A DNA stretch of 64,000 nt from Bacteroidota bacterium (GTDB taxonomy: Bacteria; Bacteroidota; Bacteroidia; Chitinophagales; LD1): contig CANJLD010000017.1 in assembly GCA_947475165.1 (NCBI GenBank), forward strand, positions 1 through 64,000, given 5' to 3'. Positions 1 through 64,000 of this stretch are shown here, one piece after another. The number at the start of each line of letters is the position of its first letter. Position 1 is the stretch's first letter. Below the pieces are notes generated by a model. It saw only the letters and a list, made by a program, of their open reading frames with translations. It did no database searches and was not told where the DNA came from. The position numbers and the translations under genes were made by a program.

Positions 1-67
<67 letters not shown>

Positions 68-111
68 CAATAAGAAAACAGGAGTATGACGTTCTTTAGA
101 TTATAAAAAAT

Positions 112-184
112 GCGGGAGTAGCTCAGTTGGTAGAGCGGCAGCCTTCCAAGCTGCAGGTCGCGGGTTCGAGCCTCGTCTCCCGCT
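112..184 (+). tRNA. tRNA-Gly (TCC)
   Basis: Complete cloverleaf of 73 bases. Acceptor GCGGGAG pairs with CTCCCGC, the D arm is GCTCAGTTGGTAGAGC, the anticodon stem is GCAGC/GCTGC with loop CTTCCAA (anticodon TCC), and the T arm is GCGGG-TTCGAGC-CTCGT. Discriminator T, CCA not encoded. It lies 44 nt after tRNA-Thr and 87 nt before tuf, so the three are probably cotranscribed. Confidence 0.96.
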
Positions 185-271
185 CAGATTATTAAAAGAA
201 GTAGAAGTAGTAAAACAGTAAACAAAAGATTTTCAATAAATATTTAAACACAACAATTAAAAACAATAACA

Positions 272-1468
272 ATGGCTAAAGAGAAATTCATTAAGGACAA
301 GCCGCATGTGAACATCGGTACTATCGGACACGTGGATCACGGCAAAACAACTTTGACTGCCGCTATCACAACGGTACTTTCAAAGAAAGGTCTCGCAGAA
401 GTGCGCGATTATTCTTCAATTGATAATGCCCCAGAAGAAAAAGAAAGAGGTATTACCATTAACACTGCTCACGTAGAGTATGCGACTGTAAACCGTCACT
501 ATGCACACGTTGATTGCCCTGGTCACGCGGATTATATCAAGAACATGGTTACCGGTGCTGCCCAAATGGACGGTGCTATTCTTGTTGTTGCTGCAACTGA
601 TGGTCCTATGCCTCAAACTCGTGAGCACATCCTTCTTGCCCGCCAAGTAGGTGTTCCTCAAATTGTTGTTTTCATGAACAAAGTTGACTTGGTTGAAGAT
701 CCTGAGTTCCTTGAGTTAGGAGAAATGGAAATTCGTGACCTTTTGACATTCTATAAATATGATGGTGCTAACATTCCGGTAATTCAGGGTTCTGCACTTG
801 GTGCATTGAACGGTGAAGCTAAGTGGGTAGAAAAAATTGACGAGTTGATGGCTGCTGTGGATAGCTTTATTCCGGTTCCTCCACGCGCAACTGAACTTCC
901 GTTCTTGATGCCTGTAGAAGATGTATTCTCTATCACTGGTCGTGGTACTGTTGCTACGGGTCGTATTGAAAGAGGTGTAACTAACACTAACGATCCTGTA
1001 GAGTTAATCGGTTTACAAAAAGAAGGCGAAAAAGCTTTGACTTCGACTGTTACCGGTGTTGAAATGTTCCGTAAGATTCTTGATAGAGGTGAGGCTGGCG
1101 ACAATGTAGGTCTTCTTCTTCGTGGTATTGAAAAGGAACAAATTAAGAGAGGTATGGTTATTGTAAAACCAGGCTCTGTAACTCCGCACACTGAATTTAA
1201 ATGCGAAACTTACGTATTGAGCAAAGAAGAAGGCGGACGTCACACTCCATTCTTCAACCAATACCGTCCGCAGTTCTATTTCCGTACGACTGACGTAACT
1301 GGTGAAATTACTTTACCAGCAGGTGTAGAAATGGTTATGCCTGGCGATAACGTTACTCTTTCTGTAAAACTTATCTATCCAATAGCGATGGAGAAAGGTC
1401 TTCGCTTCGCTATCCGTGAAGGTGGAAGAACAGTAGGTGCCGGTCAGGTTACTGAAATTGTGAAGTAA
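272..1468 (+). CDS. tuf: Elongation factor Tu
   Basis: GTPase that brings aminoacyl-tRNA to the ribosomal A site in the cytoplasm. At 398 residues it has the usual length. The P-loop GHVDHGKT is at about residues 19-26, switch [10 protein letters not shown] at about 82-89 and the base-specificity motif NKVD at about 136-139, followed by the two beta-barrel domains. The start MAKEKF matches the family and follows an A-rich leader, as is common in Bacteroidota. It follows two tRNA genes and ends in a strong hairpin terminator. The usual next genes (tRNA-Trp, secE, nusG, rplK) are absent, so the locus is separated from the nusG-rpoBC region here. Confidence 0.98.
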
Positions 1469-1491
1469 TATTCCTTAGGGAATTTAAATAC

Positions 1492-1524
1492 AAAGCCCTC
1501 TGAGTTTTCGGAGGGCTTTTTGTT
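1492..1524 (+). terminator. Rho-independent terminator of tuf
   Basis: Inverted repeat AAAGCCCTC / GAGGGCTTT with a ten-base loop, followed by T-rich sequence, 23 nt after the tuf stop codon. It ends the tRNA-tuf transcript. Confidence 0.9.
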
Positions 1525-1545
1525 TTATACTTTTTGTAGGGAAGT

Positions 1546-2691
1546 TCAATTCACCCTTCTCCAAAACACCACAGCTACATTATCGGGTCGGGTTTCGGTG
1601 CCGGAGGTTCCGCTGTTCATATTGCCAACGTTTAAGTTAAAGGTATGGGTATGGTCGGCAACAGTATGCGAGTGGTTGCCATCTGCGAAAATGTTGTGAA
1701 GGTGACCCATGCAGACATCGCTCAACAGGCCCATAAAATTTCCGGCAGTTGGTCGGCCGTCCCAACCGGTGCCACAGGTAGAAGGGTTATTTCCACCAAA
1801 GCCAGAACCGGCATCGCTGCTTAAGTTATCATCATAAGGAATCCATGTGTTGTTGTTATTGGTAACCGCACCAGAAGTAGAACCGGTGTGATTATGGCTA
1901 CCATCGGTAGAAGTAGTAAGCACTCCCGAGCCGTTTATAATTCCCGCAATAGAATGAGTATGGTCTTGCACCGCATTGCCTTGGAGCACACCGGTCAATG
2001 CGCCACCGGTAGCTATATTCGAAGCTCCGCCACGGGCGCGTATAAATTCACCGTTTGCAATATCTGAACTAACCCATTGTGTACAAGGGTAAATGGTATT
2101 CGGGTCAGCGGCATTAAACCATTGAACGTAAGTAGAACCAATTGGTGGAGTGTTTACGTTCTGCCAGCAAGTACCGGTATAAATTTCTGTAGCACCTAAA
2201 GTTGTATTGTAACGGATAGAACCAACAGGTGCACCGGCAGGTTGTTGTGCTGTTGTTCCCGATGGAAGACCGATAGCATCGGTAGCGTTTACCTGAAAGG
2301 AAAGAACCGGTGTGGCAGTATTCAATCCAACATTATTTCCGCTTTGAAACAAAACCGAATTACAAACACTAGTTGCAGAAGAGAACATAGCAATGTTTCC
2401 GGTGGTGGCGGTATTACAAACTGCCGATGATTGGCAAAGCGAAGTCCATACACCATTGTAATAGAAGTAGCAGCCTAAATTAGTATCGTAAACCCATAAG
2501 CCAATAGCGGGAGCGGCAATTGCTAAACGTTCAATGGTTGTCATGCGCGGGGCAAGAAAACCTTTGGTGTTTGAGTTCAATTCAAGAATAGAAGAAGCAT
2601 CGGGAGTAGGAGTTCCGATGCCTACATTGTTTTGAGAATGAACTATAGTGAAAGATAAACAGGTAACAACAAGCACCCAAAAATTTCTCAT
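1546..2691 (-). CDS. Secreted protein with tail-collar-like, HxH-rich C-terminal part
   Basis: The 381-residue product has a signal peptide (about residues 1-19, ending HSQ). Next comes the module NNVGIGTPTPDASSILELNS...GFLAPRMTT, which is common at the start of Bacteroidota surface proteins, and a YYNGVWTSLC segment. From about residue 190 the sequence resembles a phage tail-collar/receptor-binding tip: WFNAADPNTIYPCTQW, IANGEFIRARGG, five HxH pairs (DHTHS, SHNHT, GHLHN, NHSHT, DHTHT) and the ending ETRPDNVAVVFWRRVN. In phage fibres HxH histidines bind metal within a trimer; a similar fold here is inference. No T9SS sorting domain is seen. It stands alone on the minus strand. The specific function is unknown. 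Confidence 0.75.
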   Translation of the reverse strand: MRNFWVLVVTCLSFTIVHSQNNVGIGTPTPDASSILELNSNTKGFLAPRMTTIERLAIAAPAIGLWVYDTNLGCYFYYNGVWTSLCQSSAVCNTATTGNIAMFSSATSVCNSVLFQSGNNVGLNTATPVLSFQVNATDAIGLPSGTTAQQPAGAPVGSIRYNTTLGATEIYTGTCWQNVNTPPIGSTYVQWFNAADPNTIYPCTQWVSSDIANGEFIRARGGASNIATGGALTGVLQGNAVQDHTHSIAGIINGSGVLTTSTDGSHNHTGSTSGAVTNNNNTWIPYDDNLSSDAGSGFGGNNPSTCGTGWDGRPTAGNFMGLLSDVCMGHLHNIFADGNHSHTVADHTHTFNLNVGNMNSGTSGTETRPDNVAVVFWRRVN

Positions 2692-2753
2692 ATAAATGTT
2701 TTAATGAAATGAAGATATATTTTTAGAAATGAGAGTTGCAAAAGCTGTAAACA

Positions 2754-2784
2754 AAAAAGGCATCTCGTATGAGATGCCTTTTTC
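2754..2784 (-). terminator. Terminator of rpsT
   Basis: Nearly perfect inverted repeat AAAAAGGCATCTC / GAGATGCCTTTTT with a four-base loop, in the gap between the 3' end of rpsT and the start of the collar-like gene. On the minus strand the hairpin is followed by a T run, so it ends the rpsT transcript. Confidence 0.85.
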
Positions 2785-2802
2785 TATATTCTATTTCATT
2801 AA

Positions 2803-3057
2803 TTACTTTGCTGTAGCTACACGTTTAGCCAAACCGCTTTTAAGGTTCGCTGCTTTGTTAGCGTGAATGTATCCGCGTTTTGCCAATTTATCGATAGCGG
2901 CAACCACCACAGAAAGCGATTTCTTAGCTTCAGCAGGTTTCTTTTCTGCACGTAAATCGCGAATAAGGTTACGCGTAGTTTTTGCATAAAACCTGTTTTG
3001 CAATCTTCTTTTTGCTGTCTGACGGATTCTCTTTTTTGCCGATTTGTGATGTGCCAT
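2803..3057 (-). CDS. rpsT: 30S ribosomal protein S20
   Basis: Lysine- and arginine-rich 84-residue protein starting MAHHKSAKKRIRQTAKRR, the typical S20 start. It binds 16S rRNA early in 30S assembly. The length fits the family. It is monocistronic, with its own upstream promoter and a downstream hairpin terminator. Confidence 0.97.
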   Translation of the reverse strand: MAHHKSAKKRIRQTAKRRLQNRFYAKTTRNLIRDLRAEKKPAEAKKSLSVVVAAIDKLAKRGYIHANKAANLKSGLAKRVATAK

Positions 3058-3065
3058 TGTTATCT

Positions 3066-3112
3066 CTTTTTTTAAAGGAGTGCAAATATATACGCATCCC
3101 TTAAATTTCCAA
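3066..3112 (-). promoter_or_regulatory. Bacteroidota-type promoter of rpsT
   Basis: On the minus strand a TTTG element lies upstream of TATATTTG, about 20 nt apart, matching the Bacteroidota consensus TTTG-N19-TAnnTTTG. The -7 element lies about 20 nt before the rpsT start codon, and the region just downstream reads CACTCC. Confidence 0.6.
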
Positions 3113-3120
3113 ACATTTTA

Positions 3121-3208
3121 CAAAGGGACGAGAGCAAGGGATGGGTGACGAGAGCTAAAGACAGGTTTGTATTTCCCTCGCTCTTCGCCACTCGCTCTCG
3201 TCTCTTTC
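3121..3208. repeat. Imperfect inverted repeat of GAGAGC/GCTCTC words
   Basis: The left arm GACGAGAGCAAGGG...GACGAGAGC faces the right arm CCCTCGCTCTTCGCCACTCGCTCTCGTC. It lies between the divergent rpsT and sucA genes. Similar arms built from words like GTGGCGAGTGG recur near 28.9 kb and 35.2 kb, so it looks like a member of a dispersed palindromic repeat family. Confidence 0.6.
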
Positions 3209-3218
3209 AATGTTTTCC

Positions 3219-3249
3219 TTTGCTTATTGCCTGTTATACGTTACGTTTG
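3219..3249 (+). promoter_or_regulatory. Promoter of sucA
   Basis: TTTG at 3219-3222 and TACGTTTG at 3242-3249 are separated by 19 nt, an excellent match to the Bacteroidota housekeeping promoter. The start codon follows 23 nt after the -7 element. Confidence 0.7.
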
Positions 3250-3272
3250 CGCTCCAATTTTTAGCTATATAA

Positions 3273-6023
3273 ATGGATAATTACTCTTTTCTGACGAATG
3301 CTACTCCTGAGTTTCTTGAGAATCTTTATAACGATTTCAAGAAAAACCCTGCTGCTGTTGACCCTGAATTCAAAAAATTCTTCGAAGGTTTTGACTTTGC
3401 CACACTGAATTACAACGGCAAATCTGCCGGTTCGTTTTCGGCTGATGAGTTTAAAGTTTATAATCTGATTATAGCTTACCGTAACAAGGGGCATTTAATT
3501 GCAAAAACCAATCCTTTAAAGCCGCGAAAGAACCGTCACGCCAATTTAGAGTTGGAGCATTTTGGGTTGAGCGAAAAAGATTTAGAAAGAAAGTTTTCGA
3601 TAGGAAGTGAACTTGGGTTGCCGAATGCTTCGCTGAATGGGATTCTGGCGAAACTGAAAAGAGTTTATTGCGGAAGTATTGGCTTTGAAACCGGTTATGT
3701 GCGTTTGAAAGAGGAGATAGAATTTTTCAGAAGCAGAACGGAAGCCTCATCCGCCCTTCGGGCACCTTCTCCTAAAGGAGAAGGGAAAGACAGCATTTCA
3801 TTGTTTCAATTCTCTTTAGAAAAAAAAGAGCGCATTCTGCGTAAGCTGAACAAAGCGGTTTCGTTCGAGAAATTTCTGGGAACAAAATACGTGGGTGAAA
3901 AAAGATTTTCGTTGGAAGGAGGGGAGACAACAATACCTGCGCTTGATGCTATTATTCATACTGCCGCTGCCGGTGGGGTGGAAGAAGTAGTAATAGGCAT
4001 GGCGCATCGCGGCAGGTTGAATGTGCTGGCGAATATCATGAGCAAAACTTATGAAGAGATTTTTAATGAATTTGAAGGAAATGTGGAAGCCGATATAACT
4101 ATGGGCGATGGCGATGTAAAATATCATCTTGGTTTTTCATCGCAGTATCCGGTGGAAGGAGGGAAGGATGTTTATTTGAAATTGATGCCGAACCCTTCGC
4201 ACTTAGAAGCGGTGAACCCGATAGTGACCGGTTTTGCAAGAGCGAAAGCCGATGCTATTTACAAATCGGATTACGATAAAATTCTTCCACTTCTCATACA
4301 CGGTGATGCGGCTGTGGCGGGGCAGGGAATTGTGTATGAAGTATTACAGATGGCAAAGCTGGATGGATATTATTCCGGTGGCACCATTCACTTTGTTATC
4401 AATAACCAAATTGGTTTCACTACCGATTTTGATGAGGCGCGCTCTTCCGATTATTCTACTTCTATTGCCGCCACTATCGAAGCACCGGTGCTGCACGTAA
4501 ACGGTGATGATATTGAAGCCGTGGTGTTTGCCTGCGAAATGGCGGCTGAATACCGTCAGCAATTCAACAAGGATATTTTTATTGATATGGTCTGCTACCG
4601 CAGATGGGGGCACAACGAAAGCGATGACCCGAAGTTTACCCAACCGGTGATGTATAAACTGATTGAGAAGCATGTGAACCCGCGCGACCTTTATATACAG
4701 CAACTCGAAGCAGAAGGTGCGGTAACAGCAGAGCTTGCTAAAAAAATGGAGAAGGAATTTTGGAACGAGTTGCAGGCACGTTTAGATGCAGTGAAACAAC
4801 ATCCGCTGCCATACAAACCGCAGCCAACTGAAATTGCCTGGGAGAAATTGCGCAAAGCTACGATTGATGATTTTAAAAAATCGCCAGATACTTTTATTAC
4901 AAAAGAAACTGCCGAAACACTTACCCAAGGTTTGAATAAAGTGCCGGATGGTTTTGTTCCGTTGAAGAAAGTGCAGAAGTATCTGGAGGAAAGAAAGCGT
5001 CTTTCGCTGGAAGAAAAGAAACTGGATTGGGCGGCTGCGGAGTTAATGGCTTACGGTTCTATTCTTTTGGAAGGGAAAGATATTCGCCTATCGGGTGAAG
5101 ATGTAAAACGCGGAACGTTTACGCACCGCCATGCGGTAATTACCGATGAGAATACAGATAAAGAATATTGTCGCTTATGTAATTTGGCAAGTAAGCAAGG
5201 AAGGTTCTTTATTTACAATTCGCATTTGAGTGAGTATGGTGTGTTGGGTTTTGAGTATGGTTATTCTTTGCCAAGCCCAGAATCTTTAGTTATTTGGGAA
5301 GCACAGTTTGGCGATTTTACCAACGGTGCTCAAATTATTATCGACCAGTTTATTTCATCGGGCGAAAGTAAATGGCAAAGGCAGTCCGGTTTGGTAATGT
5401 TACTGCCACACGGTTATGAAGGACAGGGACCGGAACATTCTTCTGCCCGTTTGGAAAGATTTTTACAGCAATGTGCCGAGATGAATATGGTGGTGGTGAA
5501 TATTTCTGACCCTGCTAATTTCTTCCACGCTATGCGCAGGCAGATACACTGGAATTTCCGCAAGCCATTAGTGGTGATGAGCCCGAAGAGTTTGCTACGC
5601 CATCCTAAATGTGTTTCGCCTATTGAGAATATTTTGAAAGGAAGTTTTCAAGAATTGCTGGTGGACGATATAAAAGGCAAGGCGCGCAAAATTTTGTTCT
5701 GCTCAGGCAAGATTTACTACGATTTGCTGGAGCGCAAAGAGCGCGGTAAGATTACCGATGTGGTGATTGCACGCGTAGAACAACTGTATCCGGTGCCGCA
5801 GGATAAGATGATTGATTTAGCAAAGAAGCACCCGAAGGCGGAAGTGCTGTGGGTGCAGGAAGAATCGGAAAATATGGGGGCGTGGTATTTTATACATGCG
5901 CGGTTAAATGAGAAGTTGAAAATACGCGGTATAGCGCGTAAAAACTCTGCTTCGCCTGCGACAGGGTTTAAGAAAGTGCATTTACAGGAGCAGGAAGTTA
6001 TTTTGACGCGGGCGTTTGAGTAA
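3273..6023 (+). CDS. sucA: 2-oxoglutarate dehydrogenase E1 component
   Basis: Thiamine diphosphate enzyme that decarboxylates 2-oxoglutarate in the TCA cycle and passes the succinyl group to the lipoyl E2. The N-terminal E2-binding segment (FLENLYNDFKKNP) is followed by GMAHRGRLNVLANIMSK, the ThDP-binding region (HGDAAVAGQG ... NNQIGFTT), RRWGHNESDDP, and the C-terminal half with SHLSEYGVLGFEYGYS and LPHGYEGQGPEHSSAR. The 916-residue length is normal. Codons from about 159 to 172 (SSALRAPSPKGEG) come from a palindromic repeat inserted in frame. The E2 gene sucB is not adjacent. Confidence 0.96.
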   Translation: MDNYSFLTNATPEFLENLYNDFKKNPAAVDPEFKKFFEGFDFATLNYNGKSAGSFSADEFKVYNLIIAYRNKGHLIAKTNPLKPRKNRHANLELEHFGLSEKDLERKFSIGSELGLPNASLNGILAKLKRVYCGSIGFETGYVRLKEEIEFFRSRTEASSALRAPSPKGEGKDSISLFQFSLEKKERILRKLNKAVSFEKFLGTKYVGEKRFSLEGGETTIPALDAIIHTAAAGGVEEVVIGMAHRGRLNVLANIMSKTYEEIFNEFEGNVEADITMGDGDVKYHLGFSSQYPVEGGKDVYLKLMPNPSHLEAVNPIVTGFARAKADAIYKSDYDKILPLLIHGDAAVAGQGIVYEVLQMAKLDGYYSGGTIHFVINNQIGFTTDFDEARSSDYSTSIAATIEAPVLHVNGDDIEAVVFACEMAAEYRQQFNKDIFIDMVCYRRWGHNESDDPKFTQPVMYKLIEKHVNPRDLYIQQLEAEGAVTAELAKKMEKEFWNELQARLDAVKQHPLPYKPQPTEIAWEKLRKATIDDFKKSPDTFITKETAETLTQGLNKVPDGFVPLKKVQKYLEERKRLSLEEKKLDWAAAELMAYGSILLEGKDIRLSGEDVKRGTFTHRHAVITDENTDKEYCRLCNLASKQGRFFIYNSHLSEYGVLGFEYGYSLPSPESLVIWEAQFGDFTNGAQIIIDQFISSGESKWQRQSGLVMLLPHGYEGQGPEHSSARLERFLQQCAEMNMVVVNISDPANFFHAMRRQIHWNFRKPLVVMSPKSLLRHPKCVSPIENILKGSFQELLVDDIKGKARKILFCSGKIYYDLLERKERGKITDVVIARVEQLYPVPQDKMIDLAKKHPKAEVLWVQEESENMGAWYFIHARLNEKLKIRGIARKNSASPATGFKKVHLQEQEVILTRAFE
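3747..3786. repeat. Palindromic repeat inserted in frame inside sucA
   Basis: Two adjoining hairpins, GCCC-TTC-GGGC and the 20-bp palindrome CCTTCTCC-TAAA-GGAGAAGG, lie inside the reading frame and add a low-complexity stretch (ALRAPSPKGEG). The element looks like an intergenic repeat type of Bacteroidota, and its palindromic centre CTCCTAAAGGAG resembles the CCCCTAAAGGGG elements elsewhere in the window. Confidence 0.7.
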
Positions 6024-6143
6024 GATATTTTTCTTATAAAACGGGCGCGAAAAAAAACCAAGGCACTTTTACATTCATCAACTCAATTCGCTAATTCGCT
6101 CATCAAATAATCATACTTCTTCCTGCTCCCAAAAATAATAAGT

Positions 6144-6200
6144 CAAACATTTGCAACTCTGTGCATAAAATTTACTTTTGCGTTCCCTTTTTAAAAAGGG
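6144..6200 (+). promoter_or_regulatory. Promoter and leader of ribosomal piece C (rpsC operon)
   Basis: TTTG (6150-6153), a 19-nt spacer and TACTTTTG (6173-6180) form a strong Bacteroidota promoter. The 19-mer caaacatttgcaactctgt (6144-6162) is identical to one in front of rplD at 52364. Just after the -7 element comes CGTTCCC and then the perfect palindrome CCCTTTTTAAAAAGGG (6185-6200), a hairpin at the 5' end of the transcript. Confidence 0.8.
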
Positions 6201-6222
6201 GTTCAAAAAACAATCAAAATCA

Positions 6223-6963
6223 ATGGGTCACAAAACAAGTCCAATATCTAATCGCCTCGGTATAGTAAGAGGATGGGAAAGTAACTGGTATGCAGGTAAA
6301 GACGCTGGTCAAAAATTGATAGAAGACGAAAAAATTCGTCAGTATATCAAAGCGCGTATTCAAAAAGGCGGCATTGCCCGCGTAGCTATCGAAAGAAGCA
6401 TGAAACGTGTAACTGTTACTATTCACACCAGCCGTCCGGGTATTATTATTGGTCGTGGAGGCGGAGAAGTTGACCGTGTAAAAGAAGAATTGAAGAAACT
6501 TACCGGAAAGGAAGTTCAAATTAATATCGTTGAAATCCGCAGACCGGAAATCGAATCAGCTATTGTAGGCGAAACTATTGCTAAGCAATTAGAGGCGCGT
6601 ATCAATTATCGCAGAGCTTTGAAAATGGCTATTGCATCGGGTATGCGTATGGGTGCAGAAGGAATCAAGATTCGCGTATCGGGTCGTATTGGCGGAGCGG
6701 AAATGGCGAGAACTGAAGAATACAAGCAAGGAAGAACTCCTCTACACACTTGGAGAGCAGATATCGACTACTCTATTACCGAAGCACAAACTATCTACGG
6801 AAAGATTGGTATTAAAGTATGGGTTTGTAAGGGCGAAGTGTATGGTAAAAGAGATTTGACCAATGCTTTTGCAGCTGAGCAAAAAGAAGAAAAGCGTCAA
6901 CCGAAAGGTAGAATTGGCGGTGGCGAAAGAAGAGAGCGCGCTCCAAGAGACAACAAGAACTAA
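6223..6963 (+). CDS. rpsC: 30S ribosomal protein S3
   Basis: Head protein of the 30S subunit at the mRNA entry channel. The start is placed at [13 protein letters not shown], the family start, because an upstream in-frame ATG at 6178 overlaps the promoter. An N-terminal domain, a KH domain with the GxxG loop ([14 protein letters not shown], around residues 73-86) and the C-terminal S3 domain ending in a basic tail are present. At 246 residues it is slightly long because of the tail ([17 protein letters not shown]). It is the first gene of its operon; rplV, which normally precedes it, lies about 48 kb away. Confidence 0.97.
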
Positions 6964-6998
6964 TTTTAAGTATTAAGACAAGATAAAAACAAGTAGTC

Positions 6999-7421
6999 AT
7001 GTTATTACCTAAACGGACCAAGTGGAGAAAGACCCAAAAGGGCAGAGTAGCCGAAACCACACAACGTGGAGCTGAAATAGCTTTCGGAACTTTTGCGCTT
7101 AAATCATTAGAGAGCGGAAAAATCAGCAATAAGCAGATTGAAGCTGCCCGTGTTGCTTTTACCCGTTTTATGAAACGCGAAGGAAAAGTTTGGATTCGCA
7201 TTTTCCCGGACAAACCAATTACCAAGAAACCATTGGAGGTACGTATGGGTAAAGGAAAGGGAAATCCGGAAGGATGGGAAGCACCAGTTCAAGCTGGTCG
7301 TATCTTGTTTGAGGTAGACGGTGTTAGCCGCGAAGTAGCTTTAGAAGCTATGACACTTGCCGCACACAAAATGAGTGTAAAAACAAAATTCATTACCCGC
7401 AGAGATGCTGTGGAAGGATAA
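6999..7421 (+). CDS. rplP: 50S ribosomal protein L16
   Basis: A 140-residue protein starting [16 protein letters not shown], typical of L16, which organises the A-site region of 23S rRNA. The conserved arginine-rich stretch ([15 protein letters not shown]) and the [11 protein letters not shown] loop are present. It sits 35 nt after rpsC and 26 nt before rpmC in the standard gene order. Confidence 0.97.
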
Positions 7422-7447
7422 TTCACTAATCAATTAATAGAAAGGTC

Positions 7448-7666
7448 ATGGGAGTTAATAAAAAAATAAATCGCGAAGATGTCGGCCAGTTTGTAACTGC
7501 TGATTTAGTAGAAAAAATAGCAACGGATACAGCCGAGTTAAATCGTCTTGTATTTAATCATGCCGTTACTCCTTTAGATAACCCGGTAAGCATCCGCGTT
7601 AAAAGAAGAGATGTAGCCCGTCTTAAAACAGAATTGACAAAACGTAATCAAGAGAAAAAAGCTTAA
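7448..7666 (+). CDS. rpmC: 50S ribosomal protein L29
   Basis: A 72-residue, mostly helical protein. The C-terminal half ([24 protein letters not shown]) is the recognisable L29 signature (RxxIARxxT). The N-terminal part is diverged, as is usual in this phylum. The position between rplP and rpsQ confirms the call. L29 lies near the peptide exit tunnel, where trigger factor and SRP bind. Confidence 0.92.
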
Positions 7667-7671
7667 CAGAA

Positions 7672-7926
7672 ATGGAAAGAAATCTAAGAAAAGAAAGAAC
7701 TGGTTTAGTAACCAGCGATAAAATGGAAAAAACCATCACTGTTTCTATCGAAAGAAAAGTGAAGCACCCTATCTACGGAAAGTTCGTAAAAACTACCAAG
7801 AAGTTCAAAGCTCATGATGAGACGAACGATGCTAAAGCAGGCGACACGGTGAAAATCAGCGAGACTCGTCCGTTGAGCAAAACCAAGCGTTGGAGATTAG
7901 TGGAAGTAGTAGAAAGAGCGAAATAA
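7672..7926 (+). CDS. rpsQ: 30S ribosomal protein S17
   Basis: An 84-residue OB-fold protein, [38 protein letters not shown], which matches S17 throughout (the VTSDKMxKTI and KHPxYGKF motifs). It binds 16S rRNA helices in early 30S assembly. It starts 5 nt after the rpmC stop codon, so translation is probably coupled. Confidence 0.97.
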
Positions 7927-7998
7927 GAATTTTAATAAAGCAGTAATTTGCAGGTGGCAGTAATGTCAAGCGCAATTCAAAATCTAAAATAAAAGAAG

Positions 7999-8367
7999 AT
8001 GTTACAGCAGGAATCAAGAGCCAACGTGGCAGACAACAGCGGAGCAAAAGAAGTTTTGGTTATCCGTGTAATTGGCGGAACTAAAAGAAGATATGCGCGC
8101 ATTGGCGATAAAGTAATTGTAGCCGTTAAAAAAGCTATGCCTACAGGCGGTGTTAAGAAAGGAAGTGTATCTCCGGCAGTTGTTGTAAGAACTACCAAAG
8201 CTACCCGAAGAAAAGACGGTTCATACATTCGTTTTGACGACAATGCAGTAGTATTGTTAAACGCTCAGGATGAGCCAAAAGGAACCCGTATTTTTGGACC
8301 GGTTGCCCGCGAACTTCGCGATAAGCAATTTATGAAGATTGTTTCTCTTGCACCGGAAGTACTTTAA
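7999..8367 (+). CDS. rplN: 50S ribosomal protein L14
   Basis: A 122-residue beta-barrel protein starting [27 protein letters not shown], the invariant L14 start, and ending [19 protein letters not shown]. It lies at the subunit interface and contacts 16S rRNA. It has normal length and standard order after rpsQ with a 72-nt gap. Confidence 0.98.
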
Positions 8368-8394
8368 TTGATAAATAGAAATAAAGATATAGTT

Positions 8395-8703
8395 ATGAAA
8401 TTTCATGTAAAGAAGAATGACGAGGTAATCATCATAGCAGGTGACGATAAAGGAAAGAAAGGCCGCGTTATTGAAGTTGACCGCCAAAAAAGCCGTGTGA
8501 TTGTAGATGGTGCTAACTTGAACAGCAAACACACTAAGCCAAATGCAAAAAGCCCTAACGGTGGAATTGTAAAGACTCCTGGTTCTATTCATATCTCTAA
8601 CGTGCAGTTATTGTCAGATGGTAAGGCAACACGTATTGGCAGAAAAGAAGAGAAAGGTAAGACGGTTAGAGTAGCAAGAAAGACTGGAAAGATTATTGAC
8701 TAA
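8395..8703 (+). CDS. rplX: 50S ribosomal protein L24
   Basis: KOW-domain protein that nucleates 50S assembly. The start is placed at MKFHVKKNDEVIIIAGDDKGKKGRV (102 residues), because the nine residues upstream would need a non-ATG start and do not match the family. The KOW motif is at about residues 6-32. This is the last gene of piece C: rplE, rpsN and rpsH, which normally follow, are missing, and a repeat and a strong terminator come next. Confidence 0.96.
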   Translation: MKFHVKKNDEVIIIAGDDKGKKGRVIEVDRQKSRVIVDGANLNSKHTKPNAKSPNGGIVKTPGSIHISNVQLLSDGKATRIGRKEEKGKTVRVARKTGKIID

Positions 8704-8730
8704 ACCCCTAAATCCCCTAAAGGGGACTTA
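8703..8730 (+). repeat. CCCCTAAAGGGG palindromic element after the rplX stop codon
   Basis: The element begins at the last base of the rplX stop codon and reads ACCCCTAAAT, then the hairpin CCCCTAAAGGGG, then ACTTA. Similar copies in the same orientation relative to the gene follow the stop codons of the cytochrome gene (13268) and rpsG (37793, minus strand). Confidence 0.7.
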
Positions 8731-8774
8731 AATACAAAAGGCGTCCCGCAGAATTGCGGGACGCCTTTTGTATT
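8731..8774 (+). terminator. Terminator of ribosomal piece C
   Basis: A perfect 20-bp stem (aatacaaaaggcgtcccgca and its complement) with a four-base loop and a T-rich 3' arm, 27 nt after rplX. It is a strong stop and marks a true operon end after L24. Confidence 0.92.
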
Positions 8775-8800
8775 TCTGCAAGTGAAGTTTAAATTCGATT

Positions 8801-9244
8801 ATGATTCAATGGCAACTCAAACTCTTTAACGACCTCTCTCCTACCGAGCTTTATGCTATTCTTCGGCTGCGCGGGGAAATTTTTATTGTAGAACAGAACT
8901 GTCCTTATCTTGATACCGATGGCAAGGACTTTCATTCGCATCATTTACTCGGTTATGTGGGAGAAGATTTAGCCGCCTATTCCCGGTTGGTTTTTCCTGA
9001 CATCAGTTATGATGAAGTTTCTATTGGCAGAGTGGTTACCTCTGCTAAATACCGCAGAAAAGAATTCGGCAAGTTGCTGATGCAAAAATCTGTTGAAGAA
9101 ATTGAAAGAATATATGGCAAGGTTCCTATCCGCATAGGTTCACAGGCTTACCTGAAAAAATTTTACGAAGGCTTTGGCTTTGTTGACTTAAACGAACCTT
9201 ACATGGAAGATGGTATTCCGCATTTGATTATGCTGCAGAGTTAA
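8801..9244 (+). CDS. ElaA-type GNAT acetyltransferase
   Basis: A 147-residue GCN5-related N-acetyltransferase. It opens MIQWQLKLFNDLSPTELYAILRLRGEIFIVEQNCPYLDTDGKD, characteristic of the ElaA family. The acetyl-CoA binding region is SIGRVVTSAKYRRKEFGKLLM (V-x-x-x-x-R-x-x-x-x-G/L at about residues 83-103), and the C-terminal strand is KKFYEGFGFVDLNEPYMEDGIPH. The substrate is unknown; the family is cytoplasmic. It stands alone after a terminator and is convergent with the T9SS cargo gene. Confidence 0.85.
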   Translation: MIQWQLKLFNDLSPTELYAILRLRGEIFIVEQNCPYLDTDGKDFHSHHLLGYVGEDLAAYSRLVFPDISYDEVSIGRVVTSAKYRRKEFGKLLMQKSVEEIERIYGKVPIRIGSQAYLKKFYEGFGFVDLNEPYMEDGIPHLIMLQS

Positions 9245-9247
9245 GTA

Positions 9248-12115
9248 TTATCTGATTAACGTAACCCCACCTATCAACTTCCTGTTCTCTCCGTCTATAA
9301 ACGTTACAGTTACTACATACGAGTAAACACCTGCATAAGAATTCTTGCCACGATAAGTTCCGTCCCAACCTTCATTCACGTTATTCGATTCAAAAACCTT
9401 TTCGCCCCACCGGTTAAATACCGATGCGTTAAAATAAATAGCACCGGCAGCACTCACTAACCATTTATCGTTTTGCCCGTCACCGTTTGGCGTAAACGCA
9501 TTAGGTGCAAACAATTGCTTATCAGAAATTACACTGACCTGCACTGTTGCCGTAGCACTGCATCCGTTTGCATCGGTAGCGGTAACATGATATTCTGTTG
9601 TTCTGATTCCTGAGAAAATAGGACTTGCACAATCGCTGCAACTTAAAAACTGAGTCGGGCTCCATTGATAGGTGTAATTGTTTCCTGTTGGCTGCGACAA
9701 GATAACTTCCGTAGAAAAACGAACGGAATCAAAAACCAGCGATTGCAAAACAACCTGAGCAGGCTCAGTAATAATGAATGAAGAATCAGCCGTGCAGTTG
9801 TTCGCATCTGAAACAGTTACTGAGTAAGTTCCTCCATCAATACTATTCAATGAGCTAACAATGTTGCCATTGCTCCACGCAAATTGATAAGGTGTGTTTC
9901 CACCGTTTGCAGAAATATCTATACTTCCATCACCGGCACCAAAACAACTTACATTGTTTACACTGTTTACGGTAAGATTAAATGGAACTGCTGCAGTTAT
10001 AATATATGAAGAAGTTGCAGAACATTGATTGGCATCATAAACAGTCACTGTATAATTTCCTGCTGAAAGATTTGAAATAGCAGCAGTTGATTGAGATGAA
10101 CTCCACACATAACTGTATGCAGGTGTTCCGCTGCCTGTGGCTACGGTAATGCTGCCGTCATTCAATCCAAAGCAGGTTTCGTCACTTAGCGAAACAAGCG
10201 ATAGAACCGGATTAGGGTTTACTGTAACCGGTATAGTATTGCTGGCATACTCACAACCATTTGCATCCACCGCGCCCATCGAGAATGTTCCCGATTGCGA
10301 AACCGTAACGCTATTAGTTGTGCTTCCGTTATTCCATAAATAATTTGTGTAAACGGAATCTGCAGTAAGCGTAACTGAAATACCTTCACAGAAATTTGTT
10401 GCTCCTGATGCACTGATAGTAGTTGGCGCAACCGGATTGAGCGTAACATTAACCGTATCGCTACTTGAGCAGCCGCTGTTTGATTCGGTTAAGATGTATT
10501 GTGTAACAATCGGATTAGCAGAAAGATTATACGCAGAATAAACCGGGTTAGAAATATTTGCCAATGATAAATCTGTTGCGGGAGTCCATTGATAAGCGTG
10601 ACCTATCGTAGTTGCCGCACCGAGTTGAACAGAACCACCTGAGCAAACTGTAACATCGGGGACTGCATTAGCGGTAACGTTTGCGTTTACTGTTACGGTA
10701 TGAACAACCTGAGGAGTGGTGCATCCGTTATCTACCACGTCTAAGGTTACATTCATAGTTCCTGCATTGCTCCACGAAATTTGATATGGTCCCTGTCCGG
10801 TTCCGCTGTTGATGGTTGCCCCGTTAAAGTTCCAGGTGTAAGATGCTGCAGCGTTTGAGCCACCGGTGTAAGTAACTGCTACCTGTTGCCCTGCGCAAAC
10901 GGAAGTTGGGTTCACTGTAAACGATTGTGCCGGTGGAGTGTTTACAGTTACCAAAATAGTATCGCTGCTTACACAACTACCGGTTGTAACTCTTGCCCAA
11001 TAAGTTCCGCTTGAAGAAGCAGTATAGGTTGCATTGGTTGAATTATCGTGCCACAAGTAAGTTGCTCCGGCTGTAGTGGCATTCAGTATAACTGTATTGC
11101 CACTGCAAATTGTTGTATCATTTCCAAGATTAAGCGAACCGGTGGCACCTACTGTAACAACTATCGTATCGCTTAATGTGCAACCACTAACTGTAACATG
11201 CGCCCAATAAGTTCCGGTTGATGAAGCGGTGTATGTAGCACTCGTTGAATTATTCTGCCATAAATAAGCAGTTGCTCCGGTTGTAGTGGCGTTTAGCACA
11301 ACGGTGTTGCCGCTGCAAATAGTGGTGTCGTTGCCAAGGTTAAGCGAACCGGTGGCACCGCTGCTTACAATTACCGTATCGCGCAGTGTGCATCCACCTG
11401 CTGTTACTTCTGCCCAGTAAGTTCCAGGAGTGGTAACATTGTAAGTAGGATTGGTTGAGCCATCTTGCCACAAGTATGCCGTTGCTCCTGCTGTAGTGGC
11501 ATTAATCAAATAATTATTGCCTCCGCAGAGTGATGTATCAGGCCCGAGATTAAGCGAGCAGAGAAAAGTAAAATTATCGGTATGCGCCCAATCGCCTAAG
11601 CCACCGGCTGTCATGGTGCAGGTAATGTATTGCCCATTGTTGGGTGCTATGAAAGTAAACACGCGCTCTGTCCACACACCAATAGTTGGAGCAACCGGTG
11701 CGGTGTAAATAGCAGTTCCGAAAGAAGTAGAGTTGGTGGACTGGCCTATTTGAAAAGGATAAGGCGTGTAACCGCTGGCTCCGCGGTCGTAAAAACTAAT
11801 GGAGTAACTGTTGCCCGCAACAAGCGGAGCAGAAAGTTGCATAGCCACCATATCAGTTCCGGAACCGGTAAAAGCAATATACCATGAGCCGCTCTGCGCC
11901 AGCCCGCTCCAGGTAGCACTGGTAATAATATCCATATCGCCATACGTGCCGAAGGCAGTTGTGCTTGCCATCATTCCGTTGAAGGCGGCATTGGTAAGAT
12001 TTATCTGGTCATTGCCACCGGCTGTATTGTTTTCAAAATCGCCATTTAAAAAGGTTTGCGCCTTACCGGTGAGTATTAGAAGCAGAAACAAAAGTGCAGA
12101 GTAAAATTTCTTCAT
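9248..12115 (-). CDS. T9SS-secreted surface protein with SprB-type repeats and gliding-type C-terminal domain
   Basis: A 955-residue exported protein. It has a signal peptide (about residues 1-19), then an N-terminal beta-sandwich region, probably a binding module. Three nearly identical 70-residue repeats follow (LNLGNDTTICSGNTVVLNATT...), encoded by 210-bp DNA repeats, then PKD/Ig-like segments and two SprB-type repeats (CFGLNDGSITV... and CFGAGDGSIDI...). The type B T9SS sorting domain is at the C-terminus (APNAFTPNGDGQNDKW ... FNRWGEKVFES ... WDGTYRG). It is predicted to cross the outer membrane by type IX secretion and act as a surface adhesin or glycan-binding protein. No enzyme domain is seen. 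Confidence 0.88.
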   Translation of the reverse strand: MKKFYSALLFLLLILTGKAQTFLNGDFENNTAGGNDQINLTNAAFNGMMASTTAFGTYGDMDIITSATWSGLAQSGSWYIAFTGSGTDMVAMQLSAPLVAGNSYSISFYDRGASGYTPYPFQIGQSTNSTSFGTAIYTAPVAPTIGVWTERVFTFIAPNNGQYITCTMTAGGLGDWAHTDNFTFLCSLNLGPDTSLCGGNNYLINATTAGATAYLWQDGSTNPTYNVTTPGTYWAEVTAGGCTLRDTVIVSSGATGSLNLGNDTTICSGNTVVLNATTTGATAYLWQNNSTSATYTASSTGTYWAHVTVSGCTLSDTIVVTVGATGSLNLGNDTTICSGNTVILNATTAGATYLWHDNSTNATYTASSSGTYWARVTTGSCVSSDTILVTVNTPPAQSFTVNPTSVCAGQQVAVTYTGGSNAAASYTWNFNGATINSGTGQGPYQISWSNAGTMNVTLDVVDNGCTTPQVVHTVTVNANVTANAVPDVTVCSGGSVQLGAATTIGHAYQWTPATDLSLANISNPVYSAYNLSANPIVTQYILTESNSGCSSSDTVNVTLNPVAPTTISASGATNFCEGISVTLTADSVYTNYLWNNGSTTNSVTVSQSGTFSMGAVDANGCEYASNTIPVTVNPNPVLSLVSLSDETCFGLNDGSITVATGSGTPAYSYVWSSSQSTAAISNLSAGNYTVTVYDANQCSATSSYIITAAVPFNLTVNSVNNVSCFGAGDGSIDISANGGNTPYQFAWSNGNIVSSLNSIDGGTYSVTVSDANNCTADSSFIITEPAQVVLQSLVFDSVRFSTEVILSQPTGNNYTYQWSPTQFLSCSDCASPIFSGIRTTEYHVTATDANGCSATATVQVSVISDKQLFAPNAFTPNGDGQNDKWLVSAAGAIYFNASVFNRWGEKVFESNNVNEGWDGTYRGKNSYAGVYSYVVTVTFIDGENRKLIGGVTLIR
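10930..11570 (-). repeat. Three 210-bp direct repeats inside the T9SS cargo gene
   Basis: The marker word taagcga falls at 11131, 11341 and 11551, exactly 210 bp apart, and each unit encodes a 70-residue LNLGNDTTICSG... domain. The high DNA identity between the first two copies points to recent duplication or gene conversion. Confidence 0.75.
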
Positions 12116-12297
12116 GGCTATCAGGGCTGTTTATTATCAGACGCAAATAAAACCAATAAAGAGGCATGCCCTTTATATTAAAGTAAACAGATGCGTTGAT
12201 ACTGTTTCTTTATCTGTTCAGAAAAAATTTCTTTTTCAAAAAACGAATCGTATTTTTCGGTTAAGAATTTATTGCGTTCACCCTAAACCCCATTAGT

Positions 12298-13263
12298 ATG
12301 AAAACAGTTCTACGCGCTTTTCTTTACCTCGTTCTATTCGTAATTATTGCTGTTGTTGGCTTTGCCACCTTTATTCAGGTGCGCGGCATTCCTAAATACG
12401 AAGTAGATAAAATTGACTACCCGGATGTGAAATCAGATTCTGATTTGATTGCCAACGGAATGAAAATTGCTTCGGTGCAGTGTATTGTTTGTCACCGCGG
12501 TACCGATGGAAAACTATCCGGAAGAATATTGCAGGAACTTCCGCCAGACTTTGGAGAAGTTCACTCGGCCAACATTACACAAAGCAAAGAATAAGGTATT
12601 GGCAATTGGACCGATGCACAGATTGCGTATTTACTCCGCACAGGTGTAAAGCCCGATGGACAATATCTGCCTCCATATATGCCTAAGTTTCCGCACGCCA
12701 GCGAATATGATATTAAGAGCATCATCGCTTTTTTAAGAAGCGATAACGCTTATGTGCAGGCATCGGAAATTCCGAAAGTGCCAAGTAAGCCTTCGTGGAT
12801 TACTAAGCTTTTGTGCTTTGTGGCATTCAAAAAAATCCCTTATCCGGCTGCGCCTATTGCTGAGCCTGATACGAACAATGCGGTTGAGTTTGGTCATTAT
12901 TTAGTAACCGGTCGTTACGATTGTTACCCGTGCCACTCTGAGGACTTTAAAACAATGAACATGGAATTTCCTGAAAAAACTCCGGGCTTCTTAGGCGGTG
13001 GAAATAAAATGATAACGCTGGATGGCAAAGAAAGATTTACAGCCAACATTACTTTTGATGAAGAAACCGGATTAGGCAGATGGACGCTGGAAGATTTTAC
13101 CAACGCCATGCTGCGCTCAAAAAATAAGGAAGGACATACTTTGCGCGAACCTATGCTGCCTTACAACGGCATGACGGAAACGGAGATAAAATCTATCTGG
13201 GCGTATCTGCAAACTGTTCCTAAGATTAAAAACAAAGTAGATAGAAAGTGGGAGCAGGATTAA
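12298..13263 (+). pseudogene. Membrane-anchored dihaem cytochrome c, broken by an in-frame TAA
   Basis: A single frame from 12298 to 13263 would encode about 321 residues but is stopped by TAA at 12592-12594 after NITQSKE. Reading on in the same frame gives GIGNWTDAQIAYLLRTG and the rest of a class I cytochrome c. Haem site one is CIVCH (residues 62-66), after an N-terminal membrane anchor (about residues 5-26). Haem site two, CYPCH, lies beyond the stop, and the C-terminal part ends MTETEIKSIWAYLQTVPKIKNKVDRKW. An AAA or AAG lysine codon changed to TAA would explain it. It may be a nonsense mutation, a read-through site or a sequencing error; an internal ATG at 12679 could start only the second domain, which would lack a signal peptide. 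Confidence 0.8.
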
Positions 13264-13267
13264 ACCC

Positions 13268-13309
13268 AACCCCTAAATCCCCTGAAGGGGCTGAAGGGGA
13301 CTTTAAATA
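13268..13309 (+). repeat. CCCCTAAA/AGGGG palindromic element after the cytochrome gene
   Basis: It starts 4 nt after the cytochrome stop codon: ACCCCTAAATCCCCT, then GAAGGGG, a second CTGAAGGGG, then ACTTTAAA. Same orientation and position as the copy after rplX; this copy has a duplicated right arm. Confidence 0.65.
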
Positions 13310-13346
13310 AACTCTTACCGAGAGATTGAAGGAATCTTAAGGTATT

Positions 13347-13380
13347 CCCCGGTGCAAAAAAATTTGCCCGAGGTTTTTTA
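13347..13380 (+). terminator. Probable terminator of the cytochrome gene
   Basis: The arm CCCCGGTGCAAA pairs with TTTGCCCGAGG (one bulge, one mismatch) and is followed directly by TTTTTTA. Confidence 0.65.
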
Positions 13381-13391
13381 TGCTTCAAATT

Positions 13392-13422
13392 AGTCATTGC
13401 CAGGTTCTGCGAAGCAATTCTC
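13392..13422 (+). repeat. Degenerate GTCATTGCGAGG-type dispersed repeat
   Basis: Reads agtcattgccaggttctgc then gaagcaattctc. It matches, with a few changes, the copy at 53410 between rplW and rplB. This repeat class (GTCATTGCGAGG...GAAGCAATC) is found in many bacterial genomes. Confidence 0.6.
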
Positions 13423-13523
13423 TTATAAAATGAGGGAGGGGGTAAAACTATCTCCGCTTATTTAGGGGTTTTTGCCGGGTTAAATTCCAGCATTTTTAGC
13501 ACAAATACAGACTTTTTGGCAAT

Positions 13524-13648
13524 GAATGACGCCCGCGAACGCATGGATGGTTTCCGCGGACGCATGGATGGTTCCCGCAAACGCATGGCGGATTCCCGCA
13601 AATGCATGGATGGTTCCCGCGGACGCATGGCAGTTGCACGCAAACTGT
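13524..13648. repeat. Tandem array of 21-bp units (array 1)
   Basis: About five and a half units of 21 bp, each built of CGCGGACGCATGG then ATGGTTCC. Period 21 is a multiple of three, so both strands give spurious frames (repeats of RMDGSRG on plus, REPSMRP on minus), but no start context, homologous protein or domain supports a gene. It lies in the 487-bp gap between the convergent cytochrome and dehydrogenase genes. Confidence 0.85.
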
Positions 13649-13750
13649 TCCTAATTTTGCCCCAAGGGATTAAGAATAGATTAGCGTTTAGAAAAAGAAA
13701 TTTTAAAAATGAAAGTGGGGTGTTTAGCAGTTAATTTTTTCTTCGGCAAG

Positions 13751-16171
13751 TTATAGCCCCGGATAAGTGCCCGGGTCAACCTCACTCATCATTCCATAAA
13801 TAACTTCGAAAATTTCTTCTGCATTGGGCTTGCCGAAGTAATCGCCATCGGTGCCATAAGCAGTGCGGTGTGGTTTTGCGGTAATTGTTTTCGGTTCGCT
13901 GTCTAACCAGCGGAAAGCCTGTTGTTCTTCAAAAACTTTTTGAAACATATAAGCCGATGCTCCACCCGGCACATCTTCATCTAAGAAAACAACACGGTTG
14001 GTTTTCTTGATTGATTCAATAATAGTATGGTTGATATCGAAAGGCAAGAGCGTTTGCACATCAATCAACTCAACTGATATTCCTGCTTCTTCCAATTGCA
14101 CCATTGCTTCTTCGGCTATGCGTACACAACTGCCGTATGTAACCAACGTTACATCATCGCCTTGTTTAATTACTTCAGGAATACCGAGCGGCACGGTGAA
14201 GTCTGCAATATTATTGGGCAGTCTTTCTTTCAACCGGTAACCATTCAGGCATTCAATAACCAAAGCCGGTTCATCACTTTGCAGCAGCGTGTTATACATA
14301 CCCGCAGCCTGCACCATATTGCGCGGCACACACACATACATTCCACGAAGCGAATTTATAATCATGCCCATTGGCGAACCGGTGTGCCAGATTCCTTCCA
14401 ACCGGTGACCGCGCGTGCGCACAATCAGCGGAGCTTTCTGAATTCCTTTGGTGCGGTATTGCAGACAAGCTAAATCATCACTCAACGGTTGTAAACCATA
14501 AAGCAAATAATCTAAGTATTGAATTTCGGCAATAGGACGAAAACCGCGCAAGGCAAGACCAATTCCCTGACCCATAATAGTTGCTTCGCGAATACCAGTG
14601 TCGAAGATTCTGTTCTCCCCGTATTTTTCCTGAATACCAACAAAGCCCTGATTCACATCGCCAATCTTACCTACATCTTCACCAAAGGCAACTGCGTTAG
14701 GATACTTAGTAAAGATAGCATCGAAAGCATTGTTCAGAATTTCGAAACCGTTCAGTGTTTTTGAATCATCAGAATACTCGGCAGGAACTACTTCTACTTT
14801 CAAAGCATTCTTATCGGTTTCGCTATGCAAATGCGATGAATACGTTTGCTGATATTTTTCCTGAAATGTTTTGAGCCAAGTTTTTAATTCGTTAAGCGAT
14901 GAAAAATCTTCACCTCTAAAATTCAATAAAAATTTCTTCGCTGTTTTAATAATGTCCTTACGAACGGGGTCAATTGTGGATTGAAGATTTAAAATTGAAG
15001 ATTGAATAAATTCAGAATTACCGGTGTCTTCACTTGTGTTGTTTAATAACTCAATCAACTCATTAATCTCTTCTTTAAGCGGCTGACTGAATTTTTTCCA
15101 GGCAACAGTTTTACTGCCAAGCGCATGGTGACGCGCCTCGTTTTGAATTTCGGTGAGTTCTTCCTGTGTGGCAATTTTGCTTTCAATAATCCACTCGCTC
15201 ATTTTCTTAATGCAATCAAAATCTTTTTCCCACTGCATACGCTCCGCAGTTTTGTAACGCTCGTGCGAACCGGAAGTAGAGTGACCTTGTGGTTGTGTAA
15301 CTTCTATAATATGGAAGAGCGCAGGAATATGTGTTTTACGAATTTTCTCAATGCCGCGTTTGTAAGTCTCCACCAGTTTAGGATAATTCCATCCTTCGCA
15401 AACATAAATATCAAAGCCGCGACCTTCTTCATCCACCTGAAAGCCTTTAGTGATTTCGCTGATGCTTTCTTTAGTGGTTTGATATTTTTTAGGAACAGAA
15501 ATTCCATAGCCGTCATCCCAAACAGAAATTGCGAGAGGAACGCGCTGCACTCCTGCTGCGTTCAATGTTTCCCAAAACAAACCTTCGCTGGTTGATGCAT
15601 CGCCAATAGAAACAAAAGAAACTTCGTTGCCTTTATTCGAGAAGATGGTGTAGTCTTCTAACTCATCGTTAGCGCGATAAAGTTTTGAAGCCAATGCAAG
15701 TCCAAGTGAGCGCGGCATTTGTGCCGCAGTTGGCGAACCATCTGCCGATGAATTATAACGTTGAGTTTGGTCGAGCCAGTTTCCATTTTCATCTTGCGTG
15801 CGCGTAGCGTAATGACCGTTCATTTGTCTGCCCGCGCTCATCGGTTCTTCTTTCTGGTCGGGGTTGGCGTAAAGTTGCGCGAAGAATTGTTCAACAGTTA
15901 ACTCACCAAGAGCCATCATCCATGTTTGGTCGCGGTAGTAACCGCTGCGCCAATCGCCATGTTCAAATGATTTTGCCAAAGCAATTTGAGCAAGTTCTTT
16001 TCCGTCACCAAAAATTCCGAACTTGGCTTTGCCAGTCAGCACTTCTTTACGACCAAGCAAACTTGTTTCGCGCGAGGTAACCACTACACGGAAATCGCTC
16101 AGCACTTCGTTTTTAAAATCTTCGAAGCTTAGTTTGGTGTTTCTGCCCTGTGCAGTTTTTGTATCTGACAT
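13751..16171 (-). CDS. 2-oxoacid dehydrogenase E1, alpha and beta subunits fused (branched-chain type)
   Basis: An 806-residue thiamine diphosphate enzyme. Residues about 30-370 form the alpha half, with the ThDP site GDASTSEGLFWETLNAAG ... WDDGYGIS. Residues about 455-806 form the beta half (AFGEDVGKIGDVNQGF, FDTGIREATIMGQGIG, VTYGSCVRIAEEA, LDEDVPGGASAYMFQK). The fusion is typical of Bacteroidota E1 proteins, which probably act on branched-chain 2-oxoacids. The linker includes EFIQSSILNLQSTIDP, whose DNA (14979-15010) looks like a TTCAATCTTCAATC-type repeat. It lies 48 nt after the small membrane protein gene. The E2 and E3 genes are not nearby. Confidence 0.9.
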   Translation of the reverse strand: MSDTKTAQGRNTKLSFEDFKNEVLSDFRVVVTSRETSLLGRKEVLTGKAKFGIFGDGKELAQIALAKSFEHGDWRSGYYRDQTWMMALGELTVEQFFAQLYANPDQKEEPMSAGRQMNGHYATRTQDENGNWLDQTQRYNSSADGSPTAAQMPRSLGLALASKLYRANDELEDYTIFSNKGNEVSFVSIGDASTSEGLFWETLNAAGVQRVPLAISVWDDGYGISVPKKYQTTKESISEITKGFQVDEEGRGFDIYVCEGWNYPKLVETYKRGIEKIRKTHIPALFHIIEVTQPQGHSTSGSHERYKTAERMQWEKDFDCIKKMSEWIIESKIATQEELTEIQNEARHHALGSKTVAWKKFSQPLKEEINELIELLNNTSEDTGNSEFIQSSILNLQSTIDPVRKDIIKTAKKFLLNFRGEDFSSLNELKTWLKTFQEKYQQTYSSHLHSETDKNALKVEVVPAEYSDDSKTLNGFEILNNAFDAIFTKYPNAVAFGEDVGKIGDVNQGFVGIQEKYGENRIFDTGIREATIMGQGIGLALRGFRPIAEIQYLDYLLYGLQPLSDDLACLQYRTKGIQKAPLIVRTRGHRLEGIWHTGSPMGMIINSLRGMYVCVPRNMVQAAGMYNTLLQSDEPALVIECLNGYRLKERLPNNIADFTVPLGIPEVIKQGDDVTLVTYGSCVRIAEEAMVQLEEAGISVELIDVQTLLPFDINHTIIESIKKTNRVVFLDEDVPGGASAYMFQKVFEEQQAFRWLDSEPKTITAKPHRTAYGTDGDYFGKPNAEEIFEVIYGMMSEVDPGTYPGL

Positions 16172-16219
16172 AACAGGTGCGAATATAAAATTATGGGACG
16201 AAGGAGGAGAGTGGTGCGA

Positions 16220-16465
16220 TTACGATTCCTGTGCTTTCTTTCTCGCTCTCCACCAGAAATACGCCACCGTGCCGATGATAAGGTAAGGAGTAAAGAAAAG
16301 ATACATCACTCCTTTATTTATTCCATCGGAATTGGTGGAACCCGCATCGCGCGAACTCTCAGCCGTTGCCTGACACATAGAACATTGCGCACTTGCCGAA
16401 AAAAGTGAAAGCAGAATGATAGTTGCAATTAAGATGAAGGGAATGTATTTTATAAAGCGGTTCAT
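16220..16465 (-). CDS. Small CSMCQ-motif membrane protein, respiratory gene neighbourhood
   Basis: An 81-residue protein with two hydrophobic segments (about residues 7-26 and 51-69), the first signal-like and followed by QCSMCQATAESSRDAG, the second followed by a basic WRARKKAQES tail. The CxxC motif would face the periplasm. It lies 19 nt after the DUF420 gene in the same direction, so it probably belongs to the Sco1-DUF420 operon and may help cytochrome oxidase assembly. The family is uncharacterised as far as can be told. Confidence 0.75.
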   Translation of the reverse strand: MNRFIKYIPFILIATIILLSLFSASAQCSMCQATAESSRDAGSTNSDGINKGVMYLFFTPYLIIGTVAYFWWRARKKAQES

Positions 16466-16484
16466 GCTGCAAAAGTAAGTAAGC

Positions 16485-17033
16485 TTATGAATAGTAAGGC
16501 GAAATCATTAAGTAAACAATTACCCCTGTAACCGATACATATAACCACAGCGGGAAAGTATAGCGTGCAATCTTCTTGTGCTTGGCATACTCTCCGGTCA
16601 GGCTACGGTAAGCCGTAAAAAGAATGAACGGAAGAATTATAGCAGCCAAAATAATATGAGAGGCAAGCAGAATTAAATAAAAAGTGCGAATACCGCCTTC
16701 GCCACCAAATTTTGTTTCGCCTGCAAACAAATGATGCGTGATGTACGAAACCAGAAACAGCGATGAAAGCACAATGGCAGTGAGCATTACTTTTTTGTGC
16801 TCTTCATATTTTTTGTTTCGAACCAACACATAAGCCAGCACCAATAAAACCGAAACAGTGGAATTGATAGCTGCATTAACGGCTGCAAAGATATGCGCAT
16901 CGAAAGGCAGCTTAATTCCCAAATGAATTTTAGGCAATGCAGCAACTACAGCAAATACAACTACTGATATAATCCCGATAATCCATTTAACGGTGGTATC
17001 ATTTTTCGCAATAACAGGTTCTGGCATTTTCAT
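16485..17033 (-). CDS. DUF420 (CtaM-like) membrane protein
   Basis: A 182-residue protein with five predicted membrane segments and conserved histidines (DAHIF, THHLF, ASHIIL, KHKKIARYTFPLWLYVSVTGVIVY), typical of DUF420. Related CtaM proteins are needed to mature haem-copper oxidases in Firmicutes. Its ATG overlaps the sco stop codon in an ATGA arrangement, so the two are translationally coupled. Confidence 0.88.
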   Translation of the reverse strand: MKMPEPVIAKNDTTVKWIIGIISVVVFAVVAALPKIHLGIKLPFDAHIFAAVNAAINSTVSVLLVLAYVLVRNKKYEEHKKVMLTAIVLSSLFLVSYITHHLFAGETKFGGEGGIRTFYLILLASHIILAAIILPFILFTAYRSLTGEYAKHKKIARYTFPLWLYVSVTGVIVYLMISPYYS

Positions 17034-17854
17034 TTTTCAAATAGTCTTTTAGAGGTTTCTTTTTGTTTAGAAAAACTGAATTTGTTTTCGCTTTCGCGGA
17101 GCAATAAAACAATATCACTCATCAGTTTATTTACGGTGGTGCTATCCACTCCGCTGTAATAGTTGCGGATGTTTCCCTGCTGGTCAACCAGTACTAATTT
17201 TTCGCTGTGAATAAAGGCTTCCGGTCCACCATCTTCATCGTCTTTGGCGGTAATAAAAAAACCATCCTTCGCCAGTTTGAAAACTGTTTCCTTATTGTTT
17301 CGCAAAAAATACCACTTGCCCGGAATGGCATTGTGTTCATCGGCATATCTTCTTAAAACATTGATGGTGTCTTTCAACGGGTCAACGGTGAACGAAACAA
17401 TTTTGAAATTATCGTCTTTAATAAAACCTTGCTGCACACGCTCTAAACTGTTGCTCATCTTGGGGCAAATTCCCGGGCAGGATGCAAAGAAGAAATCAGC
17501 TACATAAATATTTCCGCGCAGCGAATCAAGGTCAAGCGAGTCGCCACTTTGTGTTTCAAATAATGCACCGGGAATAACATGATAAACCGAATCCATTATT
17601 TTTTCTCCTTTCAGATTTGTTGCTTCCACCACACCTTCGGCAAACATTTTGCGTGGTGCTGTTGGGCGATTCTCACGCATGTTATAATTCATCTTTCCCG
17701 AAAACCATTGCGAGATATAAGCAGGGAAAGACATTTTCAATTTAGGATTGAACAACTGCGGTATATACCAACTGGAGAACACAACACCAAACAATGGAAT
17801 AAGTGTAACTAAAAGGATGGCAATTATTCGGGGGAATCTTTTTTCGGTTTTCAT
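17030..17854 (-). CDS. Sco1/SenC-type copper chaperone
   Basis: A 274-residue, membrane-anchored thioredoxin-fold protein. One N-terminal membrane segment (about residues 10-28) is followed by a periplasmic domain with the copper-binding CPGIC motif (FFFASCPGICPKMSNSL) and the distal histidine in EAFIHSEKLVLVD. Sco proteins deliver copper to the CuA site of cytochrome c oxidase. It is the first gene of a set with DUF420 and the CSMCQ protein. A TATACTTG -7 element and a CCTGCCT/AGGCAGG palindrome lie in its upstream region. Confidence 0.92.
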   Translation of the reverse strand: MKTEKRFPRIIAILLVTLIPLFGVVFSSWYIPQLFNPKLKMSFPAYISQWFSGKMNYNMRENRPTAPRKMFAEGVVEATNLKGEKIMDSVYHVIPGALFETQSGDSLDLDSLRGNIYVADFFFASCPGICPKMSNSLERVQQGFIKDDNFKIVSFTVDPLKDTINVLRRYADEHNAIPGKWYFLRNNKETVFKLAKDGFFITAKDDEDGGPEAFIHSEKLVLVDQQGNIRNYYSGVDSTTVNKLMSDIVLLLRESENKFSFSKQKETSKRLFEK

Positions 17855-17862
17855 TTTTTCGG

Positions 17863-17886
17863 GCCTGCCTGCCGGTAGGCAGGTGC
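17863..17886. repeat. CCTGCCT...AGGCAGG palindrome in the sco leader
   Basis: Seven-base arms CCTGCCT (17864-17870) and AGGCAGG (17877-17883) with the centre GCCGGT. This kind of palindrome is dispersed in several Bacteroidota genomes. Here it lies between the -7 element and the sco start codon and would form a hairpin in the 5' untranslated region. Confidence 0.6.
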
Positions 17887-17893
17887 AAGTATA
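17886..17893 (-). promoter_or_regulatory. Probable -7 element of the sco operon promoter
   Basis: TATACTTG on the minus strand matches TAnnTTTG with one change, and the same octamer serves the neighbouring FGE-like gene. No clear TTTG element is visible at the expected distance, because the upstream region is filled by the FGE terminator. Confidence 0.45.
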
Positions 17894-17900
17894 AAGCAGA

Positions 17901-17926
17901 AAAAGCAGAACCGCGGTTCTGCTTTT
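17901..17926 (-). terminator. Terminator of the FGE-like gene
   Basis: Perfect palindrome AAAAGCAGAACCG / CGGTTCTGCTTTT, 21 nt past the stop codon of the upstream gene and with a T-rich 3' arm on the minus strand. Confidence 0.75.
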
Positions 17927-17946
17927 GTAATAAGTGGTAAAATGAT

Positions 17947-18783
17947 TTAATAATAAGTGCGCGCTACCCGAAAACCAACGCTGTTCTGACGAAAATTAGG
18001 ACCTGCATTTTGACGCGTATATACATTTGCATACGTTCCATCATTGTAAAATGCACCCCCGCGCATTACGCGGTAGTTAGCACTTTCCGGTCCGCTCGGG
18101 TCATTTTTAGGAGAAGTTTTGTAATAACTCTCGTTATACCAATCCCAAACCCATTCCCACATATTGCCACTCATATCGAACAAACCAAGCTCGTTCGGTT
18201 TCTTTTGCGCCACCAACTGAGGGCTATCATTACTGTTGCCTTTAAACCAAGCTACATCATTAATAGCATCTGAACCGGCAAAGAAAGTTTCTTTGCTTTT
18301 GTTGCCGCCACGTGCAGCAAATTCCCACTCGGCTTCGGTAGGCAGGCGATATCCTTTTGCTGTATCAAGATACTTTACCTCCGTTCCTTTAATTAAATAG
18401 CACTTCGATAATTTTTCTTTTTCACTCAGCCAGTTGCAGTATGCCACGGCATCGAACCAGGTAATATTCATTACCGCCATTTTAGGTCTTCCCCACTTGC
18501 CGGAATTTACCGTATCGCGTTTTACGTCTTTGCAGAATTTATCGAAGTCATCAAAATTAACTTCGGTTTTGGCGAGGTAAAATTTTTTTACCGTCACATC
18601 ATGCACTGGTCCTTCGTGAATTTCAACCGGCTTATCTGTTCCCATTTTAAATGTGCCGCCTTCTACTAAAACAAATTTTGAAGTGTCTATTGGTGCGCGC
18701 TTTACAACCGACTTACCTTTTTGTGCTACTGAAATATTAAAGGCTACGCAAATTACAAGCAAGAACAGAAAATGCTTTTTCAT
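17947..18783 (-). CDS. Secreted formylglycine-generating-enzyme-fold (SUMF1) protein
   Basis: About 278 residues from MKKHFLFLLVICVAFNISVAQ, a clear signal peptide. The start at 18783 is chosen because an ORF start at 18801 would overlap the -7 element. The FGE-sulfatase domain spans the rest: FVLVEGGTFKMGT, YLAKTEVNFDDFDKFC, PKMAVMNITWFDAVAYCNWL, GYRLPTEAEWEFAARGG, GLFDMSGNMWEWVWDW, RVMRGGAFYND and NSVGFRVAR. The active-site cysteine pair of true FGE is not evident. GldJ/GldK-like proteins of the gliding/T9SS machinery share this fold, but this protein is shorter and is not one of them by context. The role is unknown. Confidence 0.85.
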   Translation of the reverse strand: MKKHFLFLLVICVAFNISVAQKGKSVVKRAPIDTSKFVLVEGGTFKMGTDKPVEIHEGPVHDVTVKKFYLAKTEVNFDDFDKFCKDVKRDTVNSGKWGRPKMAVMNITWFDAVAYCNWLSEKEKLSKCYLIKGTEVKYLDTAKGYRLPTEAEWEFAARGGNKSKETFFAGSDAINDVAWFKGNSNDSPQLVAQKKPNELGLFDMSGNMWEWVWDWYNESYYKTSPKNDPSGPESANYRVMRGGAFYNDGTYANVYTRQNAGPNFRQNSVGFRVARTYY

Positions 18784-18798
18784 AAATCTGATTTTGGG

Positions 18799-18830
18799 CA
18801 AGTATACTTGTTTATTGAAATCAATACAAA
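18799..18830 (-). promoter_or_regulatory. Promoter of the FGE-like gene
   Basis: On the minus strand TTTG (18830-18827) and TATACTTG (18806-18799) are separated by 20 nt, and the start codon follows 15 nt later. It matches the Bacteroidota consensus with one change in the -7 element. Confidence 0.65.
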
Positions 18831-18861
18831 TCAGAATTCTTAAAGAAATTTAAAATCCATT

Positions 18862-19476
18862 CTACTTAATCAATCCCAATCCTTCCAAAGCAGATTTATC
18901 GCGAGGGGAAAGCAACAACACTTTTTCGAAAAGAATCTTTGCTTCCATGGTTTTGCCGAGTTGAAAATTAACCCAAGCGTAAAGAATCAAGCCATCATAA
19001 TCGAAAGGATAAACGTTCACTACTTTCTCTAAATACTTGAATGAGTTTGCGTAATCTTTTCTTCCGTAATAAATAGAACCGATGCGGTAATTTGCTTTCG
19101 TATTCTGCGGGTCAATCCTTACAATTTCGAAATACTGATTCAGCACTTTATCCCAATTGCCCAATGCAGCAGCAGGCAAAACATAACCAAACCTTGCTTC
19201 AATACTGTAGGGCATCAGCGAAATCGCTTTCTCATAATAAGTTGTCGATTCGGTAAAAAGACCGGCTTCGTAATTCAGATAGGCAAGCCGAAGATTTACT
19301 TCGTAACTCTTCTCATCATATATTTCTTTCAACGCTTTTATCGCGTCAGCATATTTTCCTGCTGTTTCCGATTTATAACTATTAGAAAAAACAGTCTCGA
19401 GAGAAGTTTGCGAAAACGATTTTGTTGTTAGCATAAAAGAAAAAACAACAATTACAATTTTCTGAATGGTCTTCAT
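18862..19476 (-). CDS. Exported TPR protein, last gene of the urea-transporter/ATP-grasp operon
   Basis: A 204-residue protein with a signal peptide (about residues 1-22, ending SFS) and about four tetratricopeptide repeats (for example AGKYADAIKALKEIYDEKSYEVNLRLAYLNYEAG). TPRs mediate protein contacts, here in the periplasm. It begins 3 nt after the stop codon of the preceding gene, so it is part of the same transcript. It may help assemble the neighbouring outer-membrane protein. No catalytic domain. Confidence 0.8.
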   Translation of the reverse strand: MKTIQKIVIVVFSFMLTTKSFSQTSLETVFSNSYKSETAGKYADAIKALKEIYDEKSYEVNLRLAYLNYEAGLFTESTTYYEKAISLMPYSIEARFGYVLPAAALGNWDKVLNQYFEIVRIDPQNTKANYRIGSIYYGRKDYANSFKYLEKVVNVYPFDYDGLILYAWVNFQLGKTMEAKILFEKVLLLSPRDKSALEGLGLIK

Positions 19477-19479
19477 AAT

Positions 19480-20712
19480 CTAAAATTTAAGTTTTATTCC
19501 AAAAGTAATTCCGTGAGCTATGTAATTGGTATTTGTTTCGCGCGTAGTTTTTAATTCTAACTGATAAGCCGCATAAATACTAAAACGGTGTTTAATGATA
19601 AACTCGGGGCTTGCAATTATATTATGTCTCAGCAAATCATATCCGTTTTGAACTAAGTAACCGTTATACAAATGAAAATTATAAATATTGGCATAAGTAT
19701 AGACGACACTCATGGCAAAAAACTGCGGAGCATTGAACCGGATGCTTGCCTGAATGAGCGGATGAATGGTTTTGTAAAAATCGCTTGTATACAAAATGCC
19801 AGTTGCGTTGAAAGCTAACTTCTGATTAGCCAACGGATAAACTGTTATACATAAACTGTGTTGTAATTGATACGTAGTATCAAGATTTGAAAAAGCATTT
19901 GTCAAATCAAGTTTTACATAAGGGAAAACCTTTGAAACATTGAGTGAGCCGATGAAAGAAGCATAATTCCGTTTACGCACTTCAGGTCTTGGTGGTCGTT
20001 GAGGCGGTTGCGGTGGAGGAAAAAACAGCGTATCAATGTATTGGTCGAGCATTACGCTAAATGCAGGATTGATTGTAAAGCCTTTCGCTAAAGGAACGTT
20101 GGCAGAGAGGTAATATTTGTGCTGCTCATAAATGCCTTCTGTATACTTTAGCCCATTAATAGGATACTTCTGATGACTAAATGCATATGAATGAAATAAA
20201 GAAAAGCCGCGGGTAATTCTATGATTTAATCCAAAACCAAAATAATAATAGGGAGTTGCAATGCTGGAGTTTTCGGGAATCTTCACTGTAAAATCCAATT
20301 GAACAAGATTGATAGCTGCGGGTTTTATTGTTCCTGTTTTTTTCTTCAAGTCATTGGGAAAATGTTTAGTGAGGTGAAGTGCCTCATCGTAGCGATTATT
20401 GAAAGCATAAGAATAGAAAAGGTATTCCTGATTCAGATCATCACTTGAATTAAATGCTTTTGCTTTTTCAAATTGGGGAGCGGCTAACTGATATTTCTTT
20501 TGCGCATAGTAAGCAATGCCTATTCGTTCGCTCAAGTAGAAGTAATCAATTTTATTTCTGATTGCCTGCATTCCGAATTTCTCCAATTGATTCCAATCCT
20601 GTTTTAAATACAAAGCAAACGAACTGTCTTCCACTGTTTTGAAGTTGAGTTCAGATTGAGCAGCGGAGGTAATGGATGAGAAAAGAAAAATCAGAATTAT
20701 CAATCTATACAT
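19480..20712 (-). CDS. TPR plus outer-membrane beta-barrel protein
   Basis: A 410-residue protein with a signal peptide (residues 1-18, ending AAQS). A short TPR-like helical part (LYLKQDWNQLEKFGMQAIRNKIDYFYLSERIGIAYYAQKKYQLAAPQFEKA) is followed from about residue 125 by alternating amphipathic strands ending in an aromatic-rich HGITFGIKLKF, the pattern of an outer-membrane barrel. A proline-rich loop (FFPPPQPPQRPPRPEVRK) interrupts it. Its start overlaps the end of the urea transporter-M23 gene by 13 nt. It could be the outer-membrane pore of the operon; this is inference. Confidence 0.7.
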   Translation of the reverse strand: MYRLIILIFLFSSITSAAQSELNFKTVEDSSFALYLKQDWNQLEKFGMQAIRNKIDYFYLSERIGIAYYAQKKYQLAAPQFEKAKAFNSSDDLNQEYLFYSYAFNNRYDEALHLTKHFPNDLKKKTGTIKPAAINLVQLDFTVKIPENSSIATPYYYFGFGLNHRITRGFSLFHSYAFSHQKYPINGLKYTEGIYEQHKYYLSANVPLAKGFTINPAFSVMLDQYIDTLFFPPPQPPQRPPRPEVRKRNYASFIGSLNVSKVFPYVKLDLTNAFSNLDTTYQLQHSLCITVYPLANQKLAFNATGILYTSDFYKTIHPLIQASIRFNAPQFFAMSVVYTYANIYNFHLYNGYLVQNGYDLLRHNIIASPEFIIKHRFSIYAAYQLELKTTRETNTNYIAHGITFGIKLKF

Positions 20713-22898
20713 TCCGCAATTATCGTTTTGTTTCCATTCAGCACTTTGAATGTTTTGATTTTATTTTTTGCTATTTCAAACTCAAAATTCATTTCCTTCA
20801 AAACTTTTGATGCCGCATTTGCTTTAGCACAAGAAGTAATAATTATCTGAGTCGGGTAATTCAAATCATCCACACTTTTAAACTTCGACACATAAGTTCC
20901 TTTTAAATAAATTTTAAGCGGAGCTACAAAATCCTGAACAAAAGTGGAGATGCCTGAATAAAAACCACTCATCGGCAGAATGTCAGTTACTTCCATTTGG
21001 TCGTAATAGCCGAGTAGAATTTTTCTTGCTCCGATATAGAAATGGTAAAGCAACGACTTTCTATCACCGGTGAACTCTGTAAAGTAATGCAGTGTTCCGT
21101 TGTTTACGAAATAAGCGGTACTTTGTGTGTTGTGGCAATAAATATAAGTGTCGTTGTAAGCATCGGTGAAAACTTCCCACCGCACAATTTCTTTCTTCTC
21201 ACTCATGCCGCTTACCTCAAACTTTAATTGTTCTCCTGGTGTAAATGCAAAAGCATTTCGTAACAATGGAGTTGTTTGAATTCCTGAAATAGTTGAGCGC
21301 TCATTTGGATATTCAAACGAATGAAATTCGTAGCCTTCAATTTTTTTCTCTACAAAATAACTGATAGGATATCTAAATGTTTTAGAGCCGATGTGCGGAG
21401 TTGCCTGCAACTGAAAATGAATATGTGGTTCGGGTGAACGACCGGAGTTTCCGCAGTTGGCAATGAAATCTCCCTGATGAACATAGTCGCCAATTTTTAC
21501 TTTAAAACTTCCGCGCTTGATGTGCGAAATTTTGGAATACAGAAAATCGCTGTGCTTAATGATGATGGTGTTTCCCCAATTATGAATCACGTCAACATCG
21601 CCAACTAAGTTGTCATCTACTTCATCAATAATATTGTAAACGTACCCGGCAGCGGAAGCAATTACCGGTGCGTTGTAACAATAAAAATCGCTGAGTTGAT
21701 TTCCGGGAAGGCGAAATGTTTTGCGCATATCATCGGTCACCACAAAATCCCACGCATCTTTCCACTCACCCAAATGCGTAATTGTTCCTTCATTTCCCTG
21801 CGACACATACCAATCGCCAAAAAATGGAAGATGAATATGCAAGTAGCTCTGGTTGCTGAACCGCTCTATGTTGTTGCGGTGCTTGTAAAGATTTTTTTCG
21901 GGACTGAACTGCTGAAACCAAACCAGTTCTAAATTATTTGCATCGGCACGATACTTCAGCGTGAGCAACAACATCACCATAATTAAATTGAACGGCAACG
22001 AATAAATGGGCAGTTGAAGAAATCCGAAAATCATTCCGAGTGAAGTATGCAGTACTGCAATAAGCGGAGCAACTAACAACGCGAGCAAATACGATTTTCT
22101 GGAGGGCACAAGAAAAAATCCTCCAATAGAAATAGACGCGAGAATGTAATTGAAGCCAATGAAATTATAATTAAGCGGCTCAGCAGTTCCATTCATGTAT
22201 TGAAAGAAAAAATAACCGAAAGCAAAACCAATAACAGAAAGTGTAAACGCAATGCGCGAGTAAATGAGCAAGCCAATAGCGATAATGAAACCGGAGATAA
22301 TATTGTATTGAAAATAAATAGCTCCCAACGATTTTAAATACGCATCTACTACACGAGGCAATTGAAGCGCATCGAGTTTCTGGTATAATTCTACGAGATG
22401 GATTCCTCCAAGTGAGTACAATTCGTTGTTTACAAAAAGACCGGTATCGCTCAATGAAATGCCTGTTGAAGAACGAAGTGCCAACAGCAACGCCCACACC
22501 GAAAACAAAAACGGAAATGCCAGAATTGGTAATCCGTATTTCGAAAATACTACCGCTATTGCTTTTGATAAAACAGCAGTGAGCAACGAAACAACAAACA
22601 GAATAACAAAAAACTTGATGCTGAAATTAAAATACAAACCCATCGCCAAACCCACCATCAGCGAATTGCTGGAGTAGCTACCGGTGCGGATAAACCCTTT
22701 ATCGAAACCAAGCCACAGCGAAGCAATTACACTCACTAACACAGCAAACAACCCTGCAACGCCCGAATACGGATTTATAAAAGAGGAAAGAAGAATGAGA
22801 TAAGCGAATGTCCGGTTATCGGAAAAGAACATCTGTGAGTAGCTATTGATTAAGCTATCGCTGATAAAACGAAGTTGTTTGCCGGTTTCTAAAGCCAT
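20700..22898 (-). CDS. Urea transporter fused to an M23 peptidase domain
   Basis: A 732-residue fusion. Residues about 30-315 form a urea-transporter (UT) channel with about ten membrane segments, including the paired half-repeats (AYLILLSSFINPYSGVAGLFAVLV and NYNFIGFNYILASISIGGFF). Residues about 350-505 form an M23 (LytM-like) domain with its metal ligands in place: THLGEWKDAWDF (H375, D384) and PHIHFQLQ (H492, H494). Residues 520-732 are a beta-rich region without a recognised domain. The transporter would lie in the inner membrane with the peptidase in the periplasm. It begins 10 nt after the decarboxylase gene. The substrate may not be urea; an operon product is a plausible cargo. Confidence 0.85.
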   Translation of the reverse strand: MALETGKQLRFISDSLINSYSQMFFSDNRTFAYLILLSSFINPYSGVAGLFAVLVSVIASLWLGFDKGFIRTGSYSSNSLMVGLAMGLYFNFSIKFFVILFVVSLLTAVLSKAIAVVFSKYGLPILAFPFLFSVWALLLALRSSTGISLSDTGLFVNNELYSLGGIHLVELYQKLDALQLPRVVDAYLKSLGAIYFQYNIISGFIIAIGLLIYSRIAFTLSVIGFAFGYFFFQYMNGTAEPLNYNFIGFNYILASISIGGFFLVPSRKSYLLALLVAPLIAVLHTSLGMIFGFLQLPIYSLPFNLIMVMLLLTLKYRADANNLELVWFQQFSPEKNLYKHRNNIERFSNQSYLHIHLPFFGDWYVSQGNEGTITHLGEWKDAWDFVVTDDMRKTFRLPGNQLSDFYCYNAPVIASAAGYVYNIIDEVDDNLVGDVDVIHNWGNTIIIKHSDFLYSKISHIKRGSFKVKIGDYVHQGDFIANCGNSGRSPEPHIHFQLQATPHIGSKTFRYPISYFVEKKIEGYEFHSFEYPNERSTISGIQTTPLLRNAFAFTPGEQLKFEVSGMSEKKEIVRWEVFTDAYNDTYIYCHNTQSTAYFVNNGTLHYFTEFTGDRKSLLYHFYIGARKILLGYYDQMEVTDILPMSGFYSGISTFVQDFVAPLKIYLKGTYVSKFKSVDDLNYPTQIIITSCAKANAASKVLKEMNFEFEIAKNKIKTFKVLNGNKTIIAECID

Positions 22899-22908
22899 TA
22901 ATTTCGAA

Positions 22909-24267
22909 TCACAACTTGAACTTAGCTAAATACTCCGGCATTACTTCGCTGCTTTCTATCGATGAAAGTGTTTCGCGTTTGCGAATAAGGTGCGGCTTGC
23001 TTTGTATATCAATCATTACCACAGCCGGGCGAAGCGAAATAAACTGCATCCACTGCGTCATGTTATATGCTCCCACGTTATGAACAACTACTTGGTCATC
23101 TTTCTTTAATGGTGGAAGTGTTACGTTTTCGCGAATCACATCTATGTTCATGCACAGCGGACCGTAGAGTACGCAATCCTCTGTATAGTTACTGAACTCC
23201 TGCGCAGGTGAAATTTTGTGGTCGTACCAGAATGAAGTGAACATAATGTTTACACCAAAATCCATAATGGTAGCACGTCTTCCATCGCTCAAACGTTTAT
23301 TACTAATTACAGTGCCAAGCAAAAAACCTGCTTCATCAATTAAAGCGCGACCGGTTTCTAAAATCAATAAAGGCAATTCATCTTTTCCAAAGCCTGCATT
23401 TAAAATTGCTGTAGTAATCGCCTCTGCAAACTGGTCGAAGTTCGGGTTTGAATCTGCACCTTGTAAGTAAGAACCTTTCAACGTATTCTTAGAGGCAAAA
23501 CCTCCACCCATATCAATGTATTGAATGTCGCGTTTGAATTTACGCTTGATGCCGAGCGCAAGGTCGCTCATTTTACCTGCGGCAATTCCATAAGCACTTG
23601 GCGACAACATAAAAGTGCCGATGTGGCAATGCAGACCAATCAACTCTAACTTGTCCGCCAAAATAATTTTGTTAATGGCATCCCACGCTTGTCCGTTTTC
23701 GTAGTTGAAGCCGAACCGGTCCCATATTGGGTAAATACCAGTATCCATGTTTACACGAATGGCAACATTAGGTCTGGCTTTTAATTCCTCTGCTAATTCT
23801 GTCAACCGGTACAGCTCATCTAAATGGTCAATATGAATAGGCGAATTGTTTTTAATGGCTGCGGTCAAATCCTCATCCGTCTTGTCCGGTCCGTTGAAAA
23901 TTACTTTGTTGCCCGGCACACCGTTTTGAATTGCTTTTTGATATTCAAAGCCGCTCACCACTTCCCCCCACGAGCCTTCCTGATGAAACACATTGCATAC
24001 GGCATTGATGTAATTTGTTTTATAACTCCACGCAAACTGCACTTTCGGGTACCGCGTTTTAAAAGCGCGGTTCACTTCTTTATAAGTATTGCGAATGGTC
24101 TTTTCTGAAATAACAAACAACGGTGAGCCGAAATCTGCCAGCAGTTTTTTTACACTTACATCATCAATATGGCTAACCGGTGCATACTCAGTTCGCATTC
24201 CGAATTTGTTCATTAATCCGGTGTTGAGGCGTTGAATGAGGGGTCTTTCGTATTGTAGCTTTTTCAT
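22909..24267 (-). CDS. Fold-III PLP-dependent amino acid decarboxylase (DapDC/ODC-like)
   Basis: About 452 residues from MKKLQYERP; an upstream in-frame ATG at 24300 is inside an inverted repeat and is not used. The PLP-binding lysine is in FAWSYKTNY (about residue 82), with HCHIGT, DMGGGF, ETGRALIDEAG (phosphate-binding EPGR variant), LYGPLCMNID (the active-site cysteine and aspartate of the partner subunit) and VGAYNMTQWMQF. These are the motifs of the diaminopimelate/ornithine/arginine decarboxylase superfamily, but the EPGR-to-ETGR and KAN-to-KTN changes separate it from standard LysA. The product would be an amine or decarboxylated amino acid. Operon partners are an ATP-grasp enzyme and the transporter-peptidase. 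Confidence 0.85.
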   Translation of the reverse strand: MKKLQYERPLIQRLNTGLMNKFGMRTEYAPVSHIDDVSVKKLLADFGSPLFVISEKTIRNTYKEVNRAFKTRYPKVQFAWSYKTNYINAVCNVFHQEGSWGEVVSGFEYQKAIQNGVPGNKVIFNGPDKTDEDLTAAIKNNSPIHIDHLDELYRLTELAEELKARPNVAIRVNMDTGIYPIWDRFGFNYENGQAWDAINKIILADKLELIGLHCHIGTFMLSPSAYGIAAGKMSDLALGIKRKFKRDIQYIDMGGGFASKNTLKGSYLQGADSNPNFDQFAEAITTAILNAGFGKDELPLLILETGRALIDEAGFLLGTVISNKRLSDGRRATIMDFGVNIMFTSFWYDHKISPAQEFSNYTEDCVLYGPLCMNIDVIRENVTLPPLKKDDQVVVHNVGAYNMTQWMQFISLRPAVVMIDIQSKPHLIRKRETLSSIESSEVMPEYLAKFKL

Positions 24268-24275
24268 AATGTATA

Positions 24276-24410
24276 TATCGCACGGAGAAACAGAGGACAC
24301 AGAGATTTTAAATACTTTCTGTTGTTGATTCTATTTTCCAGTGCTATTTGGTTTTAATTTTATATAAATTTCTTCTCTGCCTTTTCTCTCTGTGCTTCTG
24401 TGCGATTGCT
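24276..24410. repeat. Imperfect inverted repeat within the operon gap
   Basis: The left arm CGCACGGAGAAACAGAGG, continuing ACACAGAG, faces the right arm TCTCTCTGTGCTTCTGTGCG, with an AT-rich middle. It fills the gap between the ATP-grasp and decarboxylase genes. Dispersed repeats of this CTCTGTGTCTCTGTGCG type are known in Bacteroidota. Confidence 0.65.
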
Positions 24411-24411
24411 T

Positions 24412-25461
24412 TTATAGCTCCCCCAAAGTAGAGATGGTTTCAAATTCTTTTAAATCGCAAATCATATCGTAACTGTACCGGATAAACATTTTGCCGATAT
24501 CGTAATGTTCAAACGGTTTTACTTTTTCTCCTAATGCCATTTTTAATAACGCTTCGGGATGATTTTGTCCTGCACCAACTGCCAGATAAATCCATGCCGG
24601 TGTTCGCGGATTTATTTCAATCAGGAAATATTCTCCATCATTCGTTTTTATCATTTCCAATTCGCATGGTCCGCGCCATTTACTATTGCGAATCAGTTTG
24701 CGGGTAATGTTCAGTAGTTCTTCGTCTTCCAAAGTAATGCCTGCCCATGCTTTTCCTTTATCGGTAATTACCTGCTTGCGCATAGGCACTGCACCGATTG
24801 TGTTTCCGTTTCCGTCACCGAGAGCGGTAACGTTTACTTCAGTACCATAAGTGAATTGCTGAATGATAATCGGCAGCCCCCACTTGGCACTTATCTTATT
24901 AAAATATTGAGCGGCTTGCTCCGGTGAATAGGCTACTGATGCATCATAAAACTTTCCTTTCACTACCAACGGATAAGTAAAATCTTTAGTGAGCGAAGCA
25001 ATTTCTGCCGTGCTGAAAATCATTTTGCTCTTCGGCACTTTAATACCGTATTTCTCGCCAAAATCCGAAAGATTGGCTTTGTGCCGCTCTTCAAATTGCT
25101 CCATAGTCGGTAGAAAACTTTTGATGCCCAATTCTTTTTCAAGCACCGGTGCCATCTTTATAAAGTTGTAAAGTTCTGCATCAAAATTCGGGATGATAAC
25201 ATCAATCTTCTCTACGCTGTTGATGTGTTTCAGCCTTTCCATAATGCTGGCAATACCGGCTGACGGAAGTGGAATCTGATAAGTCTTTGCCACCAGTTCG
25301 TGCATATAAATACCCGGCTCCAGTGCATCGTAACTTAAGCCTATAATGCGCACATCATACTCTTTGCTATCGAGCAGTCCTCTTATTACAGGAATGCCTG
25401 GACCCGGACTGTCTACATTGTTGAGACCGGTTACCGCTACCGTTACTTTTTTACTTGGCAT
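24412..25461 (-). CDS. ATP-grasp ligase, carbamoyl-phosphate-synthase/biotin-carboxylase-like
   Basis: A 349-residue ATP-grasp enzyme. The N-terminal Rossmann-like preATP-grasp part begins KKVTVAVTGLNNVDSPGPGIPVIRGL. The ATP-grasp part has the lysine of PLVVKGKFYDASVAYS, the adenine-side QQFTYGTEVNVTALG and the Mg-binding signature GPCELEMIKTNDGEYFLIEINPRTP (E, E and N ligands). The family joins a carboxylate to an amine or thiol through an acylphosphate. Its start overlaps the PqqD-like gene by 11 nt. Substrates are unknown; the neighbouring decarboxylase could supply an amine. Confidence 0.85.
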   Translation of the reverse strand: MPSKKVTVAVTGLNNVDSPGPGIPVIRGLLDSKEYDVRIIGLSYDALEPGIYMHELVAKTYQIPLPSAGIASIMERLKHINSVEKIDVIIPNFDAELYNFIKMAPVLEKELGIKSFLPTMEQFEERHKANLSDFGEKYGIKVPKSKMIFSTAEIASLTKDFTYPLVVKGKFYDASVAYSPEQAAQYFNKISAKWGLPIIIQQFTYGTEVNVTALGDGNGNTIGAVPMRKQVITDKGKAWAGITLEDEELLNITRKLIRNSKWRGPCELEMIKTNDGEYFLIEINPRTPAWIYLAVGAGQNHPEALLKMALGEKVKPFEHYDIGKMFIRYSYDMICDLKEFETISTLGEL

Positions 25462-25702
25462 CGGCTTCGGTTAGTTGAAGTTGCTCGAGCATTTTAGTAA
25501 AGTCGTAAAAATCTTTTTCTACCGAATCGGCATCGGTGCTGTAAGAATCAAGCAGATGTTTCTTGATTTTTTCGTGCGGCTCGTTGTCTTTTAGCTTGCG
25601 CAAAATTTCTAAACCAATAGGGTTTACCGAAAATGAATCACCGGTGCTGGGGTTAAACACAAAGCCGGTATCGCTGAGTGCTATGTTTTTCTTTATCTTC
25701 AT
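25451..25702 (-). CDS. PqqD-like small protein (possible peptide-binding/RRE fold)
   Basis: 83 residues from MKIKKNIALSDTGFVFNPSTGDSFSVNPIGLEILRKLKDN, with the PqqD-family pattern: a beta hairpin, then a winged-helix-like part with GxxIxxxL and a C-terminal helix (VEKDFYDFTKMLEQLQL). PqqD-like domains bind precursor peptides or carrier substrates in RiPP and related pathways. It is the first gene of the operon and overlaps the ATP-grasp gene by 11 nt. The start at 25702 is preferred over 25732, because the upstream ten residues overlap the likely promoter. No precursor peptide gene is visible nearby. Confidence 0.75.
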   Translation of the reverse strand: MKIKKNIALSDTGFVFNPSTGDSFSVNPIGLEILRKLKDNEPHEKIKKHLLDSYSTDADSVEKDFYDFTKMLEQLQLTEADAK

Positions 25703-25728
25703 AATTATTGATTTGAACCTTTGACGAC

Positions 25729-25770
25729 ACAAAGATGTACTGGTTTGCGCAACCTGCGTTACAAGATTTG
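25729..25770 (-). promoter_or_regulatory. Possible promoter of the PqqD-like/ATP-grasp operon
   Basis: On the minus strand TTG followed after about 22 nt by TACATCTTTG resembles the Bacteroidota promoter with a two-base insertion in the -7 element. It is the only fair candidate between the operon and the 21-bp array. Confidence 0.35.
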
Positions 25771-25878
25771 GAGAAAAAGTTACAGGATTAAACGGCCGGT
25801 TGGTTATTTAACCTGAGTTGAACATTGCCGGCAACAAAAAAGAAATTCTAGCAAACGATTATTTTGTGGCTAAAAACA

Positions 25879-26109
25879 GCGTTTGAAGTAATTTCATAGG
25901 CGGTTAAAGCAATTTTGCAGGCGATTAAAGCTACGTCCTAGGCAGTTAAAGCAATTTCCTAGGCGTTCGAAGCCACGTCCTAGGCGGTTAAAGTAATTTC
26001 CTAGGTAGTTAAAGCTACGTCCTAGCCGGTTAAAGTAATTTCATAGGCGGTTAAAGCTATATCCCAGCCGATTAAAGCAATTTTCTAGGCGTTAGAACGC
26101 ATTTTCAAG
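25879..26109. repeat. Tandem array of about eleven 21-bp units (array 2)
   Basis: Eleven head-to-tail units of exactly 21 bp, each about GCGGTTAAAGC, a variable six-base middle, then CTAG or CAG. The middles mostly alternate between an AATTTC form and an ACGTCC/ATATCC form, giving a 42-bp higher-order unit. All frames contain stops (TAG, TAA or TGA), so it does not encode protein. It fills most of the 633-bp gap between the divergent PqqD-like operon and the kinase-like gene. Confidence 0.9.
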
Positions 26110-26321
26110 TGGTGTAAAATGGCATTTTTACGCTGTTTTGTCCATTATTTTGGCTTTTTGGTGTTTTTTAAAGAGTTTACAACATTAGTCTGTGCCTTCA
26201 CAAAAAATGCTGTGTTGTAGCTTGAACAACTGGAATAAAGACTTCCGAAATTTTAGAAACTTCGGAAGTCTTTCAGGCTTACTGTTTGTTGAAGCGGTAT
26301 ATTGCCGAAGCATCAGAACAA

Positions 26322-26329
26322 TATATTTG
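26322..26329 (+). promoter_or_regulatory. -7 element in front of the kinase-like gene
   Basis: TATATTTG fits TAnnTTTG exactly and ends 6 nt before the ATG at 26336, so transcription would start at or very near the start codon (leaderless or nearly so). A TTG at 26302-26304 gives a short 17-nt spacer. Confidence 0.5.
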
Positions 26330-26335
26330 CGGGCA

Positions 26336-27394
26336 ATGAAAAAGCCGAAGAGCTATCAGCAGCAGATTATCACAAAAAAGAAAACCATCTATCCGGTTAA
26401 TAAAGAATTGCGGCAATACCTGGAAGGTAATGCCCGTGAAATAAAACTACCGGTTACCTATTCCGACCTTAAACATTTCAGCGGCAGCATTACCATTCGC
26501 GATAAAAAAGGAAATGATACCCTTTGGGAAGCCGCCATGTATTCGCCAAACGAACTGTCGCACATTCACGAAGGTCTCAAGCAGATTTACTCCATTCTAA
26601 AATCCGGTGGCGATGCATCGGTGCATACGCACTTGCATGTGGAGCGGATTGACTACTGTACCTTTGGCAACTCCAATCCTTTCCGCATTAAAATTGTAAA
26701 CGACTTTAACGATAACTACGATTACTTCTACATCAAACAAGCCGATGCCTCGCGCATTTACGGTTTAGAACTGGAGCATATTCTTTCACCCGCCCGCATC
26801 AACTATTTTGTAGATGCACATACCTTGGTTGAAGAACACATTGCCGGTATTCCCGGTGACCAATTCATTCAATATTATTTAGAGAATAAAGAATTCAACA
26901 AAGTGCGCATTGCCAAAGAGTTTGTAAAATTCAACGAGCGATGCTTCATCCGTTTGTTGGGCGATATGCGCTCGTATAATTATGTGTTTGATATTACTCC
27001 CGACTTTGAAGAAGTGCAGTTCCGCATTCGCCCCATAGATTTTGACCAGCAGAGTTATGAAGGCAAACGTACTTTGTATCTCCCGCAGTTCTTTAAAGAG
27101 AATGCCGTGCTGGTGCAACTCACCTTAGATTTACTATCACCCGAAACAATCCGTCAGTATCAAAAGGAAGAAAGAACACTCATTGCGCGCAGAAGTATTT
27201 CTGCTCATCACCGGCTCGACCATTTGATTGATGTAATGGACCGCGATATTATTTCGCCAAAAGAAAAAGTAATTCAGCTGCGCGAAGAACTGGCAGAGCA
27301 TTACAAAGATGTTTCGTTTCACGATTGCACCAGTATGGGCGAATTGGTGAGAAATTGTTTGCGGTTGTTGACAGAAGAGATTCAACAGAAATAA
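26336..27394 (+). CDS. Uncharacterised protein with kinase-like motifs
   Basis: 352 residues from MKKPKSYQQQ; the 48 codons upstream (from 26192) are rejected because the -7 element lies in them. No known name. The motif order resembles a protein-kinase/aminoglycoside-phosphotransferase fold: DYFYIKQ (possible ATP lysine), LVEEHIAGIPGDQF (hinge-like), LGDMRSYNYVFD (catalytic loop with D and N) and RPIDFDQQSY (DFG-like). The N-terminal part (SVHTHLHVERIDYCTF) is unlike kinases. It is divergent from the PqqD-like operon across the tandem array and is followed by an M20 peptidase gene. The kinase assignment is inference. Confidence 0.6.
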   Translation: MKKPKSYQQQIITKKKTIYPVNKELRQYLEGNAREIKLPVTYSDLKHFSGSITIRDKKGNDTLWEAAMYSPNELSHIHEGLKQIYSILKSGGDASVHTHLHVERIDYCTFGNSNPFRIKIVNDFNDNYDYFYIKQADASRIYGLELEHILSPARINYFVDAHTLVEEHIAGIPGDQFIQYYLENKEFNKVRIAKEFVKFNERCFIRLLGDMRSYNYVFDITPDFEEVQFRIRPIDFDQQSYEGKRTLYLPQFFKENAVLVQLTLDLLSPETIRQYQKEERTLIARRSISAHHRLDHLIDVMDRDIISPKEKVIQLREELAEHYKDVSFHDCTSMGELVRNCLRLLTEEIQQK

Positions 27395-27400
27395 AACCTG

Positions 27401-27455
27401 CCACGAATTACACGAATTAATTTGCCTTTAATTCGAGTAATTCGTGGCTTATTAA
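27401..27455. repeat. Inverted repeat CCACGAATTACACGAATTAA
   Basis: The arms CCACGAATTACACGAATTAA and TTTAATTCGAGTAATTCGTGG enclose a short centre. It lies between the stop codon of the kinase-like gene and the start of the M20 gene and could act as a weak terminator. Repeats of CACGAATT words are common in this phylum. Confidence 0.65.
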
Positions 27456-27463
27456 AACCTACC

Positions 27464-28921
27464 ATGAAAAAAATACTTCTCTTTCTACTACTCGCAGTAA
27501 TCGTTCTCGTTGCTGTTCTCGTTGTCAAAACATCTTCCTTTAAAAGCAAACAAATAGCACCGGCTGACGGCAAACGGAAAGAACTACCGGTAGATGAATC
27601 TGCCGTAAAGCATTTAAGCGATGCCATTAAAATAAATACCACCTCTTTTGACGACACCACTATTGTCAATCAATTAGAATTCGATTCGTTCTTTACTTTT
27701 CTTAAAACCGAATACGCACCGGTGTTCCAAAATCTGGAAGACACTATCATCAACCAAAGAAGTTTGCTCTTGAAATGGAAAGGAAAGAACGAAACTGCCA
27801 AACCGGTCATTCTTTACGCGCACCTCGATGTGGTTCCTATTGAAGAAACAACTAAAGCCAAATGGACGCACGAACCTTTTAGTGGTGAAGTGGCAGACGG
27901 TTTTATTTGGGGCAGAGGAGCCATGGACGATAAAGGAAGTCTCATTTCAATCTTCGAAGCATTAAAAAGACTACAAACAAAAAATTTTACACCGGAACGC
28001 ACTATCTACTTCGCCTTCGGCAGCGATGAAGAAATAGGAGGGAAGAAGGGCGCGGCAATGATTGCCGATTATCTCCGAGCACAAAAAATAAGCTTCGAAT
28101 TTTATATGGACGAAGGCGGAATGGTCTCCGAAGGAATCGTTCCTAACATCAAACGACCGGTGGCATTAATTGGCACCGCAGAAAAAGGATACGTTACCAT
28201 TGAACTTACCGCCAACGTAAAAGGCGGACACTCCAGCCACCCGCCAAAAGAAAGCGCGGTAGATGTAATTACGTCCGCCATTAAAAAACTGCACAACAAT
28301 CCCGAGCAGGCAAGAACCGTTGAAACAGTAAATGAGTTTCTCGAATTCGTAGGACCTGAAATGCCGCAACCCATCAAAATTGCTTTTGCCAACCGCTGGT
28401 TTTTTCGTTCGTTTATATTAAAGGAGTATGAAAAGAGCGATGAAGGCCGAGCGCTACTTCGCACTACAGAAGTGGCCACGGTAATAAATGTAGGGGTAAA
28501 GGAAAATGTAATTCCATCGCTGGTAACTGCCAAAGTCAATTTTAGAGTATTAAACGATGAAACAACCAAAGATGTAATTGAACGGGCCACAAAAACCATC
28601 AATGACACGCTCGTTAAAATTACAGTCGGTGAATTGTATGAGCCATCGCGAAACTCCAGTTCATCTACTTATGGCTTCAAACTATTGCAACAAACAACTG
28701 CTGAAGTTTTTCCCGATGCTATCGTTACTCCTTTCTTAATGTTAGGCAGCACCGACTCTAAACACTTTCAGGATATAACAGAAAATACCTACCGGTTCTT
28801 TCCGGTGCGCATGAACAGCGATTTACTCGGCACCATTCACGGAATTAATGAGCGGATAGGAGTGAAGGACTACATGGAAACCATTTCGTTTTACGAAACA
28901 ATGCTTAGCAAGCTCAAGTAA
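27464..28921 (+). CDS. M20-family metallopeptidase (PM20D1/carboxypeptidase-like)
   Basis: 485 residues from MKKILLFLLLAVIVLVAVLVV, a signal anchor. An upstream ATG at 27422 lies in the inverted repeat and is rejected. Di-zinc motifs are present: YAHLDVVP, WGRGAMDDKGSL (bridging aspartate), FGSDEEIGG (catalytic glutamate) and LGSTDSKHF near the C-terminus. A dimerisation domain (VTIELTANVKGGHSSHPP) lies between them. Closest in layout to the PM20D1/carboxypeptidase S group, which hydrolyse or form N-acyl amino acids or dipeptides. Probably envelope-anchored. Confidence 0.9.
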   Translation: MKKILLFLLLAVIVLVAVLVVKTSSFKSKQIAPADGKRKELPVDESAVKHLSDAIKINTTSFDDTTIVNQLEFDSFFTFLKTEYAPVFQNLEDTIINQRSLLLKWKGKNETAKPVILYAHLDVVPIEETTKAKWTHEPFSGEVADGFIWGRGAMDDKGSLISIFEALKRLQTKNFTPERTIYFAFGSDEEIGGKKGAAMIADYLRAQKISFEFYMDEGGMVSEGIVPNIKRPVALIGTAEKGYVTIELTANVKGGHSSHPPKESAVDVITSAIKKLHNNPEQARTVETVNEFLEFVGPEMPQPIKIAFANRWFFRSFILKEYEKSDEGRALLRTTEVATVINVGVKENVIPSLVTAKVNFRVLNDETTKDVIERATKTINDTLVKITVGELYEPSRNSSSSTYGFKLLQQTTAEVFPDAIVTPFLMLGSTDSKHFQDITENTYRFFPVRMNSDLLGTIHGINERIGVKDYMETISFYETMLSKLK

Positions 28922-28980
28922 GTGGTGAATGACGAGTGGTGAAATACTACTCGCTACTCGCCATTCACCACTCGCCACTT
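28919..28980. repeat. Inverted repeat of GTGGCGAGTGG words
   Basis: AAGTGGTGAATGACGAGTGG faces CTACTCGCCATTCACCACTC, continuing GCCACTT. It starts inside the stop codon of the M20 gene. It is of the same family as the element between rpsJ and rplC (35160-35247). Confidence 0.65.
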
Positions 28981-29011
28981 TTTATACATTCGCACTTCAA
29001 ACAAAACAATC

Positions 29012-29326
29012 ATGGCAGACCAAAATCAAAACCCCGAGAACCAACTGAACATTGAATTACCTGAAGAAATTGCAGAAGGTGTTTATTCCAACCTTGCTAT
29101 TATATCTCATTCACCGCAAGAATTTGTAATTGATTTTGTGCGCGTAATGCCGGGCATTCCAAAAGCAAAAGTAAAATCGCGTGTGGTGGTTACACCGGAG
29201 CATGCCAAAAGATTAATGAAAGCATTACTTGATAACGTAAAGAAATACGAAGCACAGTTTGGAACTATCAATGACCGCGATGCTCCGATGATGCCGATGA
29301 ACTTCGGACCTACTGCGCAGGCGTAA
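29012..29326 (+). CDS. DUF3467 protein
   Basis: A 104-residue cytoplasmic protein: acidic N-terminus, then LPEEIAEGVYSNLAIISHSPQEFVIDFVRVMPG and VVVTPEHAKRLMKALLDNVKKYE, the DUF3467 signature. It is widespread in Bacteroidota; the function is unknown. It has its own downstream terminator. Confidence 0.9.
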   Translation: MADQNQNPENQLNIELPEEIAEGVYSNLAIISHSPQEFVIDFVRVMPGIPKAKVKSRVVVTPEHAKRLMKALLDNVKKYEAQFGTINDRDAPMMPMNFGPTAQA

Positions 29327-29348
29327 CTAAATCACTTTATCTTATTTG

Positions 29349-29388
29349 TAAAAGGCTTTCAGATGTTTCTGAAAGCCTTTTATCGTTT
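29349..29388 (+). terminator. Terminator of the DUF3467 gene
   Basis: A 15-bp stem TAAAAGGCTTTCAGA / TCTGAAAGCCTTTTA with a four-base loop, followed by TCGTTTTT, 22 nt after the stop codon. Confidence 0.88.
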
Positions 29389-29461
29389 TTAGATAGGCTC
29401 GGAATACAGTTTCCATGGAGTGAAACTTATGTTAGAAACTATATAATACAAAGCTCAACTG

Positions 29462-29518
29462 CACTACCACAAGGTTAGTGTTGTAGCCCAAAAGTTTAAT
29501 GCTTTAAACATGGTAGTG
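29462..29518. promoter_or_regulatory. CACTACCA...TGGTAGTG motif upstream of the PKD cargo gene
   Basis: Inverted 8-mers CACTACCA (29462-29469) and TGGTAGTG (29511-29518) flank CAAAAGTTTAA (29489-29499). TGGTAGTG directly followed by CAAAAGTTTAA occurs again at 62883-62901, upstream of the other PKD-repeat gene. Possibly a regulator binding site, perhaps for the XRE protein encoded downstream; this is inference. Confidence 0.35.
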
Positions 29519-29581
29519 AGCCTTGTAATTTACGGGAGCAAAACAGAATCAATAGAAAACAAACAGGCGTAAACAAGGCAA

Positions 29582-32500
29582 ATGTTACGCATGAAAAATT
29601 TGCTACTTGTGATTTTGATAACGCTTACCCTAAAATCGTTTGGAACTATCCATGCCGATTTTACAGTAGACAAAGTCTCAGGCTGCGCTCCATTACTCGT
29701 TAACTTTACCAGTACTTCTACCACTACTATAGGCCACATATCTTGCCGTTGGGAATTTGATAACGGCACAGGTCCTTCAGCAGCAAACAATCCTTCTGTC
29801 ATTTACAGCAACTCGGGCGTATATCATGTAAAGTTGGTAGTAACCAACGGTAGTGAAAAAGATTCTATCACTAAACCTATTACTGCTTTTCGTTTACCGC
29901 AGGTTGATTTTGATGCACCGCAACTGATTTTGTGTGTAGATGATACGCTTCATCTTAGCAGTAATGTATCATCCGGCAATGTGCCTATTACCGATTACGC
30001 ATGGGGTTTTGGAAACGGGCTTGCCAGCAGCGGACCAAACACTTATTATTCGTACAACAGTCCAGGAATTTATGATGTAACTTTAGTAGTTCAGGATTCA
30101 AACGGTTGCAGCAAGAGTTTAACCAAAACACAATATGTGGAAGTATTGGCTAAGCCCGAGGCTCAATTTACTATTTCGCCCGGTGCCAGTTGCAACGCAA
30201 CCGAACTGATTTCTTTTACCAATACTTCTGTAGGAACCAACTTAACTTATTCATGGAGATTAGGTGGTGGAGTAACATCAACGGCTACTCATCCAAGCCA
30301 AACGTACACGCAGGTAATTCAACCGGTATGGTTAACCGTAACCAGCCCGAATGGTTGCGTAGATTCTATAATGCATAAAGTAAGTGTAACAGATGTTACG
30401 GCAGATTTTGTTGCATCAAGAACAACTGTTTGCAAAGGCGAAATGATTCACTTTTCAAACAACTCAAACTTTGAACAAAGTGCTTTCTGGACTTTTGGAG
30501 ACGGCACCACCAGCACACACAACGACCCTGATAAAATATATACCACACCGGGAGTATACACCGTAACACTTATAGAAAAAATTGGGCAGTGTGCCGATAC
30601 CATTACAAGAACACAATACATTACTGTTACAGCGGGCTTTATTGCCAGCTTTACTGCAAGCGACCCACCTACAGATTGCTCTGGTGCCTCGCCAATAATT
30701 TTTACCAACACAACACCAAGCGGCTCACAATTTCTTTGGAACTTTGGCGATGGAACTACCTCTAATCAGCCTAACCCGTCTCATTCTTATAATTCGAATG
30801 GCAATTATACCGTTACGCTTACAGTTACCGATACTAACGGATGCACTATTCCCGGCACTTCGCTTATTACAATAGGTTCTTTTAAACCTAGTACATCTTT
30901 TTCGGCTAACCGCACTGGTTGCCCTAATGTTCCTATTGCATTTCACAACACAACCGGTGCCGGTGCTTCTTACTTCTGGACTTTTGGTGATGGCGATACT
31001 TCTAACTTACAAAACCCTGCACACACTTACACAAACCCGGGTACCTATTCTGTCTCGCTTAAAGTAACTAGTGCTAACGGTTGCGACAGCACTACCATTA
31101 AGTCAAACTATATTACCATTGAGAGTATTGAATCTGACTTTACTGTTAATCAGAAATTTTCTCCCTGCCCTCCATTCGTTACCTTATTCACCAGCACGGT
31201 TAATAAACCTACCGTTACCTATTTATGGACTTTTGGTGATGGCGGTACCGATACGGCTGCTAACCCAACGCATATTTATTTCTTCCCCGGCATCTATACC
31301 GTATCCATGACGGTAGTAACGCCAAACGGATGCACTGATACCGTTGTTTATGTTGATTTGATTGAAGTGCAGGGACCATCCGGTACATTTACCGCTGCGC
31401 CAACCACCGGTTGCGCTCCGCTCGATGTAAACTTTACTGCCAACGTTTCTGCCAATACATTAACCATGTGGTGCGATTTAGGCGATGGAACTTTGGTTAC
31501 CGATTCAACAGCCTTCCATTATATCTATACTCAGTTAGGCACTTTCAAACCAAAATTTCTTTTGGTTGACCATGTAGGTTGCACCGTACCTTACGATTTA
31601 GAACCTGTGGTAACACACGCACCACCGGCTTTGAATTTACAAGACACTGCTGTTTGTGTGGGAATGCCTGTAGAAATTTCTTTAGAAACAGATGAATACC
31701 AGTGGACACCCGCAACTTACTTAAGCTGCGATACTTGCTCGAATGTTACCATTACACCGCTTGGCTCAGTTGCTTATATAGTTACCGCTACCAACCAATA
31801 TTGCCAGGTTACCGGTGCTTTAAATATTATTGCCGATAGCCTGCCGGTGCTTACACCATCGCTTGTAAAGGTTTGCAAGAATTCTTCTATTCAGTTAAAT
31901 GCAGGTAATGCATTTACTATGGCATGGTCACCGGCATTGTATCTCGATGACTCGGCTTCTTTAACTCCAACATCCACTCCGCTCGATTCTGTAGTATATG
32001 ATGTAACCGGTTACAACAGTTTAGGTTGTTCAGTTACCACTCAGGTTGCTGTAGACGTAATCGATAAGCTCGACATCAGTGCAGTGCCAGATGTAACAGT
32101 TTGTGCTAATGATACTTTTCAATTAGAATCTACTTTAGAAATAGCTTTGAATGCAGATGTAAATTATGCATGGTCACCCGCTAACTATTTTCTTGATGCA
32201 ACAGCTGCCGATGCCACCGGTGCCGGTTTGCAAACTACTGCTACGTTCCAGTTGATTGCTACCAGCGGAACTTGTATACCCGATACTGCTTCTGTAAACG
32301 TACACATAAACGCACTGCCCGATATACAGATATCAGAAAGCCTGACTACTACCCCTTATGCCGAAACAGGCTTGTGGGCTAACTCTACCGAAACACTCAG
32401 CTACGTTTGGACAGCCGCTGATTCTTTCAGCTGTGCATCATGCAAAGAAACCAACTTCTACCCCGGTCAAACACAAAAGGTGTATGTAACCGGTACTAAT

Positions 32501-32833
32501 ACAAACGGTTGCAGCTCAAGCGACTCAGTAGAAATACGCGTAGTAGCCTGCGACCCCGAATCTGTTTTCTTACCAAACATATTTACCCCAAATGGTGACG
32601 GGCAGAACGATGTGCTCTTCATGGATTCAAAAGCCATGACCAGCATCAGCTTCTTCCGCGTGTTCGATGAATGGGGACGTATGGTGTATGAAACCAAAAA
32701 CATTACCGATACCTGGGATGGTAAAGTAAACGGAACACCGGCAGCGGTAAACGCTTTTGTCTACGTGCTGGAAGGTAAATGCCAGAATGGTGGCACTGTA
32801 TTGAAATACGGAAACATAACGCTTGTCAAATAA
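29582..32833 (+). CDS. Large T9SS-secreted PKD-repeat protein with gliding-type C-terminal domain
   Basis: A 1083-residue exported protein with a signal peptide (about residues 1-24; the start may be the second methionine at 29591). About eight PKD-like domains follow (motifs WEFDNG, WGFGNG, WTFGDG, WNFGDG, WTFGDG, WTFGDG), then several Ig-like parts. The C-terminus is a type B T9SS domain (VFLPNIFTPNGDGQNDVLF ... FDEWGRMVYE ... TWDGKVNG). It is predicted to be a surface adhesin secreted by type IX. It heads a set with an XRE regulator and a PorP/SprF protein, the type that is usually linked to type B cargo. Confidence 0.9.
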   Translation: MLRMKNLLLVILITLTLKSFGTIHADFTVDKVSGCAPLLVNFTSTSTTTIGHISCRWEFDNGTGPSAANNPSVIYSNSGVYHVKLVVTNGSEKDSITKPITAFRLPQVDFDAPQLILCVDDTLHLSSNVSSGNVPITDYAWGFGNGLASSGPNTYYSYNSPGIYDVTLVVQDSNGCSKSLTKTQYVEVLAKPEAQFTISPGASCNATELISFTNTSVGTNLTYSWRLGGGVTSTATHPSQTYTQVIQPVWLTVTSPNGCVDSIMHKVSVTDVTADFVASRTTVCKGEMIHFSNNSNFEQSAFWTFGDGTTSTHNDPDKIYTTPGVYTVTLIEKIGQCADTITRTQYITVTAGFIASFTASDPPTDCSGASPIIFTNTTPSGSQFLWNFGDGTTSNQPNPSHSYNSNGNYTVTLTVTDTNGCTIPGTSLITIGSFKPSTSFSANRTGCPNVPIAFHNTTGAGASYFWTFGDGDTSNLQNPAHTYTNPGTYSVSLKVTSANGCDSTTIKSNYITIESIESDFTVNQKFSPCPPFVTLFTSTVNKPTVTYLWTFGDGGTDTAANPTHIYFFPGIYTVSMTVVTPNGCTDTVVYVDLIEVQGPSGTFTAAPTTGCAPLDVNFTANVSANTLTMWCDLGDGTLVTDSTAFHYIYTQLGTFKPKFLLVDHVGCTVPYDLEPVVTHAPPALNLQDTAVCVGMPVEISLETDEYQWTPATYLSCDTCSNVTITPLGSVAYIVTATNQYCQVTGALNIIADSLPVLTPSLVKVCKNSSIQLNAGNAFTMAWSPALYLDDSASLTPTSTPLDSVVYDVTGYNSLGCSVTTQVAVDVIDKLDISAVPDVTVCANDTFQLESTLEIALNADVNYAWSPANYFLDATAADATGAGLQTTATFQLIATSGTCIPDTASVNVHINALPDIQISESLTTTPYAETGLWANSTETLSYVWTAADSFSCASCKETNFYPGQTQKVYVTGTNTNGCSSSDSVEIRVVACDPESVFLPNIFTPNGDGQNDVLFMDSKAMTSISFFRVFDEWGRMVYETKNITDTWDGKVNGTPAAVNAFVYVLEGKCQNGGTVLKYGNITLVK

Positions 32834-32883
32834 TTACTAATCATATTTCTCAACCATTTTTTAAACAATTAAATCCAAATATC

Positions 32884-33234
32884 ATGTTACAAGAAAGAAT
32901 CAGAAAAATCCGCGAACACCGTGGTTACAAGCAGTCAGCCGTTGCTTCAGAAATGAAAATTACTCAGCAGGCTTACAGCTGCCTGGAAACAAAAGCCGGT
33001 AACCTTAAAATGGAAACCATGCAGCGTTTTTGCGATGTAATGAAAATAGAAACCTCGTTTCTGTTAGCATTCGATATTCCGGTGAACGATGAGAACCTTC
33101 AAATGTTCGACCGCCTTAATTTTTCGCAGGTGGTAGAAGAATACAAACGCTTAAACAACAAGCTGTCGGTATATGAAGATTTGCTTCGTAAAGAAAACGG
33201 CTTAGGCAGCCGCAACGAAGGCACCGGTTTTTAG
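32884..33234 (+). CDS. XRE-family transcription regulator
   Basis: 116 residues from MLQERIRKIREHRGYKQSAVASEMKITQQAYSCLETKAGNLKMETMQRFCDVMKIE. The helix-turn-helix spans about residues 6-60. The C-terminal part (LNFSQVVEEYKRLNNKLSVYEDLLRKENG) looks like a short coiled coil for dimerisation. The start is the ATG at 32884; a longer frame overlaps the upstream gene end. It sits 50 nt after the PKD cargo gene and 27 nt before porP, so it is probably cotranscribed. Confidence 0.88.
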   Translation: MLQERIRKIREHRGYKQSAVASEMKITQQAYSCLETKAGNLKMETMQRFCDVMKIETSFLLAFDIPVNDENLQMFDRLNFSQVVEEYKRLNNKLSVYEDLLRKENGLGSRNEGTGF

Positions 33235-33261
33235 TATTCGCATTTTTTTTAAAAAGTATTT

Positions 33262-34320
33262 ATGAAAAAATATTTACATAAAGCGATAGCTTTTGTGGGA
33301 GTGGTATTATGCTGCGGCAACACGCTGCAGGCGCAGGACCTTCACTTCTCGCAATACAACGCATCGCCCCTCGTACTAAACCCAGCTTTGGCAGGTATGA
33401 ACTCCGGTGACTACCGCGCCTACGCCAACTTCCGTACGCAATGGGTTACGCTTTCTAAAAGCAACACCTACCGCACCTTTGCAGGCGGGGCCGATGTGGC
33501 TTTTGGTAAAATTACCCGCGCTAACAGTTTTGCAGGTATAGGCATCTCTTTCTTCAGCGACCAGGCAGGCGATTTGAATTTGAATTCGAATCATGTTGAT
33601 TTATCCTTCGCTTATCACTTTATGCTCAACCGCAGAGGAACCATGCAGCTATCTGCCGGTTTGCAGGGCGGTTTAAATGTGCGCAGCATTAATCAAAACC
33701 GCGCCATCTACGGCTCGCAGTACGACCAGTCCACCGGCACTGTCGACCCTAACGGCACCCGCGAGTATCTCGGTAAAACAAGAATCATTTTTGCCGATGC
33801 CGCAGTAGGTTTATTATACAGCGCAATTACCCGCCACGGAACCAACATTTACACCGGTTTCAGTTTGGGGCATATCAATCAACCTAAAATATCTTTTCAG
33901 GCAAGCGGGGTTGATGCCACTAACGGCAAACCCGAAAAACTCGCCATGAAAATGGCCTTCCACGGAGGCGCAAGCATACCGGTAAGCAGCCGCATAGATA
34001 TTATGCCCAACTACATGGTATTATGGCAAGGCACCAGTTACGAGTTCAACATTGGCTGCCATTTAAAATCAAAACTCGGCAACGTAAAACTGAGTAAAAC
34101 CGCCATTTACTTTGGGGTGCAGTACCGCGGCTTATACGATGCCGTAATTGCCAGCACTCGGTTAGACGTAAAAGGTTTTAGCGTGGGCATGAGTTACGAC
34201 TTCAACATCTCTAAACTTCTTCCGGCTTCAAAAACCGTAGGCGCCCCCGAAATCTCCCTCATGTATCAGGGCGCATTCCGCAAAAAACCTAAACCCGGCC
34301 ACTGCCCCGCCATGTTCTAA
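33262..34320 (+). CDS. PorP/SprF-family type IX secretion outer-membrane protein
   Basis: A 352-residue protein with a signal peptide (about residues 1-24, ending LQAQ), followed by the PorP/SprF signature QDLHFSQYNASPLVLNPALAGM and a beta-barrel ending in the family pattern PEISLMYQGAF. SprF-type proteins attach or guide type B cargo at the outer membrane. It follows its probable cargo and a regulator. Confidence 0.92.
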   Translation: MKKYLHKAIAFVGVVLCCGNTLQAQDLHFSQYNASPLVLNPALAGMNSGDYRAYANFRTQWVTLSKSNTYRTFAGGADVAFGKITRANSFAGIGISFFSDQAGDLNLNSNHVDLSFAYHFMLNRRGTMQLSAGLQGGLNVRSINQNRAIYGSQYDQSTGTVDPNGTREYLGKTRIIFADAAVGLLYSAITRHGTNIYTGFSLGHINQPKISFQASGVDATNGKPEKLAMKMAFHGGASIPVSSRIDIMPNYMVLWQGTSYEFNIGCHLKSKLGNVKLSKTAIYFGVQYRGLYDAVIASTRLDVKGFSVGMSYDFNISKLLPASKTVGAPEISLMYQGAFRKKPKPGHCPAMF

Positions 34321-34408
34321 ACCAACATCCTCAAAATATAAAAAAAGCTGGATGTCCAAAAAATGAGTACCTAATCCGGGAAACTTCCTACTTAATATAA
34401 ATGAAAAA

Positions 34409-34429
34409 TCCCCCGAATAAATCGGGGGA
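34409..34429 (-). terminator. Terminator of ribosomal piece A (after rplC)
   Basis: TCCCCCGA / TCGGGGGA with a short A/T loop; on the minus strand it is followed by TTTTTCAT. A second hairpin TTGTTGGTG / CACCAACAA lies at 34461-34482, closer to the rplC stop codon. Together they end the operon directly after L3. Confidence 0.75.
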
Positions 34430-34491
34430 CCTTTCACTTTCCTTTATCGGGATCTCGCCTTTGTTGGTGTTATCACCAACAAATTGAAGAA

Positions 34492-35106
34492 CTACCCTTC
34501 AATAATTACATAAGAGCTGATAGCTCCCGGCACCGAACCTTTGATAAGAATCAAATTCTGCTCAGCCAAAACTTTCACCACTTTAAGGTTCAAGGTTTCA
34601 ACGCGGTTACCGCCCATTCTTCCTGCCATTCTAATTCCTTTAAATACGTGACCAGGATCGGAAGAAGCTCCCAATGAACCCGGAGCGCGTTGACGATCGT
34701 GCTGACCGTGCGTTCCCATTCCTACTCCAGAGAATCCGTGGCGTTTTACAACACCCTGAAAACCTTTTCCTTTCGAAGTTCCTATTACGTTTACCAAGTC
34801 ACCTTCTTCAAATGTAGTAGCCAATACAACTTCGCCTACTGCTTTTCCAAAATCATAATCGCGGAACTCAATTACCTTTCTTTTAGGTGTTGTTCCCGCT
34901 TTCTTAAAGTGGCCTTGCATAGGTTTAGGCGTTGATTTGTCTTTCTTGTCGTCAAACGCCAATTGAGTAGCTGTGTAGCCATCAACTTCCTGCGTTTTAA
35001 TTTGTGTAATTACACATGGACCTGCCTCAATAACGGTAACAGCTACCTGTTTACCTTCATCAAATACACTGGTCATTCCTACTTTCTTTCCAATAATTCC
35101 TTTCAT
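34492..35106 (-). CDS. rplC: 50S ribosomal protein L3
   Basis: A 204-residue protein starting [19 protein letters not shown], with the conserved central [17 protein letters not shown] and the [24 protein letters not shown] loop that reaches the peptidyl-transferase centre. L3 starts 50S assembly. It is the last gene of piece A. The next gene of the normal operon, rplD, lies on the other strand about 17 kb away. A repeat fills the gap to rpsJ. Confidence 0.97.
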
Positions 35107-35159
35107 ACTATTTGGTTTTAGAGGAGCCCTTTTACTCGCGGCTCATAATGAATAAATAC

Positions 35160-35247
35160 TTTCTTAGTTAGTGGTGAGTGGCTAGTAGTTAATGGTAATA
35201 CAGGGTTTGCCTTTAAACCACTCGCCACTAACTTCTTACCACTTGCC
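35160..35247. repeat. Inverted repeat between rpsJ and rplC
   Basis: Left arm TTAGTGGTGAGTGGCTAGTAG; right arm CCACTCGCCACTAAC continuing TTCTTACCACTTGCC. It is inside a ribosomal operon gap of 144 nt and of the same word family as the elements at 3.1 and 28.9 kb. Confidence 0.65.
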
Positions 35248-35250
35248 GGG

Positions 35251-35556
35251 TTATGCCTTGATTTCTACTTCAACTCCGCTCGGAAGTTCAAGTTTCATCA
35301 ACGCATCAACTGTTTTAGAAGATGACTGATAAATATCCAGCAAGCGCTTGTAAGTGCAAAGTTGAAACTGCTCTTTAGAGTTTGCATTCACGTGCGGTGA
35401 ACGAAGAACCGTAAATATTTTTTTATGTGTTGGAAGTGGGACCGGTCCGCTTACAATAGCACCTGTGTTCTTCACAGTCTTTACAATCTTCTCAGCGCTC
35501 TTGTCAACTAAGTTGTGATCGTAACTCTTTAATTTAATTCTGATTCTTTGGCTCAT
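35251..35556 (-). CDS. rpsJ: 30S ribosomal protein S10
   Basis: A 101-residue protein, [33 protein letters not shown], with the conserved [25 protein letters not shown] loop. S10 is a 30S head protein and also the NusE antitermination factor. It lies between fusA and rplC in the standard order. Confidence 0.98.
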
Positions 35557-35607
35557 AAAAAGAACGTTTTAATATTTAGGGTTTAAGATTTCTGTTTCTG
35601 AATTTAA

Positions 35608-37728
35608 TTATTGTTCAACTGCGCTGCTTCTGGTTTTACCTGAATTCTTGGCAATTACCGCGTTAGCAACGTTCTCCGGTGCCGGTTGGAAAGCGAAGAA
35701 CTCCATAGTAGAAGTTGCACGACCTGAAGTCAACGTTCTCAACTGAGTAACGTAGCCAAACATTTCGCTCAACGGCACTTTTGCTCTTACTATCTGTGCG
35801 TTCACCTTTGCTTCCATACCTTCCAGCAAACCTCTTCTGCGGTTCAAATCACCTACTACATCACCGGTGTTTTCATCGGGAGTAATAACTTCTACTTTCA
35901 TGATTGGCTCCAACAATACCGGTTTGCACATTTTAGCCGCTGTTCTGAAAGCCATTTTAGCGCACAACTCAAACGACAATGCATCTGAATCCACCGCATG
36001 GAACGAACCATCAAACAAACGAACTTTCAAGCTATCTAATTCATATCCTGCAAGCACACCGGTCTTCATAGCTTCTTTAAAGCCTTTTTCTACAGGCGGA
36101 ATAAATTCGCGCGGAATAGAACCTCCGAACACATCGTTCACAAACTGTAAACCAAGTGGTGCATCTTCATCGGCAGGGCCAATTTCAATCTTAATATCGG
36201 CAAACTTACCACGACCACCCGATTGCTTTTTGTATTGCTCACGGTGTTCGATAGTTTTAGTTAAACGCTCTTTATAGTTTACTTGTGGCGCACCTTGGTT
36301 ACATTCTACGTTGAACTCTCTCTTCAAGCGGTCAACCAAAATTTCTAAGTGCAACTCACCCATTCCGGCAATAATTGTTTGTCCGGTATTCTCATCAAAC
36401 GATACTTTGAATGTAGGATCTTCTTCAGCCAATTTACCGAGAGACATACCCAATTTATCCAAATCTTTCTGTGCCTTAGGCTCAATAGCCAATGAGATAA
36501 CCGGCTCAGGAAATTTCATACTCTCTAACACTACCGGATGTTTTTCTTCGCAAAGTGTATCACCAGTACGGATATCTTTAAAACCTACCGCTGCTGCAAT
36601 ATCTCCTGCTTCTACTTTCTCTACCGAGTTTTGCTTGTTAGCGTGCATTTGGAACAAACGAGAAATACGTTCTTTCTTTCCTGTGCGCGTATTCAATATA
36701 TATGAACCGGCTACAAGTGTTCCCTGATAAACTCTGAAGTATGCTAAACGACCTACAAACGGATCGGTAGCAATTTTAAATGCTAATGCACAAAATGGTG
36801 CATCTGTATCAGGGTGAATTTCTAATTCTTCTTCTGTATCCGGGTTAGTTCCTTTAATGTTCGGTTTATCTTGTGGCGATGGAAGAATAGCGCAAACAGC
36901 ATCTAACACTAACTGCACACCTTTATTTTTGAAAGCCGAACCGCAATACATAGGAACTACCTTCTGTGCAATAACCGCCTTACGAACCGCTACACGAATT
37001 TCTTCGGCAGTAATCGAATTCGGGTCAGCAAAATATTTTTCCATTAAGCGGTCGTCAAATTCAGCAACCTGCTCCAACATTTTCTCGCGATATTCTTTCA
37101 CTTCATCAACCAGTTCTGCAGGAATAGGAACGATAGTAGATTTCATTCCTTTATCGTCTTCGCTCCAAACAATAGCTTCGTTGGTAATTAAATCAACAAC
37201 ACCTTTAAAATTTTCTTCAGCACCAAGAGGAATTTGCATAATCATAGGCGTAGAACCCAACATGGTTTGCACTTGCTTACACACGTTAAAGAAATCTGCA
37301 CCTGAACGATCCATTTTATTTACAAATCCAAGACGAGCAACATTATAGTTATCAGCCAAACGCCAGTTAGTTTCTGATTGAGGCTCAACACCGTCAACAG
37401 CAGAAAACAAAAACACTAAACCGTCCAATACGCGAAGTGAACGATTCACCTCTACTGTAAAGTCAACGTGACCTGGAGTATCAATAATGTTAATGTCATA
37501 CTTTTTGTTCATCCACTCCCAATGGCAACGGGTAGCAGCAGATGTGATAGTGATACCACGCTCTTGCTCTTGTTCCATCCAGTCCATTGTAGCAGCACCT
37601 TCGTGAACTTCACCAATTTTGTAGTTTACACCAGTGTAATACAAAATACGCTCAGTAGTAGTTGTTTTACCAGCGTCAATGTGTGCAGCAATTCCAATAT
37701 TTCTCGTATAACTTAAATCCTTTCCCAT
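35608..37728 (-). CDS. fusA: Elongation factor G
   Basis: A 706-residue translocation GTPase. P-loop [15 protein letters not shown] at about residues 15-29, DTPGHVDF at about 88-95, [10 protein letters not shown] at about 142-151, then domains II-V ([21 protein letters not shown] near the C-terminus). Length is normal. It lies between rpsG and rpsJ in the str operon order with a 65-nt gap to rpsG that holds a palindromic repeat. Confidence 0.98.
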
Positions 37729-37762
37729 TTTATTTTTAGTGTCTTCTTTATTTGTTTTTGTA

Positions 37763-37793
37763 TTAAAGTCCCCTTTAGGGGATATTTAGTGGT
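37763..37793 (-). repeat. CCCCTAAAGGGG palindromic element after the rpsG stop codon
   Basis: Read on the minus strand it begins directly after the rpsG stop codon and reads ACCACTAAATA, the hairpin CCCCTAAAGGGG, then ACTTTAA. Third copy in the window, in the same position and orientation relative to a stop codon as those after rplX and the cytochrome gene. Confidence 0.7.
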
Positions 37794-38261
37794 TTAGAAC
37801 TTGAAGTGAGCAAATGCCTTATTAGCATCAGCCATCTTGTGAGTATCTTCTTTCTTTTTGAAAGCACCACCTTCTCCCTTAGAGCCTGCAATAATTTCAG
37901 AAGCCAATTTATCGGCCATGCTCTTTCCGTTTCTTTCGCGGCTGTATTGGATAATCCATTTCATAGCTACGGCAGCCTTACGGTCACCCTTAACTTCTGT
38001 AGGAATCTGGAAGTTTGCACCACCAATTCTTCTTGTTTTTACTTCAACAGAAGGTCCAATGTTTTGGAGAGATTTTTTCCAAACGTCCAATCCCGGCTCT
38101 TTGGTTCTTTCTTCAATCAGTTCAAGTGCACCATAGAAAATACTATAGGCTACTGATTTCTTTCCTTCATACATCAAACGATTTACGAATTGAGTAACCA
38201 TGATATCACCGAATTTAGGATCCGGTTGAACGTAACGTTTGGGAGCTTTTTTCTTTCTCAT
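37794..38261 (-). CDS. rpsG: 30S ribosomal protein S7
   Basis: A 155-residue protein, MRKKKAPKRYVQPDPKFGDIMVTQFVNRLMYEGKKSVAYSI, the S7 start in this phylum, with the conserved GPSVEVKTRRIGGANFQIP motif. It nucleates folding of the 16S 3' domain. It lies between rpsL and fusA. Confidence 0.98.
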   Translation of the reverse strand: MRKKKAPKRYVQPDPKFGDIMVTQFVNRLMYEGKKSVAYSIFYGALELIEERTKEPGLDVWKKSLQNIGPSVEVKTRRIGGANFQIPTEVKGDRKAAVAMKWIIQYSRERNGKSMADKLASEIIAGSKGEGGAFKKKEDTHKMADANKAFAHFKF

Positions 38262-38292
38262 TGCTTTTTATTTCTAAGTTCTTATTTACTAA

Positions 38293-38697
38293 TTATTTCT
38301 TTTTTGCGGGAGCTGCTACTGCACCAGCTTTAGGTCTCTTAGTTCCGTATTTAGAGCGGCTTTGCTTACGGTTTTCTACACCTGCAGTATCTAACGAACC
38401 GCGAACGATGTGGTAACGAACACCTGGTAAATCCTTAACACGACCACCGCGAATCAACACGATTGAGTGCTCTTGCAAGTTGTGACCTTCACCCGGAATG
38501 TAGGCGATGATTTCTTCTTTATTAGTTAAACGAACCTTGGCAACTTTACGCAAAGCTGAGTTTGGTTTTTTAGGAGTGGTTGTGTAAACACGGGTGCAAA
38601 CACCACGCTTTTGTGGACAAGAATCAAGCGCACGGCTTTTCGATTTTGCACGAATGATATTACGTGATTTTCTTACTAACTGCTGAATTGTTGGCAT
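38293..38697 (-). CDS. rpsL: 30S ribosomal protein S12
   Basis: 134 residues from [13 protein letters not shown]. An ORF start eight codons upstream overlaps the promoter -7 element and is rejected. The conserved decoding-centre loop [20 protein letters not shown] is present with lysine at the streptomycin-determining position, so it looks streptomycin-sensitive. The C-terminal tail [12 protein letters not shown] is a little long. First gene of piece A. Confidence 0.97.
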
Positions 38698-38714
38698 TCT
38701 TCTTTTATTTTGGG

Positions 38715-38750
38715 ACGGCAAAAGTAGATTTATATTCCGAATTTCAAAAT
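38715..38750 (-). promoter_or_regulatory. Promoter of ribosomal piece A (rpsL operon)
   Basis: On the minus strand TTTTG (38749-38745) and TACTTTTG (38726-38719) are separated by 18 nt. Downstream comes CCGTCCC, like the CGTTCCC and CGTCCCC that follow the -7 element of pieces C and B. The start codon follows about 21 nt later. Confidence 0.7.
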
Positions 38751-38798
38751 CGGAATTCGGGAAAAGAAAAGAGTGGAAACGATAAGGGAAATTGAACC

Positions 38799-39821
38799 TT
38801 AAATTGTCCAGGTAGTTAAGCCGTGCTGAGTAAAGTTATAACGCATAACACGTCCGCCTAATTTATTCAGCGTTTCAATCACTTTAAACTTGGCGTTGTA
38901 AGGGGCGTAGAAAATCATAAAACCTCCACCGCCTGCACCTGAAATTTTACCTCCAGTGGCACCTGCCTTAAGGGCTGCGTTATATATTTTCTCCAATTGC
39001 GGGTTCGAAATTCCTTCTGCCATAGCACTTTTATGTTGCCAGCTATCATGCAAAATTTTACCGATGCCGTCAATATTCCCTTTCAACAAGGCTTCTTTCA
39101 TTTTAATGCTTTGCTCTTTCAAACTATGCATAGCATCAATTGACTTGATGTTTTTCTTCTTTACGTTTTCCGATTGTTTGGCGATGATAGAAGAAGATAA
39201 TCTCGAAGTTTCGGTAAAAAACAGAACGAGATTATTCTCTAATTCGTGTAGCCATTTATCTTTTACACGCAGCGGATTCACAATTACTTTATCGTTAGCG
39301 TAAAATTCCATGTAATTAACTCCACCAAAAGTTGCCGCGTATTGGTCTTGTCTGCCTCCGTGCATCTTTAAATCTTCGCGTTCAATTTTGTATGCGAGAT
39401 GCGCAATATCATATTCGCCTAAAGGAAGTTTTAGCCATTCTACAAAAGCACCGAGAATTGCAACAACCAATGTTGAAGAAGAACCAAGACCGGAACCGGG
39501 GGGAGCATCTACATAAGTAGTCAATTCAAAAGCCAAAGGCTTTTTCACAAACTCTTTTACTACACGGTTGTAAACGCCCTTCGCTAAATCCAGTTTGCCG
39601 TTGATGACTAATTTTTTTTCTGCGCTAACTATTACTTCTTCGTTTCTGTCAATAGCTTTGATGTGAATCTTCTTTCCACTTAACGGTTTGATAGTGGCAT
39701 AAGCATACATGCCTATTGTAATATTGAGAATAGCACCGCCATATAAATCGGCATAAGGCGAAACATCGGTGCCGCCACCGGCTAAACCAAGACGAAGAGG
39801 GGCTTTGCTTCTATAAATCAT
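38799..39821 (-). CDS. GHMP-family sugar kinase (D-glycero-D-manno-heptose 7-phosphate kinase-like)
   Basis: A 340-residue GHMP kinase. N-terminal [30 protein letters not shown], phosphate-binding [17 protein letters not shown] at about residues 107-123 and C-terminal [18 protein letters not shown]. The opening [15 protein letters not shown] is characteristic of HddA-type heptose kinases. Heptose-phosphate kinases act in surface-glycan precursor synthesis. It lies after two glycosyltransferase genes on the same strand, which fits cell-surface polysaccharide work. Confidence 0.85.
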
Positions 39822-39840
39822 GGGGCAAGTTTAATAAATA

Positions 39841-39934
39841 CAATGGAACGCTGATGACGCTGGTTTATTAAGATGAATACAAGAATTAAAAATCAGCGGA
39901 AATCATAACCATCTGCGTTATCAGCGTTCTATTG
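39841..39934. repeat. AACGCTGATGACGC inverted repeat overlapping the end of the GT4 gene
   Basis: Left arm CAATGGAACGCTGATGACGC; right arm GCGTTATCAGCGTTCTATTG. A dispersed repeat type of Bacteroidota. Its right arm encodes the last residues (AIER) and the stop codon of the glycosyltransferase gene, so the gene's 3' end is inside the repeat. Confidence 0.7.
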
Positions 39935-41057
39935 CCTTTTGCACTTCGAAAATCTTTTTCAGCATTTCGCTCCAGGCATATTTCTTCTTCTCTATTTTAA
40001 TATTGTCGCGCATTACAAACTCGCGGTGATTAGAATAAAAATCAACCAGCGCATCGGCAATAGCTGTCGGATTTGGTTCTACCACATAACCCACTTTACC
40101 GTTCGGAACAATCTCCGGTAAGCCGCCAACATTTGTAACGAGCATCGGTCTATCAAAGTGATAACAGATTTGAGTAACCCCGCTTTGCGTGGCGTGTTTG
40201 TATGGCTGCACCACCATATCTGCCGCACAGAAATAGTTCCGCACTTCGTTATCGGGAATAAAATCGGTTTTCAAAATCAGTTTATCGCGAATGCCCAGTT
40301 GCTGAATCATATCAGCATACGGTTTACTGTCGGTATAGAACTCTCCTGCAACTATCAGTTTCATATTCAGGTTGCGCACACGTTCATCTGCCATTGCCAG
40401 TAAAAGCAAATCGAGACCTTTATAATCGCGAATGAAACCGAAGAACAAAATGTATTCTTCGTTAATAGCAAGTCCGAGTTTTTCGTAGGCTTCGGTTTTA
40501 GTAATGGCTGCACCAAAATTATCGAACAAGGGGTGCGGAGAAAAAAGCTTTGGCTTATTTGAATCGAATTTATTTAAGTCAGTCAAGACCGATTCGCTCA
40601 TGGCGATAAAACCATCTACGCTATTCACAAAATATTTTGCCAGAACAAAATCACCGATTCTTTTTTCGTGAGGAATGATGTTATCGAGAATGGAAATCAC
40701 TTTTGTTTTTCCATTCTTCTTTACAATGCGTGAAATTTTACCGAGGCAAGGACCCATAAACGGCAACCAGAATTTCACAAGCATTAAATCGGCATTCAGT
40801 TTGGCAATTTCCTTTCCTACTTTATACCAATTGAATGGATTGATGGAATTTACTTTTACATGTATATATAAATCATCCGGTGCCGGTGCATCGCTGTATT
40901 GCGAAGTGCCGGGAAACAAAAACTCAGGATACTGTAAACTGAACGTATAAATCTGAACGCTGTGCCCCTGACGGATAAACTCGCGCGCTAAACGTTCGTT
41001 GTAAGAAGCCAAACCACCGCGAAGAGGATGGGCGCTGCCAAGGATAATGATTTTCAT
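39921..41057 (-). CDS. Family 4 glycosyltransferase
   Basis: A 378-residue GT-B fold enzyme. N-terminal MKIIILGSAHPLRGGLASYNERLAREFIRQGH; the C-terminal glycosyl-donor domain has LFFGFIRDYKGLDLLL, and the conserved glutamate region is VQPYKHATQSGVTQICYHFDRPMLVTNVGGLPEIV. It transfers a sugar from a nucleotide donor, acting at the cytoplasmic face of the membrane. It overlaps the upstream GT2 gene by 4 nt (ATGA). Its acceptor is unknown. Confidence 0.9.
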   Translation of the reverse strand: MKIIILGSAHPLRGGLASYNERLAREFIRQGHSVQIYTFSLQYPEFLFPGTSQYSDAPAPDDLYIHVKVNSINPFNWYKVGKEIAKLNADLMLVKFWLPFMGPCLGKISRIVKKNGKTKVISILDNIIPHEKRIGDFVLAKYFVNSVDGFIAMSESVLTDLNKFDSNKPKLFSPHPLFDNFGAAITKTEAYEKLGLAINEEYILFFGFIRDYKGLDLLLLAMADERVRNLNMKLIVAGEFYTDSKPYADMIQQLGIRDKLILKTDFIPDNEVRNYFCAADMVVQPYKHATQSGVTQICYHFDRPMLVTNVGGLPEIVPNGKVGYVVEPNPTAIADALVDFYSNHREFVMRDNIKIEKKKYAWSEMLKKIFEVQKAIER

Positions 41058-41998
41058 TTGCTGATGTTCGCGTACTTCGAAATATCGTATTGATTTCTAT
41101 CCGCTGCTTTACGCGAAACCAATTCGCCTAAGAAACCCGCAACAAACAGTTGCACACCAATTACCAGCGAAACCAAACCCAGATAGAACAATGGTCTATC
41201 GGTCATGTGAAATTGCATGAACACAAATTTTTCAATAGTTAATTCGAGGATGATACAGAAGCCGAGGAAGAAACTCAATACGCCAAGCCCTCCAAAAATA
41301 TGCATCGGGCGATTGGCAAAACGTGTCATGAAAGAAACAGAAAGTAAATCAAGAAAACCGTAAAGGAATCTTTCCATTCCAAACTTAGTTACTCCGTATT
41401 TGCGCGCCTGATGCTGCACCACTTTCTCTCCAATATTTGAATAGCCTGCTTTCTTCGCCAGCACAGGAATATACCGGTGCATTTCTCCATAAACTTCTAC
41501 ACTCTTTACTACTTCGTTTTTATATGCTTTCAAACCGCAGTTCATATCGTGCAGTTGAATACCGGTCATGGCACGGGTTGCTCCGTTATAAATTTTAGTG
41601 GGAATTGTTTTCGTAATCGGGTCAAATCGTTTTTGTTTCCAGCCGCTTACCAAATCAAAATCTTCTTCAGTAATCATTTTATACAGCGAAGGAATTTCAT
41701 CAGGTGAATCCTGTAAATCGGCATCCATCGTAATTACCACATCGCCTTGTGCGTTACTGAAGCCGACCTGTAAACCTGCACTCTTTCCGTAATTTTTTCT
41801 GAAACGAATTCCTTTGATGTTCGGATTTTGTGCGGATAGTTTTTCAATAACGCTCCAACTTTTGTCTTTGCTTCCGTCATCAATCATCAAAACTTCGTAG
41901 CTGAAATTATTCGCTTTCATTACGCGCTCAATCCATGCCGCTAATTCAGGCAGCGATTCTTCTTCGTTAAATAAAGGAATGACAACTGAGATTTGCAT
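41054..41998 (-). CDS. DPM1/ArnC-type family 2 glycosyltransferase
   Basis: A 314-residue protein. The GT-A domain is MQISVVIPLFNEEESLPEL ... MDADLQDSPDEIP (DxD-type metal site) ... SGWKQKR, followed by two C-terminal membrane segments (about residues 232-255 and 268-290). This architecture moves a sugar onto undecaprenyl phosphate. Gene order with DUF4199 and dihydroorotase is a common Bacteroidota arrangement. Confidence 0.9.
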   Translation of the reverse strand: MQISVVIPLFNEEESLPELAAWIERVMKANNFSYEVLMIDDGSKDKSWSVIEKLSAQNPNIKGIRFRKNYGKSAGLQVGFSNAQGDVVITMDADLQDSPDEIPSLYKMITEEDFDLVSGWKQKRFDPITKTIPTKIYNGATRAMTGIQLHDMNCGLKAYKNEVVKSVEVYGEMHRYIPVLAKKAGYSNIGEKVVQHQARKYGVTKFGMERFLYGFLDLLSVSFMTRFANRPMHIFGGLGVLSFFLGFCIILELTIEKFVFMQFHMTDRPLFYLGLVSLVIGVQLFVAGFLGELVSRKAADRNQYDISKYANISK

Positions 41999-42016
41999 TG
42001 GGCAAATAAAATAAGT

Positions 42017-42577
42017 TTAAGTGGACGGAAATTCCCGAACCGGTTTTACCTCTGAATTTCTTTTAATAAACGCAGCAATTATCAAGCTTAACACAATTCC
42101 AAACAGCATGTAGAAGCCAAAAGTTTTCGCAGTTTCAAGCAAAGTTGGTTTGAATTTTTCAAGAGTAAACCCTTCCATCGTTTCTTCAATCTGCTCATCC
42201 GGTGCCCCGAATTTTTCCATCGAATCCGCGGTAGTGGTTTTAATCAGTTGAAGCAATTGTTCCGGATACTCTGTATCAATTACATTCGGAATAAGATACT
42301 GCATACACGAGCTTCCCAATGACGAAACCGCGTATATAATAAACACGGCAATAAACGCATCTTTAAAAGAAATTATCCCACCACTCTCTTTGCGGAAAGA
42401 GATTCCACCCCAAATAGGAATAAAAATGCTGATGCCGAAGAACAGCAGTCCGATAGCGATCTGCATATAGAATGAACCAAACAATTGTCTGTAGAAAAAA
42501 TAGGATAGAAAACTGATGATGCACATGACCATAAACCCAATGGCACCATAACGAAGCGGAGTTGAAAATTTATTCAT
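42017..42577 (-). CDS. DUF4199 membrane protein
   Basis: A 186-residue protein with four predicted membrane segments (about residues 11-30, 37-58, 70-92, 150-170) and the family pattern FRKESGGIISFKDAF. Function unknown. It lies 6 nt from the dihydroorotase gene and 18 nt from the GT2 gene, so all three are cotranscribed. Confidence 0.88.
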   Translation of the reverse strand: MNKFSTPLRYGAIGFMVMCIISFLSYFFYRQLFGSFYMQIAIGLLFFGISIFIPIWGGISFRKESGGIISFKDAFIAVFIIYAVSSLGSSCMQYLIPNVIDTEYPEQLLQLIKTTTADSMEKFGAPDEQIEETMEGFTLEKFKPTLLETAKTFGFYMLFGIVLSLIIAAFIKRNSEVKPVREFPST

Positions 42578-42583
42578 GAGAGT

Positions 42584-43849
42584 TTAATTGAGTTGAATTT
42601 TACCCTTATTAATTACGCCCAACGCCTTGCCAACGAAATTTGTTCCTACAAACGGAGTATTCTTTGATTTTGATTTTATCTCACTTACCGAAAATGTCCA
42701 TTTCAATTCCGGATTGAACAAGGTTAAATCTGCCTCCGCTCCTTCTTCAATCTTATTTTCCAAGCCAAGAACTCTTCTCGGGTTGTTTGAAATCGCTGCT
42801 ATAATTTTCGTCAACTCAACCTTTCCTTTTAATACTGTATTCGCTAAAGCAAAGCAGGTTTCTAAACCTATCATTCCAAAATCTGCTTTATCAAATTCCA
42901 GGTTCTTACATTCTTCATCGTGCGGTTGATGGGCAGAAGTTATGGTATCAATAGTTCCGTCAGCAATTCCTTTTATCAGTGCAGCAATATCTTCTTTGGA
43001 GCGAAGATGTGGATTCACTTTACAGTTGGTGTTGTAATTGGCAACAGCCGTTTCATCCAATACTAAATTATATGCATTAACCGAAGATGAAATTTTCAGA
43101 CCTTTCTTTTTTGAAATGCGAATCAGTTCCACACTGCGCTTTAAAGATATATCGAGCAGGTGAAGTTTCGATTCAGTGTATTCGAGAATATATAAATCGC
43201 GGTTCACTGCAATTTCTTCGGCAAGTGCCGGTGCACCGGGCAAGCCGAGTTTGGTACTCGTCACTCCTTCGTTCATCGCACCGTTTTTCGAAATGCTTTT
43301 TTCTTCGGGGTGATTCATTATTAAACCATCAAATGCTTTAACATACAAAAGCGCACGCTCTACCATGCCTGCATTAGCACTCGCTTTTATTCCATCGCTG
43401 AACGCAACAGCTCCGGCACCATACATATCATACATCTCTGCCAGGTTATGCCCTTCTGTGTTTTCTGAAACGGCACCAAGAGGATGAACGTTTACAATTT
43501 CATCGGCCGATTTGCGCAATACATATTCTATCTGCGCTTTGGTTTGTGTAACCGGTTGCGTATTGGGCATGCAACAGATATGAGTGAAACCTCCAAAGGC
43601 TGCTGCTGCACATCCGCTTTCAATAGTTTCCTTTTGTTCGTAACCGGGGTCAGCGAGGTAAGTGTTTAAATCGAACCAGCCGAGTGATACGTGCAGGTTG
43701 TCGGCTTTTACCTCTTTAGCTTTTGAGGTGTTCGGCAGCTTAGCACCAATCTTTTTGATTTTGCCGTTGCTGATTAAAATATCTTTTACCTGATTGTGAA
43801 ATGCGGAGCCGGTATCTATGATGCGAGCGGAGCGAATGATTATTTCCAT
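42584..43849 (-). CDS. pyrC: Dihydroorotase
   Basis: 421 residues from MEIIIRSARIIDTGSAFHNQVKDILISNGKI. Amidohydrolase with GWFDLNTYLADPGYEQKETIESGCAAAAFGGFTHICCMPNTQP; the metal-binding HxH expected after LHVSLGWFD is replaced by NTY. Also present are TSAHQPHDEECK and GLETCFALANTVL. Without the first metal histidines it resembles the non-catalytic-type dihydroorotase (PyrX-like) common beside active copies, though the pathway role is uncertain. The start at M5 is preferred by family alignment. Confidence 0.8.
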   Translation of the reverse strand: MEIIIRSARIIDTGSAFHNQVKDILISNGKIKKIGAKLPNTSKAKEVKADNLHVSLGWFDLNTYLADPGYEQKETIESGCAAAAFGGFTHICCMPNTQPVTQTKAQIEYVLRKSADEIVNVHPLGAVSENTEGHNLAEMYDMYGAGAVAFSDGIKASANAGMVERALLYVKAFDGLIMNHPEEKSISKNGAMNEGVTSTKLGLPGAPALAEEIAVNRDLYILEYTESKLHLLDISLKRSVELIRISKKKGLKISSSVNAYNLVLDETAVANYNTNCKVNPHLRSKEDIAALIKGIADGTIDTITSAHQPHDEECKNLEFDKADFGMIGLETCFALANTVLKGKVELTKIIAAISNNPRRVLGLENKIEEGAEADLTLFNPELKWTFSVSEIKSKSKNTPFVGTNFVGKALGVINKGKIQLN

Positions 43850-43917
43850 ACCGAAGGTCAAATATAGAAAAGGTTAGCAGTTATTAGTGATTGGTTAATT
43901 GGTTTAGACAAATACTT

Positions 43918-43977
43918 ATGCCATGACTATTTTTGAAATTCGGCCATAAGGATAAAAATACTCTTTAGTCATGGCAT
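43918..43977. repeat. Inverted repeat ATGCCATGACTA / TAGTCATGGCAT
   Basis: Twelve-base perfect arms with a further inner pairing (TATTTT / AAAATA) about a 36-bp centre. It lies 3 nt after the stop codon of the histidine kinase gene and may end its transcript, or be a small palindromic element. Confidence 0.65.
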
Positions 43978-43980
43978 GAG

Positions 43981-45777
43981 TTACTTAGCTGGAAGCAATA
44001 TTTGAAATACGCTTCCCTGAGGTTCATTTTCTTCAATCCAGATTTTGCCTCTCATTTTTTCGACAATGCTTTTTACCGTGGAAAGACCGATACCGGTACC
44101 ATCGGCACCACTGGCATTTTCCACGCGACTAAACATTTCGAAAACTTTTTCGCGAGCTTCTTCCGGAATTCCAACTCCGTTATCAGCAACTGATATTTGG
44201 AAGAAGTTCCCTTTTGCCTCAGAAGAAATATTGATGGTTGGTTTTCCGCTACTGTTGTATTTAATGGCATTGGTCACTAAATTCTGAAACACCTGCAGCA
44301 TCTGTATATCATCCGCCATTAGCATGGGCAGATTTTCAAAACTCACTTCTGCATTTTTTTCAGCAATAAGTTTGGTAAGATTTATCTTGAGCTGCTCTGC
44401 AATTTTGTTCAGGTCAACCGGTTTCATTACGTTTTGTTTCCCTCTAGCAGAGTTAAGAATACGTGTAACCATTTCGTCCATCCGCTTGCTGCCATCTACT
44501 GCAAAACGCAGAAACTGCTTCTCTTCTTCCGTAAGTTTATCATTCAGTTTTGTCTCGAGAATGCTCATATAGGTGGAAACCATACGGAGCGGCTCGCGCA
44601 AATCGTGTGAGGTGGTGCGTGCGTAATTGTTCAGGTCTTTATTCAGCTTCTGCAATTCGGCAGATTGCGATTGCATTTCGTCATTCAGCCTGCGGAAATG
44701 CTCTGCATCTTCCTGCACATTTTTTTGCTTTTCCTTTTCCGAATCGAAAATAGAGCCGATGGTTTTTTCTAGAATATCGTTAGAGACAAACGAAATATCG
44801 AGGTCTTTAAAATGTTCGTAGGCTTTTTGGTACTCCCCTTTGGCGGCATACAATTCGTAAAAAATATCGTTGCGTATCTGCCTGTCGTATATATATGGAT
44901 ACTTGTCTATTACTTTTTGCATCGCTGCAAAATATTTATCGCCTTCTTCTATGCGACCTGTGCGGTAAAGCAATTTGGTAAACGTAAAGTAAGAGTAGTT
45001 AAGCCTTAGTTCATCACCCAGTTTCTCGCGTATGCGCACCGCTTCACGGATATATTTTTCAGCCGGTTCAAACCGGTCTTGCTGTAAATGAATAATGCAG
45101 ATGTAATTATTCAGTATGGCCCACTGCTCGGTTTCGCTAAGGTCGCCATACGAGTTATATAATTCTTCATAAGCGACAAGCGAAGTTTCGTACTCGCGCT
45201 TATACATGCGCAAATTGGCGAAAGTGAGTTTGGTTTTAAAAAACAACTGCCGGTCGTTAATACCATCGCAATACTTCAACGCTTCCTGAATAAAAGGAAC
45301 TGCAATAGCATGCAAACCCATTTGGCTGTACATTACACCAAGCGAATAATTGGTCATGTGGTGCAAGGGATAATACTCAATAGACTGGCACCGGCTTGAT
45401 TCCAATAGACGCAATGCCTGCTGCAACAAATTTAATTCGTTGGGATAATCGCGTAGCATGTGATAAGCGGTACCGGTGGCGTTGAGTGCCTTTATGCGCC
45501 AGAAAAAATCGGGAAGGTCTTCGCATTGCTCAAGTGCCAGCTTAGCGTAATCCAGTGCTTTCACATGATCGAGCGTATAGCTTAACTGAAAAGAAGAAAG
45601 GAGGAGATAGGCACGGGTAGTAGATTCATCGTCTTCTAAATCAATTGCGAGTTGAAGAAGTTGTGCTATTTGTTGTTCCGTAACCGGTTCTTTCTTTTTC
45701 AGCAATGCTTCGTGCCTCGCAAGTTCGGCTTCGAGATTCTGTTGTGCTTCCTGAAGTATTTTTTGTTCGGCAGTCAT
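43981..45777 (-). CDS. Cytoplasmic TPR sensor histidine kinase
   Basis: A 598-residue protein without membrane segments. About six TPRs (residues about 40-330), a coiled coil (about 340-375), the HisKA dimerisation domain with TTSHDLREPLRMVSTYMSI (phosphoacceptor histidine) and the ATPase domain: N-box FQNLVTNAIKYN, G1 VADNGVGIPEEA, F-box FEMFSRV, G2 GADGTGIGLSTVKSIVEKM. No receiver domain and no adjacent response regulator. It starts 3 nt after the BatA-like gene. Confidence 0.92.
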   Translation of the reverse strand: MTAEQKILQEAQQNLEAELARHEALLKKKEPVTEQQIAQLLQLAIDLEDDESTTRAYLLLSSFQLSYTLDHVKALDYAKLALEQCEDLPDFFWRIKALNATGTAYHMLRDYPNELNLLQQALRLLESSRCQSIEYYPLHHMTNYSLGVMYSQMGLHAIAVPFIQEALKYCDGINDRQLFFKTKLTFANLRMYKREYETSLVAYEELYNSYGDLSETEQWAILNNYICIIHLQQDRFEPAEKYIREAVRIREKLGDELRLNYSYFTFTKLLYRTGRIEEGDKYFAAMQKVIDKYPYIYDRQIRNDIFYELYAAKGEYQKAYEHFKDLDISFVSNDILEKTIGSIFDSEKEKQKNVQEDAEHFRRLNDEMQSQSAELQKLNKDLNNYARTTSHDLREPLRMVSTYMSILETKLNDKLTEEEKQFLRFAVDGSKRMDEMVTRILNSARGKQNVMKPVDLNKIAEQLKINLTKLIAEKNAEVSFENLPMLMADDIQMLQVFQNLVTNAIKYNSSGKPTINISSEAKGNFFQISVADNGVGIPEEAREKVFEMFSRVENASGADGTGIGLSTVKSIVEKMRGKIWIEENEPQGSVFQILLPAK

Positions 45778-45780
45778 GGG

Positions 45781-47805
45781 TTAAACTTTCCAGAAACGAA
45801 GCAAAGCAATTTCGATGGCAAGAAAAAGTAGTGTGAGCATTAAACAAAGTTTCCAGAGCGGAGTGCCGCGGTCGAGTTCTTTTACCACGCTTGCCACTTC
45901 GGCATTGGCACCGTTTACTACATTAATGTTTAACTGCGGGTATTGTTCTTTCAGTTGCGAAGCGTTTTGAAATTTCATATCCGATTCTTTTCTATCGAAA
46001 TTGAGGGCAAGCAAATTAGTGGAATCAGAATTTTCTAATCCTACATTATAGAAGCCCGACTTCTTTATTTGCTCATTTAAGCCGAGCAGCATTTTGTTGC
46101 CTACCGCTAACTGCTCGGGTATGAACTCTACGTTATCGCCTTTTATTTTATAAACCTTTTCACCTGATACTTTTTTTGCGTCTACTTCCACCCGTGTTTT
46201 ATCGCCAATAAAATAACTGATGTTTCCGCTGCGGATGTTCAGCACTGCCATTTTATAAAGCATGGGAACGAAGATGGCATGCACCGGTAAGTCAGAAAAA
46301 TTCTGGTCGAGCGGAGAGCCGCAGATATAGAGCGAGCCGCTGCCGTGCGGATAACGACTGAAAAAAGAGTTGCCGTCTTTCAAAGTGAGAATGGCTTCTT
46401 CGTTAGAAGCAGTGGAACGGGTGAACTGATAATATTTTTTTATGCGCGGCAGGTTCATATTCTCGGGTATGCGCTCGAATACATCTTTAAAAATATTCTG
46501 CTGAAGATTGATGCCTGCTAAGTCCTGTTGTGTTTCGGAGAAACCGGTGATGGAATTTGCCTGCAGATTATTCAGGAACCGGTTGTAAGATTCCATATCG
46601 CATTGCGCGGCAGGGAAAACTGCTACCGCTCCTCCATCGGTTACATAGGCGTTTACAGCCGCTGCGAGCGATGCAGGAATGTTTTTCAGGTTGTCGATAA
46701 TGACGAGTTGATTTCCTTTCAGCGCATTTGCATCGAAGGCAGAAACCAGTGTGGAAGTGTAATCGAACTCCGCCTGATTTTTGAAGAGGGCATCGAGAAA
46801 CTGATTCGATTTGTTTTCGCTGAAAGCAAGCACTTTTATTTTTTCAATCACATTAAAGGCGAGGAAATAATTGTCGTCATAAGTTATAGGGAAATCCTGA
46901 ACCTGCAATTCGGCTTTGTTCCAGTTGGGCTGGTTGAGCACAAAGGTCATGGTGTCATATATATAGGAGTTGGGCTCTACCGAAAAATCGGCCATTGCTT
47001 TGGTTTGATTGTTCAGCTTTAAAACAATGCGGTTGTTCTCTATCGCCTTCTCTCCGCTGTTCGAAATTTTTACAATCAGTTGTGTTTGCTGGTTGAGCAG
47101 CTGCACCGGTTCGTTAAACCAAACGGTATCTATATAAACATTGGCCTGCGCATCGGCAGCGAGGGGAATTAAATTGTAAGCCACCGCTGAATCAACACTA
47201 AGTGCGCCCATGTTCTTTTGAAAATCAGAAAGCAGATAAGCAATTTGATTTTTACCGTTCTCTCTGCTTAACGCATCTTTCTGCCTCTTCGTAATTTCGG
47301 AAAGGCTGCGCACAGCCGGTGAAATTTCGAGCTCATCAATCATGCTGATGAATTCTTCTTTACCGGTAAGCCGCTGATGCTTGCCTTCAAAATCGTTACT
47401 CAATAACTGGAACTGGTCATCGGCAGAATAGTTCCGCGCAATTTCTTTGGCGGCAAGCTTTGCTTTGTCAAACAGGCTTCTTCCATCGCTTACGGCATTC
47501 ATCGAAAATGAATTATCAATATAAATGCTCACGTATTTTCTGCCGGTGGTTACTCCGTTGTGTTTGTTGGGAATAAAGGGCTGGGCAAATGCAAAAACCA
47601 AAAAGGCAAGGGCAAGAAGGCGCGAAGCTAACACCAAAAGATGTTTGAGTTTGCTGCGCGATGAGGTTTCCTGTTTTACCTCGCGCAGAAACTGCACGTT
47701 GCTGAAATAAACGGTTTTGTATCTGCGAAAATTAAAGAGATGGACGATGATGGGAACAGCCAGCGCGGCAAGAGCAAACAGAAACAGAGGGAAAACAAAT
47801 TGCAT
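45781..47805 (-). CDS. BatA-domain membrane protein with von Willebrand-like region
   Basis: About 674 residues from MQFVFPLFLFALAALAVPIIVHLFNFRRYK, the double-transmembrane BatA N-terminal domain. A VWA-like part follows (YVSIYIDNSFSMNA, with the MIDAS-like DNSFS), then a beta-rich periplasmic part, and a last C-terminal membrane segment (LCLMLTLLFLAIEIALLRFW). The function is unknown; relatives are linked with aerotolerance-type Bat operons and MoxR ATPases, which are not seen here. The start at 47805 is preferred to 47829. Confidence 0.85.
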   Translation of the reverse strand: MQFVFPLFLFALAALAVPIIVHLFNFRRYKTVYFSNVQFLREVKQETSSRSKLKHLLVLASRLLALAFLVFAFAQPFIPNKHNGVTTGRKYVSIYIDNSFSMNAVSDGRSLFDKAKLAAKEIARNYSADDQFQLLSNDFEGKHQRLTGKEEFISMIDELEISPAVRSLSEITKRQKDALSRENGKNQIAYLLSDFQKNMGALSVDSAVAYNLIPLAADAQANVYIDTVWFNEPVQLLNQQTQLIVKISNSGEKAIENNRIVLKLNNQTKAMADFSVEPNSYIYDTMTFVLNQPNWNKAELQVQDFPITYDDNYFLAFNVIEKIKVLAFSENKSNQFLDALFKNQAEFDYTSTLVSAFDANALKGNQLVIIDNLKNIPASLAAAVNAYVTDGGAVAVFPAAQCDMESYNRFLNNLQANSITGFSETQQDLAGINLQQNIFKDVFERIPENMNLPRIKKYYQFTRSTASNEEAILTLKDGNSFFSRYPHGSGSLYICGSPLDQNFSDLPVHAIFVPMLYKMAVLNIRSGNISYFIGDKTRVEVDAKKVSGEKVYKIKGDNVEFIPEQLAVGNKMLLGLNEQIKKSGFYNVGLENSDSTNLLALNFDRKESDMKFQNASQLKEQYPQLNINVVNGANAEVASVVKELDRGTPLWKLCLMLTLLFLAIEIALLRFWKV

Positions 47806-47866
47806 GGGGACAATAATAAACAAAAGCAAGCAGGCAATTGGTGAGGAGAGGGAAGATGTAGGAAAT

Positions 47867-50800
47867 CTACATCTTCACAAACCTCTTTCTAGCCACAGCA
47901 TCACTGCCTTTTAGCTCAATAAAATAAATACCGGAGGTAAGTGTGCTCACATCTATTTGAGGAGTGTATTTCTGCTCGCTTATTTTTCTGCCGTTTACAT
48001 CAAACACCGAAATAAGCACCGGATTAAAGTTTTCAGTTTGAATGTTTAAGATAGTGTTAGCGGGATTAGGAAAAATACGGATTGCGGCATTTGAATTGCG
48101 GATTGAAGAAACATCGCTCACTACACTAAGCGTAGTAGTAACAACACTATCGCAACCCTCAATAGTTTGTAAAGTATCTGTATAAATTCCTGCAACGCTT
48201 ACTGTATTGCCGGAAGGCAAAGTGTATGTATTACCTTGTTCAATAGTGGTATCAATCTGGTTACTATAAACAGGAAGAATGCTTAATGAAAGCTGAACAA
48301 CCGAATCACAACCGTTTGAGTTTTGCAAAAGGTGGCTGTAAGTTCCTGCACTGTTTAATTGCTGACCGAAAAAGTCAAATACCTCTCCATTGCAAATACT
48401 TTGCGAAGAAGAAGTAGAATCTTTAGAATTAACCCAAAGCAAAAGTGTAACAACCGAATCACAACCGTTTGAGTTTTGCAAAAGGTGGCTGTAAGTACCT
48501 GCGCTATTTAATTGCTGACCCAGAAAGTCAAACGACTCTCCGTTGCAAATACTTTGAGATGAAGAAGTAGAATCTTTTGTAAACACGGTTAAGTGAAGCG
48601 AAACAATACTATCACAAACCGAAGCGGTTTGCAGTGTATCAGAATAATCTCCGGTATTGCTTAGCACATTGCCATTAAAATTATAACCCTCCCCATTACA
48701 AACACCCGCTTGTAAATTTGTTGTAGTGGTATAGTGAATTGTATTTACAGGTGTATTGGTAACCACCGGTGCATTAAAATCAAAATAAATGTAAGCAGGG
48801 TTACCAATAGTTGTTCCGCAACTTAAGCTTGGTTTTGTTTTTATGCGGTATTGCACATAGCCGTGGCTTTGCGGCTCGTTGTGTGTGCTATCCGGTAAAT
48901 TAATATTTGGGAAACTAAACCGCACACGGTTTTCTAAATTATAAACTTGTGTAAGCGGTTGGTGACTGTATGCAAGCAACTGAAAAGTAGAAGCATCTAA
49001 AGCTGCATCAATTGTATCATCTATATAAATATGCTGTGCCTCGGCAGTGCCGGTGTTTTGAAATTGAATAGCATAGGTTAGCCATTGTGCATCGGTAGAA
49101 ATATTGCCTATTGGCGAAACTTCTTTCAGGTTAGGGTCATAAGAATTTACAATGGTAAAAAAATGCGCAAGCGTATTGTTGGCAGAGTTATTATCTCCGG
49201 CAGTGGGTGTAACCGAAACGCTTATACAAACTTGCTGACCTGCCTGCGCATTTATATTTGTATTTAAAACAAAAGCAAAACTGTTAAGCACATTTATATT
49301 GCCAAAATTGGCAATGTTGTAAGTAATGGTATTGCCTGATACTGAAGAAGGCGTTAATGCCCCTGCATTGCCCACATAAGTAACCGGACCCGTAAAAGTA
49401 ATAACCACCTGCCCGCTAACATTAGCGCAACTGGCTCCAAAAAAACGCGCATAATCACCTGCATGAATACGCACAGTATTGTTATTGTTTGGGCGGAAAA
49501 ATCCGTTATCATAAATGCTCCACGCGCCAACATCAAAACCTGTTTTACAGCGCATGCCAAAATCCATACTAAAATCCATTGAATCAAGCGCAGTGATATT
49601 TGAAGTGCGTGTACCGCTTGCAGGGCAGGTAATTAAAACCGGTAATCCTGTAGTATCTACAGTATAATCATAGTTACCATAATTAGTATCGAAAGAATAA
49701 AACCCTTCGCTACCGGTGTATACTTGTTGTTGTAAAACACCACCATTGTTTAGTTTAACAGGAAAATTGCCAAAACCATTTTCGTTTACATCATCGGTAC
49801 AGTTATTATTGGCATCGTTATAAACCTTACCGCTTATGTTCCAAAACACTGAACAGCCATTGTTATTGAACAAGCCACAAAGAGGAACTGTGCTTAACGG
49901 ATGATTGCTGTAAGTATTACTTTGAGGGTAATTCGGTAGGCAAGCAATGGTGCCATCAAATTGAAAGGATTTTATTTTTTTTAGTTCAGGTAAGCAAACT
50001 AAGTTTGGCGTAGTGGTACAAATGAAGGATGCTAACGAATCTGGCAATTCGGGTATATAAGTCAATTGAAAGCTAAATCTGCAATCCAAACCAGTTAACG
50101 AATTTGGCAATGCAGGTAAACTTGTTAGTGGGTTACTTCCACAGGCAAGGTTGTTTAACGAACTTGGCAATAGCGGCAGGTTTGCGAGTTGGTTGCTCGA
50201 GCAAGTAAGGTCAATTAACGAATTTGGCAACACTGGTAAATTGACAAGGTTATTGCCATTACAAGCGAGGTTTGTCAAAGAGTTTGGCAATACGGGTAAA
50301 CTGCTTAATTGATTGTATTTACATTGTAAATCAGCCAAGGAATTGGGCAACGTAGGTAAGTTACTTAACTGGTTAGAGTTGCAATAAAGCAATGTCAAAG
50401 AGTTTGGCAGAGAAGGTAACGCATTGAATTGGTTGCCGCTACAGTAAAGCCTCTGTAACGAATTTGGTAAAGTGGGTAATATAGGTAGTTGGTTATTCTC
50501 GCAAAATAATTGTACCAAAGAATTTGGTAGCGTGGGTAGCGAAGAGAGTTGATTGCTAGAGCAAGAAAGATCTGCCAAATTTGGTAAAGCAGGTAAATTG
50601 TTAAGTGGGTTATTGCCACATCCAAGTACTAGCAACGAACTTGGTAAATTGGGTAAACTTGTAAGTTGGTTATGATCGCAATACAGAAATATCAATGCAT
50701 TTGGAAGAAAAGGTAAAATTGTGAGTTGATTTTGGTGGCAATAGAGATATGACAAAGTATTTTGTAATGTAGGTAACACAGTTAAATAGTTGTTGCTACA

Positions 50801-51064
50801 GTCTAGAGTGTGTAAATTATCAAAGTACTGTATGCCTTCTATACTTGCAATACTTCCATGTGAACAATAAACTGAAGTTGTTGTCACTACTGCATTACAC
50901 GTAGTATCCATCTGCCAACCCACTGTATTGTTTCCTAGCAAACAAGCAGAGTATCCATTTGCATTCAGCCAAGTTCCAAAATTACTATCCGGTATACTAA
51001 CCCACTGCGCCTTTAAACCAAGCGAACCAACCACAATAAAAAGTGCAAGTAAAAATCTCTTCAT
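47867..51064 (-). CDS. Large LPX-type leucine-rich-repeat T9SS surface protein
   Basis: A 1065-residue exported protein. Signal peptide (residues 1-20), then about fourteen 21-residue leucine-rich repeats (about 85-380) of form L..LxCxxNQLxxLPxLPNSL, each with a cysteine at the same position. An SD-repeat-like domain (GKVYNDANNNCTDDVNENG), a DUF11/conserved-repeat-like domain (AIQFQNTGTAEAQHIYIDDTI) and two nearly identical 51-residue repeats (SICNGESFDFLGQQLNSAG...) follow. The C-terminus is a type A T9SS domain (IRIFPNPANTILNIQ ... SGIYFIELKGS). Probably a surface-anchored or secreted binding protein. Confidence 0.9.
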   Translation of the reverse strand: MKRFLLALFIVVGSLGLKAQWVSIPDSNFGTWLNANGYSACLLGNNTVGWQMDTTCNAVVTTTSVYCSHGSIASIEGIQYFDNLHTLDCSNNYLTVLPTLQNTLSYLYCHQNQLTILPFLPNALIFLYCDHNQLTSLPNLPSSLLVLGCGNNPLNNLPALPNLADLSCSSNQLSSLPTLPNSLVQLFCENNQLPILPTLPNSLQRLYCSGNQFNALPSLPNSLTLLYCNSNQLSNLPTLPNSLADLQCKYNQLSSLPVLPNSLTNLACNGNNLVNLPVLPNSLIDLTCSSNQLANLPLLPSSLNNLACGSNPLTSLPALPNSLTGLDCRFSFQLTYIPELPDSLASFICTTTPNLVCLPELKKIKSFQFDGTIACLPNYPQSNTYSNHPLSTVPLCGLFNNNGCSVFWNISGKVYNDANNNCTDDVNENGFGNFPVKLNNGGVLQQQVYTGSEGFYSFDTNYGNYDYTVDTTGLPVLITCPASGTRTSNITALDSMDFSMDFGMRCKTGFDVGAWSIYDNGFFRPNNNNTVRIHAGDYARFFGASCANVSGQVVITFTGPVTYVGNAGALTPSSVSGNTITYNIANFGNINVLNSFAFVLNTNINAQAGQQVCISVSVTPTAGDNNSANNTLAHFFTIVNSYDPNLKEVSPIGNISTDAQWLTYAIQFQNTGTAEAQHIYIDDTIDAALDASTFQLLAYSHQPLTQVYNLENRVRFSFPNINLPDSTHNEPQSHGYVQYRIKTKPSLSCGTTIGNPAYIYFDFNAPVVTNTPVNTIHYTTTTNLQAGVCNGEGYNFNGNVLSNTGDYSDTLQTASVCDSIVSLHLTVFTKDSTSSSQSICNGESFDFLGQQLNSAGTYSHLLQNSNGCDSVVTLLLWVNSKDSTSSSQSICNGEVFDFFGQQLNSAGTYSHLLQNSNGCDSVVQLSLSILPVYSNQIDTTIEQGNTYTLPSGNTVSVAGIYTDTLQTIEGCDSVVTTTLSVVSDVSSIRNSNAAIRIFPNPANTILNIQTENFNPVLISVFDVNGRKISEQKYTPQIDVSTLTSGIYFIELKGSDAVARKRFVKM
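48280..48600 (-). repeat. Two 153-bp near-identical direct repeats in the LRR gene
   Basis: The word ccgaatcacaaccgtttgag falls at 48301 and 48454, exactly 153 bp (51 codons) apart, with almost identical sequence between. A recent tandem duplication or gene conversion of one SprB-like domain. Confidence 0.75.
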
Positions 51065-51141
51065 GGGTATTGCGTTTGGCTTTTAAAAGTAGAAATAAAA
51101 ACGAACAAACAACCCCGAAAGGGTTTTAAACCCTCTCGGAG

Positions 51142-51442
51142 TTTCCGCATTGGCTCCGTAACTCTTACGGCAAGTATTTCTGTACTCCAATTGCCTCCGC
51201 AACTCTTACGGCAAGTATTTCCGTTCTCCAACCGCCTCCGTAAGTCTTCCGCTAAGTATTTCTGTTCTCCTAATGCCTTCGTAACTCTTACGGCAATATT
51301 TTCAGTTCTTCTAATGCGCCCGTAACTGTTACGCTGCCTGTTCCGGTTCTCCAAAATGTTCCGTAACTGTTACGCTGGCATTTACTGCTCCTCCAACGCT
51401 TCCGTAAGTCTTACGGAGGCATTCGGAGTACTCCGAATGTTA
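51142..51442. repeat. Tandem array of seven 41-bp units with internal palindrome (array 3)
   Basis: The word CCGTAA (or a one-base variant) recurs at 51156, 51197, 51238, 51279, 51320, 51361 and 51402, exactly 41 bp each time. Each unit contains a palindrome CCGTAACTCTTACGG (or CCGTAAGTCTTACGG) and an about 26-bp tail GCAAGTATTTCTGTTCTCC... that is also conserved. A period of 41 shifts the frame each unit, so no protein is encoded. It lies between the LRR gene and the esterase gene and accounts for most of a 403-bp gap. Confidence 0.9.
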
Positions 51443-51467
51443 AAAACGTTAAAATTTAAGGGGGGAG

Positions 51468-52295
51468 TTAATGCAAATAAAGCTGCAGCCAGTTTTTTAC
51501 CTCGCTGTAAATTTGCTGGTTGTTTACGCCACCGGCAGATACATCGTGTCCCGCATTGCCCAAAAAAGTGGTATCGGTGGCAATACCGTAAAAGTGCAGC
51601 GTGTCGAACATTACCTGGCTTTGAGCAGGAGGCACCAGATTATCTAAACTTCCATGAATTAAAAGTGTAGGCACATTGCTATGGTAATTAACCGGGCTGG
51701 CATCGCGGAAAACCTGCGGGTTGGCCTGTTCCGTAGCCCCCAAAAACTGCTGAAACACATAGCCGATAGCATAATTATTAGCGTATTGCTGAAAAACCGA
51801 ATCGCCCATATCGGTTGGCCCGCAGAGGGAGATAACGGCCTTTACCACATGGCTGCTATCGAACCCGTGCCCGTAAAGCAGCGAAAGATGCCCGCCTGCG
51901 CTGGCACCCATCAGGGCAAATTTATTTTTGCCTATCTGCCACAACGAAGCTTTGCTGTTGATATAGTCAATGGCCGTTTGCACATCCTGCATCTGGTGGT
52001 GAAAATCGCCATCGGCATAGCGGTAATTAATGGCTGCCACGGCATAACCGTTTTGGGTAATGCTGTTTATTTGCTCGCTCGTCCAGTCGGTTTTATTGCC
52101 GGCCACCCAGCCTCCGCCATGTATCAGTATTACCACTGCGGTATTAGTATCATGTACAGAAGGAAGGTAAACATCCAATTTGTTGCGCGTGTAAGAACCA
52201 TAAGTCTGGTTCGTATACATGCTCTGTGGCGGTTTCTGAAACACACACGAGCTGATGCAAAGAATAAACAGAAGCGGAAAAAGTAAATGGCGCAT
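51468..52295 (-). CDS. Lipoprotein alpha/beta-hydrolase (carboxylesterase/lipase-like)
   Basis: 275 residues from MRHLLFPLLFILCISSC, a lipoprotein signal with cysteine 17. Fifty in-frame codons upstream are rejected because they lack a signal and overlap the rplD leader region on the other strand. HGGGWVAGN (oxyanion motif), MGASAGGHLSLL (nucleophile serine), LLIHGSLDNLVP (aspartate region) and GHDV (histidine) form the catalytic set of BD-FAE/HSL-like esterases. Envelope-bound; the substrate is not predictable. Confidence 0.88.
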   Translation of the reverse strand: MRHLLFPLLFILCISSCVFQKPPQSMYTNQTYGSYTRNKLDVYLPSVHDTNTAVVILIHGGGWVAGNKTDWTSEQINSITQNGYAVAAINYRYADGDFHHQMQDVQTAIDYINSKASLWQIGKNKFALMGASAGGHLSLLYGHGFDSSHVVKAVISLCGPTDMGDSVFQQYANNYAIGYVFQQFLGATEQANPQVFRDASPVNYHSNVPTLLIHGSLDNLVPPAQSQVMFDTLHFYGIATDTTFLGNAGHDVSAGGVNNQQIYSEVKNWLQLYLH

Positions 52296-52363
52296 GGCTA
52301 TGAATCTTGTGCCAAAGGTAACAGGTAGCATAACAGCGGCAAGCCTCCCAAGAAATTTCCTGC

Positions 52364-52414
52364 CAAACATTTGCAACTCTGTTCCAAAAAGATATTTTTG
52401 CGTCCCCTTAACGG
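52364..52414 (+). promoter_or_regulatory. Promoter and leader of ribosomal piece B (rplD operon)
   Basis: TTTG (52370-52373), a 19-nt spacer and TATTTTTG (52393-52400). The 19-mer caaacatttgcaactctgt (52364-52382) is identical to the one before rpsC. Next comes CGTCCCC and a short hairpin CCCTTAACGGG, at the same place as the palindrome in piece C. Confidence 0.8.
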
Positions 52415-52450
52415 GAAAGGTGTGTAGAACCACCATTAAAAACATGCATT

Positions 52451-53083
52451 ATGAAGGTTAAAGTACTAAGTAAAGACGGCAAAGAAACAGGAAGAGAAAT
52501 CAACCTGAACGATGAAATTTTCGGTGTAGAACCGAATGACCACGCTGTATATTTGTCAGTAAAGTCATTCCTTGCAGCACAACGTCAGGGAACACATAAA
52601 TCGAAAGAAAAGTGGGAGGTAAGCCGCACCACTAAAAAGGCGTTCCGCCAAAAAGGAACCGGTGGAGCCCGCAGAGGTTCTATGAAAGTTTCAGGTGTTA
52701 AGGGCGGTGCTCGTGCATTCGGTCCTAAACCACACCTTTACGAATTAAAGGTGAACAAGAAGGTAAAAGACCTGGCTAAACGCAGCGCACTTACTTACAA
52801 AGCAAAAGACGGTAACCTGATTATAGTTGAAGATTTCAACGTAACTACTCCAAAAACTAAAGATTTCTCAGCAGTTGTAACAGGCTTAAACCTGACAGGA
52901 ACAAAGAGCGTGTTTGTATTGGAAGGTGCCGATAAGAACACTTTGCTTGCTGCACGTAACATTCCTACTGTATCGGTAAGTGCATCAAACACCTTAAACA
53001 TTTTCGAAATTATGAACTGCAAGAAACTGGTGTTGAGCGAAGCAGCCGTAAAATCTATTGAATCTAATTTCTCGAACAATTAA
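52451..53083 (+). CDS. rplD: 50S ribosomal protein L4
   Basis: A 210-residue protein, MKVKVLSKDGKETGREINLNDEIFGVEPNDHAVYLSVK, with the extended tunnel loop KAFRQKGTGGARRGSMKVSGVKGGARAFGPKPHLY. L4 lines the exit tunnel and in E. coli represses its own operon. It is the first gene of piece B, with a promoter in place of the usual upstream rplC. Confidence 0.97.
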   Translation: MKVKVLSKDGKETGREINLNDEIFGVEPNDHAVYLSVKSFLAAQRQGTHKSKEKWEVSRTTKKAFRQKGTGGARRGSMKVSGVKGGARAFGPKPHLYELKVNKKVKDLAKRSALTYKAKDGNLIIVEDFNVTTPKTKDFSAVVTGLNLTGTKSVFVLEGADKNTLLAARNIPTVSVSASNTLNIFEIMNCKKLVLSEAAVKSIESNFSNN

Positions 53084-53103
53084 TATAAGAGGAGGAAAAC
53101 ATC

Positions 53104-53400
53104 ATGGCAACAACAGTATTAGTAAAACCAATCATTACCGAAAAATCTACCAAGAGTGGCGAGAAAGCCGGTAAGTATGCTTTCCGTGTAGCTAAAGACG
53201 CTAACAAACTTGAGATTAAGAAGGCGATTGAAGCCACTTATAATGTTCAGGTTGATTCAGTTAACACACAGGTAAACGTAGGTAAGAAGAAGATTCGCCA
53301 AACCAAAAAAGGAATGGCAATCGGAATGAAATCTTCTTTCAAAAAAGCACACGTTACACTTAAAAAAGGCGAAGTAATCGACTTCTACGGTAACGTATAA
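53104..53400 (+). CDS. rplW: 50S ribosomal protein L23
   Basis: A 98-residue protein, MATTVLVKPIITEKSTKSGEKAGKYAFRVAKDANKLEIKKAIEATYNVQVDSVNTQ. L23 lies at the tunnel exit and docks trigger factor and SRP. It lies 20 nt after rplD; the AGGAGG-like sequence ahead of the ATG is a clear ribosome binding site, uncommon in this phylum. Confidence 0.97.
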   Translation: MATTVLVKPIITEKSTKSGEKAGKYAFRVAKDANKLEIKKAIEATYNVQVDSVNTQVNVGKKKIRQTKKGMAIGMKSSFKKAHVTLKKGEVIDFYGNV

Positions 53401-53409
53401 AAACAAAAC

Positions 53410-53447
53410 GTCATTGCGAGGCTCTGCGAAGCAATCCCCTGCAATAA
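53410..53447 (+). repeat. GTCATTGCGAGG-type dispersed repeat between rplW and rplB
   Basis: gtcattgcgaggctctgcg followed by aagcaatcccctgcaata, directly after the rplW stop codon in an otherwise compact operon. A degenerate copy is at 13392. Such repeats are widespread in bacterial genomes. Confidence 0.7.
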
Positions 53448-53526
53448 CTAAATAACATATTCTTTAACTAAAGTGGAAGCCCTCAACCACTGATAATAAA
53501 AAGAGAGGAAGTAAAAAAGAATAATC

Positions 53527-54351
53527 ATGGGAATTAAAAAATACCGCCCGACCACCCCGAGTTTGCGATTTACCGAATTGCTTACTTTCGAAGAACTTAC
53601 TACTGACACACCAGAGAAATCGCTTCTCGCTCCAATGAAATCGAGTGGAGGGCGTAACAGCAAAGGTCGTATGACCATACGTTACTCAGGCGGTGGACAC
53701 AAACAGCGTTACCGTATTATCGATTTCAAACGCGATAAGAAAGATGTTCCAGGTAAAGTAGCAACAGTGGAGTATGATCCAATCCGCACAGCATTCATCG
53801 CTTTAATTCAATATCCTGATGGTGAGAAGAGATACATTCTTTCTCCTGCCGGTTTAAAAGTTGGTCAAACAGTTGTAGCAGGAAAGAACGTAGCACCTGA
53901 AGTAGGTAACACTCTTCCGCTTTCCGAAATTCCATTGGGAGCAATTATCCATAACATCGAATTACACCCGGGCAAAGGCGGAACAATCGTTCGCAGTGCC
54001 GGAACATCGGCACAATTACTTGTTCGTGAAGATAAATACGCTATCGTAAAATTACCTTCAGGCGAAACCCGCAAAATATTGTTGACTTGTGTAGCTACTA
54101 TTGGCTCAGTATCGAATGGCGACCACAACTTACAAAGCTACGGTAAAGCAGGTCGTAAACGCTGGTTAGGCGTTCGTCCAAGAACAAGACCGGTTGCCAT
54201 GAACCCAGTTGATCACCCGATGGGAGGAGGAGAAGGCCGTGCATCAGGAGGTCACCCGCGTTCAAGAACAAACATTAAGGCGAAGGGCTACAAGACGAGA
54301 ACTCCGAAGAAAGCATCTTCTCAGTTTATAGTTCAGCGCAGAAGCAAATAA
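53527..54351 (+). CDS. rplB: 50S ribosomal protein L2
   Basis: A 274-residue protein, [18 protein letters not shown], with the [19 protein letters not shown] motif and the peptidyl-transferase-region [30 protein letters not shown] loop with its conserved histidine. Needed for subunit joining. It follows rplW across a repeat-bearing 126-nt gap. Confidence 0.98.
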
Positions 54352-54381
54352 TAATTAGACAAAAAATATAAACCATAAGAA

Positions 54382-54654
54382 ATGGCACGTTCAATAAAAA
54401 AAGGTCCTTACGTTCAGTTTAAACTCGGTAAAAAAGTAGCTAAACTGAATGCTGGCGGAAAGAAAACAGTAGTAAAAACATGGAGCCGTGCTTCAGTTAT
54501 TATTCCTGAAATGGTAGGTCACACGTTTGCAGTACACAACGGGAATAAATTCATTCCTGTTTATGTTACCGAGAACATGGTAGGTCATAAATTAGGTGAG
54601 TTTTCTCCAACGCGTGTGTTTAAAGCACATGCCGGTAATAACAAAGGCAAGTAA
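54382..54654 (+). CDS. rpsS: 30S ribosomal protein S19
   Basis: A 90-residue protein, [74 protein letters not shown], matching S19 throughout. It lies in the 30S head next to S13. Thirty nt after rplB. Confidence 0.98.
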
Positions 54655-54687
54655 TATTTAATAAGAAGAAATAATAAAACCAATAAA

Positions 54688-55074
54688 ATGGAAGCAGTAG
54701 CACATTTAAGAAACAATCCAACCTCTACCCGCAAAATGCGTTTAGTGGCAGACCTTATCCGCGGTAAAAAAGTGTATGAGGCACTTACTATATTAAAGTT
54801 CAGCAAGCAGGAAGCTTCTACCAAGTTAGAGAAATTGCTGAAGAGCGCAATCAACAACTGGGAGCAGAAAAACGATGGCAGCAAGCCTGAGGACAGCGAA
54901 CTGGTTGTAAAAGAAATTCAGGTAAATGCCGGAACTATGTTGAAGAGATTTTTGCCTGCACCACAAGGTCGTGCATACCGTCTTCGCAAGAGAAGCAACC
55001 ACGTAACTATTAAAGTAGATAGCAAAATTGCATCTGCACCGGCAGTTGAAGAAACTGTAGAAGCAGAAGCGTAA
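54688..55074 (+). CDS. rplV: 50S ribosomal protein L22
   Basis: A 128-residue protein, [33 protein letters not shown], with the tunnel hairpin [27 protein letters not shown]. The acidic tail [13 protein letters not shown] is a lineage extension. It is the last gene of piece B; rpsC, its usual neighbour, is about 48 kb away. Confidence 0.97.
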
Positions 55075-55090
55075 ATAAGATACGGTTAAC

Positions 55091-55134
55091 AAAAAGAAAA
55101 AGCCCTCGCTATTTAGTGAGGGCTTTTTCTTTTT
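55091..55134. terminator. Bidirectional terminator after ribosomal piece B
   Basis: Stem AAAAAGAAAAAGCCCTCGCT / AGTGAGGGCTTTTTCTTTTT with a four-base loop, between the convergent rplV gene and the small membrane protein gene. It can stop transcription from either side. Confidence 0.92.
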
Positions 55135-55175
55135 AGGTTATACAGAGCAATTTCATGCTAAGCGAAGCTGAAGCA

Positions 55176-55520
55176 TTATGCCTGATTAGGTTCGGCAGTA
55201 GCTTCTGCTTTTCCCCATTTATGTTTGCAGCGCACTGCAAATTCGGTTTTAAATTTATCGCGGTCTTCGGGTGTCATACTTTCCCATTTGGCTTTCCAAA
55301 ATCTTTTCTGCCCCCATCCACCGCTGCCACGCATATGCATTCCTCCTAAAAGAATTTTGGAAAGAATCACAAGTCCGATTGCCTGTGTAAAATCAATGGT
55401 TTTCAGATTGAATAAATCGGGCATTAGCCAGTTCCATAAGTACATGGTAACATACCCAAACAAGAAAAATGCCAGTACCATCAACGCTGCTATTCCGATT
55501 CCTCTATATATCCACTTCAT
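55176..55520 (-). CDS. Small membrane protein paired with an ECF sigma factor
   Basis: A 114-residue protein with two predicted membrane segments (about residues 7-29 and 40-57) and a basic cytoplasmic-type tail (GQKRFWKAKWESMTPEDRDKFKTEFAVRCKHKW). It lies 12 nt after the sigma factor gene and is probably translated with it. It may sequester or modulate the sigma factor, but no anti-sigma zinc-finger or other known domain is visible. Confidence 0.7.
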   Translation of the reverse strand: MKWIYRGIGIAALMVLAFFLFGYVTMYLWNWLMPDLFNLKTIDFTQAIGLVILSKILLGGMHMRGSGGWGQKRFWKAKWESMTPEDRDKFKTEFAVRCKHKWGKAEATAEPNQA

Positions 55521-55531
55521 GGTATTCTGTT

Positions 55532-56095
55532 TTATGTGTTGAATAAATCGTTATACAAACTCTGTAAACGCTCGCGTAAATAAAGAACCGCATAACGTTT
55601 TCTTGAAAGCAGCGTGTTCACATTCGCTCCGGTTATCTGCTCAATTTCCTGAAAACTCTTGTCTTCAATTTCGTGCATAATAAAAACCTCGCGCTGCTCT
55701 TTGGGCAGTTCACTTAAGGCTTCTTCCAAACCTTTCATAATAGCTTCGCGCATCATTTCGGTTTCAGGCGAATTCAAATTGCCCGGAAGGAAATCAGAAA
55801 TATCAAGACGGTCTCCATCATCACCGGCACGCACAGCAAAGTGCGCTTCAAGAGAATCCGGTTTCTTTTTACGGTAACGGTCAGTAATCTTATTGCGCGC
55901 CACGGTAAACATCCACGAAGCCATTTGCTCCACGGGTTTCATCAGGCGGTAAGTGTTTACCAGTTCATAAAAAACATCCTGCAGCACATCTTCTGCATCT
56001 TCTTGGCTAGGCACTCTTCTGCGAATGAATTCGAGCAGACGCCTGCGCTCTTTTTCAACCGTCTGGCGGATAGATTCATTCTGAATGTCTGACAT
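55532..56095 (-). CDS. ECF RNA polymerase sigma factor
   Basis: 187 residues from MSDIQNESIRQTVEKERRRLLEFIRRRVPSQEDAEDVLQDVFYEL (region 2.1-2.2), MASWMFTVARNKITDRYRKKK (2.3-2.4) and, after a long linker, region 4: ELPKEQREVFIMHEIEDKSFQEIEQITGANVNTLLSRKRYAVLYLRERL. An upstream in-frame start at 56116 is less likely. Regulatory target unknown. Confidence 0.9.
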   Translation of the reverse strand: MSDIQNESIRQTVEKERRRLLEFIRRRVPSQEDAEDVLQDVFYELVNTYRLMKPVEQMASWMFTVARNKITDRYRKKKPDSLEAHFAVRAGDDGDRLDISDFLPGNLNSPETEMMREAIMKGLEEALSELPKEQREVFIMHEIEDKSFQEIEQITGANVNTLLSRKRYAVLYLRERLQSLYNDLFNT

Positions 56096-56179
56096 TGCAA
56101 TACTTAGGGTTACCATAGTTCTTTCTTCTATAAAATGATTGACGAGGTAGAAGAAAGAATATTTTACAAAGGTGTGCTT

Positions 56180-56797
56180 TTATTGCTCGCAATACACCAA
56201 AAACTTATCCTCGAAGAAATCCTCTTCAAAAAACTTGGGAAGAGGGATTTTGTTAGCATTCTTAACCACCGAAATTTCAGCATCAATATCACCGCCTTTT
56301 AAGCAAATAAGCCCGTTGTGAACGGTATGATGATTCTTTGAAAGGTATTTACCTTTTGTCCAATTCAACAAGTCAGATAAAGGAGCAACCGCACGCGATA
56401 CCACATAATCATATTGATAAGGCATATCTTCAGAACGTGAGTGAAACGTAAAAACGTTTTGCAAACCAATTTCTTCCTTTACTGCTTCAATCACTTTCAG
56501 TTTCTTGCCTATAGAATCAACTAAATGAAATCTGGCATCGGGAAAAAGAATGGCAAGCGGAATACCGGGAAAGCCACCACCGGTTCCCAAATCCATAATC
56601 TTGGTGGCATTATTAAACTGAATGAATTTGGCTATGCTGAGTGAATGAAGAATATGACGCTCGTAAAGATTCTCAATATCCTTCCGCGAAATCACATTAA
56701 TTTTTTCGTTCCACTCCGAATAAATTTTTTGGAGCGAGGCGAATTCCTGTATTTGTTTTTGTGTGAGGTCGGGAAAATATTTGAGAATGAGTTCCAT
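56180..56797 (-). CDS. rsmG: 16S rRNA (guanine-527-N7)-methyltransferase
   Basis: A 205-residue RsmG/GidB protein: MELILKYFPDLTQKQIQEF, NVISRKDIENLYERHILHSLSIAKF, SAM-binding IMDLGTGGGFPGIPLAILFPDA and YDYVVSRAVAPLSDLL. Methylates G527 of 16S rRNA, using SAM. It follows a sigma factor gene on the same strand with a 26-nt gap. Confidence 0.96.
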   Translation of the reverse strand: MELILKYFPDLTQKQIQEFASLQKIYSEWNEKINVISRKDIENLYERHILHSLSIAKFIQFNNATKIMDLGTGGGFPGIPLAILFPDARFHLVDSIGKKLKVIEAVKEEIGLQNVFTFHSRSEDMPYQYDYVVSRAVAPLSDLLNWTKGKYLSKNHHTVHNGLICLKGGDIDAEISVVKNANKIPLPKFFEEDFFEDKFLVYCEQ

Positions 56798-56823
56798 GGC
56801 AATTCGGTCTCCCGACTTCCGGC

Positions 56824-57429
56824 TTAATATTTCTCTTTGGTAACTTTCAGAATATTGTAGAGCATATCTTTAGCACGGAAAAGTTGCGCTTTTACTGTTC
56901 CAAGAGGAATGTCCAATTTTTCTGCAATTTCTTCGTAAGCTAATTCATCCAAATAGCGAAGTTCAATTAACGAACGATACTTTGGCGAAAGCTGTTCGAT
57001 AGCCGCGCGTATTTTAGCTGCGCGCTGTTCTTTCACCATGCTTTCTTCCGGATTCGCATTATGGTCTTTCACTGCTATAGGAGTAATCTCTCCATCTTCA
57101 GTAGAAGTAGTCTGGTCAAGCGAAGTGGTTAGCAATTTTTTCTTGCGGATAAAATCGATAGAGTTGTTCGTAGCAATTTTGAATAGCCAGGTACTGAAAG
57201 CAAAATCGGCAGAGTAATTAGCAATACTGTTGAACGCTTTGCCGAAAGCTTCGAGCGTCAAATCCTCGGCATCATCACGGTTGTGTACCATCTTGAGTAC
57301 CATAAAGAAAATAGAATCACGATAGCGCGTCATCAGTTTTCCGAATGCAGCCTGGTCGCCTTTCTTAGCTAAATCAACTAATTCAAGGTCTTCTTGTGCG
57401 CGTGCTGAAAATTTGTGATTTAAGTCCAA
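56824..57429 (-). CDS. ECF sigma factor (sigma-W-like)
   Basis: A 201-residue protein: LVDLAKKGDQAAFGKLMTRYRDSIFFMVLKMVHNRDDAEDLTLEAFGKAF (region 2), FAFSTWLFKIATNNSIDFIRKKK (2.3-2.4) and region 4 AIEQLSPKYRSLIELRYLDELAYEEIAEKLDIPLGTVKAQLFRAK. It overlaps the upstream GT2 gene by 10 nt, so it is cotranscribed with it and rsmG. No anti-sigma gene is adjacent. Confidence 0.93.
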   Translation of the reverse strand: MDLNHKFSARAQEDLELVDLAKKGDQAAFGKLMTRYRDSIFFMVLKMVHNRDDAEDLTLEAFGKAFNSIANYSADFAFSTWLFKIATNNSIDFIRKKKLLTTSLDQTTSTEDGEITPIAVKDHNANPEESMVKEQRAAKIRAAIEQLSPKYRSLIELRYLDELAYEEIAEKLDIPLGTVKAQLFRAKDMLYNILKVTKEKY

Positions 57430-58526
57430 CTGTTTTTTGGTTTTAGCAATAATAAGAAAAATATTATCAGCAGATATAACGTGTAAGTTATATCTAATAG
57501 CGGAGAAAGAAAGCGCAAATCAGATGAGCCGAGTTTGCCATATACTCTGAACATAGAAACAAATTTAAGCAGAAGCGTGCCAAAGAAAATGGCAAGCACC
57601 AGTTTTACGGAAGCCACTTTTACCAATAGAAAAATAAAAACTGCGTAGAATAAAAAACTGCTGAGCGAAAATAAGAACAGCAATGCCATGTGATGAAATT
57701 TATAGCTGAAACTCGAACGCAGATGTCTGCGCTTTTGATTCAGCCAGGCACTGAAACTTGTTTGTGGCTTAGTATAAACGAAAGCATCCTTATCAATACA
57801 CAACTCTGTGTTCTTACCGGTGGCTACTGCGTTTACAAACAAATCATCGTCACCGGTGGGTATGTTTTTATTTTTGTCGAAGCCTTTGAAGGAATGGAAT
57901 AAATCTTTTTTGTAAGAAAGATTTCTGCCTACGCCCATATATGGCAAACCAAGTTTTGCGAAACCGAAATACTGAATGGCGGTGATAAAGTTTTCGTAGC
58001 GAATCAGTTTATTCAGAAAGCCCGGTTGCTTTTCATACGGTGAATGCGCTAATACAATCTTTGTTTCGTTCATGTAAGCACCAACAACTTTTGCCAACCA
58101 GTACGTGGTAGCAGGGCGACAATCTGCATCGGTTACAACTATGGTATCGAAGGTGGCGGCTTCAATACCTTTCATTAATGCATATTTTTTTCCGGCATAA
58201 GTTTTTGCCTCGTTTGCGTCAACATTTATAATCTTAAAATTCTTATTGCGCAAATAATATTCTACCAATACATCGGCAGTGTTATCGGTGCTTTGGTCGT
58301 TTACTACAATTACTTCATATTGCTTGTATTGCTGAATAAGCACCACCTTTAAATATTGCGCGAGGTTCTGCGCCTCGTTCTTAGCACAAATAATTACCGA
58401 TGCCGGTGGAAGAAATTCAGGTAGTCCGCTAAACGGGCGCACAAAATTTAAGCGCACGAATACCAGCATATAGTATAGGCACTGAATCGCAGCACACGCT
58501 ATAAATATTTTCAACTCGATAGACAT
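57420..58526 (-). CDS. Family 2 glycosyltransferase with membrane segments
   Basis: A 368-residue membrane protein. N-terminal signal anchor (about residues 5-27), GT-A domain (PPASVIICAKNEAQNLAQYL, VVTDADCRPATTYWLAK with a DxD-type motif), the GIDEASY-like NIPTGDDDLFVNAV and QKRRHLRSS (QxxRW-type motif), and three C-terminal membrane helices. It is typical of enzymes making surface polysaccharide or glycolipid. Confidence 0.9.
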   Translation of the reverse strand: MSIELKIFIACAAIQCLYYMLVFVRLNFVRPFSGLPEFLPPASVIICAKNEAQNLAQYLKVVLIQQYKQYEVIVVNDQSTDNTADVLVEYYLRNKNFKIINVDANEAKTYAGKKYALMKGIEAATFDTIVVTDADCRPATTYWLAKVVGAYMNETKIVLAHSPYEKQPGFLNKLIRYENFITAIQYFGFAKLGLPYMGVGRNLSYKKDLFHSFKGFDKNKNIPTGDDDLFVNAVATGKNTELCIDKDAFVYTKPQTSFSAWLNQKRRHLRSSFSYKFHHMALLFLFSLSSFLFYAVFIFLLVKVASVKLVLAIFFGTLLLKFVSMFRVYGKLGSSDLRFLSPLLDITYTLYLLIIFFLLLLKPKNSWT

Positions 58527-58638
58527 GAGATGACAAAGAAAATAATTGCGGCAAGTTGATGAAGAGTTGGTGATAGAAAGTTATCCGCACTCTACTGCTC
58601 CACTCGCGGTCACATTCCTTTTATTTTATTTTCGCCCA

Positions 58639-59769
58639 ATGCAGTTCAACTTAGTTGCCGAAGACAAACAAACGAAAGCAAGAGCCGGTGAGCTTTTTAC
58701 CGACCACGGAAAAATTGAAACACCCATTTTTATGCCGGTGGGCACACTGGGCGCAGTGAAGGCAGTACACATGCATGAGTTGACGGAGTTTGTGAAGGCA
58801 CAAATTATTCTCGGCAACACGTATCATCTCTATTTAAGACCGAAAGTTGAAATAATTGAAAAAGCTGGTGGCTTGCACAAATTCAACGGATGGAGCGGGC
58901 CGATACTTACCGACAGTGGTGGCTTTCAGGTTCATTCACTTTCTGATATTCGAAAAATAAAGGAGGAAGGAGTGGAATTCCGCAGTCATATTGATGGCTC
59001 GAAACATTTTTTTTCACCGGAAGGGGTGATGGATATTCAGCGGAAGATTGGAGCTGATATTATTATGGCGTTTGATGAATGCACGCCTTATCCCTGCGAG
59101 TTTGATTACGCACAGAAATCAATGCACATGACTCACCGGTGGCTGGAGCGTTGCATTAAGCGCTTTAATGAAACGGAATGCAATTACGGTTATCAGCAAA
59201 CTTTATTTCCTATTGTGCAAGGCAGCGTGTATCCGGAATTGAGAAAACAATCGGCAGAATTTATTGCTTCGATGAATGCGGAAGGAAATGCGATTGGCGG
59301 ATTAAGTGTAGGCGAACCGGATGAAGATATGTATGCCATGACTGAACTGGTTTGCGATATTCTTCCGAAAAATAAACCACGCTATTTGATGGGTGTAGGA
59401 ACACCTGCTAATATTCTTGAAAGTATTGCACTGGGCATTGATATGTTTGATTGTGTAATGCCAACGCGCAATGCGCGAAACGGAATGTTGTTTACCAAAC
59501 AAGGCATCATCAACATCCGCAACGAAAAATGGAAGGATGATTTTTCGCCTATTGATGAGGAGAGCGATTGTGTGTTAATGCGCACGCATACAAAAGCATT
59601 TCTTCGTCACTTAATGCACACCGGTGAAATGCTTGGCGGACAAATTTCGAGCATCAATAATTTGAGTTTGTATTTGTGGCTGGTAAAAGAAGCCAGAAAT
59701 AAAATTGTGGAAGGAACGTTTATGAACTGGAAAAAACAAGCAACAGAGAAATTGATGAGAAGATTGTAA
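58639..59769 (+). CDS. tgt: Queuine tRNA-ribosyltransferase (tRNA-guanine transglycosylase)
   Basis: 376 residues from MQFNLVAEDKQTKARAGELFTDHGKIETPIFMPVGTLGAVK; 31 codons upstream are rejected by family alignment. Catalytic aspartate in ILTDSGGFQVHSLSDI, QGSVYPELR, GGLSVGEPDEDM, MGVGTPANILESIALGIDMFDCVMPTRNARNGML. A zinc-binding C-terminal region is expected (CVLMRTHTKAFLRHLMHTGEM); of the usual CxCxxC cysteines only one is seen. Exchanges G34 for a preQ1 base in four tRNAs. Confidence 0.95.
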   Translation: MQFNLVAEDKQTKARAGELFTDHGKIETPIFMPVGTLGAVKAVHMHELTEFVKAQIILGNTYHLYLRPKVEIIEKAGGLHKFNGWSGPILTDSGGFQVHSLSDIRKIKEEGVEFRSHIDGSKHFFSPEGVMDIQRKIGADIIMAFDECTPYPCEFDYAQKSMHMTHRWLERCIKRFNETECNYGYQQTLFPIVQGSVYPELRKQSAEFIASMNAEGNAIGGLSVGEPDEDMYAMTELVCDILPKNKPRYLMGVGTPANILESIALGIDMFDCVMPTRNARNGMLFTKQGIINIRNEKWKDDFSPIDEESDCVLMRTHTKAFLRHLMHTGEMLGGQISSINNLSLYLWLVKEARNKIVEGTFMNWKKQATEKLMRRL

Positions 59770-59804
59770 TTCAATCTTCAATCTTCAATCTTCAATCTTC
59801 AATG
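59770..59804 (+). repeat. Heptamer repeat (TTCAATC) reaching the lptF/lptG start codon
   Basis: Four perfect TTCAATC units (59770-59797) are followed by TTCAATG, whose last three bases are the start codon of the permease gene. The array fills the whole gap from the tgt stop codon. A related TTCAATCTTCAAT sequence occurs inside the E1 gene at 14979-15010. Confidence 0.85.
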
Positions 59805-60878
59805 AAAAAACTCGACTGGTATATTCTCAAAAAATTCCTTGGCACGTTTGTGTTTATCATGGCGTTGCTATTGAGCATTACCATTGTAATTGACCTGAGT
59901 GAAAAGATTGATGCCTTTGTAGATAATCATGCTACAGTTAAAGTAATTGTGTTCGATTACTACATCTATTTTATTCCGTTTATCACTTCTATGATTGGGC
60001 CATTCTTTGTGTTGGTGGCAGTTATCTTTTTCACCTCACAGTTAGCGGAACGATCGGAGATTGTTGCCATACTAAACAGCGGAACAAGTTTTTACCGGAT
60101 GCTGTTTCCGTATTTTGTAGGAGCTACTATTCTGGCTATTGCATTTTATTACGGTAATCATTATTTCGTTCCGTATTCAAATACTAAGCGTATTGCTTTT
60201 GAAAAGAAGTATGTAAGCAAACCTATTGAAGGCTTGCGCTTTAATTTCCATCGCACGGTTGAACCAGGAACTATTATTTATATAGAGAATTATAAACCAT
60301 CAGATGCCACTGGTTACAAGTTTTCGATAGATAAATTTAAAGACGGCAAACTTGTTTACAAACTCCGTTCTGAAAAAATTGAGTGGGATAGTAGTCATCA
60401 GCATTGGCGAATTTTGAATTACTATATCCGTGAGTTAAGTGCTGCCGGTGATAAAATTGCATCGGGAGTTTTAATGGATACGGCTCTAACATTTAAGCCT
60501 GCAGATATTAAGTTCACGGAAATGTATAAAGATGTAATGACCACACCGGAATTGGTGGCGCACATTAATGAAATGAAGGAAAGCGGTCAGAGCGATGTTG
60601 AATTTTTTGAAGTGGAACGTTACCGCAGAACTTCTTCTTCGTTCAGTATTTATATTATGGTGTTGATTGGTGTTAGCGTGGCTTCGCGTAAAGTTAGAGG
60701 TGGGTTAGGATGGCATTTAGTGTTGGGTATTGGCCTAAGCGCACTTTATGAAATTATAATGAAGTTCTCTACTACCTTTTCTACCAATTCTTCGTTGCCT
60801 CCTTTTTTAGGAGTTTGGATTCCGAATCTACTTTATATGGCATTGGCTATTTACTTGGTGCGCAAGGCTCCTAAATAA
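59802..60878 (+). CDS. LptF/LptG-family lipopolysaccharide export permease
   Basis: A 358-residue protein with the YjgP/YjgQ pattern: MKKLDWYILKKFLGTFVFIMALLLSITIVIDLSEKI, GPFFVLVAVIFFTSQLAERSEIVAILNSGTSFYRML, a periplasmic beta-jellyroll part (about residues 130-270) and three C-terminal helices. It extracts LPS from the inner membrane with LptB. It starts right after tgt; whether it is LptF or LptG cannot be told. The second partner is not in the window. Confidence 0.9.
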   Translation: MKKLDWYILKKFLGTFVFIMALLLSITIVIDLSEKIDAFVDNHATVKVIVFDYYIYFIPFITSMIGPFFVLVAVIFFTSQLAERSEIVAILNSGTSFYRMLFPYFVGATILAIAFYYGNHYFVPYSNTKRIAFEKKYVSKPIEGLRFNFHRTVEPGTIIYIENYKPSDATGYKFSIDKFKDGKLVYKLRSEKIEWDSSHQHWRILNYYIRELSAAGDKIASGVLMDTALTFKPADIKFTEMYKDVMTTPELVAHINEMKESGQSDVEFFEVERYRRTSSSFSIYIMVLIGVSVASRKVRGGLGWHLVLGIGLSALYEIIMKFSTTFSTNSSLPPFLGVWIPNLLYMALAIYLVRKAPK

Positions 60879-60911
60879 AAGCCGTAAACAAAAAAATGCA
60901 AAGGATATATA

Positions 60912-60957
60912 AAAAGCAAAAAGGCTAAACCGTAACCGGTTTAGCCTTTTTGCTTTT
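60912..60957. terminator. Bidirectional terminator between the LptF/G and PKD genes
   Basis: A 21-bp perfect stem (left arm begins AAAAGCAAAAAGGCTAAACC) with a four-base loop, between two convergent genes. Confidence 0.92.
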
Positions 60958-60970
60958 GAGGTGAAATCTC

Positions 60971-62767
60971 CTACTCGGCACCGCTCATGCTGGTGCCCAT
61001 TTGAATATTGTTCTCTAAAGTTTTTGAATTAGTACAACCGTTTTTGTTATAAGCAATTATACGAACGTTAAAGTTGCCAGGTGTGTTGTATATGTGAACC
61101 GGATTAGCTGATGCTTCGGTGTAACCGTCACCAAAATCCCACATGTATTTAAGGTTAGCTGCTCCGTTTGTTTTATTCTTAAAGCTGAAAAGGAATGGAG
61201 GCACTAATGTTTGCGATGAAGCTGTCATTTCAAAATCTACATTCAGGTTGTCTACATGTACGTAATCTTTCAGTATCATAGTTGAATCGCAGCCATCGCC
61301 ATAAGCGGTGAGCGAAACAGTATAACGCCCGTTATTCTTATAAACGTGGAAAGGATTTTTTTGAGTAGAAGTTTCGCCATCGCCAAAACTCCATAAGTAC
61401 GAAGCCGCGTTTGGTGTAAAATTGGTGAACTTAATCTGGTAACCGGCACATGCAAAAGTATCGGATTTAAACCCAACTTTTGGTTTTAAAGCATGAATCA
61501 CTTTCTCTGATTCTTTCTTTATCGTGCAACCGGTGCTGTCGGTTACTTCTAAGCTTACTTTGTAGTTACCAGCTGCTGCGTAAACTTTCTCCGCTTCGTT
61601 CTTAGTAGAAACTGTTCCATCGCCAAAATTCCACAGCACCACAGCGGTGTTAGGCGTATTGTTTTTCAATTTTACCGACACTGGTTCGTTACATGAAGAA
61701 GATATATCGGAAGTAAACGAAGTGTTGATTCCTTTACGCACAGTAACATAAGCGATGCGCGTAGTTGTTTCGCTGCACTCACCTTCGGTTACCGTAAACT
61801 TCACCGAAAAATTACCCGGTTTAACGAAAGCCTTTTCGGGATTACATTCTGCAGAAGTTGTTCCATCGCCAAATTCCCAAGCCCATTTGCTGCCTTTAAA
61901 TTTAGATGTGTTTACAAAACGAAGTACTTCACCGGTGCATGCCTGATCTTTTTCAGCAATAAAATCAGCTTTCAGTTTGGTTACGCTTACTTTTTGTGTA
62001 GCCACATCTGCACATCCGTTTTGATCTTTTACTTCTAAGGCTACTTCATACTTGCCTTGTGCAAAAAGGTGCGAAGGATTTATTTCGGATGATGTTTTGG
62101 TATCGCCAAATGACCATGAATAAGTCAGTTTGTTATCACCGGTTGATTGATTGGAAAAAGCAATTTGCTGCGACTCGCTGCAACTGCTTACTACCGATGG
62201 TTTAAATTCAGCTACCGGTTTAGCGCTTGCCTGAATCATTGAGTAAGCAGTTTTGTTTGACATACAGCCATTAGCATCTGTAACCATCAAAGAAACATCA
62301 AATTGCCCTGCGTTTTTATAAATATGACTTGTGTTAGCAATTTTATCTCCGTTAATAGTTTTGCCATCGCCAAAGCCCCATATATAATTTACAATAGGTG
62401 ATGTGCCGGTTGATTGACTGGTAAAGTTTACTGCATCGGCAGCACAGGCTTTTGTTTTATCGGTAGTGAACTCTGCTTTTGGAGATGCAAATACAGTGAT
62501 GTCAGTAGTAGTAGTTTCATTGTTTACCAATAGGGTTACTTTGTAAGTGCCAGGTTCAAGAAATACTACTGATGGTGTTTTGCGGTCGCTTTTATAACCA
62601 TTGCCAAAATCCCAGCTATAGGTTGCTCCGGCAGTTTCAGCCGCAGTATTAAAGTTGATTTGCAATGGAGAGCAGCCTGATATTTTATCGGCTTCAATCT
62701 TAACAGCAGTAGAAGCAAAGCCAAACTGACTGAAAAGTAACAGGTAAATACATAGTAAAGATTTCAT
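60971..62767 (-). CDS. Exported PKD-repeat protein without a sorting domain
   Basis: A 598-residue protein: signal peptide (about residues 1-18, ending GFAS) and seven PKD domains in tandem (WDFGNG, WGFGDG, WSFGDT, WEFGDG, WNFGDG, WSFGDG, WDFGDG), with repeated cysteine pairs. The C-terminus (NNIQMGTSMSGAE) shows no T9SS domain, so it may be periplasmic, or be secreted by another route. It is closely similar in layout to the cargo gene at 29.6 kb, and its upstream region has the same TGGTAGTG and CAAAAGTTTAA words. Confidence 0.85.
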   Translation of the reverse strand: MKSLLCIYLLLFSQFGFASTAVKIEADKISGCSPLQINFNTAAETAGATYSWDFGNGYKSDRKTPSVVFLEPGTYKVTLLVNNETTTTDITVFASPKAEFTTDKTKACAADAVNFTSQSTGTSPIVNYIWGFGDGKTINGDKIANTSHIYKNAGQFDVSLMVTDANGCMSNKTAYSMIQASAKPVAEFKPSVVSSCSESQQIAFSNQSTGDNKLTYSWSFGDTKTSSEINPSHLFAQGKYEVALEVKDQNGCADVATQKVSVTKLKADFIAEKDQACTGEVLRFVNTSKFKGSKWAWEFGDGTTSAECNPEKAFVKPGNFSVKFTVTEGECSETTTRIAYVTVRKGINTSFTSDISSSCNEPVSVKLKNNTPNTAVVLWNFGDGTVSTKNEAEKVYAAAGNYKVSLEVTDSTGCTIKKESEKVIHALKPKVGFKSDTFACAGYQIKFTNFTPNAASYLWSFGDGETSTQKNPFHVYKNNGRYTVSLTAYGDGCDSTMILKDYVHVDNLNVDFEMTASSQTLVPPFLFSFKNKTNGAANLKYMWDFGDGYTEASANPVHIYNTPGNFNVRIIAYNKNGCTNSKTLENNIQMGTSMSGAE

Positions 62768-62882
62768 AATAGCAGATAAGTTTGGGTAAATAAACGGATT
62801 GGAACTGCCTTAAGATACGGTTAAGCGCTTTAATAATACACTCTGCACTTTGTATTTAACTAAATAGTAGACACCGGTTGCT

Positions 62883-62901
62883 TGGTAGTGCAAAAGTTTA
62901 A
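62883..62901 (-). promoter_or_regulatory. TGGTAGTG-CAAAAGTTTAA motif upstream of the PKD gene
   Basis: TGGTAGTG directly followed by CAAAAGTTTAA; both words occur at 29489-29518 upstream of the other PKD gene. It lies about 115 nt before the start codon. The rest of this 230-bp gap shows nothing else clear besides the terminator at 62945. Confidence 0.35.
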
Positions 62902-62944
62902 ACTTGTATTTAGCATTTCGCTAAAACTGAATTTAGCAACAAAC

Positions 62945-62978
62945 AAAAAAGCGAAGCCAATACCGGCTTCGCTTTTTT
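62945..62978 (-). terminator. Terminator of the MORN-like gene
   Basis: AAAAAAGCGAAGCC / GGCTTCGCTTTTTT with a six-base loop, 19 nt after the stop codon of the MORN-like gene on the minus strand. Confidence 0.88.
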
Positions 62979-62997
62979 AAAATAATGCACTTTTAGT

Positions 62998-64000
62998 TTA
63001 CAGCACCTTCTTCACCATATCGCGGTTATAGAAAATATAGTGATTGGTCAGCTTACCGGTGACATCATAATACTTAACCGCACCGTGAAGCATATCATTT
63101 TTGTACATATACTCTGCTTTCTTGGTTCCTGTTTCGTTGTATAAAATGGTAATGCCTTCGTTGTCATCAAATTTGAAATTTTCAACCATTCGGAGTTTGC
63201 CGTTGCGGTACCAGGTCTTGCGTTCGCCATCCAATTGGTCGTCTATATACTGCGATTCGCGGCTTGGTGTTCCGTCTTCAAAAAACTCGCGGTAATTGCC
63301 GTTCTGATAGCCGTTTTTGTACTCCATAATAAAAGCAGTTTTGCCATTAGCATATTTCGATTCAATGGTGATAGTGGCTGTGGCAGGAATAGTATCGGAT
63401 TTGCCCGCACCGCCCTTACCATTTACGTAAACAATTTTAGAGAGCGCACCATGTTCAAACAACAAAGTCATTACATACTCGCCATTAAAACCGAAATATT
63501 TGGTGGGGCCGTTTTCTTCATCTTCCCAATAAGTTACCTCTTCTTTTTTGTTTCCGTTGTAATAGAAAATATCGCCTATGCCGTAAATAGAACCATCTAC
63601 ATAATCAAACCGCGATTTTATTTTACCGAACAAATCGTAGTTTTCCGAAAGTCCTTTTAAGTCGCCTAAGTCATAAGTTCTTACTGCGTTTAAAGTATTA
63701 TCGGGATTGTACCATTTCCACAATCCATCGCGCTTGTCATTCAGATAATAACCTTCCGATTCAATTTTATTATCAAGAAAATAACTATTCGACACGCCTT
63801 CTTTAGAGCCGTTTACAAAAGTTCTCTTCATCAACACATCACCGGCTACTGACGGGAATTCCACTTCTACTTTTTCTTTCTTCACTTCAATCTTGCGGGT
63901 TACAGCACCGGTAGTGTCGTAGAAAGTGAAACCTGCAAAAATTCCTTTCTCATATCTTTCTACCACATTCAATCTACCTTCTACATCATAAGTATAACTG
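62998..64000 (-). CDS. MORN/YwqK-like repeat protein, 5' end beyond the window
   Basis: The reading frame continues to the window edge (SYTYDVEGRLNVVERYEKG...), so the start is not in the window; a TTG near 63972 is not a real start. About 330 visible residues form repeated short hairpins of the type YxNGKxxxxxxYxDGxxxGxxxxWYxNGxL (for example KNGYQNGNYREFFEDGTPSRESQYIDDQLDGERKTWYRNGKLRM). Such proteins are outer-surface or interaction scaffolds; the function is unknown. Confidence 0.8.
   Translation of the reverse strand, partial: SYTYDVEGRLNVVERYEKGIFAGFTFYDTTGAVTRKIEVKKEKVEVEFPSVAGDVLMKRTFVNGSKEGVSNSYFLDNKIESEGYYLNDKRDGLWKWYNPDNTLNAVRTYDLGDLKGLSENYDLFGKIKSRFDYVDGSIYGIGDIFYYNGNKKEEVTYWEDEENGPTKYFGFNGEYVMTLLFEHGALSKIVYVNGKGGAGKSDTIPATATITIESKYANGKTAFIMEYKNGYQNGNYREFFEDGTPSRESQYIDDQLDGERKTWYRNGKLRMVENFKFDDNEGITILYNETGTKKAEYMYKNDMLHGAVKYYDVTGKLTNHYIFYNRDMVKKVL

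Follow-up and report, generated by a model that had tools for sequence, protein, structure and literature searches.

Bacterial minisatellites are usually seen as slippage products or typing markers. REP/BIME repeats are intergenic, dispersed and palindromic, and plasmid replication iterons and partition-site arrays consist of tandem sites about two helical turns apart, which are bound on one face and usually adjoin the gene of their own binding protein. The closest described systems are the BrickBuilt MITE/minisatellite and the 464/PgRS of Porphyromonas gingivalis, with repeats of 23 and 41 nt; promoter activity of BrickBuilt was reported in E. coli, and no matches outside P. gingivalis were reported (PMC4596501). 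They comprise two repeat families, each with a single sequence, for which no link to a gene family was reported (PMC4596501).

In the present study, we analyzed a tandem array in a window of 64,000 nucleotides (the whole stretch presented here). Like BrickBuilt and 464/PgRS, the array belongs to a member of the Bacteroidota, is intergenic, and consists of a leader, tandem units and a tail, in multiple dispersed copies, possibly with short inverted ends as in those elements; the 41-nt period of 464/PgRS is also one of the periods of this genus. The alignment of five copies revealed the BrickBuilt type of organization, with dispersed intergenic copies and a conserved leader and tail. The BrickBuilt 23-nt repeat sequence was not found in the window array, which has a period of 21 bp and a different unit. 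Unlike the two P. gingivalis families, this genus holds tens of mostly unrelated array families on a ladder of 21, 41-43 and 84 bp, and orphan gene families carry arrays on their 5' side, the period tracking the protein clade. As in iterons and partition arrays, the units of this class were spaced by whole helical turns; in contrast to them, the arrays occurred about once every 33 kb of chromosome, with a sequence that differed from locus to locus. No Rep or Par protein was found at the arrays: the window array is flanked by a PqqD-domain gene and a conserved gene of unassigned function, and it had no match in the phage and plasmid collections, so an origin from either source was rejected. The arrays resemble REP/BIME in being intergenic and dispersed and in having some palindromic units, but they are tandem and period-locked, share no single conserved sequence and, in most cases including the window array, lack dyad symmetry. 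No published description of such an array class was found in the open-access literature.

Across this genus, the spacing of the arrays was kept far better than their sequence, and in one gene family it tracked the protein clade. Conserved spacing with free sequence suggests a DNA-recognition system in many locus-specific versions. At slightly below even odds (about 45%), we propose that the window array is a solo, dispersed intergenic element of ~300 bp, in a class of putative arrays of one-face binding sites, through which a sequence-specific protein would act on the facing gene. The binding-site array was preferred as the simplest account because the spacing is fixed, the sequence is free, the cores are conserved and the changes are coordinated. 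The period ladder, the 5' linkage to orphan gene families and the agreement of period with protein clade also speak for it; these features are observations, whereas binding, cooperativity and a regulatory effect are inferred. The element comprises a leader, then 11-12 units of 21 bp, then a T/G-rich tail, and the rule of the class is a spacing fixed at two or four helical turns with a sequence particular to each array family. The array might thereby form a platform of sites on one helix face, to which the protein would bind cooperatively. This platform would act on whichever gene has its 5' end towards the array; in the window this is the pqqD cluster, and elsewhere the target appears clearest for orphan helical-bundle/beta-sandwich genes. 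Which protein reads the spacing is a directly testable question.

The window array and its dispersed copies

TRF at 25879-26091 detected both a period of 21 (10.1 copies, score 195) and a period of 42 (4.6 copies, 82% matches, score 243). Read in register, the array comprised 12 units at 25876-26127, of which the first and last were degenerate, and the unit core was C.AG[GC]C.....RAA. At lags of 21, 42 and 84 bp, the identity across the array was 0.69, 0.77 and 0.73, respectively; the higher value at 42 bp indicated that the alternation of two middles (CAATTTC and CTACGTC) was real. Stop codons were present in all six frames, with 3-12 per frame. These results bore out the sequence-only reading, which had described a 21-bp tandem array with 42-bp dimers, degenerate units alternating between two middles and no open coding frame; the count is 12 units when the degenerate ends are included.

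The genome contains five dispersed copies of this element, the window array among them, and the ends were conserved across the copies. The leader on the + strand (25857-25875; TTATTTTGTGGYTAAAAA...), which was conserved in all five genomic copies, runs into AAAACAGCGT (25873-25882). The T/G-rich tail (26128-26163, + strand) was also conserved in the five-copy alignment and holds ACGCTGTTTT (26130-26139), which matches the leader in inverted orientation over 10 bp; the match is perfect in the window copy and weaker in the others. A blastn search of 40 relatives found no copies of the family, the best match being short and at chance level (E 0.004). Four of the five copies were exactly 230 bp long and differed at 15-35% of positions, with at least 119 substitutions and 0 indels, and the window copy was longer than these four by exactly one 21-bp unit.

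The substitutions were unevenly distributed over the unit. With a mean of 5.7 between-copy changes per column, unit columns C1, A3, A12 and A13 showed none and C6 showed one, and the core formed two patches separated by about one turn of the helix. Column 2 was A in every full unit of copy C9; in the window copy it was mostly T, and in copies C10, C11 and C15 mostly G, while the units otherwise retained their individual identities. Such concerted switching suggests that a trans-acting factor recognizes the units. The leader faced the 5' end of a leftward gene in all five copies, an orientation with a p of about 0.03-0.06, which is weak evidence at n = 5. Whereas the window copy is solo, the copy on contig C10 (L257) lies on the 5' side of a gene of family B.

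The main rival to the binding array is a MITE-like mobile minisatellite similar to BrickBuilt, in which a non-autonomous element with a leader, a tail and short inverted ends spread a tandem repeat, the array was resized by slippage and any regulation was incidental. We regard it as somewhat unlikely. The five dispersed copies with conserved ends, the partial complementarity of leader and tail, the gain or loss of whole units and the close P. gingivalis parallel with repeats of 23 and 41 nt (PMC4596501) all fit such an element; slippage, however, does not account for the absence of indels through at least 119 substitutions. The two accounts are compatible, as a mobile element may carry a binding array.

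We also considered a short gene on the - strand, remnant or active, in which 21 bp would encode a heptad repeat of seven codons. Frame -0 had the lowest pN/pS (0.54), few stops (0-3 per copy) and an F.RLG pattern. This gene is scarcely credible, in view of the stops in three of the five copies and the coordinated synonymous changes. In addition, sister arrays of 41 and 43 bp cannot hold a frame, and coding was therefore excluded as the cause of the spacing.

Flanking genes and the facing gene

The array lies between a divergent gene pair. On the - strand, a PqqD-domain gene (25451-25702; Pfam PF05402, E 1.2e-6), with its 5' end facing the leader, heads a leftward cluster that also includes genes for an ATP-grasp protein, a PLP decarboxylase and a urea-transporter/M23 protein. 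On the + strand, the gene at 26336-27394 is conserved in Bacteroidota and has no assigned function; it had been called kinase-like from its sequence, a label left unsupported by the absence of any Pfam match. A terminator-like hairpin with 17-nt arms, 94% complementary, separates the array from the + strand gene (26237-26273); it is strong, and a two-way terminator is possible.

To evaluate the sequence-only proposal that the array regulates both flanking genes, we compared relatives that carry the same genes. In the sister genome G017, the region upstream of pqqD (25703-25791, - strand) was conserved up to about 25791 (about 60-85 bp before pqqD), where the homology stopped short of the array and gave way to other DNA without an array. 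The pqqD cluster occurred without an array in G017, G010 and G007, which also counts against the binding array. Ladder-period arrays were absent on either side of the homologues of the + strand gene (0/17 loci) and of the ATP-grasp gene (0/18 loci). An absence in such relatives had been named as the refuting outcome, and regulation of both flanking genes as a conserved feature was therefore not supported and was rejected. Within this species, the window array could act on the pqqD cluster. Better supported is an association with just the leftward gene, which is seen in all five copies, and, for the class as a whole, with orphan gene families. As for the proposal of multiple protein-binding sites, such sites are compatible with the two conserved patches of the core and with the lack of indels, and it is their role at both flanking genes that lacked support.

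A genus-wide class with a fixed period

We sampled the genome in stretches totaling 1.26 Mb including the window, part of which was picked for holding window-family copies. The base period was 21, 41-43 or 82-84 bp in 38 of the 41 non-coding arrays, and the three off the ladder were a 34-bp array, a tandem tRNA pair and a coding repeat at a contig edge. A tandem pair of serine-tRNA-like genes at L270:15656-15858 was flagged as a 99-bp repeat. In the sister genomes, ladder arrays accounted for 9/9 in G010, 4/4 in G017, 3/6 in G007 and 1/1 in G009. Across 80 loci (1.37 Mb) from other Bacteroidota, the non-coding arrays had other periods, mostly 14 bp; the exceptions were one locus that is in fact part of G010 and one array of 22/63 bp. 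These results indicated that the array class is genus-specific, recurring in sister genomes and not seen among the other Bacteroidota sampled. The earlier equation of 21 bp with two helical turns was strongly supported and holds beyond the window array, for a whole class of arrays at 20.5-21.5 bp or multiples thereof. Membership of this class explains why one such array, taken in isolation, resembled an element of a divergent promoter.

The arrays formed small sequence families, some common to several loci or species, and most were mutually unrelated. A single motif common to all arrays was rejected, as the consensus was weak (z about 4 above permuted units), and general dyad symmetry was rejected, as only a few arrays showed dyads; that dyads are not general, and are absent from the window array, also speaks against the binding array. 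Related arrays were found at non-orthologous loci, as the MITE-like account would have it. Terminal inverted repeats were rejected as a rule, as the ends across the class showed weak complementarity: 8 of the 55 arrays were above the 95% null level versus 2.75 expected, so the complementary ends that such an element calls for are not general. Slippage also leaves the period lock at 21/41-43 bp over largely unrelated sequences unexplained. Overall, the neighbouring gene ends facing the arrays were 5' in 55 cases and 3' in 50, and many arrays were solo or between convergent genes, a pattern that is unlike promoter control and counts against the binding array.

Across 51 arrays, most of them unrelated in sequence, a purine/pyrimidine component of 10.5 bp was detected (z 4.5 versus the intergenic control), which counts in favour of the binding array. 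Together with the universal two-turn spacing, it would also fit a structural role, in which the arrays supply phased curvature or flexibility to a general nucleoid protein and no sequence-specific binder is involved. We consider this role improbable. The A/T and AA/TT signals gave no periodicity at 10.5 bp in the arrays, and phased A-tract curvature was rejected on this ground; moreover, the invariant cores, the coordinated base switches and the locus-specific palindromes point to sequence recognition. A generic form of the nucleoid-protein site suggested by the sequence-only reading is likewise not favoured, because the array sequences are locus-specific.

Two other arrays of the class occur in the window. 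A 21-bp array at 13532-13645, unrelated in sequence to the window array, lies in a convergent gap and is crossed by a short open frame starting with ATG. A 41-bp array of palindrome plus linker at 51137-51445 is solo here, although arrays of its type occur 5' of genes of family F. It has 35-nt inverted ends (51136-51170 and 51402-51436), another feature in keeping with the MITE-like account. This array is a solo relative of those 5' of the family-F genes at L350 and L356, and a further relative at L275:1811-2170 has a compensated stem. Elsewhere, one intergenic position by a MenE-like gene held a 21-bp array in one species (L074:19313-19522) and an unrelated 41-bp array in another (L090:11881-12296). 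A duplicated two-gene unit (L067:9218-11056 and L256:8022-9719) had an array between its genes, and the two arrays were re-homogenised independently and were one unit apart in length.

Orphan gene families and the period of family F

Arrays were often on the 5' side of several uncharacterised protein families. Because these families were first noticed through their arrays, the linkage was tested on homologues from an independent protein search; the families themselves were defined by profile and pairwise searches. For families B and F, a ladder array was present within 600 bp on the 5' side in 36 of the 49 loci, compared with 3 of the 49 on the 3' side (p 3e-12), and one further locus had a 5' array of another period. 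For several of the loci that lacked the array, the wrong reading frame had been picked. Among the control genes, the count was 0/35. In family C, the linkage was observed in 3/11, the closest members only, and array linkage is thus not universal.

In family F, the period was associated with the protein clade. Units were 42 bp in 10 of 10 loci of clade F1 and 41 bp in 12 of 13 loci of clade F2 (Fisher p about 3e-5, from slightly different counts), while the unit sequences differed between loci. Slippage, as assumed for a MITE-like element, does not account for a period that tracks the downstream protein clade. Each unit consisted of a palindrome, the arms of which changed together between loci, and a linker common to close relatives; examples of the palindromes were CCGTAA/TTACGG, CCGTGG/CCACGG and TCGCAT/ATGCGA. 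The asymmetries comprised 45 G-T and 39 A-C. Because there was no excess of G-T over A-C, the palindromes fit double-stranded DNA sites rather than RNA stems.

These stems bear on the further alternative that the array is transcribed and works as tandem RNA structures, which appears highly improbable. The compensated stems of the family-F arrays would suit it, and the five-copy consensus fold of the window family was below the column-shuffled null on the + strand (z -4.0). The covariation term, however, was unfavourable (+3.76), the family-F stems showed no G-U excess (45 vs 39), the family-B arrays had no excess fold, and the comparison with Rfam yielded no family and a single sub-threshold miRNA match, to the 26235-26273 hairpin. 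Tandem RNA hairpins were rejected, as both a wobble excess and covariation support were absent.

Structure models of the linked orphan proteins revealed a helical bundle and a C-terminal beta-sandwich (in one, the bundle had low confidence; in one, the mean pLDDT was 91). These proteins matched no Pfam, PHROG, NCBIfam or PDB family, except for a CarboxypepD_reg domain in some, and the models gave weak cupin/jelly-roll-like structural matches at most. The matches of the helical part were almost wholly confined to this genus. The family-B profile contained no segment of sufficient conservation for scanning viral contigs. No DNA-binding fold was seen among the array-linked proteins, and no binder was found, which stands against the binding array. 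Returning to the binding array, a tentative extension is that expanded orphan gene families each bear a 5' array, the spacing of which (21, 41 or 42 bp) is set by the protein clade while the array sequence diverges at each locus. This would represent a new pairing of cis-element and protein, in many orthogonal pairs, and the solo arrays, including that of the window, would be members captured by other genes or left over beside them. At L262:15995-17329, an open frame runs through a 42-bp array (RRISEKGNRANDIV repeats) into a family-F gene, and automatic annotation would call a false repeat protein at this locus.
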